35,814 nucleotides of DNA, taken from contig CALUSW010000010.1 in assembly GCA_944323535.1 (NCBI GenBank), positions 1-35,814 on the forward strand, in the 5' to 3' direction. Below the pieces are notes generated by a model that saw nothing but the letters and a program-made list of their open reading frames with translations, searched no databases and was not told the origin of the DNA. Origin of the DNA: Candidatus Gastranaerophilales bacterium (lineage in GTDB: Bacteria > Cyanobacteriota > Vampirovibrionia > Gastranaerophilales > Gastranaerophilaceae). Position numbers and translations under genes: made by a program. Shown piece after piece: positions 1 through 35,814 of the stretch. Numbering within the stretch: position 1 is the first letter of the stretch; the number at the start of each line of letters is the position of its first letter.

Positions 1-358
1 GAACACCCCAGCAATATGTATGTCTTGGCAATTTTATACCATTATATTTTGTTTGACTTTTTATAAAATCATACAAAAATTTTTTTAAATCCTTTGTTAT
101 TATTTCATCCGAATCAACAACAAGAACCCATTTATTTGAAGCATGAGAAATAGCAAAATTACGGGCAGGATCAACACAGCCTATATTTTCATGCATTATT
201 ATTTTACAATTATATTCTTTGGCTATATCAAGAGTTTTATCGGTTGAATACATATCGCATAATACAATTTCATCAAAATCTTTTATGCTCTCAAGGCACT
301 CTCGTATAATTTTTTCATTATTATATGTATGAACTACAACAGAAATTTTGTCAGACAT
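1..358 (-). CDS. Family 2 glycosyltransferase, C-terminal part outside window
   Basis: The first 119 residues of a GT-A fold glycosyltransferase are visible; the rest lies left of the window. The N-terminal strand ISVVVHTYNNEKIIRECL is the usual nucleotide-sugar binding start of GT2 enzymes. CDMYSTDKT (about 34-42) and the metal-binding VDSDE (81-85, the DxD motif) follow at expected spacing. The ATG at 358 has GGGAG just upstream, 14 bases after the hisH stop, so it is probably the last visible gene of the serS operon. The pattern resembles the WaaE/KdtX-like group of lipopolysaccharide or glycan transferases, but sugar and acceptor cannot be told. Confidence 0.88.
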   Translation of the reverse strand, partial: MSDKISVVVHTYNNEKIIRECLESIKDFDEIVLCDMYSTDKTLDIAKEYNCKIIMHENIGCVDPARNFAISHASNKWVLVVDSDEIITKDLKKFLYDFIKSQTKYNGIKLPRHTYCWGV

Positions 359-372
359 CAAACATCTCCCAT

Positions 373-966
373 TTAAAGATTATACCAATTTCTGAAAAAC
401 TGCAGTCCTGCATTAGAACTCTTTTCTGGGTGGAATTGCACAGCGGTCAAATTACTTTTTTGAACCGAAGCGCAAAACTTTCCGTTATAATCATAATATG
501 CACTTATTATATCTCTATCGGACGGCTCAACATAATATGAGTTAACAAAGTAGAAATAATCTTCACTAAGAAATGTATTGGTTTTTGTTAATGATAATTT
601 ATTCCATCCGATTTGAGGAATCTTGCCTTTTGTAAAACGTTTAACTTCACCTTTTAAAATACCAAGCCCCCCTGTATTCGGCGCTTCTTCACTTTTTTCA
701 AAAAGTATCTGCAGCCCTACACATATTCCGAGAAAAGGAATATTATTGTTAACGCATTCTTTTATTACAGGAATAAGTCCTTTTTTTTCAAGATTTTCCA
801 TTGCCTGTGCAAAATGTCCCTGCCCCGGGAAGATAATTCTTTCAGCTTTTAAAATCTTATCCTTATCAGAAGTAATTTCAAACGGGATATTAAGAAAAGC
901 CAGCATATTTGCGACACTTCTTAAATTTCCCGCTTCATAATCAACTATAATTGTATTTTTACTCAA
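373..966 (-). CDS. hisH: Imidazole glycerol phosphate synthase glutaminase subunit HisH
   Basis: Glutaminase half of IGP synthase. It frees ammonia from glutamine for HisF in histidine synthesis. The 197 residues match the family length. DYEAGNLRSV opens the protein, the nucleophile elbow GICVGLQ places Cys82, and QFHPEKS gives His179 and Glu181, completing the class I amidotransferase triad. The start is TTG at 966, inside the end of the aminotransferase gene (8-base overlap); no later start would keep the N-terminal strand. hisF is not in the window. HisH paralogues also serve amidation of surface sugars, and a glycosyltransferase follows here, so a non-histidine role is a minor alternative. 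Confidence 0.93.
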   Translation of the reverse strand: MSKNTIIVDYEAGNLRSVANMLAFLNIPFEITSDKDKILKAERIIFPGQGHFAQAMENLEKKGLIPVIKECVNNNIPFLGICVGLQILFEKSEEAPNTGGLGILKGEVKRFTKGKIPQIGWNKLSLTKTNTFLSEDYFYFVNSYYVEPSDRDIISAYYDYNGKFCASVQKSNLTAVQFHPEKSSNAGLQFFRNWYNL

Positions 967-2203
967 ACCTGAAACCGTCTTCTTTTAACCTTCTAATAAC
1001 TTCTTTCATCTGGTCTTCGGATGCAACTATAGACATTCTGAACCAGCCCTCGCCGTTTTCACCGAATCCGTTTCCGGGGACAAGTACTATTCCCGAGGTT
1101 TTTAAAACATCATCGGTAAATTCTTTTGAAGTTTTATACTTTGAAGGAATTGGGAGCCACAAATAAAATGTTGCTTTCGGAGGATTAATTTTATCCATAG
1201 GCCAGCCGAGTTCCTTAAAACCTTCTACAACTATTTTTTGTTTACGCTCAAATCTTTTATTTGACTCTACAATATATTCGTCGCCTTCTTTTGAATTCAA
1301 AATGAAAGCGGCAGCTTTTTGGATTGGTTTATAGATCCCCGTATCAATTGTTGATTTTAATTTTGACAGAAAACCGACAGCCTCTTTATTTCCGCAAACC
1401 CAGCCTATTCTCCAGCCGGTCATCGAATATGGTTTCGAAAAGCTGAAAAATTCAACCGCAATATCTTTAGCGCCTTCTATTTCAAAAACGCTTCTTGCCT
1501 TAGGCGCACCTTCAAAGGTTAAATCGACATAAGCCGCATCGGAAATAAGAAGGATTTTGTGTTTTCTGCAGAATTCAACAGACTTTTGCAAGTACTCTTT
1601 CGTACAAATTGCACCAAGAGGATTATTAGGATAGTTAATAATAAGAGCTTTAACTTTCTTCATTGATAATCCGTCTTTTTCAAGATTTTTTGCAACTTCC
1701 TCCAAATCAGGCATATAATTATTTTCTACAGTCAACGGAACAGGATAAGACATACCGCCTGAAACTTTCACCATTTCTTTATATGAAGCATACCCGGGAT
1801 CAGGAATAAGAATAATATCTCTATTCTTCATCTCTTTAACGGGATTAACCAGAGCCCTTATCATATTGGCGATACCTTCTTTAGAGCCTATTAAAGAACA
1901 TATTTCGGTTTTTGTATCCATATCAACACCAAAGCGTTTTTTCATTCTTTGCGCAACAGCTTCAAGAAAATAATCTTCACCTTTCGGCGTGGTATATGTA
2001 TGCATGCCTTCACCCTGCATAGCTTCAACCAGTTTATCATTAACCAGCTGCGGCGGCGGTTCAACCGGCGCACCCATTGAAAGTGAAATGGGCTTTCTGC
2101 CTTTTGCCGTTAATTCAGGTGCGAGTCTTTGTGTTTCCTGTTTTATTTGAAACATTATATAAGTTTCAAGTGATTGTACATAATCATTAAATAATTCCTT
2201 CAT
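959..2203 (-). CDS. dapL: Class I/II aminotransferase, probably LL-diaminopimelate aminotransferase
   Basis: PLP-dependent fold type I aminotransferase of 414 residues. NYPNNPLGA (190-198) and SDAAYVDL (221-228, Asp and Tyr contacting PLP) are visible, and SFSKPYSMTGWR carries the Schiff-base lysine at about 257. WFRMSIV near the end holds the substrate carboxylate arginine. Length and motif layout fit the DapL route that makes lysine and peptidoglycan precursor in Cyanobacteria and relatives, converting tetrahydrodipicolinate directly to LL-diaminopimelate. Alanine or aspartate aminotransferases of the same family are possible, so the class is certain and the substrate is inferred. The ATG overlaps the folE2 stop by 4 bases. 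Confidence 0.8.
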   Translation of the reverse strand: MKELFNDYVQSLETYIMFQIKQETQRLAPELTAKGRKPISLSMGAPVEPPPQLVNDKLVEAMQGEGMHTYTTPKGEDYFLEAVAQRMKKRFGVDMDTKTEICSLIGSKEGIANMIRALVNPVKEMKNRDIILIPDPGYASYKEMVKVSGGMSYPVPLTVENNYMPDLEEVAKNLEKDGLSMKKVKALIINYPNNPLGAICTKEYLQKSVEFCRKHKILLISDAAYVDLTFEGAPKARSVFEIEGAKDIAVEFFSFSKPYSMTGWRIGWVCGNKEAVGFLSKLKSTIDTGIYKPIQKAAAFILNSKEGDEYIVESNKRFERKQKIVVEGFKELGWPMDKINPPKATFYLWLPIPSKYKTSKEFTDDVLKTSGIVLVPGNGFGENGEGWFRMSIVASEDQMKEVIRRLKEDGFRFE

Positions 2204-3018
2204 TTTATATCTCCGTTTTGTTTAACTTCCGACTGCCAGGCCCAGGCATTATGGTTGTGTATACTTTCCTGAGCTTCTACTTCTACTTCATAAGATCTAA
2301 CTTTATCATCCTTTTTTAAAATGCAAATTACATCTCTCAGAACATCTTCAACAAATTTCGGATTTTCGTATGCGGTTTCGGTTACAAATTTTTCATCACA
2401 TCTTTTTAAAATCGAATAAACCTGACTTGAACCGCAGCTTTCTATCTTTTCTACCAAATCTTCTATCCAGATGATATCATTTTCATCATAACTTACTTTA
2501 ACTTTAACCATTGTTCTTTGATTATGTGCGGAATATTTTGATATTTCCTTTGAACACGGGCAAAGAGTGGTAACAGGAACTTTTACCCCGAGAATAAATT
2601 TATAATCATCCCCTGTCAAATCTCCCTGAAAAGAACAGTCATAACCAACAGGGAACTGCATTTCGCTTACAGGTGCTTTTTTATTTATAAAATACTTAAA
2701 CTCAAATTTAACATGTGCACTTTGAGATTCAAGTCTTTCTTTAACGGTATAAAGGAGTCCTTTTATATCGACTCCCAGAAGATTTTTTCTTGAATATTCA
2801 CTTAATACTTCAATAAATCGTGACATGTGGGTCCCCCTGTAATTGTGGGGGAGTGTAACACTAAGCCTTGCTTTTGCAGATACCACCTGACTTTGTGCAT
2901 TTTTACGCTCAATTATAAGAGGAACTTCAACACCGTTAACTCCGACTTTCTGTATATCTATTCCTCTTATATCATTTTGATTTTGAATATCTTTTAAAGT
3001 GCTATTCATTACTTTCAT
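2200..3018 (-). CDS. folE2: GTP cyclohydrolase, FolE2 type
   Basis: Converts GTP to 7,8-dihydroneopterin triphosphate, the first step toward folate (or queuosine-type 7-deazapurines). It belongs to the FolE2/MptA family, unrelated in sequence to FolE. At 272 residues it has family length. Signatures seen are GTHMSRF (62-68), the region VSEMQFPVGYDC, and TTLCPCSKEIS (about 151-161) with the metal-site cysteine, followed by AHNQRT. FolE2 enzymes can use metals other than zinc, which is known of the family and not shown here. The start may be the ATG at 3018 or the next in-frame ATG at 3009; neither has a clear ribosome site. It overlaps the gene before it by 17 bases. Confidence 0.92.
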   Translation of the reverse strand: MKVMNSTLKDIQNQNDIRGIDIQKVGVNGVEVPLIIERKNAQSQVVSAKARLSVTLPHNYRGTHMSRFIEVLSEYSRKNLLGVDIKGLLYTVKERLESQSAHVKFEFKYFINKKAPVSEMQFPVGYDCSFQGDLTGDDYKFILGVKVPVTTLCPCSKEISKYSAHNQRTMVKVKVSYDENDIIWIEDLVEKIESCGSSQVYSILKRCDEKFVTETAYENPKFVEDVLRDVICILKKDDKVRSYEVEVEAQESIHNHNAWAWQSEVKQNGDIK

Positions 3019-3343
3019 ATTCCAGAGATTCTAAATTATTGTTTTCTATTGCGAGCAAAAGTTTTAATGCTGCTATTCGTTGAGTTTTCGGCGGGGCTAC
3101 ACGTAATAACTCTATAGCTTTTAGCATTACAGGATCCGCATCATACCAGCGGCTGCCTTTTTTCCCGAATTGCCGGGTTATTTCATAAATTCTTTCAATA
3201 ACGTCCTGTGCAACCTGCTCCTGCAATGAAATAATAAACTCCGCAGCAGCTGTCTTTTTATCCTCTGTTTGAAGTTTCAATAACTCCAATGCTTCTTTTA
3301 AAATAGGGTCATTATCATACCAGCGTCTGAAACCTTCAGGCAT
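3002..3343 (-). CDS. Hypothetical protein with two RWYD-type repeats
   Basis: I do not recognise the family. The 113 residues consist of two copies of one module. Copy 1 starts RRWYDNDPILKEALELLK (about 6-23) and copy 2 starts SRWYDADPVMLKAIELLR (about 64-81). Each continues into an amphipathic helix (AAAEFIISLQEQ and AALKLLLAIENN). A helical spacer of about 20 residues links them. There is no signal peptide, membrane span or catalytic motif. The ATG is preceded by GAGGAAAG within tmk and overlaps it by 8 bases; the 3' end overlaps folE2. It is thus translated as part of the serS-tmk-folE2 operon. A small helical binding or scaffold protein is a guess. Confidence 0.85.
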   Translation of the reverse strand: MPEGFRRWYDNDPILKEALELLKLQTEDKKTAAAEFIISLQEQVAQDVIERIYEITRQFGKKGSRWYDADPVMLKAIELLRVAPPKTQRIAALKLLLAIENNNLESLEYESNE

Positions 3344-3974
3344 TTGTCTTTCCTCTTTTGTTAGTTACTAAATTAAGTATAATATCTTTTGTTTCATTAT
3401 ACACAGTTTCTATGGAATTATTTGCATTTATTAACTTAATTCTTTCGGGATTTTCTTTAAGTAATTCAAGATAACCGTTTCTTACCTTTTTATGAAATTC
3501 AATACCTGCTGCTTCCATTCTGTCTTTATCTTTCCCAACTCTATCCTGCGCAATTTCCGTTGATACATCAAAAAGGAGAGTTAAATCCGGCGACAAACCG
3601 TTAACAGCAATTTGATTAAGTTTTTTTAATAATTCAACATTCTGCCCTCTGCCGTATCCCTGATAAGCAATTGTTGAATCCGTATGACGGTCGCACAAAA
3701 CTATTTTTCCCTGTTTAAGAGCCGGTTTAATAAACATTTCAACATGCTGGGCACGATCAGCCAGAAACAGAAACATTTCACAACTATCTGCAACAGAATC
3801 CTCACTGTGCAGTAAGATATTTCTTATTTTCTCTCCGGTTTTAGTGGCTCCGGGTTCAAAGGTTGTAACAACATCAAAACCTTTTTCTTGCAAAAATGTT
3901 TTAATGTTGTTTAGCTGAGTAGTTTTACCCGAGCCGTCCGCGCCTTCAAATGTTATAAAAAAACCGTTTTCCAT
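3336..3974 (-). CDS. tmk: Thymidylate kinase
   Basis: Phosphorylates dTMP to dTDP for DNA synthesis. The 212 residues carry the P-loop FEGADGSGKTTQ (9-20), the DR-type motif DRHTDSTIAYQGYGRG (95-110, usually DRY; here His replaces Tyr) and a LID region RVGKDKDRMEAAG. The gene starts 1 base after the serS stop and overlaps the next frame by 8 bases, so it is translationally linked to both. It is a cytoplasmic enzyme of ordinary length. Confidence 0.96.
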   Translation of the reverse strand: MENGFFITFEGADGSGKTTQLNNIKTFLQEKGFDVVTTFEPGATKTGEKIRNILLHSEDSVADSCEMFLFLADRAQHVEMFIKPALKQGKIVLCDRHTDSTIAYQGYGRGQNVELLKKLNQIAVNGLSPDLTLLFDVSTEIAQDRVGKDKDRMEAAGIEFHKKVRNGYLELLKENPERIKLINANNSIETVYNETKDIILNLVTNKRGKTNA

Positions 3975-3975
3975 T

Positions 3976-5241
3976 CTACAGTGTATCCCAGCCGGTATAT
4001 TTTCTTAAAACCTCCGGAATAGTAACCGTTCCGTCCTCATTCTGGAAGTTTTCCAAAATCGCAGCAAAAGTTCTGCCTACGGCAAGTCCTGAACCATTCA
4101 GAGTATGAACGAAAACAGGTTTGCCTGTTTCTTTTGAACGGTATCTTATATTAGCTCTTCTTGCCTGAAAATCTCCAAAGTTAGAACAGCTTGAAATTTC
4201 TTTATAGCTGTTATAAGAAGGAAGCCATACTTCAAGGTCATAGCATTTTCTTGCCGAAAATCCTATATCACCGGTTGAAAGAGCAACTCTTCTATAAGGA
4301 AGTTCCAGAAGTTCAAGTACTCTTTCTGCATTTCTTGTTAATTTTTCATGTTCTTCAACACTGGTTTCGGGAGTGCAAAGTTTTACAAGTTCAACTTTAT
4401 TAAACTGGTGCTGTCTTATTAATCCTCTTGTATCTTTACCTGCGGAACCCGCTTCTCTTCTAAAACATGGAGTATATGCCGTCATATATTTAGGAAGGTC
4501 ATCTTCATTTAAAATTTCGTTTGAATATATGTTTGTAACGGGAACTTCTGCTGTTGGTATTAAGTATAAGTCTTCTTCTTCGCATTTATACATATCCTGC
4601 GCAAATTTAGGAAGCTGCCCCGTTCCTGTCATAGCAGCGGCATTAACCATAACAGGCGGAAGTATTTCCTGATAGCCATGCTGCTGAGTGTGAGTATCAA
4701 GAAAGAAATTAATTATAGCTCTTTCAAGCTGTGCACCTTTACCTTTATATAAAGAAAATCTCGACTGGGCAAGCTTAACCCCGCGTTCGAAATCAACTAT
4801 ATCTTTTTCCGTACAAATATCCCAGTGGGGCTTTTGGACAAAATTAACTTTTCGCGGTTCGCCTACTCTTTTAATTTCAACATTATCATCCTCTGATAAA
4901 CCTACAGGCGTTGTTTCATCCGGAATATTCGGGGTAGACAATAAAAGATTTTTTTGCTGAACATCAAGCTGTTGTTCTTTTTCCTCCAATGCTTTGATTT
5001 CATCTGCCATTTCTTTTACCTGTGCCTGAATATCATCGGTATTTTGACCCTGCTTTTTCAATACACCGATTTCCTGCGACATTGACTTTCTTTTTGAACG
5101 AAGTTCATCCGCTTGTGTTTGAACTTTTCTTCGTTCCGCATCAATTTCCAAAATTCCGTTAATTGAAAGCTCCGGATTTCTTCTTTTTAAAAGTTCGTTA
5201 ACCTTGTCCGGATTCTCTCTTATAAGTCTAATATCAAGCAT
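3976..5241 (-). CDS. serS: Seryl-tRNA synthetase
   Basis: Class II aminoacyl-tRNA synthetase charging tRNA-Ser. The N-terminal coiled coil that grips the tRNA long arm spans about residues 25-105. Motif 2 is seen as [20 protein letters not shown] and motif 3 as [16 protein letters not shown], both complete. The open frame begins at a GTG (5250) that lies inside the Shine-Dalgarno stretch GAGAGGTGG. The ATG at 5241 sits 5 bases after that stretch and gives the usual family start [10 protein letters not shown], so 421 residues are annotated. It is the first gene of the minus-strand operon. A TACAAT at 5270-5275 on the minus strand could be its -10, without a convincing -35. Confidence 0.97.
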
Positions 5242-5286
5242 TATATCCACCTCTCATTTTCTTACCGACATTGTATTAAAAACACA

Positions 5287-5317
5287 TTGAAAATAAAAGA
5301 TATTTTTTTGCTATAAT
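5287..5317 (+). promoter_or_regulatory. Sigma70-type promoter for the formyltransferase cluster
   Basis: TTGAAA at 5287-5292 and TATAAT at 5312-5317 are separated by 19 bases. They lie just upstream of the ribosome site AAAGGAA (5324-5330) of the plus-strand gene. The perfect -10 is persuasive; the spacer is longer than the optimum. The region is shared with the divergent serS gene. Confidence 0.5.
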
Positions 5318-5338
5318 AAAAACAAAGGAAAACTTAAG

Positions 5339-6283
5339 TTGGAAAAGAAATATCAAAAACGAATATTATTTGTAGGAATGCCGGATATGGCGCTTGTATG
5401 CCTGAATAAGCTGGCTGCCAAAGGTATTAATGTTGTTGGAGTTGTACCGCCTGCAAAAGATGATCCTACCAATAAATTAATGGTTGATACTGCTTCTTCG
5501 CTCGGGTTTGATATTATCGAATATAACAGCAGTCTTAATGATAAAGGTTTTCTTCAAAGAATAAAAAATCTCAATGCAGATTTAGGAGTTGTTGCATCGT
5601 TTAATAAAAAACTGCCGAAAGAACTTTTGCAGCTTACAAAAGACGGTTTTATAAATCTTCATCCGTCAAAACTTCCGCACTACAGAGGAGCAAACCCTTA
5701 TTCTCACGTTATAATCAACGGAGAAGAAGAATCTGCAATAACCCTTCATTATATGGACGAAAATTTTGATACGGGTGATATAATCTCTCAATATTGCTTT
5801 AGTTTGGATCTCAATGAAACAATGGGGACTCTGTTTTACAGAACTAATCTGATGTGCGCATCTATGCTTTATGAAGCGCTGGATTATTATGAAACACATG
5901 AATTTCCCAGAAAACCCCAGCCGACGGACGGGGAATATATAAAAGCCGAAGCACTTACTTTCGAAAAGAAAAATATCTTTATCGACTGGAACAAATCGGC
6001 AGAAGAAATAGAACGTTTTATCAGGGCTTTGAATCCATATATCGGTGCTTTGACTTGCTATAACGGAACAATATTAAGAGTTAATTCCGCTTATGTAATA
6101 GAAAGAAGCCACAAATTCACACCGGGAATGATATGTGATACAAAAGGTTCGTTAAAAGTTGCCTGCGGTGAAGACATTCTTGAGCTTGACTCCATTCAGT
6201 ACGGACCTTTCTTTATATCTACGGGACGCGATTTTATAGAACGTATTAATCCTAAAAAAGGAGAAATTTTATATAGTGAATAA
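5339..6283 (+). CDS. Formyltransferase of the Fmt/ArnA-N family
   Basis: A 314-residue formyl-tetrahydrofolate dependent formyltransferase. The motif INLHPSKLPHYRGANP (105-120) carries catalytic Asn106 and His108, and FDTGD (143-147) the catalytic Asp144, at the same numbers as in E. coli Fmt. A C-terminal OB-like domain follows (about 210-314; IRALNPYIGALTCYNGT). It may be the methionyl-tRNA formyltransferase, but the divergent substrate loop and the neighbours (TIM barrel, PPTase) also allow a sugar- or amine-formylating enzyme. The start is TTG at 5339, 8 bases after AAAGGAA. The 3' end overlaps the next gene by 8 bases. Confidence 0.9.
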   Translation: MEKKYQKRILFVGMPDMALVCLNKLAAKGINVVGVVPPAKDDPTNKLMVDTASSLGFDIIEYNSSLNDKGFLQRIKNLNADLGVVASFNKKLPKELLQLTKDGFINLHPSKLPHYRGANPYSHVIINGEEESAITLHYMDENFDTGDIISQYCFSLDLNETMGTLFYRTNLMCASMLYEALDYYETHEFPRKPQPTDGEYIKAEALTFEKKNIFIDWNKSAEEIERFIRALNPYIGALTCYNGTILRVNSAYVIERSHKFTPGMICDTKGSLKVACGEDILELDSIQYGPFFISTGRDFIERINPKKGEILYSE

Positions 6284-7106
6284 ACTCCATTTTTTAACGG
6301 CTGGTCTGCCTTTAGCCTCCGAAAATAAAGGATATAAAAAGGGGCTTGAGCTTATTAAAGAAATGAATCTTGACGGGATTGAAGTTGAATTTGTCCACGG
6401 GGTCAGGATGAATGAAGCAAATCAAAAACTCATATCGTCCTTTGCTAAGGAAAATGATTTAAAAATAACCTGCCATGGTCCGTATTATATTAATTTAAAT
6501 TCTAACGAAGAAGAAAAAATCGAAGCAAGCATTGTAAGAATACTTGAAACTGCGAGAATGGGAAAAAATATCGGTGCATATTCAATTACTTTCCATGCCG
6601 CTTTTTATATGTCAAAAAATCCGGATGATGTTTATAAAACGGTATACAATTCAATGGAAAGAATATGTTCCGAACTCGAAAAAGAAGGGAATAATATATG
6701 GGTACGGCCTGAAACAACAGGAAAAGGAACTCAGTGGGGAACTCTTGAAGAAATAGTAACATTGTCAAAAGAATTTAAAAATGTTCTGCCATGTATCGAT
6801 TTTGCTCATATGCATGCCCGTTCAAACGGTCTTTATAATACTTATGATGAATTTTCAAAAATCATGGAATTTCTGGGGAAAGAACTGGGAGATAATGTAT
6901 TTAATAATTTCCATGCACACCTTGCAGGTATAGAATACGGCATAAAAGGAGAAAAAAATCACCTGATACTTGAAAAAAGCGATATGAATTATAAAGACTT
7001 ATTGAAAGTATTTAAAGAATTTGATGTTAAGGGTGTTCTGGTTTGCGAAAGCCCTAATATTGAAGAGGATACAAAATTTTTAAAAGATTATTATCTGAGC
7101 TTGTAG
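6276..7106 (+). CDS. Endonuclease IV-fold TIM barrel protein
   Basis: 276 residues of the AP endonuclease 2/xylose isomerase-like TIM barrel family. Metal ligands of endonuclease IV can be matched: His67 (CHGPYY), His107 (FHAAF), Glu146 (RPETTGKG), Asp175 and His178 (CIDFAHMHAR), His213 (NFHAHL) and Glu258 (VCESPN). The third-zinc segment, DRH in E. coli Nfo, is replaced by GEKNHL (225-230), so activity on abasic DNA is not assured. A sugar-phosphate isomerase role is the alternative. The start is GTG at 6276, after AGGAG (6259-6263), inside the upstream gene. The next ATG would remove the first barrel strand. Confidence 0.85.
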   Translation: MNKLHFLTAGLPLASENKGYKKGLELIKEMNLDGIEVEFVHGVRMNEANQKLISSFAKENDLKITCHGPYYINLNSNEEEKIEASIVRILETARMGKNIGAYSITFHAAFYMSKNPDDVYKTVYNSMERICSELEKEGNNIWVRPETTGKGTQWGTLEEIVTLSKEFKNVLPCIDFAHMHARSNGLYNTYDEFSKIMEFLGKELGDNVFNNFHAHLAGIEYGIKGEKNHLILEKSDMNYKDLLKVFKEFDVKGVLVCESPNIEEDTKFLKDYYLSL

Positions 7107-7107
7107 T

Positions 7108-7587
7108 ATGGATTTATTTTATTTATTTACTAAAAAATTCGATTGTGAAAACTGCTCGGGATATACAAAACAGCATAAAGCAGGCAGATTTATAATCGAA
7201 TATGCTTCAAGTAAATACTATAATATTGAAAATCCTGAATTAGTAATAATAAATAAAAAACCGAAATTCAAATATTCCGATATACAATTCAGTATTTCGC
7301 ACTGCAGGGATATTGTATGCGTATGTTTTGATAGAAATCCGGTCGGTTTTGATATTGAGGAAATAAGACCGAGAAATTATACTGCTATAGCCGAAAGAAT
7401 GAATTTTAAACTAAAAGAAAACTCGCTTGAAGAATTTTATAAAAACTGGACTATGTATGAAGCGGAAATAAAACTGCAAATGCCGGTAAAAAGCAGATAC
7501 TGTACAAATTTTCTTGATAAATATATAATCTCTGCCGTATCGTCCAAAGCTGACAATATCAAATTAAATTATATTGAAATAAAATGA
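7108..7587 (+). CDS. Small 4'-phosphopantetheinyl transferase-like protein
   Basis: 159 residues resembling the Sfp-type PPTases that load phosphopantetheine from CoA onto carrier proteins. FSISHCRDIVCVCF (61-74) matches the conserved Ser-His strand. GFDIEEIRPRN (80-90) gives the magnesium-binding Asp82 and Glu84. NWTMYEAEIKL (113-123) matches the W-x-x-K-E-A motif, with Tyr where Lys is usual. The protein is short for the family (often 200 or more), so the N-terminal half of the pseudo-dimer is reduced. It begins 1 base after the preceding stop codon and closes the three-gene cluster. The missing Lys makes full activity uncertain. Confidence 0.75.
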   Translation: MDLFYLFTKKFDCENCSGYTKQHKAGRFIIEYASSKYYNIENPELVIINKKPKFKYSDIQFSISHCRDIVCVCFDRNPVGFDIEEIRPRNYTAIAERMNFKLKENSLEEFYKNWTMYEAEIKLQMPVKSRYCTNFLDKYIISAVSSKADNIKLNYIEIK

Positions 7588-7628
7588 ACAATGAATAGTT
7601 CAAAAACTTTTCCGAAATTTCAAAGACA

Positions 7629-7663
7629 TACAAAAACCCTGAAACTAGTTCAGGGTTTTTGTA
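7629..7663. terminator. Two-way intrinsic terminator
   Basis: Perfect 15-bp stem (7629-7643 with 7649-7663) around a 5-base loop ACTAG. The arms read TACAAAAACCCTGAA and its complement, so each strand ends in a T run. It lies between converging genes ending at 7587 (plus) and 7681 (minus) and can serve both. Confidence 0.92.
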
Positions 7664-7680
7664 TATTTTCTCTCCTATAA

Positions 7681-8094
7681 CTATTTTTTAGAAATTACAT
7701 AAATCAAATGCCAGCCATAAGGGGTTTTAACAGGTTCTGATACTTGTCCGTTCGGAAGATTAAAAGCAGCTGTTTCAAACTCGGGCACCATATCGCCTTT
7801 GCCAAACCAGCCCAAAATACCGCCCGATGAACCTGAAGGACATTTAGAATACTTTTTTGCCGCCGACATAAAGTTATTAAAGATTTCAGATCTGTCTTTA
7901 CCAGCCATAATTTCTTCTCTTATTTTAATTGCTTCCTGTTCTGTTGGCACAAGAATATGCAGAGCCTGAACCTGTTTATATTCTGCAGCTTGAGCCTGCA
8001 TCCCGGCATTTAAAAATAAACCGCCACCGGCACCGGTAAAATTTATACCTAAAAAGGCAGTTAAAATAAAAAACAATACAATAATATTTTTCAT
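7681..8094 (-). CDS. Secreted parvulin-type peptidyl-prolyl isomerase
   Basis: A 137-residue protein with a signal peptide (MKNIIVLFFILTAFLGINF, then a small-residue stretch ending AQAA about residue 37) followed by one parvulin/PpiC domain of about 95 residues. Family signatures seen are ALHILV, the segment CPSGSSGGILGWFGKGDM, VPEFETAAFNLPNGQVSEP and YGWHLI. It should assist folding outside the cytoplasmic membrane. The frame extends to a TTG at 8112, but the ATG at 8094 follows AAAGGA at a proper distance and starts the signal peptide. It stands alone between a terminator and ilvH. Confidence 0.92.
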   Translation of the reverse strand: MKNIIVLFFILTAFLGINFTGAGGGLFLNAGMQAQAAEYKQVQALHILVPTEQEAIKIREEIMAGKDRSEIFNNFMSAAKKYSKCPSGSSGGILGWFGKGDMVPEFETAAFNLPNGQVSEPVKTPYGWHLIYVISKK

Positions 8095-8142
8095 AATTTT
8101 TCCTTTCCGCAATTTTTATTATAAAAATTATAATTGATTACG

Positions 8143-8646
8143 TTATTTATTCAAATTAATAAACTGGTTCTCTCTTGTAATAGCGACCATGCCCGAGCGA
8201 ACAAGCTCTTTAATACCGAGAGGTCTTAAAAGAGCTATTATCGCCATAACCTGCCTGTTGTCGCCGCTAAATTCAAGCGTATATGTTTCAGGTGAAACAT
8301 CAATAATTTTAGCGCCGAAGATTTCCGATATTCTGAGAATTTCCGAGCGCACATCATCTTTTGCACTTACTTTGCAAAGTACAAGTTCTCTGTCTATACA
8401 CTTATCCGCAGACTTTGGAAGTTCAACAACCTTAATTGTATTTATTAATCTGTTCAATTGCTTACAAATTTGCTCAATTACAACATCATCACCGTTTGTT
8501 ACTATGGTAATTCGGGAATATGTCGGATCAACGGTAGAAGCAACCGTTAAGCTTTCTATATTATAACCTCTTGTAGAAAACAAATCACACACGCAAGAAA
8601 GTATTCCGGGTTCATTTTTTACTAAAATTGAAATTGTATGTTTCAT
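8143..8646 (-). CDS. ilvH: Acetolactate synthase small (regulatory) subunit
   Basis: 167 residues with the N-terminal ACT domain TISILVKNEPGILSCVCDLF (4-23) that binds valine for feedback inhibition. NIESLTVA and the C-terminal small-subunit domain (LVRSGMVAITR) follow. It activates the large subunit IlvB and makes it sensitive to the end product. The ATG lies 1 base after the ilvB stop, with the ribosome site GGGAGAG inside the ilvB end, so the two are translationally coupled. Confidence 0.96.
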   Translation of the reverse strand: MKHTISILVKNEPGILSCVCDLFSTRGYNIESLTVASTVDPTYSRITIVTNGDDVVIEQICKQLNRLINTIKVVELPKSADKCIDRELVLCKVSAKDDVRSEILRISEIFGAKIIDVSPETYTLEFSGDNRQVMAIIALLRPLGIKELVRSGMVAITRENQFINLNK

Positions 8647-8647
8647 A

Positions 8648-10384
8648 TTACTCTCCCGTTACCATATTATTTGACAAAAGAACTTCATTTAAAGGTTTTC
8701 CGGCTAATACCCATGGATAAACCATTTCAAAAGGTTCAACTATAAAATCCATAATAACGGGTCCGTTATATGAAATTGCTTTATCAAGAGCATCATCTAT
8801 CTGATTTTCTTGTGTAATGCGCAAACCCAATACCCCGTATGCTTCTGCAAGCTTAATATAATCAGGGGAAGTTATATGCGTTTGTGAATAGTGCTTATCA
8901 AATAACTTTTCCTGCCATTGTCTTACCATACCGAGATAACCGTTATTAATAACCGCAATTTTAACCGGGATTTTATAATCAACACAGGTCATAAGTTCCT
9001 GAATATTCATTTGAATACTCCCGTCACCTGCAATATTAAAGACTAGTTTTTCAGGGGCGGCTATTTGTGCACCTATTGCGGCAGGGAAGCCAAACCCCAT
9101 AGTGCCGAGACCGCCCGAGGTAATAAATTGCCTTGGCTGTTTAAATTTATAAAGCTGTGCCGTCCACATTTGATGCTGACCTACTTCGGTAGCAATAATA
9201 ACATCTTTATCTTTCGTCTTTTCATAAATATGCTCTATAACGGTTTGAGGGCTCATCATATCCGAATTTACCGCCCTTATAACTTTTTTGGATTTCCACG
9301 AATCTATCTGACCGACCCAGGCTTTTCGCATATCCTGATTATAAGTGTATTTGCCTGTATTAAATTCTCTTATCATAATATTGAGAACATTTTTCGCATC
9401 ACCTACTATAGGTACATCAACATGTACATTTTTGCTTATTGAACAAGGGTCAATATCAACGTGTATAACCTGAGCGTCACGGCAAAACCTTTTAAGACAG
9501 CCTGTTATTCTGTCGTTAAATCTTGTACCGACTGCGAACAGAACATCACAATTGCTTACGGCAAGATTAGCCCAGTAATTACCATGCATGCCAAGCATGC
9601 CGAGCGATAGTTCATCATCCTGAGGATAAGTTCCTATTCCCATCAACGTTGTTGCAACAGGAATATTCAGTTTCCTTGCAAGTTCTCTTATTTCTTTCCA
9701 GGCTTCAGAATGAATTATACCGCCGCCTGATATGATTACCGGTCTTTGAGCCTCACAAAGCAGTTTTAATGCTTTTTTACATTGCATCGGATGTCCGTCA
9801 TATGTAGGATTATATCCCGGTAAATTAACCTTTTTAGGATATATAAACTCATCTTTTGCGGTTAAAATATCCTTCGGAAGAGAAACAACAACCGGTCCGG
9901 GTTTTCCGGTTCTTGCAATATGGAAAGATTCTTTTATTACACGCGGCAAATCTTTTACATCTTTTACCAGATAATTATGCTTGCAGCAGGTACGTGTAAT
10001 ACCTACTATATCGGATTCCTGAAATGCATCGTTTCCTATTAGTCTGGAATCAACCTGTCCTGTAAATACAACCAGCGGATAACTGTCATAATATGCATTT
10101 GCAATACCGGTTATAGTATTACAAGCGCCGGGACCTGAAGTAACAAGAACAACTCCGGGCTTACCGGTAATTCTTGCATATCCTTCCGCAGCGTGTACGG
10201 CCGCCTGTTCATGCCGCACAAGATAATGTTTTATAAAATCGCATTTGTAAAGTTCATCATAAATATGAAGGATAACTCCCCCGGGATAACCGAATATTTT
10301 ATCAACGCCTTCTTCTCTAAGACATTCCAAAAATATCCTTGCTCCGGTCATTTTATCTGTTTTCTGAGCTTGTTCGGCAGTCAT
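8648..10384 (-). CDS. ilvB: Acetolactate synthase large (catalytic) subunit
   Basis: Thiamine-diphosphate enzyme joining two pyruvates to acetolactate, or pyruvate with 2-oxobutyrate. It is the first common step to Val, Leu and Ile. The 578 residues show FGYPGGVILHIYDEL, the catalytic Glu59 in VRHEQAAVHAAEGYA, the central FAD-binding domain (VDIDPCSI) and the diphosphate/Mg motif GDGSIQMNIQEL. The ATG at 10384 follows GGAG by 7 bases. The preceding 220 bases are very AT-rich and hold a TATAAT on the minus strand. The leader would be about 55 bases, too short for a T-box or a classic attenuator. Confidence 0.97.
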   Translation of the reverse strand: MTAEQAQKTDKMTGARIFLECLREEGVDKIFGYPGGVILHIYDELYKCDFIKHYLVRHEQAAVHAAEGYARITGKPGVVLVTSGPGACNTITGIANAYYDSYPLVVFTGQVDSRLIGNDAFQESDIVGITRTCCKHNYLVKDVKDLPRVIKESFHIARTGKPGPVVVSLPKDILTAKDEFIYPKKVNLPGYNPTYDGHPMQCKKALKLLCEAQRPVIISGGGIIHSEAWKEIRELARKLNIPVATTLMGIGTYPQDDELSLGMLGMHGNYWANLAVSNCDVLFAVGTRFNDRITGCLKRFCRDAQVIHVDIDPCSISKNVHVDVPIVGDAKNVLNIMIREFNTGKYTYNQDMRKAWVGQIDSWKSKKVIRAVNSDMMSPQTVIEHIYEKTKDKDVIIATEVGQHQMWTAQLYKFKQPRQFITSGGLGTMGFGFPAAIGAQIAAPEKLVFNIAGDGSIQMNIQELMTCVDYKIPVKIAVINNGYLGMVRQWQEKLFDKHYSQTHITSPDYIKLAEAYGVLGLRITQENQIDDALDKAISYNGPVIMDFIVEPFEMVYPWVLAGKPLNEVLLSNNMVTGE

Positions 10385-10444
10385 ATCTTACTCCATCCTT
10401 TTTATGTCCCGCAAAAGGAAAAAAGAAACATCCCTTTCCACTAT

Positions 10445-10467
10445 ATTATACTAAATTTTAATTTAGT
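10445..10467 (-). promoter_or_regulatory. Candidate ilvBH -10 box with overlapping palindrome
   Basis: On the minus strand TATAAT lies at 10450-10445. It directly abuts a palindrome ACTAAAT-TTTA-ATTTAGT (10450-10467). A -35 is not convincing. A palindrome overlapping a -10 is a typical operator position, but no regulator can be named. In so AT-rich a stretch chance is possible. Confidence 0.35.
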
Positions 10468-10603
10468 AAAGATTTTCAAGAATTTTTTTTATTTTTTTGA
10501 AAGATTTGTTAATTTTTTGTATAAATTTTTAATGTTGACTATGATTTTTTTAAGGTTTACACTAAAAAAATTATATAATAGTAAAAAACAGAAAAAGAGG
10601 TAA

Positions 10604-11605
<1,002 letters not shown>

Positions 11606-11620
11606 GAATTTTAAGTATAA

Positions 11621-11661
11621 AAAATAGAAGAGAAGTATTATAAATACTTCTCTTCTATTTT
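11621..11661. terminator. Two-way intrinsic terminator after ilvC
   Basis: A perfect 19-bp stem (11621-11639 with 11643-11661) around a 3-base loop, with A-runs on the left and T-runs on the right. It sits between the converging ilvC (stop 11605) and the minus-strand gene ending at 11670. Confidence 0.92.
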
Positions 11662-11669
11662 TTTATTTT

Positions 11670-12377
11670 TTATACAAATCCCATTCCCGGAGTCGTCATC
11701 ATTATTTGTTGATTCACCCTTTGTTGATCCATCATTTGCAGATTCATCATTTGCAGATTCATCATTTGTTGGTCCATCATTTGTTGATTCATCATTATTT
11801 GTTTATCTATTGTTGATTGTTGTGACAACTCTAATGATGCAAACTGTCCTTTTTCTTCTTTTAGTTTATATCCTAGTAATGAAGCAACTAATGCTAATAT
11901 ATCGTTTTCACCTTGTGAATTTTCCACAGGAGCTTCTTTTCTTATATCAATTTTCTTCTCTCCAATTGTTCCTGTTATAGAATATTCTCTAAATATTCCC
12001 AACCCGGGATCAAAAGTTAAATTGATTTCTTTTTCTCCGACATGACCTGTTATTTGGTTTTTATCCATTTTTATATCAACATTTTCATTGCCCATTGTAC
12101 CTTTAAACTCTAAATATCCAGAAAGAAAGCCTGTTTTTACATATGATTTTTTTATGTATACAACTTTATCATTAATACTTCCTTCCATTGTATTAAAGCC
12201 TTTAAAAAAACCTGTTGAATGATATTTTCTAACCAATGCTTCCTCAAACTTATTTTTTGATAGTAATAATTCGGTTTTATTTCCCATATTAGAAGGAGCA
12301 GTTTTTTCAACAGTTTTTTTATTTACTGTATTGTTAATATGTACATTTGATACATTGTTTAAATTTTTTATTTGCAC
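11670..12377 (-). CDS. Hypothetical protein with beta-type repeats and Met/Gln repeat tail
   Basis: I do not recognise the family. 235 residues in three parts. An Asn/Lys-rich N-terminus (1-40) opens it. A middle section (about 50-150) holds loosely repeated Gly-rich units such as GTMGNENVDIK, GHVGEKEINL and GTIGEKKIDIRK, which suggest a beta-solenoid or sheet. The tail (about 190-235) is built of QQMMD/LQMMN-type pentads. The start is GTG at 12377, with AAGGAG six bases upstream. There is no signal peptide. It has its own terminator side and lies between ilvC and ilvD on the minus strand, with no visible functional link to them. Confidence 0.78.
   Translation of the reverse strand: MQIKNLNNVSNVHINNTVNKKTVEKTAPSNMGNKTELLLSKNKFEEALVRKYHSTGFFKGFNTMEGSINDKVVYIKKSYVKTGFLSGYLEFKGTMGNENVDIKMDKNQITGHVGEKEINLTFDPGLGIFREYSITGTIGEKKIDIRKEAPVENSQGENDILALVASLLGYKLKEEKGQFASLELSQQSTIDKQIMMNQQMMDQQMMNLQMMNLQMMDQQRVNQQIMMTTPGMGFV
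11715..11804. repeat. In-frame 15-base tandem repeat within the 11.7-kb gene
   Basis: Units of the form CATCATTTGCAGATT at 11730-11744 and 11745-11759 are identical. Variants follow at 11760-11774 and 11775-11789, and degenerate units lie at both flanks. On the coding strand each unit gives five residues (Met-Met plus Asn/Asp, Gln/Leu, Gln), so changes in unit number would not shift frame. Confidence 0.9.
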
Positions 12378-12466
12378 ATCAAACTCCTTATATTCATATA
12401 TCTATTTATAAAAAAAGTTGTATTGCTTTTTTGCTTATAAATCAATTTAATATTAAGTTTCATTAA

Positions 12467-14131
12467 CTATATACTTGTAATTGCCCCTTTATCAGAAGAA
12501 GAAACAACTGTCGAATAACGTTTCAGATATCCTTTTTTGACTTTAGATGGGTGAGGAGTATAAGTTTTTCTTCTTGTCTCAATTTCACTTTCGGGAACTC
12601 TTAAAGTTATTTCTCTTTCAGGTATATTAATATAAATTTCGTCGCCGTCTTTAACAAGACCAATTAAACCGCCTGCGGGAGCTTCAGGTGAAATATGTCC
12701 GATACAAAGACCTCTTGTACCGCCTGAAAATCTTCCGTCTGTAATAAGAGCGACTTTGCTTCCTAGTCCTTTTCCAACAATAGCAGAGGTAGGCGAGAGC
12801 ATTTCTCTCATTCCGGGACCGCCCTTCGGTCCTTCGTACCTTATTACAACAACGTCGCCTGATTGAATTTTGTCCTCCATTATAGCTTTCATAGCATCTT
12901 CTTCACTGTTAAAAGTTTTTGCTTTACCTGTAAAAACAAGAGCGTCTTTTTCAACACCCGAAATTTTTACTACAGCTCCGCTCGGGGCAATATTTCCATG
13001 CAACACGGCAAGCCCGGGATTTGATGTTACAGGGTCTGAAACCGGTCTTATAACTTCATTATCACACCAGATGTCTACAGCCGCAATTTCAGACACTCTT
13101 AATCCTGAAACTCCTTTTGTATCCGTCATTTCTTTTATATTGCCGTAAATGGTTTTTAATACCGCAGGAATACCGCCTGCATTATCCAAATCCGTCATTG
13201 TTTTTGCTGCCGAAGGGTCTAATTTGATAATTTGAGGTACTTTGAAACTCAATTCTTCAAAATCTTTTAATGTAATATCAGCTCCGGCTTCATTTGCTAT
13301 TGCAAGTAAATGCAATATTGAATTGGTTGAACCGCCCAGCGCCAGATCAACAATTATTGCATTTCTGATAGATTCTCTTGTGATAATTGATGACGGGCGG
13401 ATATCCTTTTCAACAAGCTCATTAATAATAACACCGGAATCAAATGCGATACGTTTTGTTTTTGCGCTGACAGCAGCGGATGTTGCACACCCCGGAAGGC
13501 TCATTCCTATAACTTCAGTTAAACAAGCCATTGTATTTGCGGTATAAAGTCCCTGACAAGCACCTGCCGTCGGGCATGACGTTATCTCCATTTCTTTTAA
13601 TCTTTTCTCATCGATTTCCCCGTTGGTAAATTTGCCTATAGCCTCAAATGTTCCTCTAATCATTGTCAATGTATCATTATGACATTTACCGTCCGACATA
13701 GGTCCGACAGTAACAACTATACAAGGAATATCAAGTCTTGCCGCAGCCATAAGCATGCCGGGAGTAATCTTATCACAGTTGGTCAAAAGGACAAGACCGT
13801 CTAATTTATGAGCAACTGCAACAGATTCAACACAATCGGCAATTAAATCTCTTGAAGGCAGAGAATAGTTCATTCCGCTATGTCCCATTGCAATACCGTC
13901 ACATATAGCCGGAACTCCGAAAATAAAAGCCTGACCGCCTCCTGAATGAATCCCCTTTTCTATCTGGCGTTCGATTTCTCTCATACCGCAGTGACCCGGT
14001 ACAAGATCGGTAAAGCTGCTTGCTATACCGATAAATCTTTTATTCATTTGTTTTTCACTGACTCCGGAGGCATATAATAATGCTCTGTGCGGAGTTCTTT
14101 GCAATCCTTTTTTTATTTCGTCGCTTCTCAT
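12467..14131 (-). CDS. ilvD: Dihydroxy-acid dehydratase
   Basis: Third step of branched-chain synthesis, dehydrating dihydroxyisovalerate to 2-oxoisovalerate with an iron-sulfur cluster. The cluster and active-site regions are intact: [10 protein letters not shown], the segment [32 protein letters not shown] and [11 protein letters not shown]. The frame stays open to 14206, but that extension is encoded by a dispersed repeat. The ATG at 14131 follows GGGAGAG by 4-5 bases and gives the family start [18 protein letters not shown], so 554 residues are annotated. A promoter-like pair lies inside the repeat upstream. The gene is separated from ilvC by one unrelated minus-strand gene. Confidence 0.97.
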
Positions 14132-14149
14132 AAAACTCTCCCTGTAAAT

Positions 14150-14178
14150 AATATAATCTAGTGTCGCATTAAAGTGAA
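14150..14178 (-). promoter_or_regulatory. Candidate ilvD promoter located in dispersed repeat copy A
   Basis: On the minus strand TTCACT (14178-14173) and TATATT (14155-14150) are exactly 17 bases apart. They end about 18 bases before the ilvD start codon. All but the last two bases belong to the repeat. The match to consensus is moderate (4/6 and 5/6). Confidence 0.45.
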
Positions 14179-14273
14179 AATTCAACATTTCCACTTTAAT
14201 ACTCACCTTTTAAATACGCCGCTCTCAAAATTTCACTCATGCCGCCGGCTTATCGTGAAATTTTGTTCGGACA
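14152..14273. repeat. Dispersed intergenic repeat, copy A (122 bp)
   Basis: Starts TATAATCTAGTGTCG and ends GTTCGGACA. It matches copy B (20783-20904, opposite orientation) with 6 differences over the 118 bases from ATCTAG to GGACA. It contains two hairpins: 14168-14200 (13 bp with one mismatch, loop TCAAC) and 14226-14265 (CAAAATTTCAC pairing with GTGAAATTTTG, 18-base GC-rich loop). It lies between ilvD and rplU. Bases 14274-14343 next to it hold nothing recognisable. Confidence 0.95.
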
Positions 14274-14343
14274 CGATATATAATGTATCATACCAGAGAG
14301 AAACGATTTTGTTAAAAATTAATTTTATTTACCTTATTACAAG

Positions 14344-14372
14344 TTGACAAGCTTTTTTGAGCGGGTTAAACT
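14344..14372 (+). promoter_or_regulatory. Promoter of rplU-rpmA
   Basis: A perfect TTGACA (14344-14349), a 17-base spacer, then TAAACT (14367-14372). The predicted start near 14380 leaves a leader of about 85 bases before rplU. Confidence 0.65.
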
Positions 14373-14412
14373 TTATTCATAGTGTATTTTTATACGTATG
14401 TTAAGAAAGGTA

Positions 14413-14442
14413 TGCCGTTTATAAATGCTATAAGCTACGGCA
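14413..14442 (+). promoter_or_regulatory. Leader hairpin before rplU
   Basis: TGCCGT (14413-14418) pairs with ACGGCA (14437-14442). An inner TTATA pairs with TATAA around a small loop, leaving GCT unpaired on one side. A bulged hairpin just before a ribosomal protein gene is the usual place for autoregulation by the product, here bL21. That role is inferred. Confidence 0.4.
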
Positions 14443-14464
14443 CCTAAAATGAAAGGAATAAAAA

Positions 14465-14809
14465 ATGTTCGCAATTATTGAAACAGGCGGAAAACAATAT
14501 CAGGTTACGGAAGGTCGTTATGTTGATATTGAATTATTAGAAAATGAAGCAGACTCTAAAGTTGTTTTTGAAAACATAATTATGCTTGTCAACGGCAAAA
14601 AATCAAAAGTCGGACAGCCTTATGTTCAAAATGCCAGCGTTGAAGGAACTGTTGTAAAACATGATAAATCAAAGAAAGTCTTAGTTTATAAACAACGTGC
14701 AAAAAAAGGCTACAGAAGAAAACAAGGACACAGACAAAACTTTACAAGAGTTATGATTAACAAAATCAGAACATCAGCTAAAAGTAAAGCGGATACAACA
14801 GAAGAATAA
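14465..14809 (+). CDS. rplU: Large ribosomal subunit protein bL21
   Basis: 114-residue bL21, a primary 23S rRNA binding protein. MFAIIETGGKQYQVTEGRYV is the classic start. The middle holds the conserved Gly-x-Pro region (KVGQPYVQNASVEGTVV), and the basic stretch KKGYRRKQGHRQNFTRV ends the family core. A short Lys/Thr tail follows. The ATG follows GAAAGGAAT. It is co-transcribed with rpmA 21 bases downstream. Confidence 0.98.
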   Translation: MFAIIETGGKQYQVTEGRYVDIELLENEADSKVVFENIIMLVNGKKSKVGQPYVQNASVEGTVVKHDKSKKVLVYKQRAKKGYRRKQGHRQNFTRVMINKIRTSAKSKADTTEE

Positions 14810-14830
14810 ATAATTTAAGGAGAATATAAA

Positions 14831-15085
14831 ATGGCACATAAGAAAGGTGTCGGTTCGAGTAAAAACGGACGTGACAGTGAAAGTAAGAGATTAGGCGTTA
14901 AGAAATTCGGCGGCGAAGCCGTTAAAACGGGTAATATCATTGTTCGTCAAAAGGGTACAAAATTTCATCCGGGCAACAATGTCGGAATGGGAAGTGATTA
15001 TACCTTATTTGCGTTAACAGATGGTGTCGTTAAATTTGAACCACATAAACGCTTTAGAAAACAAGTCAGTGTATATGCTGAATAA
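14831..15085 (+). CDS. rpmA: Large ribosomal subunit protein bL27
   Basis: 84-residue bL27, whose N-terminal tail reaches the peptidyl transferase centre. [20 protein letters not shown] and the [20 protein letters not shown] segment are diagnostic. The start MAHKK lacks the extra cleavable N-terminal extension found in Firmicutes. AAGGAG lies 6 bases before the ATG. It is the usual partner of rplU and is followed at once by a strong terminator. Confidence 0.98.
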
Positions 15086-15095
15086 TTGATATTGA

Positions 15096-15135
15096 AAAAA
15101 AGGAAAGAACAACATAAGTTGTTCTTTCCTTTTTT
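15096..15135 (+). terminator. Intrinsic terminator after rpmA
   Basis: An 18-bp perfect stem (15096-15113 with 15118-15135) around loop ATAA, ending in six T. It starts 10 bases after the rpmA stop. Confidence 0.95.
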
Positions 15136-15137
15136 CA

Positions 15138-15235
15138 TATAATCAGGTATCGTATTAAAAGCAACATTTCAACTTTAAGCTTTCACAAAATGTCACTCTA
15201 ACATGCTTTGCGGCATACCGGTAAATTTTGCCCAA
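15138..15235. repeat. Dispersed intergenic repeat, copy C (decayed)
   Basis: Same orientation as copy A. TATAATCAGGTATCGTATTAAA matches the left end. CAACATTTC, ACTTTAA and the right part (TCACAAAATGTCACTC through GTAAATTTTG) follow in order. About 20 bases between the two hairpins are missing. It lies directly after the rpmA terminator and before the radical SAM gene. Confidence 0.75.
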
Positions 15236-15253
15236 TATAGAAAAGGATTTTTA

Positions 15254-16291
15254 ATGAATACAAAAGGCTGCATTTTTTTAGAAGAGGGAATAAATTTTGA
15301 TTTAACAACAGTTTGTGACTGCTGTATCTCTCACAATGACGGAAGAGGGCTGCCGGTTTTAATAAACAATTATCATGGAGAAATGATAGATTGGAACAAT
15401 TTATTTGACAAAAAAGCAGAAAGAATTGCAGCTCAAAAACAAAAAACTATTTACGATTGCGAAGGCTGTTATCACCTTTGTGATTATAAATTTACGGAAA
15501 CGCGAAAAATATCGGAATTTCACTTCTCGCACAGCAGAGCTTGCAATGCCAAATGTATATACTGCAGTGACCAATACAGCGCCGGCACTACAAACTATAA
15601 TGTTTATCCCGTTATAAAAGACTTAATCGAAAAAGGATTTTATAAACCCGGCGGCGAAGCCACTTTGCAAGGCGGAGAACCTACCTTAATGCAAAACTTT
15701 GATGAACTTGTTGATTTATTCATTGAAAACGGAACAACAATCAGAGTACATACAAGTGCAATTAGATACAGCATGACAGTTGAAAAAGCACTAAAAATCA
15801 ATAAAGGCTCTGTAGTAATTTCTCTCGATTCGGGCTGCAGTGAAACATATGCTAAAATAAAACAGGTTAACGCTTTTGATAAGGTTTGCAATTGTATCAG
15901 CAGATACGCTGAGGCAGCAAAAGAATATCCGGACAATGTAATAATTAAATATATTATAATCCCGGGAATTAATGATACAACAAATGAAATTGATAAATTT
16001 TTTAAGATAATGCAAAAATATAATATAAAAACTATTGCGGTTGATTTGGAAGTTCAATATGCCAGAAAATATGACAACAAAGACATTTCTCCGCATATAT
16101 ACCTTTTATATGACTATTTTGAAGAAAAAGCAAAAGAAAATAAAATAAGACTCATTACATATAGTTTTTTCTCTTATGCACTAAATAACAGAAAAATTAA
16201 AAAATTTCCATTAATAAATAACAAATTTTTATTTGACTTGTTTTTAAAAATGTGTAATAAAAAAGAAAAAAATATAATATACCGAAGATAA
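15254..16291 (+). CDS. Radical SAM protein of unknown substrate
   Basis: 345 residues. The CNAKCIYC motif (97-104, C-x3-C-x2-C) binds the cluster that cleaves S-adenosylmethionine, and LQGGEPTL (138-145) is the GGE motif of the SAM site; a TIM-barrel body follows. Two further cysteine groups lie before it: C21, C23, C24 and DCEGCYHLC (C69, C72, C76), suggesting an extra metal site. The C-terminus is very basic. The frame begins earlier at 15203 inside repeat copy C, but the ATG at 15254 has AAAGGA upstream and is preferred. The substrate is unknown; neighbours give no pathway. Confidence 0.9.
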   Translation: MNTKGCIFLEEGINFDLTTVCDCCISHNDGRGLPVLINNYHGEMIDWNNLFDKKAERIAAQKQKTIYDCEGCYHLCDYKFTETRKISEFHFSHSRACNAKCIYCSDQYSAGTTNYNVYPVIKDLIEKGFYKPGGEATLQGGEPTLMQNFDELVDLFIENGTTIRVHTSAIRYSMTVEKALKINKGSVVISLDSGCSETYAKIKQVNAFDKVCNCISRYAEAAKEYPDNVIIKYIIIPGINDTTNEIDKFFKIMQKYNIKTIAVDLEVQYARKYDNKDISPHIYLLYDYFEEKAKENKIRLITYSFFSYALNNRKIKKFPLINNKFLFDLFLKMCNKKEKNIIYRR

Positions 16292-16473
16292 TAATAATAT
16301 TTTTTGTAAAAAGATGTTAAATATAATATACCATTATGTTTAGATTGATGTAAAATAAAATAAACAATTTAATAAATTGCTTATCTAAGCCGGACTCCGG
16401 AATATCAGAGAAAATAACATAAAACATATTTATTTCTCTTTCATAAATAAGAGTATAAGGTAAAATTTTATAT

Positions 16474-17043
16474 ATGATTAATTCATTACTAAATAAAGAT
16501 AATAAGTCCAAATTATCTGCACAAAATATAATAAATGAAGTTTATCTGCTTCCGAAATGGGAAAAAATAAAAACCTTTTGTTTTACGCAAAAAAAATTCT
16601 TTTTTGTAAATAACTCATCCGAGTTTGATTTATACAGAAAATTTTCTTCCAGAAATATGCTTGAAAAATACATAATAAAATACAAAGATGAAAAGTACTG
16701 TGCGGCTATGGACTTAAAAATATATAAAGATTGTGTTTATATAATAAATCTGGACATAAAATCTTTAATATTTTTTGATAATATTGCTGAAAAATTACTG
16801 CAAACCGCAATAGAAAAAGCTTTATACAATACAACGGAAAAAGAAGTTAAAATAAATCTGACACAGTCATTAATTATAAAATCAAAACTCAGAAAAATTC
16901 TTGCCAGAAATGAATTTATTCCGGAAGAAAACCAAAGTGATTATGAGAAGAACATGTTCGGCGAAACTTTCTCCATAAAAGTAACAAATAATTCAATATG
17001 GCAGAAAAGAATAAAACAATTGCCAATTCTTATAAATAAATAA
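16474..17043 (+). CDS. Hypothetical protein, possibly a degenerate GNAT fold
   Basis: 189 residues, not recognised with confidence. The stretch from about 75 to 155 (AAMDLKIYKDCVYIINLDI, a helix AEKLLQTAIEKALY, EVKINL, then KLRKILARNEFIPEENQ) follows the strand-helix-strand-helix order of GNAT acetyltransferases. The last piece resembles their final N-x-x-x-x-x-x-x-x-GF segment without the Gly. The acetyl-CoA loop R/Q-x-x-G-x-G/A is not seen. The ATG at 16474 has AAGGT 13 bases upstream. It is very rich in Lys, Ile and Asn. The 182 bases before it are AT-rich and hold no gene; one short palindrome CCGGACTCCGG lies at 16390-16400. Confidence 0.7.
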   Translation: MINSLLNKDNKSKLSAQNIINEVYLLPKWEKIKTFCFTQKKFFFVNNSSEFDLYRKFSSRNMLEKYIIKYKDEKYCAAMDLKIYKDCVYIINLDIKSLIFFDNIAEKLLQTAIEKALYNTTEKEVKINLTQSLIIKSKLRKILARNEFIPEENQSDYEKNMFGETFSIKVTNNSIWQKRIKQLPILINK

Positions 17044-17147
17044 TTTACTATTTCCGAAAACATCATATATATAAATGATTTGATAATTGCACCATACTAA
17101 TACAATTGTAATAGCGTGGCAGTTTCAATCTGATTTTGGGAAAATTG

Positions 17148-17966
17148 ATGAGAGAAAGCAGTGAATATAATTCATATAACAATATAAAAAGGCTTTCGGA
17201 TAAAGAACTCGAAAGTCTTTGGAGTGCTTATCTTGCCGATAAATCCAATAAAAAATTAAGAGATGAAATTATTGTTCAATATATATACCTTACAAAATAC
17301 GTAATAGGCAGAATAAAATTAAACCTGCCTCCAAACTTTGCAATAGAAGATATAACAAGTTTCGGGGTTGAAGGGTTAATTGATGCAATAGAAAGATTCT
17401 CGCCCGATAAAGGTGCTCACTTTGAAACTTATGCAATTATGAGAATAAGAGGAACTATAATTGACAAAATCCGTTCTCAAGACTGGCTGCCCAGAAGTAC
17501 AAGAAAAAAAATTAAAGATATAAAAACAGCCGCGGAAAAATTAAAACAAGAACTCGGAAGAACCCCGACTACAGAAGAAATTGCCGATTTTTTAGGAATG
17601 GAAAAAGATAAAATAAACTCTCTATTATCAGAAGATACTTCTATCGGCTCTTTATATGATAAAAAATATTCAGGTGATGAAGGGATTGAATTAATTGATA
17701 CAATAGAAGATACCAGTTCTGTAAACCCCTTAGAAAGACTTGAAGAAAAAGATGTTAAAAATGAACTTCAGGCAGCTTTAAAGAAACTTCCCGAAAGAGA
17801 AAGAATGGTTATGGTGCTTTACTATCATGAAAATATGACTTTAAAAGAAATAGGTGAAAGTATAGAAGTCTCAGAATCAAGAGTCTGCCAGATTCATGCT
17901 CAGGCTATTATGAAATTAAGAAATATTCTTAACGAAAATAAAAGCGGGAAATATGTGAAAAGATAA
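17148..17966 (+). CDS. RNA polymerase sigma factor, FliA/WhiG (sigma-28) class
   Basis: 272-residue alternative sigma factor with regions 2, 3 and 4 in order. Region 2 carries FGVEGLIDAIERFSP and FETYAIMRIRGTIIDKIR. WLPRSTRKKIK is typical of the WhiG/FliA group. Region 3 is ELGRTPTTEEIADFLGM. Region 4 has LPERERMVMVLYYHENMTLKEIGE and the DNA-reading helix ESRVCQIHAQAIMKLR. The frame opens at TTG 17136, but ATG 17148 with GGGA 6 bases upstream is more likely. It may be the flagellar sigma or a general stress/developmental one; no anti-sigma gene is next to it. Its stop lies 1 base from the stop of the opposing csaB. Confidence 0.93.
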   Translation: MRESSEYNSYNNIKRLSDKELESLWSAYLADKSNKKLRDEIIVQYIYLTKYVIGRIKLNLPPNFAIEDITSFGVEGLIDAIERFSPDKGAHFETYAIMRIRGTIIDKIRSQDWLPRSTRKKIKDIKTAAEKLKQELGRTPTTEEIADFLGMEKDKINSLLSEDTSIGSLYDKKYSGDEGIELIDTIEDTSSVNPLERLEEKDVKNELQAALKKLPERERMVMVLYYHENMTLKEIGESIEVSESRVCQIHAQAIMKLRNILNENKSGKYVKR

Positions 17967-17967
17967 C

Positions 17968-18987
17968 TTACAATATTTTTTCTATTAACCCAAAATCATA
18001 GCTTAATTTTTTTATTTTTTCCCTGTCATAAACAATCACATCTGATGAAAACTTCTCTATTTTTCTTTCAAATTCTTCCGGTTTATTAATTTCGAGAAAA
18101 TCAAGATTAAATTTCTCAGCAATATTTTCAACTTTTATATCATAACTTAAAGGCAAAAGTTTTACTCCCGCTTTTATTGCAATAAGACAGGCATGATAGC
18201 GCATAGCGATGAAAGCTTCAAGTGAAGAAATTTCATCAATTATTACTTTATTTGAAATATTTTCTTTTACTTCCGTTTTTATATCGGGATTAATCTTATG
18301 AAGAAAGTTATTAAATTTAATACAAACTTCCAGATCAAGACTATTTTGAAGGGAATATATGTTAATTTTCTTATGAGAATAAAATTTAGAGATATTTTCC
18401 GCAAGAGAATATAAAACTTTATCGGTCAAATCCGCCCAGGTTCTTAACTGTACTCCTATTTCCGATTTTTTTTCTTTTTTCGGAATATCTAAATTCCAAA
18501 CAGGATCGGCGCATATATCTGCTGCAACACCGTTATTTTTTAAGAGGTTAAAGCTTTTTTCATCTCTAACAGTAATAAAAGCAGCTTTCTTTAACAAACA
18601 AAACGTTAAAAAAGCTAAAAATCTATTTTTTATAGGTCCTATTCCCTGGGCAAAAATTACTACTTTTTTTCTGAATAATACCGCTAAAAAAATAATACCA
18701 AGATAATATACAAGACTTCTACAGCTTGTAACATCCTGAAGAAGGCTGCCGCCTCCTGAAATTAAAATATCACAAGTTTTAAGCTCATTAATAACATTAT
18801 TAAGATTAAAAGAATTGACGCAATTGACGGAGTATAAATCCGAAGTTTTTTGAGGATTTGAAGAAAATACCGTTATTAATGGTTTACACTTAAATTTATG
18901 CAAATTTTCAATAAGAATTTGCAAAATAATTTCATCTCCGAAATTATCAAAACCGTAATAACCGGATATACATATTTTCTTAGTCAT
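17968..18987 (-). CDS. csaB: Polysaccharide pyruvyl transferase CsaB
   Basis: 339 residues of the CsaB family, which transfers pyruvate from phosphoenolpyruvate to cell-wall polysaccharide. Pyruvylated polymers are the ligand of SLH domains, so the enzyme supports anchoring of surface or outer-membrane proteins (known of the family). Motifs seen are SGYYGFDNFGDEIIL (8-22), ISGGGSLLQDVTS, FAQGIGPI and AMRYHACLIAIKAG. The start overlaps the preceding sugar kinase gene by 8 bases, so the pair is one operon. The gene ends 1 base from the sigma gene with no terminator between. Confidence 0.93.
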   Translation of the reverse strand: MTKKICISGYYGFDNFGDEIILQILIENLHKFKCKPLITVFSSNPQKTSDLYSVNCVNSFNLNNVINELKTCDILISGGGSLLQDVTSCRSLVYYLGIIFLAVLFRKKVVIFAQGIGPIKNRFLAFLTFCLLKKAAFITVRDEKSFNLLKNNGVAADICADPVWNLDIPKKEKKSEIGVQLRTWADLTDKVLYSLAENISKFYSHKKINIYSLQNSLDLEVCIKFNNFLHKINPDIKTEVKENISNKVIIDEISSLEAFIAMRYHACLIAIKAGVKLLPLSYDIKVENIAEKFNLDFLEINKPEEFERKIEKFSSDVIVYDREKIKKLSYDFGLIEKIL

Positions 18988-19927
18988 TTTGACCTTTAAA
19001 TATTTTATAAACTTCTTCTTTTGAAGGAATAGATTTTACAGCACCCATTTTTTTAACCTGAAGTCCGGCAGTAATTGTCCCCAGATTAACAGCTTTAAAA
19101 GGAGTCATTCCCGAAACAATTCCATGTAATACTCCTCCGTTAAAAGTGTCTCCCGCTCCTGTTTTATCAAGAACAATATCATCTATATATTTTATAAATT
19201 CTATTTTTCCCTGATAACCAGCATAATATCCTTTATCAATCGAAGATTTAATTATAACTGTAGCTACACCCTTATCCCACAAATGCTTAATTATATTATT
19301 TACGGAAGCCGAATCAATAACAATTTTGGAATCATATCTGGCATTAAGGAAAATAATATCCACATATTCAATAATTTCATCAAAAGCTTCTTTAGCCTCA
19401 TCTTCAGACCATATTTTAGAAGTATAATTAGGGTCATAAGCCGTTAATACACCGTTTTCTTTTGCAATTTCAAAAGCCTTCTTAACCGCCTCTCTTGCCG
19501 ATATTGATAAAGACTGCGTAATACCCGTTGTATAAAGCAATGAAGCATTTTGTATATATTCCGTAGAAATATCATCTATAGATAAATTTGTAGCGGCTGT
19601 TTTTTTTCTGTAAAATGAAAATTCAACAGAATCACATTCTTCAGACTTTGAAACCAGATAAAGCCCGTTTACGCCCTGAACGGGTTTAACATGAGATATA
19701 TCAAGTCCTTCTTCCTGCCAGCTTTCAAGCAAATAGTTTCTAAAACAATCCATTCCTATCCTTGAAATAAATCCGACTTTAGACCCAAGTCTTAAAGCCG
19801 TTACAGCAGTTGTCAATGTATCCCCGCCATAATACTTATCAAGAGAGACAGCATCTGTTAAACTCTCATTTGTGGAAAGTTCTATTAAACTCTCCCCTAT
19901 TGTTACTATATCAAGTTTTTCATCCAT
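18980..19927 (-). CDS. PfkB-family sugar kinase
   Basis: 315 residues of the ribokinase/PfkB family. The N-terminal IVTIGESLIELS, the YYGGDTLTTAVTALRLG strand-turn and the C-terminal signature DKTGAGDTFNGGVL with the catalytic Asp are intact. Overall it most resembles 2-keto-3-deoxygluconate kinases or fructokinases; the true sugar is not decided by the sequence. Its 3' end overlaps csaB by 8 bases. A weak ribosome site (GTAAAGA) lies before the ATG. Confidence 0.92.
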   Translation of the reverse strand: MDEKLDIVTIGESLIELSTNESLTDAVSLDKYYGGDTLTTAVTALRLGSKVGFISRIGMDCFRNYLLESWQEEGLDISHVKPVQGVNGLYLVSKSEECDSVEFSFYRKKTAATNLSIDDISTEYIQNASLLYTTGITQSLSISAREAVKKAFEIAKENGVLTAYDPNYTSKIWSEDEAKEAFDEIIEYVDIIFLNARYDSKIVIDSASVNNIIKHLWDKGVATVIIKSSIDKGYYAGYQGKIEFIKYIDDIVLDKTGAGDTFNGGVLHGIVSGMTPFKAVNLGTITAGLQVKKMGAVKSIPSKEEVYKIFKGQND

Positions 19928-19978
19928 AATCTTTACTTTTCACTTTATCAAAAAGATTTTAAATAATCAACATTCCGT

Positions 19979-20003
19979 CTTATCGTGAAATTTTGTTTGA
20001 ACA
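19979..20003. repeat. Dispersed repeat fragment E (right end only)
   Basis: CTTATCGTGAAATTTTGTT plus the following six bases match the right end of copy A with two differences. It lies at the 3' end of the small TPR gene and supplies its last codons and stop. It is inverted relative to copy B on the other side of that gene. Confidence 0.8.
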
Positions 20004-20753
20004 AACTATTCTTAAAGTATTTTTCATTTTTTTTTCGCTGTTAAGTACAGAAATACGTTTTTCTATTTCATTATAATTACTGCAAAATCTGCACATTTCA
20101 ATATACTTTTTATAAAATCTTTTAGCTCCGGAATAATTACCTAATTTTTCATAACAGATGCCGACAGCAAGATATGCTCTGTAATATTTTGGATCCAGCC
20201 TGAGTACTGTTTTAAATATTTTGACAGAATTTACATAATCCTGCAAATGCATAAATAAAGCCGCTTTTTGTATATATGCTCTCAAATAATCAGGTTTCAT
20301 TTCAATTATACGTTGATATATCATTAACGACATATCCTCTTCTTCTATCATTTCATGAACCATTGCCAGCTGCATTTGAATATCAATATTATCAGGTTCC
20401 AATTTAATGGCTTTTATCAAATATTTAATGCCGTTTTCAAAATCACCGTTTATAACAGAGCAAACAGCCAATTCTTTTAGTACATTAATATCTCTCGGAT
20501 TAAGCATTTCCGCCTTTTTTAAATTAATTACGGCTTTATCATATTTTTTTAAATTTTTATATGAAATCCCTATACCAAGATATGATGTATAATTTTGCCT
20601 GTCTATCATAATAGAATGAAGATAATTTTCAACAGACTCTCTATATTGATTTTTGAGTCTGAGTTCTTCGGCAAGTAAAAAATATCTCTCAGCCAGAGAA
20701 ATATTTTGTTTATCTGTCTTTTTTACCGTTTTAGATATGCCGGTTATCCCCAT
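19980..20753 (-). CDS. TPR-repeat protein (six units)
   Basis: 257 residues made almost wholly of tetratricopeptide units of about 34 residues starting near 22, 56, 90, 124, 158 and 192. Recurring helix patterns include AIKLEPDNIDIQMQLAMV and VLRLDPKYYRAYLAVGICYE. There is no signal peptide or enzyme domain, so it should be a protein-binding scaffold. The frame stays open to 20882 through repeat copy B. The ATG at 20753 with AAAGGAAAAA about 8 bases upstream is the real start. The last residues (VCSNKISR) and the stop come from repeat fragment E, so the natural C-terminus may have been replaced. Confidence 0.85.
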   Translation of the reverse strand: MGITGISKTVKKTDKQNISLAERYFLLAEELRLKNQYRESVENYLHSIMIDRQNYTSYLGIGISYKNLKKYDKAVINLKKAEMLNPRDINVLKELAVCSVINGDFENGIKYLIKAIKLEPDNIDIQMQLAMVHEMIEEEDMSLMIYQRIIEMKPDYLRAYIQKAALFMHLQDYVNSVKIFKTVLRLDPKYYRAYLAVGICYEKLGNYSGAKRFYKKYIEMCRFCSNYNEIEKRISVLNSEKKMKNTLRIVCSNKISR

Positions 20754-20782
20754 TTTAACTTTTTTCCTTTTATAACAAATTT

Positions 20783-20904
20783 TGTCCGAACAAAATTTCA
20801 CGATAAGCCAGCGGCGTGAGTGAAATTTTGAGAGTGGCATATTGAAAAGGTGAGTATTAAAGTGGAAATGTTGAATTTTCACTTTAATACGACACTAGAT
20901 TATA
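20783..20904. repeat. Dispersed intergenic repeat, copy B (122 bp, inverted)
   Basis: Reverse complement of copy A, same length, 6 differences in the 118-base core. Several changes fall in or next to hairpin loops, so the stems are kept. It lies between the small TPR gene and the thioesterase gene. Confidence 0.95.
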
Positions 20905-20980
20905 TAATTTTAGTCAATATGTCAAAAAGGGAATATAGCCTAAAGGTTTAAATTTATAGAACTAAAGATTAATTATACTG

Positions 20981-21412
20981 TCAGCTTATTGCTATCGGGG
21001 CAGAATCAATTCCACTTATAAAGCAAGTATACAAATCCTCCGGAATCTTTCTAAACATTTTACCTGTCAGGGAATCAATAACCACTATTGTTGTTTGGGC
21101 AATTACTCTCAACTTATTTGTATCTTTTTCATAAACCCGATGTTCAAATGTTATACTTACAGATTTTACTTCAATAATTTTTGTTTTAATTATAATTCTT
21201 TCATTCATTTTTGCAGAAGATTTATATCTTATATTCATCTCAACAACAGGGAATAAAATATTATTTTTTTCAAGAGTTTCAAGAGAAACACCAAGTTTCT
21301 CAACAAGTTCGACACGTGCAGCCTCAAACCATTTTGTATAAGCACCATGCCAGACAACACCGTATGAATCGGTATCGCTGTATAAAACTCTTATTTCCTG
21401 TATATATTCCAA
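20981..21412 (-). CDS. Hot-dog acyl-CoA thioesterase, YbgC/4-hydroxybenzoyl-CoA type
   Basis: 143 residues. The signature YSDTDSYGVVWHGAYTKWFE (11-30) includes the catalytic Asp of this thioesterase family and the conserved His. The rest shows the alternating strands of one hot-dog domain. Such enzymes hydrolyse short acyl-CoA or aryl-CoA esters; YbgC is commonly found beside Tol-Pal genes, which are not here. The start is TTG at 21412, preceded by CGGAGAT. It lies 15 bases after the stop of the large TPR gene and is likely co-transcribed with it. Confidence 0.9.
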   Translation of the reverse strand: MEYIQEIRVLYSDTDSYGVVWHGAYTKWFEAARVELVEKLGVSLETLEKNNILFPVVEMNIRYKSSAKMNERIIIKTKIIEVKSVSITFEHRVYEKDTNKLRVIAQTTIVVIDSLTGKMFRKIPEDLYTCFISGIDSAPIAIS

Positions 21413-21427
21413 TTTTATATCTCCGTA

Positions 21428-23026
21428 TTATGTAAATAAATCCTGAATTTTTTCTTCTATATCCGCAGGATCAAGCTCCTGAGTGTAAGTGTTAATATCA
21501 AGCGCTATTTGATATAATTTTGCCGCTTCGACTTTATCTCCTGTAATTGCAATAGAGCGTGCAAGATTATAATGTGCAAGAGCATAATTCGGATTATATT
21601 TTTTTGCTGCTTCAAAAAGCTCAATTGCCTTTTTTACCCTGCCTAAATCATCCAGATATATAACACCGAGGTTGTTATACGCTATATCATAAGTATTATC
21701 ATATTTTATAGCCTTTTCATATTCTTTTATTGCTTCTTCTATGTTGCCTTTTCCCCAGTATAAATATCCGAGATTACAATGCAGTCTGGCATTATGAGGT
21801 GATAATTCAAGTGCTTTTTTATATACTATAAGAGCATTATCGTATGAGCCTTTTTCAAAAAATACATTTCCCAAATTCAAATAAATATCCACATCACCGG
21901 GATTAAGATTATATGCGTTTTGATAAGAACTTATCGCAGCATCCAAATCTTTTGTATTTTCCTGAAAAATAAAGCCAAGTGTTTGTGCTACAACACTTGT
22001 CCATTGAGGATTAGGATTTAATGTGACGGCCGTTTGATAATGTTCAATTGCCCGGGTTATTTCTCCTTTTAAATAAAAATACTGGGCAATTCTGCAATGA
22101 AAATCAGCAATATGGGGCTGCAATTCAATAAGTTTTTTACAAGTTTCAATTGCATTATCAAAATCTCTTATTTCTTCATAAAGCTGGCATAAGTAATAAT
22201 ATGCTCTTAAATTCAGACTATCAAGCCAAATTGCCATTTTATATTCACATATAGCATCATCATATCTTTTAAGTTCATAATATACTCTTCCAAGGTTTAT
22301 ATATAATTCTACAAACCCGGGGGCTTTGTCTATTGTTTCTCTGTATATATCAAGTATCTGCTGGTTAAATCCTTTCAAAAAAACCATAGCAGAAGTTTTT
22401 AAAAGAACAGGAAGAAATTTAAGATAAGAAATACGTCTTATTACTTCTTTAATTGCATATTTATCAAACGGAAGAGTTAAAAAAGAAAATAATAATTTAG
22501 AATATTTTTGATACCATTTTGCTTTATTTGACAATGACAAAATACAAAAAATCAGAAAATTTGCTCTTGAAGAAGTAAAAGGTGCTATTGCTATTGCTTT
22601 TTGAGCTGCTTCAACAGCTTCTATAAAATCTCCTTTTTTCATTGAAATTTCAGCAATCATAAACTGGGCTTCCGCCAGTTTTGTATTATGTTCAAGCGCC
22701 AATTTAAAATAGTTTACGGCTTTTTCAAGTTCTCTTTTATAATAAAACGCCATTCCGATTTTATAATAAACTTCGGCTGAATCAACACAAGATTCTAAAG
22801 CTCTCTGATATTCCGTTATAGCATCATCCGCATATTGTTTTATCTGATGAATATCAAGATGCCATTCCATATATAAATCACCAAGTTTAATATGGAATTC
22901 GGGATTATTTTCATCCTGAAGAATAGCACCGCGGCAAGCTTCTATTGCCTTTTGGATATTCCCCGACTTATAAAACTTGTCAATTTCTTTTTTTAGTTTT
23001 CTGGTTTTTATATTAACATTACTCAT
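21428..23026 (-). CDS. Large TPR-repeat protein
   Basis: 532 residues with tetratricopeptide units over most of the length. An N-terminal block (about 14-155) and a C-terminal block (about 230-515) are separated by a less regular, more hydrophobic stretch (about 160-225) that contains LLFSFLTLPF. Clear units include AEVYYKIGMAFYYKRELEKA and ARLHCNLGYLYWGKGNIEEA. There is no signal peptide. It is probably a scaffold. The ATG has no Shine-Dalgarno; instead a palindrome covers it. It precedes the thioesterase gene in one transcript. Confidence 0.92.
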   Translation of the reverse strand: MSNVNIKTRKLKKEIDKFYKSGNIQKAIEACRGAILQDENNPEFHIKLGDLYMEWHLDIHQIKQYADDAITEYQRALESCVDSAEVYYKIGMAFYYKRELEKAVNYFKLALEHNTKLAEAQFMIAEISMKKGDFIEAVEAAQKAIAIAPFTSSRANFLIFCILSLSNKAKWYQKYSKLLFSFLTLPFDKYAIKEVIRRISYLKFLPVLLKTSAMVFLKGFNQQILDIYRETIDKAPGFVELYINLGRVYYELKRYDDAICEYKMAIWLDSLNLRAYYYLCQLYEEIRDFDNAIETCKKLIELQPHIADFHCRIAQYFYLKGEITRAIEHYQTAVTLNPNPQWTSVVAQTLGFIFQENTKDLDAAISSYQNAYNLNPGDVDIYLNLGNVFFEKGSYDNALIVYKKALELSPHNARLHCNLGYLYWGKGNIEEAIKEYEKAIKYDNTYDIAYNNLGVIYLDDLGRVKKAIELFEAAKKYNPNYALAHYNLARSIAITGDKVEAAKLYQIALDINTYTQELDPADIEEKIQDLFT

Positions 23027-23037
23027 GGCTCATGAGT
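23021..23037. promoter_or_regulatory. Palindrome over the start codon of the large TPR gene
   Basis: ACTCATG-GCT-CATGAGT is a perfect 7-bp inverted repeat with a 3-base centre. The start codon (23026-23024) is inside one arm. No ribosome site is visible. It could be an operator or an mRNA hairpin that limits initiation. A TATGAT (23050-23045, minus strand) may be the -10. Confidence 0.45.
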
Positions 23038-23086
23038 TGATTTTATCATAATTTAGTTTATTTTTCACTATAAATTATTACGTCTT

Positions 23087-23317
23087 CTATTTAAACATTC
23101 TTGCACTTTGCGCTAATTTTTCAAGACTTCCCATAAGTTCTTTTTGTTTTGCAGCTGCTTCGGGAAGCTGTGTTGCTGCAAAAGTTCCCAGCTCTGATAA
23201 ATTTTTAGATAATGAATCTTTTACTGTTTTTTGCAGAGCTATTATTTCAGGCGATACAGTCATTGCCTGATTTGCAGTTTTTTTTGAAATATTTCCCATT
23301 ATCTTACTTAAAAGCAT
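23087..23317 (-). CDS. Small helical hypothetical protein
   Basis: 76 residues, family unknown. The sequence is Ala/Leu/Lys/Gln-rich and predicted by eye to be mostly helix (ALQKTVKDSLSKNLSELG, then LPEAAAKQKELMGSLEKLAQ). No signal peptide or cysteine is present. The ATG at 23317 has AAAAGG 8-9 bases upstream. It lies between holB and the large TPR gene on the same strand, 50 and 60 bases from them, so it is probably in the same transcript. Confidence 0.65.
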   Translation of the reverse strand: MLLSKIMGNISKKTANQAMTVSPEIIALQKTVKDSLSKNLSELGTFAATQLPEAAAKQKELMGSLEKLAQSARMFK

Positions 23318-23367
23318 AACAATTACCTTTTCTATATATATAAAAACAAATTGTCTGCTAAAATTGC

Positions 23368-24315
23368 CTACTTTCCCGCAAAATAAAAAGCTAAATCTTC
23401 AAAAACAAGTTGCTCTTTTATATATGAATCAAGCATTTTTTTTGAATTTTCGGTTTTATTAATGTCTTTATAAATTTTCTCAAGTAATATAGAATTACCG
23501 AAATTAGCTTTTGCAAGCCCGGTAAGATAGTATTGAATACAGTCTATTATATACTTAGGTTCAAGTTCATTTTCAGTTTGATAAATAAGCAAAGCTTGTG
23601 CAAAATCAATTGCATTTTCAACTTTAAATACCGGATATGAACTAAAATATTTTCTTAAGAAATCTATATTATATTTTATATATTTTGTATCTGCCGTGCA
23701 AAATGCCTGCGAGCGTGAAACAATAGTTTGAAGCAAATCATTCTTATTATTGGTAAGAAAAATAAAAGTAACATCAGAAGCAGGCTCTTCTATTGATTTA
23801 AGCATAGCATTTGCCGCAACCTGAGAAAAACATCTTGTATTTATTCCGGACGGATACCAGCTTTTTTCTCCGGTATTTTCCTGAGGAAGAGAAAATCCGG
23901 TCATTTTGAATTCTTCAAGCGCTTCCTTTTCTGTTTGTGAAAGTTTTTTTATTTCCGCATCGCAAAATATAAACACCCTATGGTAATCCGAAGAATTTAT
24001 TAACGTATCAAGAACATTATTAACCTGTTCTTCCGATATAACTGTTTTGCTGGAATCGGTTTTATTATCTGTTTTTGAAATTGTCATAACTGCGGGATGT
24101 TTATTCTCTCTTATCCAGCGGCAATTCCGGCAGCTGCAATTTTCGCTTCTATCTCCCAGACAGTTTAATTGGCGGGCAATCTCCAGCGCCATTGCATATT
24201 GAATAAGATTATTACTTCCATATAAAATTAACGAATGAAAAAGCCTTTTTAAATCGATTGCCGTTTTAAAAAAATTACTTAAATATGGAAATTTTTTGTC
24301 TAGAATTTGATTCAT
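23368..24315 (-). CDS. holB: DNA polymerase III delta-prime subunit
   Basis: 315-residue clamp-loader subunit. HSLILYGSNN replaces the P-loop, as in the ATP-inactive delta-prime. A zinc-binding cluster follows (CLGDRSENCSCRNC, about 52-65). ISEEQVNNVLDTL, HRVFIFCDAE, AANAMLKSIEEP and FIFLTNN...TIVSRSQAF match the family in order. SRSQ corresponds to the SRC arginine-finger motif, with Ser-Gln in place of Cys. The gene begins 4 bases after holA, an arrangement that makes the delta and delta-prime subunits from one message. Confidence 0.88.
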   Translation of the reverse strand: MNQILDKKFPYLSNFFKTAIDLKRLFHSLILYGSNNLIQYAMALEIARQLNCLGDRSENCSCRNCRWIRENKHPAVMTISKTDNKTDSSKTVISEEQVNNVLDTLINSSDYHRVFIFCDAEIKKLSQTEKEALEEFKMTGFSLPQENTGEKSWYPSGINTRCFSQVAANAMLKSIEEPASDVTFIFLTNNKNDLLQTIVSRSQAFCTADTKYIKYNIDFLRKYFSSYPVFKVENAIDFAQALLIYQTENELEPKYIIDCIQYYLTGLAKANFGNSILLEKIYKDINKTENSKKMLDSYIKEQLVFEDLAFYFAGK

Positions 24316-24319
24316 AATA

Positions 24320-25288
24320 TTAACTCAATAATGCAAGTTCAAGTACAATATCACTTAATGCAGACTGTCCTGTTTTAATTTTATATTCCGCATTTAAAAG
24401 AGTTTCTCTCTTTTTTATTAAACTGTCAAAAGAAATATTTTTCAATTTTTCCTGAGTTTTCATAACTATAAATTCATGAAGTTTAAGTTTTAAAGCTATA
24501 TCTTTTGCACTCATTCTCTTTTGATAATTTTTAATAAAAATAAACCTTTGAAAATTGCTTTGCAGAATTGAGAAAATTTCAAGAGGATGACGTTTCTCGG
24601 TAAGAAGATTATACTGTTTTAATATTTCATTTTTATTTCCCTGTAAAATCAAATCTGCAAGAACAAAAACATCTTCAGATGCAGAACAGTATTTTTTTAT
24701 TGACTCTGCTTCAATTGTTTTTCCAGGATGAAGCGCTACTTTTAATTTTTCAAGTTCCGAATCTATTAAAGTCAAGTTAGCTCCAAGCTGTTCAATCAAA
24801 AGATTTATATTATTTGAATTTATTGTTAAATCTTTTTCTTTTGCCATTTTTGCAATTTGAGCGTTCAGTTCTTTCTGATAAGTTTTATACTGTGCAAATT
24901 CTTTAACCTGCGAATATTTTGATATTATTTTATAAATTTTTTTTCTGGCATCAGGTTTTTTATTTTCATCCCGCGGCACTTTGCAGACAAAAATTATATT
25001 AACACTGTTGTTTATAACTGACAGCGCAGAATCAAGACACTCAAGCTGTTTATCATCAAGAGATAACTTAGCCCCCATAAGATATTTATCTATATAAATA
25101 AGACTTAAGGTATTGCCAAACATCAAAGGAGCCGACTGAATACAATCAAGCAGAGTATTAAAAGAGGGATTATCAAAAACCTTATAAGCCATTGACATAA
25201 AAGAATTATCAAGAAGCTCCGATTTAAGCTTCTTGATTTCTTTTTCCATTAAATATTCTTCCTGTCCGTAAAATAAGAATACTGCCAT
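24320..25288 (-). CDS. holA: DNA polymerase III delta subunit
   Basis: 322 residues. The start MAVFLFYGQEEYLMEKEIKK is characteristic of HolA. DENKKPDARKKIYKII, LIEQLGANLTLIDSELEKL and the C-terminal helical region (HPLEIFSILQSNFQRFI) complete the family pattern. The subunit opens the sliding clamp. It lies 3 bases after the ROK kinase gene and 4 bases before holB, within one minus-strand operon. Confidence 0.93.
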   Translation of the reverse strand: MAVFLFYGQEEYLMEKEIKKLKSELLDNSFMSMAYKVFDNPSFNTLLDCIQSAPLMFGNTLSLIYIDKYLMGAKLSLDDKQLECLDSALSVINNSVNIIFVCKVPRDENKKPDARKKIYKIISKYSQVKEFAQYKTYQKELNAQIAKMAKEKDLTINSNNINLLIEQLGANLTLIDSELEKLKVALHPGKTIEAESIKKYCSASEDVFVLADLILQGNKNEILKQYNLLTEKRHPLEIFSILQSNFQRFIFIKNYQKRMSAKDIALKLKLHEFIVMKTQEKLKNISFDSLIKKRETLLNAEYKIKTGQSALSDIVLELALLS

Positions 25289-25291
25289 ATA

Positions 25292-26254
25292 TTAATTTTC
25301 AATTAATAAACTTGCACCTATAACACCTGCCGTATTGCCAAGCTCTGCATGTACAACTTCAACGGCACTGCCTTGAATAGGCATGGCACGTTTTTTTAAA
25401 TTTTCTTTTATCGGTTCAAATAATAAATCTCCGGCATCTGCGACGCCCCCGCCTATCACTACTTTCTCGGGGTTAAGAAGATTTACTACGCTTGCAAGCC
25501 CTATACCGATATATCGTCCTACTATCTCAAATATTCTTTTTGCAACCACATCACCCTGTTTGGCCGCTTCTGCAACAATATACGGAGTTATTTCAGGATT
25601 TGCAAGTTCTCTGTATTTTGTAGATTTACCGCCTTTAATATACTCTTCGGCAAGTGCAACAATTGCAGGCCCCGAAGCAAAAGCTTCCAAACAGCCTGTA
25701 TCCCCGCAACCGCATATAGGACCGTTTTCCATTTGTAACTTGATATGTCCCAGCTCGCCGGCAGCATTGCTTGCACCGCGCACCAGTTTCCCGTTCAATA
25801 TCAAGCCCGAACCTATACCGGTGCCAACCGTAATACAAATCATATTTTTAGCGCCCTTACCGGCACCGTAATTTAATTCGGCTAACGCCGCACATCTTAC
25901 ATCATTATCAACTTTTACAGGAATTCCGAATTCCTTTGAAACAATATCGGCTATAGGAATATTTACCCAGCCGGGAATGTTAGGAGCAAGACGTACAATC
26001 CCGTTATCGCAGTCTATCTGCCCCGGAAATCCGAAGCCTATTCCTTCTATCATATCTTTTGAAGTTTTGGATTCTTTCATCAAATCCCGAATCGCTTTAA
26101 TTATGTTTGAAATGGTATATTCATACCCCATTTCAGCACGTGTCGGCACCGTATCCGAATATACTATACTGCCTGATTTATCCACAAGTGCAACTTTAAC
26201 ATTTGTTCCGCCTACATCTACCCCTATTTTGTATTTTTTTGTCATTATTGACAT
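25292..26254 (-). CDS. ROK-family sugar kinase, probably glucokinase
   Basis: 320 residues. The ATP-binding start IGVDVGGTNVKVALVD, the catalytic region DNDVRCAALAELNYGAGKGA, TVGTGIGSG, GELGHI and the zinc motif CGCGDTGCLEAFASGPA are all intact. This set is typical of ROK glucokinases (glucose to glucose-6-phosphate), although other hexoses or N-acetyl sugars cannot be excluded. The first ATG (26254) is preferred because AAGGAG precedes it by 5 bases. It is the first gene of the holA-holB operon. Confidence 0.92.
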   Translation of the reverse strand: MSIMTKKYKIGVDVGGTNVKVALVDKSGSIVYSDTVPTRAEMGYEYTISNIIKAIRDLMKESKTSKDMIEGIGFGFPGQIDCDNGIVRLAPNIPGWVNIPIADIVSKEFGIPVKVDNDVRCAALAELNYGAGKGAKNMICITVGTGIGSGLILNGKLVRGASNAAGELGHIKLQMENGPICGCGDTGCLEAFASGPAIVALAEEYIKGGKSTKYRELANPEITPYIVAEAAKQGDVVAKRIFEIVGRYIGIGLASVVNLLNPEKVVIGGGVADAGDLLFEPIKENLKKRAMPIQGSAVEVVHAELGNTAGVIGASLLIEN

Positions 26255-26338
26255 CTCGACTCCTTAGAAAAATAACTACCTGACAAAATGATAGCATAAA
26301 AAAACTGTTGCTCAAAAATTATTTGCCATTTTCATATA

Positions 26339-27349
26339 TTATTCTTTTATATAGTCTTCAAATAATGTATCCCAGACATTGACATATTTTTCTGCACGGT
26401 GGTAATTATCTATTATAGCCGGCAGTCTTTGTTCATAATCTTTTTCACAGCATTGGGCTATAATTTTGTCAATATTATCATAATCCTCCGGTTTTATTAT
26501 TATCATTCCGTCGGGATTAAAGAAATTTTGAATTTTAGTTGCACCTATATATATCGGTACAGTCATTGTTCTGAAGCTGCTTGTCAAACGCTCCGTAAAA
26601 TAATAAGGTTTTCTGTCATTTTCAATTGCGAATGTATATCTGTATTCTTTTAAAGTATCAAGAATGTCACACCAGCCGTGTGCGAAAGTACCGTATGTAT
26701 CAACTTTATCACTATCTTTATATTTAAGGGCAAGTGCCAATCTTAGTTTATGCAAATCCGTCATTGCTTTATCGGAAGAAAGTATTGAAATATTCTTTGT
26801 TTTCTTTTCATAAATTTTATCATCACTCCCTTTATACCAGCTGCTTGCAAAAGCAGGAAAAAATCTGGCATTATCGACCGAATTTAATATTTTCTCCGAG
26901 AAAGTAAAAATATAATTAAAATCTTTTTCTAAGCCTTTATGCCTGTTAAATATATCATAATCTCTTTTCTTTATAATCTCGGATTCAATTAAAAATCCGT
27001 ATTTTCTCTCAGGCGAGCCCATTTGCTGCAGCATTGCATGGTGTGAATAAAAATGCGTACTCAATGCAAAATTGTAAAAGTCCCAGATAAAATATTTTGA
27101 TTGATGATGTGTTGTATAGTTAAAATTTATATGAGCATCCCTGATAAAAAATTGACGCATCCTTTGTCCGTCTTTATTGTATATTTCATATTCTTCTTCG
27201 GGAGTAGAACCTGCTATTTTATTCCTCAATTCATATATAGGGCAGTATACTTTCCCGTATACTTTACTATACATAGGAGTATGCGTTACCAGAATATTTC
27301 TTAAAACATTGGTAATTTTACTTTTAACATACTTTTTCTTCTCCAACAC
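26339..27349 (-). CDS. Glycosyltransferase family 10 (fucosyltransferase-like)
   Basis: 336 residues. The C-terminal donor domain shows the GT10 pattern: YRYTFAIENDRKPYYFTERL (236-255), then VPIYIGA (264-270) and NFFNPDGMIII. In family members this region binds GDP-fucose and the enzymes act on surface glycans. The N-terminal half is less conserved and holds no signal peptide. The frame starts at GTG 27349; no normal ribosome site exists, but a run of ten G lies 9 bases upstream. A later ATG at codon 26 is the alternative start. It follows clpP on the same strand with 35 bases between. Confidence 0.85.
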   Translation of the reverse strand: MLEKKKYVKSKITNVLRNILVTHTPMYSKVYGKVYCPIYELRNKIAGSTPEEEYEIYNKDGQRMRQFFIRDAHINFNYTTHHQSKYFIWDFYNFALSTHFYSHHAMLQQMGSPERKYGFLIESEIIKKRDYDIFNRHKGLEKDFNYIFTFSEKILNSVDNARFFPAFASSWYKGSDDKIYEKKTKNISILSSDKAMTDLHKLRLALALKYKDSDKVDTYGTFAHGWCDILDTLKEYRYTFAIENDRKPYYFTERLTSSFRTMTVPIYIGATKIQNFFNPDGMIIIKPEDYDNIDKIIAQCCEKDYEQRLPAIIDNYHRAEKYVNVWDTLFEDYIKE

Positions 27350-27358
27350 TCTATTATT

Positions 27359-27368
27359 CCCCCCCCCC
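27359..27368. repeat. Homopolymer tract of ten C (G on the coding strand)
   Basis: Ten uninterrupted C on the plus strand, in a window where G/C runs of this length are otherwise absent. It lies between the clpP stop and the GTG start of the GT10 gene, where it occupies the ribosome-site position of that gene. Confidence 0.95.
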
Positions 27369-27384
27369 TAAAAATTTTAGATTT

Positions 27385-27975
27385 TTATATAACTTTATCA
27401 ATCAGCCCGTATTCAACCGCTTCTTTTGCAGACATATAATTATCTCTTTCTGTATCGGCATAAATTTTTTCAACGGTTTGACCGGTATTTGCGGCAAGAA
27501 TGGTATTTAATTCTTTTTTCATTCTTAAAATTTCTTTAGCTTCAATTTCAATATCTGTAGCTTGTCCTTTGGCACCGCCTAAAGGCTGATGAATCATTAT
27601 TCTTGCACTCGGAAGCGCCATTCTTTTTCCTTTCGCTCCTGATGAAAGCAAAAAGGCGCCCATTGAAGCGGCTTCGCCCAGACAAATTGTACTTACATCC
27701 GCTCTTATATGCTGCATTGTGTCATATATTGCCATGCCCGAAGTTATAACACCTCCGGGACTGTTTATATACATCATAATATCTTTTTCCGGATTTTCCG
27801 AATCCAATAAAAGCAGCTGGGCAACAATCGAATTTGCCATTTCATCATCAATTTCTTCGCCTAAAAAAATTATTCTTTCTCTTAAAAGTCTTGAAAAAAT
27901 ATCAAAAGATCTTTCGCCTCGTGATGACGCTTCTATAACAGTCGGAATATAACTTAATATTGTCTGCTTATCCAT
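27385..27975 (-). CDS. clpP: ATP-dependent Clp protease proteolytic subunit
   Basis: 196-residue serine peptidase forming the tetradecameric proteolytic chamber fed by ClpX or ClpA/C. The catalytic triad is visible: Ser104 in [18 protein letters not shown], His129 in [10 protein letters not shown] and Asp178 in [27 protein letters not shown] and [12 protein letters not shown] are conserved. AGAGG precedes the ATG. No clpX or tig is adjacent; the glycosyltransferase follows instead. Confidence 0.97.
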
Positions 27976-27999
27976 AAATCTAAACCTCTTTATATTGAC

Positions 28000-28028
28000 A
28001 TTATATACAAAATAATGAAAATTATAAA
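28000..28028 (-). promoter_or_regulatory. Candidate clpP promoter
   Basis: On the minus strand TTTATA (28028-28023), a 17-base spacer and a perfect TATAAT (28005-28000). This leaves a leader of about 18 bases before the clpP ATG. Confidence 0.5.
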
Positions 28029-28054
28029 TATCAGATTAATTATTTAAGAAACAA

Positions 28055-28591
28055 ATGATAGTAGATTTTGATTTAATTGCATACGATTTTATGACGGATT
28101 TTAACGGTCCCGAAAGGCACTATCCTAATCCGTTTTATCCTGCCGGTGTTTATGAAGAAGATAAACCAAAATATAAATTCGGGCCTGATTCAACAGAATA
28201 TCCCAATTTAACTCTTCCCTGCAAATTATATGATGAATGGGGAAATGCTATAGATAACGGGTATTACATGGTTGTACTCTCAAATGATATGAAATATCTT
28301 GAACTGTATCAAAGCAATACATTAAAAGCACGAATAAAAGTTATCAAGCTTGTAGAAAAAATGTACACGGATGAAGAACTCAGCGAAGAAGATGCAATAA
28401 TTGCAAGAATGCAGGAGGCAAAATTAAAGAAAAAATTAAAAAAATACCGTGAAGCGGAAGAAGATTTAATCGCCTTCAAAGAACGTTCCGCCGCAAATAC
28501 ATATGCAGAAATAGAAGATTCCGGAAAAGGATATTATATTCTGAAATATAATTGCAACGGAAAAAAAGCTACCGGTATTATAATGAAGTAA
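28055..28591 (+). CDS. Hypothetical protein, charged
   Basis: 178 residues, family not recognised. The first two thirds look globular (FNGPERHYPNPFYPAG, then NGYYMVVLSNDMKYLELYQS, which has a beta character). A strongly charged helix follows (about 105-150; EEDAIIARMQEAKLKKKLKK) and the end again looks beta (GKGYYILKYNCNGKKATG). There is no signal peptide or membrane span. The ribosome site is weak. The next gene, the FlhA-domain protein, starts 60 bases on in the same direction, so a shared job is possible but unproven. Confidence 0.8.
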   Translation: MIVDFDLIAYDFMTDFNGPERHYPNPFYPAGVYEEDKPKYKFGPDSTEYPNLTLPCKLYDEWGNAIDNGYYMVVLSNDMKYLELYQSNTLKARIKVIKLVEKMYTDEELSEEDAIIARMQEAKLKKKLKKYREAEEDLIAFKERSAANTYAEIEDSGKGYYILKYNCNGKKATGIIMK

Positions 28592-28650
28592 TGTATTTTT
28601 TTATTTAAAAATGTTATCATAACTTTATTGAGCAAAAAAAGGATTTATAT

Positions 28651-30108
28651 ATGTATAAACCGACAAGAAATATATATACAATAAGAACTTCGCCTTATAA
28701 TGACAATGAAAAGCTTGAAAACCTGCTTAATGAAATGTCAAAAGACGGATGGGACATATATTCAATGCAGGAAATTGAAAATGATGACGGAATCTTCTAT
28801 AACTGCATCTTTATCAAAGAAATTGAAAATGATGATAATTCAATAAATGATAATTTGTTGAATTTCAAATCTCGTATTGAAAGAATTATTAATCCTGAAC
28901 TTGATCCTTACGAATTATGTATTGATATTCAAAAAAAGATTAAAGAAAAAAGACAAAAAATAGCACAGGTTAAATCCCTGATTGATGAAACCTCCGAAGA
29001 TTCAAGAACTATTTTAAATGAAGAAATTTCAAAATATATTAATGAACTTGAAGAATTAAAGAAAAATCTGGCAAAAGTTATTAATCCGGATATAATGGAA
29101 CAAAAATTGGGAGAACAAAAGCTTACACTTTCTTTATCTGAAGAATTAATGGAAATTCTGGATAATAATAATGAGTTTAATATGCTTTCCCAGATTGTTT
29201 TTATAAGACAAAAATTAACTGAAAACTTAGGTTATATAATACCGAAAATTAATATTGAAATAGATGATTCACTGGAAGAAAATGCTTTTGCAATAAAAGT
29301 AAGAGGTATTCCGGTTTTAACCTCTCATGCTTATTGCAATCATATAATGTTCTTTAAGAATGAACTTAATATTGAAAAAATGCCGTCAGGTACTTTTGAA
29401 GATATTGATATTATAACAGGGTTTAATATTTTATGGATAAATGAAGACAAAGCAAAAGATTTCTGGGTAAAAGGTCTTGATACAACAGACTTTATTGCAA
29501 GATTGATTGAAAATACCATTATAAAATATATTGATGATATTTTTGACTATTCAGATATCAACCGTTATATTGAAATTGTCGGTAATCAAAATTTGTATCT
29601 TATAGAAAATATTATCCCTGATTATATTTCTGTAGCAGAGTTAAAATATATTCTTGCAAATTTAATAAAAGAAAAAGTTTCTATTAAAGATATAGTTTAT
29701 ATTTTTGAAAAAATAAATGATTTTGCCGATGAAACAAATAAAGAAGAACTTCTTGAGAGAATAAGAATTTCTCTTGCAAGACAAATTAGCGCATCTGTAT
29801 ATGATGAGAACAATAAAGCAATACAGGCATATGAACTTTCTGAAGAAAGCACTAAGTTATTTTTAAATACAAATCCCGATGATGAAATAATAAGAATAGA
29901 AAGTAATAAAATAGAAAAAATAATATATTCTTTAAAAGAAAAAACAGAAAAATACACCCCCGAATGTAAGGAAATAATTCTGATTGCCCCTATGAAAATA
30001 AGGCACCTTATATATTTAGTTTTATCAAAAATTATGCCTAATCTAAGAGTTGTTGCAAGAGAAGAATTATTATTCGAATATCCTCTTCAAATAATAAGTA
30101 CAATATAA
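28651..30108 (+). CDS. Soluble FlhA/SctV C-terminal domain protein with DUF4177-like N-terminus
   Basis: 485 residues in three parts. Residues 1-57 look like the small DUF4177 fold (LLNEMSKDGWDIYSMQEI...FIKE). Residues about 72-150 form a charged coiled coil. Residues about 155-485 follow the cytoplasmic domain of FlhA/SctV export-gate proteins: LSLSEELMEIL, SQIVFIRQKLTENLGYIIPK, NAFAIKVRGIPV, WINEDKAKDFW, a long helical region with LANLIKEKVSIKDIVYIFE and RIRISLARQIS, and the end FEYPLQIISTI. The eight-helix membrane half is absent; none lies upstream. The ATG has AAAAGGA before it. Its function without a membrane export gate is unknown. Confidence 0.85.
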   Translation: MYKPTRNIYTIRTSPYNDNEKLENLLNEMSKDGWDIYSMQEIENDDGIFYNCIFIKEIENDDNSINDNLLNFKSRIERIINPELDPYELCIDIQKKIKEKRQKIAQVKSLIDETSEDSRTILNEEISKYINELEELKKNLAKVINPDIMEQKLGEQKLTLSLSEELMEILDNNNEFNMLSQIVFIRQKLTENLGYIIPKINIEIDDSLEENAFAIKVRGIPVLTSHAYCNHIMFFKNELNIEKMPSGTFEDIDIITGFNILWINEDKAKDFWVKGLDTTDFIARLIENTIIKYIDDIFDYSDINRYIEIVGNQNLYLIENIIPDYISVAELKYILANLIKEKVSIKDIVYIFEKINDFADETNKEELLERIRISLARQISASVYDENNKAIQAYELSEESTKLFLNTNPDDEIIRIESNKIEKIIYSLKEKTEKYTPECKEIILIAPMKIRHLIYLVLSKIMPNLRVVAREELLFEYPLQIISTI

Positions 30109-30114
30109 AAAGTT

Positions 30115-30139
30115 AAAGGGACCTTTTTAAGGTCCCTTT
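30115..30139. terminator. Intrinsic terminator after the FlhA-domain gene
   Basis: An 11-bp perfect stem AAAGGGACCTT (30115-30125) with its complement at 30129-30139 and a TTT loop, followed by T-rich sequence. It starts 7 bases after the stop and faces the minus-strand gene ending at 30160, for which the A-rich side also works. Confidence 0.9.
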
Positions 30140-30159
30140 TTATTTTATCAGAAGAAGAA

Positions 30160-31068
30160 CTATTTTTTATCCTGTATGCTTTCTGCCTTATCATTCTTTT
30201 TATTAAAAAATTTAGAGCTGATTTTATTAGCAATAGGTGTAATAACAACAGGACCTAAAAATCTGTATATAATACCCAGAATTATAATAACTTTGAGTTT
30301 ATTAATACCCGGCAGTAATTTATCGGCTTCACCCCGTGCCGCAGAAGCATTATAAACATCATCAACCAGACCTTTTACTGCCTCTTTAGCTTTTTCCGCG
30401 TTGCCGGCATTTTTAGTAATTGACTCCTTAACTGCAGACTGAACTGAAGATAATTTATCACCCGTAATTTGGAAAGCTTTTAATTTACCTTCTTCACCTA
30501 CAATATTTTTCAGCTGCGAACCCATTTTAGAAGCTACCTGTTCAAGACCTTCCGTAAATTCACTGCCTTTTTTACCTGCAACTTCGGCAACCTTGCCGAG
30601 TAAATCATCTTTTCCAGCAGCTGCGGCTTTTTCACCAAGTTTTACATAAAAATCTTTATGTCCGTTAAAGTATTTTTCAGCCCCTTTCATAACTGCATTT
30701 GTAATTTTATCTTCTACAAGATATGCTCCCGCCGCCGATACTCCAAGAGTTAAGGTATCATTTATAAGCATTTGCGGTTTTTGTTCTTTTTCTATTTTTT
30801 TATTACGCAAGGTATTTATCATATAAAAACCGGATAACAAAACACTTTCCGCAACCATCAAATGAGTAAATGTATTATTTGACCTGCTGAACCCTTTAAC
30901 AAATTTTTGGAAAGGATTTGTTTTGGCAACACCTGTGTAAAATTTAGAAAGTCCGTCTACAACAGGTTGAGGTACTGCGCCTTTAAAAGAAGGGGTTGTT
31001 TTATTATTAGAATTATTATTCTTTTTAGGAATATTATTTAATGTATAATCAACTTTATTTATTTTCAT
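30160..31068 (-). CDS. SFKG-motif membrane-associated hypothetical protein
   Basis: 302 residues, no known family. The N-terminus is MKINKVDYTLNN followed by an Asn/Lys-rich linker and TTPSFKGAVPQP (25-36). Hydrophobic segments occur at about 70-85 (MVAESVLLSGFYMI), 103-118 (LTLGVSAAGAYLV) and near the end (VIIILGIIYRFLGPVVI), with Ala/Lys/Gly-rich helices between. The tail is charged. The frame extends to 31110, but the ATG at 31068 gives the same MKIN start as the upstream gene and follows GGGGG by about 9 bases. It overlaps that gene by 14 bases. The two look like distant paralogues. Confidence 0.8.
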   Translation of the reverse strand: MKINKVDYTLNNIPKKNNNSNNKTTPSFKGAVPQPVVDGLSKFYTGVAKTNPFQKFVKGFSRSNNTFTHLMVAESVLLSGFYMINTLRNKKIEKEQKPQMLINDTLTLGVSAAGAYLVEDKITNAVMKGAEKYFNGHKDFYVKLGEKAAAAGKDDLLGKVAEVAGKKGSEFTEGLEQVASKMGSQLKNIVGEEGKLKAFQITGDKLSSVQSAVKESITKNAGNAEKAKEAVKGLVDDVYNASAARGEADKLLPGINKLKVIIILGIIYRFLGPVVITPIANKISSKFFNKKNDKAESIQDKK

Positions 31069-32020
31069 AATTTGATACCCCCGCAAAAGATTGAAATAAT
31101 TCCTTCTCACTGCTGTTTTGGAAAACGTTATAATTCATTATATCCATCGGTGTAGGTGTCTGCTCTTTTGGTTTTGAATCCGGTTTCTTTTTCCCTAAAA
31201 GTCCCAGAAGAATCGGCACCATAGCTATTGTAATCGTTGCTCTTAAAGGCATAAACACCGGCTGGAATAGTTTATCTATAACATTTTTACCGGTCTTGGC
31301 ATAATTATTCATCATTTGTTGTTCCGTTAATGCTTTTTTGACTTTATCGGATATTTCAGGTGCTTTCTCTGATATTGTATCCGTAAATGCGCGTTTGGCG
31401 CCTTTTCCTGCTTTACTGAATACGGAAAGATTAATTTTACCGCCGTCTGTTAAACCTTTTATTTGTTCAACAAGACCGGTTTCTCTTCCTTCTGCTGTTA
31501 ATTTTTTAGCCAGACCCGATAAAGCGTCAACACCCTCTTTTACAACGGCTAAAGATTTTTCTTTCATTTCCGGCGGCATATTAAAAGCACCTTTTTGATT
31601 TGCTTTTTTTGCAGCTGCAGCAACCGGCATACCTATTAAAGCTGTAGTTCCTAATCCAACAAGTCCCGAAGATACAGACTTAGCTGCCTGATAAGAACAT
31701 TTTTCTTTATCTTCTTCATTTTTTGCCGTTGCCATAATAGTTAACGGTCTTAAACCGCAAGTAATTAAAATGGCAAATAAAGCTTCCGCTACAAGGGGAT
31801 TTTCCGAAGCAAAATTTGCGGCTCTATGAAGGAAAGGAACTCCCCCCTTAAAACTCACACGACCATCAGAATTCATCTTGATGGTCGTGTTTATTTGGTC
31901 ATTATTATTTTGTTTTACATTATGTCGCTCGTATGCTCTCGGTTTTCCTCCGGACATTTGGCGCTCTATGCCCCTGTCCTTAAAATATCCCGTATTTGCC
32001 GTGATAGAATTAATTTTCAT
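31055..32020 (-). CDS. SFKG-motif membrane-associated hypothetical protein
   Basis: 321 residues, family unknown. It begins MKINSITANTGYF, then a polar Asn-rich stretch and GRVSFKGGVPFLHRA (53-67). Hydrophobic stretches lie at about 76-90 (VAEALFAILITCGL), 116-140 (SSGLVGLGTTALIGMPVAAA) and 260-280 (TITIAMVPILLGLLG). The C-terminus is Pro/Lys-rich then polar. Layout and motif match the following gene, with which it overlaps by 14 bases. GGAAAGAG precedes the ATG. Its coding sequence includes a perfect 12-bp inverted repeat just before the SFKG codons. Confidence 0.8.
   Translation of the reverse strand: MKINSITANTGYFKDRGIERQMSGGKPRAYERHNVKQNNNDQINTTIKMNSDGRVSFKGGVPFLHRAANFASENPLVAEALFAILITCGLRPLTIMATAKNEEDKEKCSYQAAKSVSSGLVGLGTTALIGMPVAAAAKKANQKGAFNMPPEMKEKSLAVVKEGVDALSGLAKKLTAEGRETGLVEQIKGLTDGGKINLSVFSKAGKGAKRAFTDTISEKAPEISDKVKKALTEQQMMNNYAKTGKNVIDKLFQPVFMPLRATITIAMVPILLGLLGKKKPDSKPKEQTPTPMDIMNYNVFQNSSEKELFQSFAGVSNYENK
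31857..31890. repeat. Perfect 12-bp inverted repeat inside a coding region
   Basis: ACACGACCATCA (31857-31868) pairs with TGATGGTCGTGT (31879-31890) around a 10-base loop. It covers codons just before the SFKG motif of the 31.1-kb gene. It should form a stable mRNA hairpin about 130 bases into the gene. Confidence 0.85.
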
Positions 32021-32091
32021 AATCTCTTTCCATTCACCTTTACATTTGTTCTAAACCTGCAAAAAATAATTTTTGCTACTTAGAAGTCTTG

Positions 32092-32100
32092 ATTATAACA
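32092..32100 (-). promoter_or_regulatory. Extended -10 promoter for the SFKG gene pair
   Basis: On the minus strand TGTTATAAT (32100-32092) is a perfect -10 with the TG extension. No well-spaced -35 is needed for such promoters. The leader would be about 65 bases. Bases 32101-32221 show nothing else. Confidence 0.5.
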
Positions 32101-32221
32101 AAAAAATTGCATGGAGTTATTCAATAATTTTCATATTTTATATATTTTTCCTACGGAGAGTACAGGTTTCAGGAAAAAAATTTAATTTAAAAAAACTTAA
32201 TATTAACTTTTGACTTATAAA

Positions 32222-33514
32222 TTACATATTTATATATTTGAGTCCTAAAGCGTTTAATTTTGCGGTATTATACTGATTTCTTCCGTCAAAAATAACTTTA
32301 TCTTTCAGCATGTTATTTATTTTTTCAAAATCCGGATGTCTGAACTCGTTCCATTCTGTCAAAAGTAACAAGGCATCAGCATTTTCAAGAGCATTATAAG
32401 ATGATGAAGCATACTGCACACTATTACCGAATATTTTTTTTGCATTTTCCATTGCCTGAGGGTCATAAGCCCGAATAATTGCACCATGCTCCCTGAGTTT
32501 ATTAATTATGGTAATGGAGGGAGCTTCTCTCATATCATTGGTTTTAGGCTTAAAAGACAAACCCCAGACGGCAAAAACTTTATTTTCAATATTACCGCCG
32601 TAAAAATTCAGGATTTTATTAACAAATATAATTCTCTGATTATTATTTACATCTCTGACAGCTTCAAGAATACCGCTTGAACAATTGTTTTCTCTTGCAA
32701 CAGCAATTAAGGCGCTTATATCTTTAGGAAAACAGCTTCCGCCAAACCCTATTCCGGGAAATAAAAATTTATTACCTATTCTGTTATCCGTAGAAATTCC
32801 TATTCGTACCTGTTTTATATCAGCGCCTACTTTTTCGCATATATTGGAAAGTTCGTTTATAAAAGAAATTCTTGCCGCAAGAAAAGCATTTGCAGCATAC
32901 TTTGTCATTTCTGCCGATTTTACATCCATAAAAATCATTCTGTCAGCTGTTTTAAAATAAGGTGAATATATCTCCTTCATAATTTGAGTTGCTTTATCGG
33001 AATTAGAACCGATTATAACTCTGTCGGGCGACAAAAAATCATCCACGGCAGCTCCCTGTTTGAGAAATTCAGGATTCGAAACAACGTCAAAAGGTTTATC
33101 CGTAATATTTGCCATAATTTTTGCCAGTTTCTCCGCCGTCCCGACAGGAACTGTAGACTTATTAACAACAACTTTATATTCATTAATATTTTCAGCAATC
33201 TCTTTTGCAACATCTATAACCGTATTCAAATTACATGAACCGTCATTATCCTGCGGAGTGGCAACTGCTATAAAACAAACCTTTGACTCTCTCACGGAAC
33301 CGGGCAAATCAGTTGTAAAAGATAACCTTTTTTCTTTCATATTATTCCGTATTAATTCTTCAAGCCCGGGTTCATAAATCGGAACAATACCGTTTTTTAG
33401 TTTTTCTATTTTTTCCGTATCATTATCGCAGCAGATAACAATATTTCCCATATCTGCAAGACATGTACCTGCAACTAACCCGACATAACCTGTTCCGATT
33501 ACACAAATTTTCAT
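32222..33514 (-). CDS. ugd: UDP-glucose 6-dehydrogenase
   Basis: 430 residues. Oxidises UDP-glucose to UDP-glucuronate for surface polysaccharides. The NAD-binding start is ICVIGTGYVGLVAGTCLADMG. TVPVGTAEKL, FDVVSNPEFLKQGAAVDDF and the catalytic-cysteine motif GFGGSCFPKDI (Cys261) are intact, as is the C-terminal UDP-binding domain (WGLSFKPKTNDMREAPS). UDP-mannosaminuronate enzymes of the same family are less likely given the motif wording. GGAG lies 13 bases before the ATG. Repeat copy D lies 45 bases upstream of the start. It is a single gene by position. Confidence 0.94.
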   Translation of the reverse strand: MKICVIGTGYVGLVAGTCLADMGNIVICCDNDTEKIEKLKNGIVPIYEPGLEELIRNNMKEKRLSFTTDLPGSVRESKVCFIAVATPQDNDGSCNLNTVIDVAKEIAENINEYKVVVNKSTVPVGTAEKLAKIMANITDKPFDVVSNPEFLKQGAAVDDFLSPDRVIIGSNSDKATQIMKEIYSPYFKTADRMIFMDVKSAEMTKYAANAFLAARISFINELSNICEKVGADIKQVRIGISTDNRIGNKFLFPGIGFGGSCFPKDISALIAVARENNCSSGILEAVRDVNNNQRIIFVNKILNFYGGNIENKVFAVWGLSFKPKTNDMREAPSITIINKLREHGAIIRAYDPQAMENAKKIFGNSVQYASSSYNALENADALLLLTEWNEFRHPDFEKINNMLKDKVIFDGRNQYNTAKLNALGLKYINM

Positions 33515-33558
33515 ACTTTAAATTATCTCCAAGCGGCATTTTATCACAAACTAAACAC

Positions 33559-33704
33559 TATAATCCAGTGTTGTATCAAAGCAGAAATTCGACATTTCTA
33601 CTTAATATTCATATTTTCAAGATTAATTGTTAAATTTCCCTCATACCGCCTCTTGTCTGCCTGGCTTCACGAGAGTAAAGGCTTGTCTCTATTTTATCCG
33701 GACA
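33559..33704. repeat. Dispersed intergenic repeat, copy D (decayed, 146 bp)
   Basis: Same orientation as copy A. TATAATCCAGTGTTGTATCAAA aligns with the left end. AAATTC-ACATTTC and ACTT-AATA follow, and TCCGGACA closes the right end. The centre is diverged and longer. As for copy A, its TATAAT end points at the start of a minus-strand gene (here ugd). Bases 33705-33773 after it contain no further feature beyond AT-rich sequence. Confidence 0.7.
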
Positions 33705-33773
33705 AATTATTTCATATTGTAAACTCCAATTATAAAAAGGACAACAAAAAAAATTTACATACATTATCAGAAT

Positions 33774-35456
33774 ATGAAAATTCAAGCTGCTTATAAATAC
33801 AAAGATATAAATACGTTAAAATCTCCGGCTTGTTATCCTTCATTTAAAGCTGCAACCGTAAATATAAATACTTTATCGGATACACACGGAGAATTGCTGC
33901 TTGCAAACAATGCACTTGAAGAAATGAGAAGCAGACAGCAGGATATTTTTTGTAAAGAGGGAAAGGGAAATGCAAACATATTTGCAATTTGCGGCGATTG
34001 GTTTATGGACGAAAAAAGAAAAGGATATTCCGCAAATCCCGATTTAGAAAACGGATATTTTCAACTTGCAATGCTGAATGAATTTTTAAAACAAATTAAA
34101 AATATTTCTAAAAACACTATTGCTTTATTTACTCCCGGAAATCATGAATTTGACGGAGGTGTAAGCCTGCTTGATGATATATTGTCAAAACTCAATGCCG
34201 AAGTATTAATATCAAATCTTGATACTGAGCATTCTCCGGGGTTTGAAAAAAGCATAAGCAGCAATAAAATAATAAATCAAAAGATAATTGAAATTGATGA
34301 TGACAAAAACCCCAATTTAAAACACCGGATGCTTTTTTTGGGCATATGCCCCGTAAATATGCAGGCTTATCAAAAAAATCTTGACGGAGTTAAACTATCG
34401 GATAATATCAACAAATCACAAAAATTTGTTAACAGGGAAGATTATGAAAAAACTCTTGATATATGTAAATCTAAAATAAAAAACTTTAAAGAAAAAAATC
34501 CTAACGGTATAGTTGTATTTTTATCCCATACAGGTGTTAATTTTGCAGATAATCTTGCAAGAGAATCCGATGTTGACATAATTTTTGACGGACACGAGCA
34601 TAAAGACAATATAAGAATTGTAAACAGCACCCCGATAATTCCTCTTTCTCAAAATTTTAAAAAAATAGCAAATGCCAAAATTCAAATTGATGATAACGGA
34701 GAAGTAAAACAAATTGAGCTTAAATCATTTTCCCCATTATCAAATAAAACAAAAGGAACACTTTTAAGGTTCTACTGTAAACTATTCAAAACAGACATAA
34801 GAAAAAAATATAAAATAAAAGCTTCCGACCCTGAAATAAAGACTCTTGATACAAACGGAATAAGACAGGGGAATAATTATCTTGCAAATTTTATAACGGA
34901 CGCAATTTTAACAGAATTAAAAAAACAGGATCCCGAAATAAAAATATTTGCATTAAATGCATCTGCAATAAGAAGATCTTTAAAAATTTCCGATAAAGTT
35001 TCGGTTTCCAAATTTGATGTTATGAATGTCCTCTCCGGCATAAAAGAAGATGACGGACAAATTATGACAACGGATGTGACGGGAAAAGAACTTGCATATA
35101 TAGTTTTAGATAATTTATTGTTTAATAATGAAAATCCCGAAAAAAATCCTATTATCCATTACTCCGGATTAATAATAAATAAAACCAAAATTTTAGAAAA
35201 ATATTCAGAGATTAATGACTTTTCCGATTTGACAGAATATATAATTGATACAGATACAAAAGAGCCTATAAAGCCTGATAAAACATACCGAATTGCAAAT
35301 GTTGAAAAATATTTTAATAAAAGTGCAAATTCTATAATAAGAAATTCAAAAAATAAATCCCTCTATATTGGCAAAAGCGTACAAGAGTTATTCAAACAGT
35401 ATTTTGAAAATAATAAAGATAATTTATATGCAAATTGTGATATGCGTATAATATAA
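33774..35456 (+). CDS. 5'-nucleotidase/UshA-like metallophosphatase
   Basis: 560 residues in two domains. The N-terminal calcineurin-type phosphoesterase has all metal motifs: SDTHGE (Asp36, His38), ICGDWF (Asp75), TPGNHEFDGG (Asn123, His124), FLSHTG (His252) and DGHEH (His274, His276). The C-terminal half matches the 5'-nucleotidase C domain (GNYLANFITDAIL, NASAIRRSLK). Family members are usually exported, but no signal peptide is present. Instead the protein starts MKIQAAYKYK and has CYPSFKAATVN at 20-30, like the two proteins at 30-32 kb. No ribosome site is seen near the ATG. A nucleotide or nucleotide-sugar substrate is likely. Confidence 0.88.
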   Translation: MKIQAAYKYKDINTLKSPACYPSFKAATVNINTLSDTHGELLLANNALEEMRSRQQDIFCKEGKGNANIFAICGDWFMDEKRKGYSANPDLENGYFQLAMLNEFLKQIKNISKNTIALFTPGNHEFDGGVSLLDDILSKLNAEVLISNLDTEHSPGFEKSISSNKIINQKIIEIDDDKNPNLKHRMLFLGICPVNMQAYQKNLDGVKLSDNINKSQKFVNREDYEKTLDICKSKIKNFKEKNPNGIVVFLSHTGVNFADNLARESDVDIIFDGHEHKDNIRIVNSTPIIPLSQNFKKIANAKIQIDDNGEVKQIELKSFSPLSNKTKGTLLRFYCKLFKTDIRKKYKIKASDPEIKTLDTNGIRQGNNYLANFITDAILTELKKQDPEIKIFALNASAIRRSLKISDKVSVSKFDVMNVLSGIKEDDGQIMTTDVTGKELAYIVLDNLLFNNENPEKNPIIHYSGLIINKTKILEKYSEINDFSDLTEYIIDTDTKEPIKPDKTYRIANVEKYFNKSANSIIRNSKNKSLYIGKSVQELFKQYFENNKDNLYANCDMRII

Positions 35457-35542
35457 ATTATGAATTTACATAGCAGTTTGCACTAAAAATAAAGATATGT
35501 ATTGCATTCAAAAGAAACAGTAAAAAGGTAATAGAATTATTT

Positions 35543-35628
35543 TGTCATGCTGAACCAAGTTCAGCATCTGACCAATATGAAATTATATTTGTTTTTTGGT
35601 AAGATCCCGAACCAAGTTCGGAATGACA
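35543..35628. mobile_element. MITE-like palindromic element, copy 1 (86 bp)
   Basis: Ends are 13-base inverted repeats matching at 11 positions (TGTCATGCTGAAC against the complement TGTCATTCCGAAC). Hairpins TGCTGAAC-CAA-GTTCAGCA (35548-35566) and CCGAAC-CAA-GTTCGG (35607-35621) frame an AT-rich core. There is no coding capacity. The first 85 bases after the nucleotidase stop (35457-35542) hold nothing else recognisable. Confidence 0.85.
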
Positions 35629-35641
35629 GCTCAATCTTTGA

Positions 35642-35662
35642 TGTCACCCTGAATTTATTTCA
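35642..35662. repeat. Half copy of the same palindromic element
   Basis: TGTCACCCTGAATTTATTTCA resembles one end hairpin of the element (TGTCAT-C-TGAAC...GTTCA) with several changes. It lies between copies 1 and 2. Confidence 0.5.
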
Positions 35663-35681
35663 AATACAGTTTAATTCACTT

Positions 35682-35814
35682 TGTCATGCTGAACTGGCTG
35701 CAAAATCAGTTGAGACAATGTCGAAACGTGATTTTATGCCCCTACCCGGTGTTTCAGCATCTGACCAATATGAAATTATATTTGTCTTTTGGAAAGATCA
35801 CAAACCAAGTTCGG
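35682..35814. mobile_element. MITE-like palindromic element, copy 2, interrupted and cut by window end
   Basis: Begins TGTCATGCTGAAC like copy 1. About 57 bases replace the CAA loop, and the rest of the unit resumes at 35753-35814, matching copy 1 (35560-35621) at 58 of 62 bases. The insert itself has a nested hairpin with AAAATCA (35702-35708) pairing with TGATTTT (35729-35735). The right terminal repeat lies beyond the window. Confidence 0.85.

Follow-up and report, generated by a model that had tools for sequence, protein, structure and literature searches.

The 485-aa protein encoded at 28651..30108 on the forward strand of the window, by which we mean the whole 35,814-nucleotide stretch of Candidatus Gastranaerophilales DNA analysed here, has the fold and the ancestry of the cytoplasmic domain of the export-gate protein FlhA (FlhA_C), yet it is without the defining features of an export-gate protein. 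Every flagellum and injectisome has FlhA as its motor-like ring, and the protein is known as a single chain anchored in the membrane; its cytoplasmic domain normally makes the docking ring beneath a flagellar or type III export gate. In the reading that we prefer, and to which we give a probability of about 0.45, the stand-alone protein would be a soluble accessory paralogue of FlhA2, a second full-length FlhA of these bacteria; it would dock to the FlhA2 gate and serve a rod-only export apparatus. That the protein binds FlhA2, and in which direction it acts, we infer from the evidence below.

The protein and its predicted fold

The ORF starts with ATG, encodes 485 aa and has 0 internal stops (window coordinates are on the forward strand unless stated otherwise). 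Residues 136-473 matched the Pfam FHIPEP profile (E=5.4e-49; 167.7 bits against a curated cut-off of 29.1), and the match was confined to positions 321-652 of the 657 in the profile, with positions 1-320 missing, so the membrane half is missing from the protein. No membrane segment was found in it, the maximum 19-residue Kyte-Doolittle mean being 1.41, and the protein is, as judged from its sequence, soluble. The NCBIfam models of FlhA and SctV both reached the last residue, with 149.7 and 89.2 bits, below their equivalog cut-offs of 772.1 and 692.25, respectively. In the AlphaFold2 model (48 sequences, pLDDT 81.5), a beta-alpha-beta-beta module (residues 5-59) and a disordered stretch (60-74) were followed by two long helices (86-112 and 116-143), and the FlhA_C fold started at about residue 150. 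Foldseek recovered the D1-D4 fold of FlhA_C with an E of 1.6e-22 to 6ch2, and VIA-align gave Z scores of 30.2 to CdsV, 29.5 to H. pylori FlhA and 29.2 to MxiA. By Pfam, mapping on Salmonella FlhA, Foldseek and VIA-align, the FlhA/SctV cytoplasmic domain D1-D4 was placed at residues 158-485 (29122..30105).

An earlier note, made from the DNA letters and a list of ORFs, had proposed an FlhA_C fold detached from its membrane half, and the FHIPEP match, the model and the Z scores of about 30 all agree with it; structure prediction and fold search against FlhA_C/SctV_C returned a match, not the mismatch that was to speak against the proposal. With FlhA (PF00771; PDB 3a5i, 6ch1, 3myd, 7amy) the protein has the four-domain cytoplasmic fold in common (Z 28-30), but a DUF4177-like and coiled-coil N-terminus stands in place of the eight-helix membrane half. 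The SctV proteins of injectisomes (CdsV, MxiA, YscV) have the same cytoplasmic fold, as the Z scores to CdsV and MxiA indicate, but the sequence match to them was weaker (89 bits vs 150 for FlhA) and the 485-aa protein is again without the membrane half.

The N-terminal module (residues 1-59; 28651..28827), delimited by profile searches and AlphaFold2, has L26, N27, M29, W34, Y37, E41, I53 and F54 as invariant residues. Its match to DUF4177 (PF13783) was weak in the 485-aa protein (E=0.069; 13.8 bits against a curated Pfam cut-off of 25 bits) but recurrent, with E<=0.1 in 14 of 26 orthologues, in which the 'LLNEMSxEGWELYxL' stretch fits the profile; the best E was 3.2e-4. No match to the module was found among solved structures, and none in other proteins of 11 genomes. 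AlphaFold2 placed coiled-coil helices, conserved among orthologues, at residues 86-143 (28906..29079). The DUF4177-like piece and the coiled coil described in the earlier note are thereby borne out by the model, the profile match to DUF4177 being weak.

Distribution and descent

Gastranaerophilales is an order of gut and environmental bacteria, and the N-module profile found exactly one copy in 192 of its 193 sampled genomes and none in 96 genomes from the class's other orders. Across Gastranaerophilales, proteins carrying this N-module recurred at a length of 480-510 aa. No full-length match was found outside the order in the phylum sample, whose other genomes gave E values no better than 1e-82, on a par with ordinary FlhA. 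The sole sampled genome of the order without the N-module gene, G260 (98% complete, 1.5 Mb), is a reduced genome of the same family as the window that has kept FlhA2 and FlhB, and therefore FlhA2 is not strictly dependent on the gene. Pairwise dN/dS for the entire gene was 0.016-0.094, with low values in each of its three parts as well, and on these values the family is under purifying selection.

An ORF that FHIPEP matches over its C-terminal half only could in principle be a piece of a longer FlhA split by assembly, or a decaying pseudogene, a reading to which we give next to no credence. The gene has its own start, a constant length of 480-510 aa and an N-module conserved across the order, with one copy per genome in 192 of the 193; its dN/dS is 0.02-0.09, and an intact FlhA is encoded separately in the same genome. 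An assembly break is excluded because dozens of genomes carry relatives of equal length, and conservation, length and dN/dS rule out break and pseudogene alike. The FHIPEP search found the full-length FlhA elsewhere in the genome, so the fragment of a broken FlhA, which the earlier note had named as its own possible undoing, did not materialise.

Within the order, the canonical FlhA1 (~870 bits) was found in the other families and in one sampled genome, G227, of the window's own family; some further orders of the class have it too. FlhA2 (~710 bits) occurred throughout the order, and most of the remaining families of the class have it as well. Blastp of the 485-aa protein gave E ~1e-47 to FlhA2 vs ~1e-18 to FlhA1. 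In the tree, the 485-aa family formed one clade (100/100) on the FlhA2 side, which joined the main FlhA2 clade at 98/95, or at 99/93 when the long two-helix (2TM) rows were left out. A topology with all FlhA2 as one clade was not rejected (p-AU 0.24), so the exact branching depth within FlhA2 is provisional; the grouping of two-helix FlhA_C proteins with the 485-aa family is unsafe and carries a long-branch warning. As the tree and the searches place it, the family has a single origin on the FlhA2 side. An origin from the canonical flagellar FlhA1 was considered and is ruled out by tree and blast. Within one genus the 485-aa protein shows ~75% identity vs ~92% for FlhA2, and it evolves faster.

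Gene neighbourhood and the FlhA2 apparatus

The window's own genome (G000) has three FHIPEP matches: a 700-aa FlhA on contig C8, the 485-aa protein, and a 418-aa two-helix FlhA_C on contig C72. The first is full-length FlhA2 (~700 aa; L033:8018-10120), and it lies in a rod-only, flagellar-derived operon (L033:6665-17002) together with genes for two FlgF/G-like proteins, FlgB/FlgC-like rod proteins, a lytic transglycosylase (SLT), FliE, FliF, a FliG-like protein, FliH and FliI. The same genome encodes one full FlhB and gave no match to flagellin; two flagellated relatives, G039 and G040, have flagellins and two FlhB. By its gene content, the FlhA2 operon is a rod-only export apparatus of flagellar derivation, without a filament. 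FlhA2 was present in the sampled order genomes that carry the 485-aa type gene, and also in other orders without this gene; in no genome looked at did the gene lie inside the FlhA2 operon.

A 178-aa gene (28055..28591), identified by its ORF and by the gene-neighbour survey, ends 59 bases upstream of the 485-aa gene, and the two are probably co-transcribed. A promoter-like site before both genes (27995..28022; consensus match only) and a terminator-like stem of 11 pairs that begins 7 bases past the stop codon (30115..30139) agree with a two-gene unit at this locus. At most loci of the window's genus, and also at L120, L126 and L170, the 178-aa gene adjoined the 485-aa type gene; elsewhere the upstream gene encoded a PSP1-domain protein, a ribosomal protein L20-like protein or others, and neighbours varied among genera. 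The partnership suggested in the earlier note therefore holds as a candidate for the window's genus and a small number of sister genera and does not extend to the other genera and families, in which the survey found no upstream copy and hence no constant adjacency. Neither Pfam nor NCBIfam gave the 178-aa protein a family at a usable score. Its model had pLDDT 70, with residues 1-43 disordered, and the best VIA Z was 7.5 on a helical hairpin only, so no fold is assigned. The neighbours of the 485-aa type gene were mostly housekeeping genes (ClpP, PSP1-domain, infC/rplT-like), and no injectisome genes were seen beside the 485-aa gene. In genus g7, the gene lies 147 bp upstream of fliJ-fliK-flgD-flgE; this neighbourhood belongs to the flagellar gene set and is that of one genus, being missing from G048, which represents a second genus of that family.

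Other detached FlhA_C modules were seen in the same clade. Two-helix FlhA_C proteins are encoded at L035, L065 and L066, and the one at L035:7106-8362 is the third FHIPEP protein of the window's genome (418 aa, contig C72), which has two membrane helices in addition to FlhA_C and sits on a long branch. Short FlhA_C paralogues (L069:3972-4979, L070:4606-5403, L071:4851-5501 and L072:8680-9357) have the linker, D1 and D3 and are without D2 and D4, and that at L072 lies tail to tail with a full-length window-type gene. In G135, a 593-aa protein (L210:1462-3243, contig C9) has a FliG-like N-domain, a membrane segment and a D2-less FlhA_C, and the N-domain resembles the FliG-like protein of the FlhA2 operon (E=1e-9). 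In G087, from another order of the class, a 289-aa FlhA_C piece (L224:6998-7867, contig C2) lies directly downstream of FlhA2. Through the G087 adjacency and the G135 fusion, detached FlhA_C modules are linked to the FlhA2 apparatus.

Separately, an N-terminal tag, 'MKI...' and then [PV]SF[KS][GA], was common to otherwise unlike proteins. The tag-bearing ORFs are at 30160-31110 and 31055-32020 (both reverse strand) and 33774-35456 (forward strand) of the window, at L034:715-4677 (reverse strand) and at L130:3667-4374. Among 1012 ORFs, 14 of the 17 SFKG motifs were within the first 80 residues, some of them in mutual orthologues, and this SFKG-type tag could be an export tag.

Conserved surfaces and possible roles

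Residues were mapped on Salmonella FlhA and compared in 26 orthologues, 26 FlhA1 and 22 FlhA2, with residue roles taken from PMC8166844, PMC9431611 and PMC8213127. In FlhA/SctV, a hydrophobic linker residue anchors to the neighbouring subunit and stabilises the nonamer (PMC8213127), and in Salmonella cooperative FlhA_C ring formation needs the linker (PMC8166844). Residues 144-157 (29080..29121) align as the counterpart of this linker, FlhA_L, and M149 aligns with the ring-stabilising Trp354 of Salmonella. In the sequence alignment the anchor position was Met in 24 orthologues and Phe in 2, and Met in 22/22 FlhA2; the linker Pro (P146) was present in 26/26 orthologues vs 22/22 FlhA2. The D3 motif KVSIKD (residues 342-347; 29674..29691) is common to FlhA1, FlhA2 and the 485-aa family, and the equivalents of W465 and R391 are conserved in the family. 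At the GYXLI hinge site, which aligns with SEELM here (29137..29151), the G368 equivalent was Ser in 26/26 orthologues and Gly in FlhA1 (26/26) and FlhA2 (22/22). The chaperone dimple of FlhA consists of D456, F459 and T490 (PMC8166844), and its loop (Salmonella D456-G460) aligns with DIITG (29407..29421): the Asp456 equivalent was kept in 25/26 orthologues, Phe459 was replaced throughout (T15 S6 N2 L2 K1; Thr in the 485-aa protein), and the Thr490 equivalent was variable, mostly S/K/R/E/A. Mean identity of the family to FlhA2, with domain limits that we take to be the usual ones, was 34-38% in D1a and D3 and 19-21% in D2 and D4.

By these alignments, the ring-building surfaces are the better kept, and the features of the hinge and of cargo docking have been lost. 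The likeness to FlhA includes the linker counterpart, KVSIKD and the W465 and R391 equivalents, but not the GYXLI glycine, F459 and T490. FlhA2 of the same genomes is the closest relative by blastp and tree and has the linker motif NPxxM and F352 of D3 in common with the family, but it is a 700-aa membrane protein encoded in an operon with FliF, FliG-like, FliH and FliI, whereas the 485-aa protein is soluble, has its gene at another place in the genome and has diverged in D2 and D4. The 'docking platform' of the earlier note finds no support in its known form at residue level, since dimple and hinge residues are replaced family-wide.

In the mechanism that we prefer, the cytoplasmic domain of FlhA2 would have been copied, the membrane half lost and the DUF4177-like module and coiled coil gained, in a single event no later than the origin of the order. 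The product may dock to, or insert among, the FlhA2 cytoplasmic ring via its conserved linker, D1 and D3 surfaces, and the N-module and altered D2/D4 faces may recruit another partner, or serve to block or control the entry of substrates. Counted in support are the tree, blastp, the P..M linker motif, the D1a/D3 identity, the co-presence with FlhA2, the sibling detached modules, the fliJ context in g7 and dN/dS of 0.02-0.09; counted against are the position outside the FlhA2 operon, the varying neighbours, G260, the occurrence of FlhA2 elsewhere without the gene and the restriction of the g7 context to one genus. A negative regulator or decoy, which would cap the FlhA2 ring or sequester FliI, FliJ or substrates and keep the gate shut until needed, is a special case of the accessory role, with which its confidence overlaps, and we consider it quite improbable. 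In Salmonella, the G368C exchange keeps FlhA_C locked in its closed state at 42 degrees, and export ceases (PMC9431611); the Ser that has replaced the hinge glycine in 26/26 orthologues may act likewise, and the dimple loss predicts no forward docking of chaperones. The residue is Ser and not Cys, however, within a motif that differs throughout, which makes the closed state an analogy; near-universal retention suits an activator equally.

A self-sufficient cytosolic nonamer or carrier, topped by the coiled coils and N-modules and collecting substrates that do not use the known dimple, seems unlikely to us. The FlhA_C fold is complete, D1 and D3 are best kept, the nonamer-stabilising linker anchor (PMC8213127) has its counterpart in M149, and the N-module and coil might aid oligomerisation in place of the membrane part. 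Set against this, the F459/T490 dimple and the GYXLI hinge are lost in all or nearly all orthologues, and ring formation in Salmonella needs the linker (PMC8166844), whose anchor here is Met and not Trp or Phe. Somewhat less unlikely is an exaptation, in which the old FlhA_C fold is reused in housekeeping or regulation (e.g. translation, cell-envelope) and has no export role. The lack of linkage to the FlhA2 operon, the mostly housekeeping neighbours, the faster evolution than FlhA2 and the lost hinge and dock residues all suit it, but the gene always occurs with FlhA2 in the sampled order genomes, FlhA2-like sequence is preferentially kept in D1/D3 and the linker motif, and the sibling detached modules have ties to the FlhA2 apparatus. 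More broadly, the protein may be an order-wide soluble FlhA_C subunit added to the type III export apparatus, in mixed or stacked rings with FlhA2 or in a free ring, through D1, D3 and the linker; this is doubtful but conceivable. If true, it would be a new kind of export-gate component and part of a wider set of detached FlhA_C proteins (two-helix-anchored, FliG-like-fused and D2-less minis).

In open-licence papers, searched for detached FlhA_C, for FlhA paralogues of Melainabacteria/Vampirovibrionia and for FlhX, we found no report of a detached FlhA_C or of the 485-aa protein, and no text on FlhX. Some flagellated bacteria encode FlhX, a small protein that stands alone, is homologous to the cytoplasmic domain of FlhB and is without an extra N-terminal module. 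It is alike in concept, as an export-gate cytoplasmic domain encoded alone beside the full-length protein, but it is derived from FlhB and not from FlhA. A near-universal, single-copy soluble FlhA_C across an order, beside a rod-only apparatus and in bacteria that have no flagellin, would show the ring domain acting apart from its membrane engine. The 485-aa family is a natural test of ring-building surfaces, which are kept, against cargo-receiving surfaces, which are lost, and it directs attention to a non-flagellar export system, as yet uncharacterised, of common gut bacteria.
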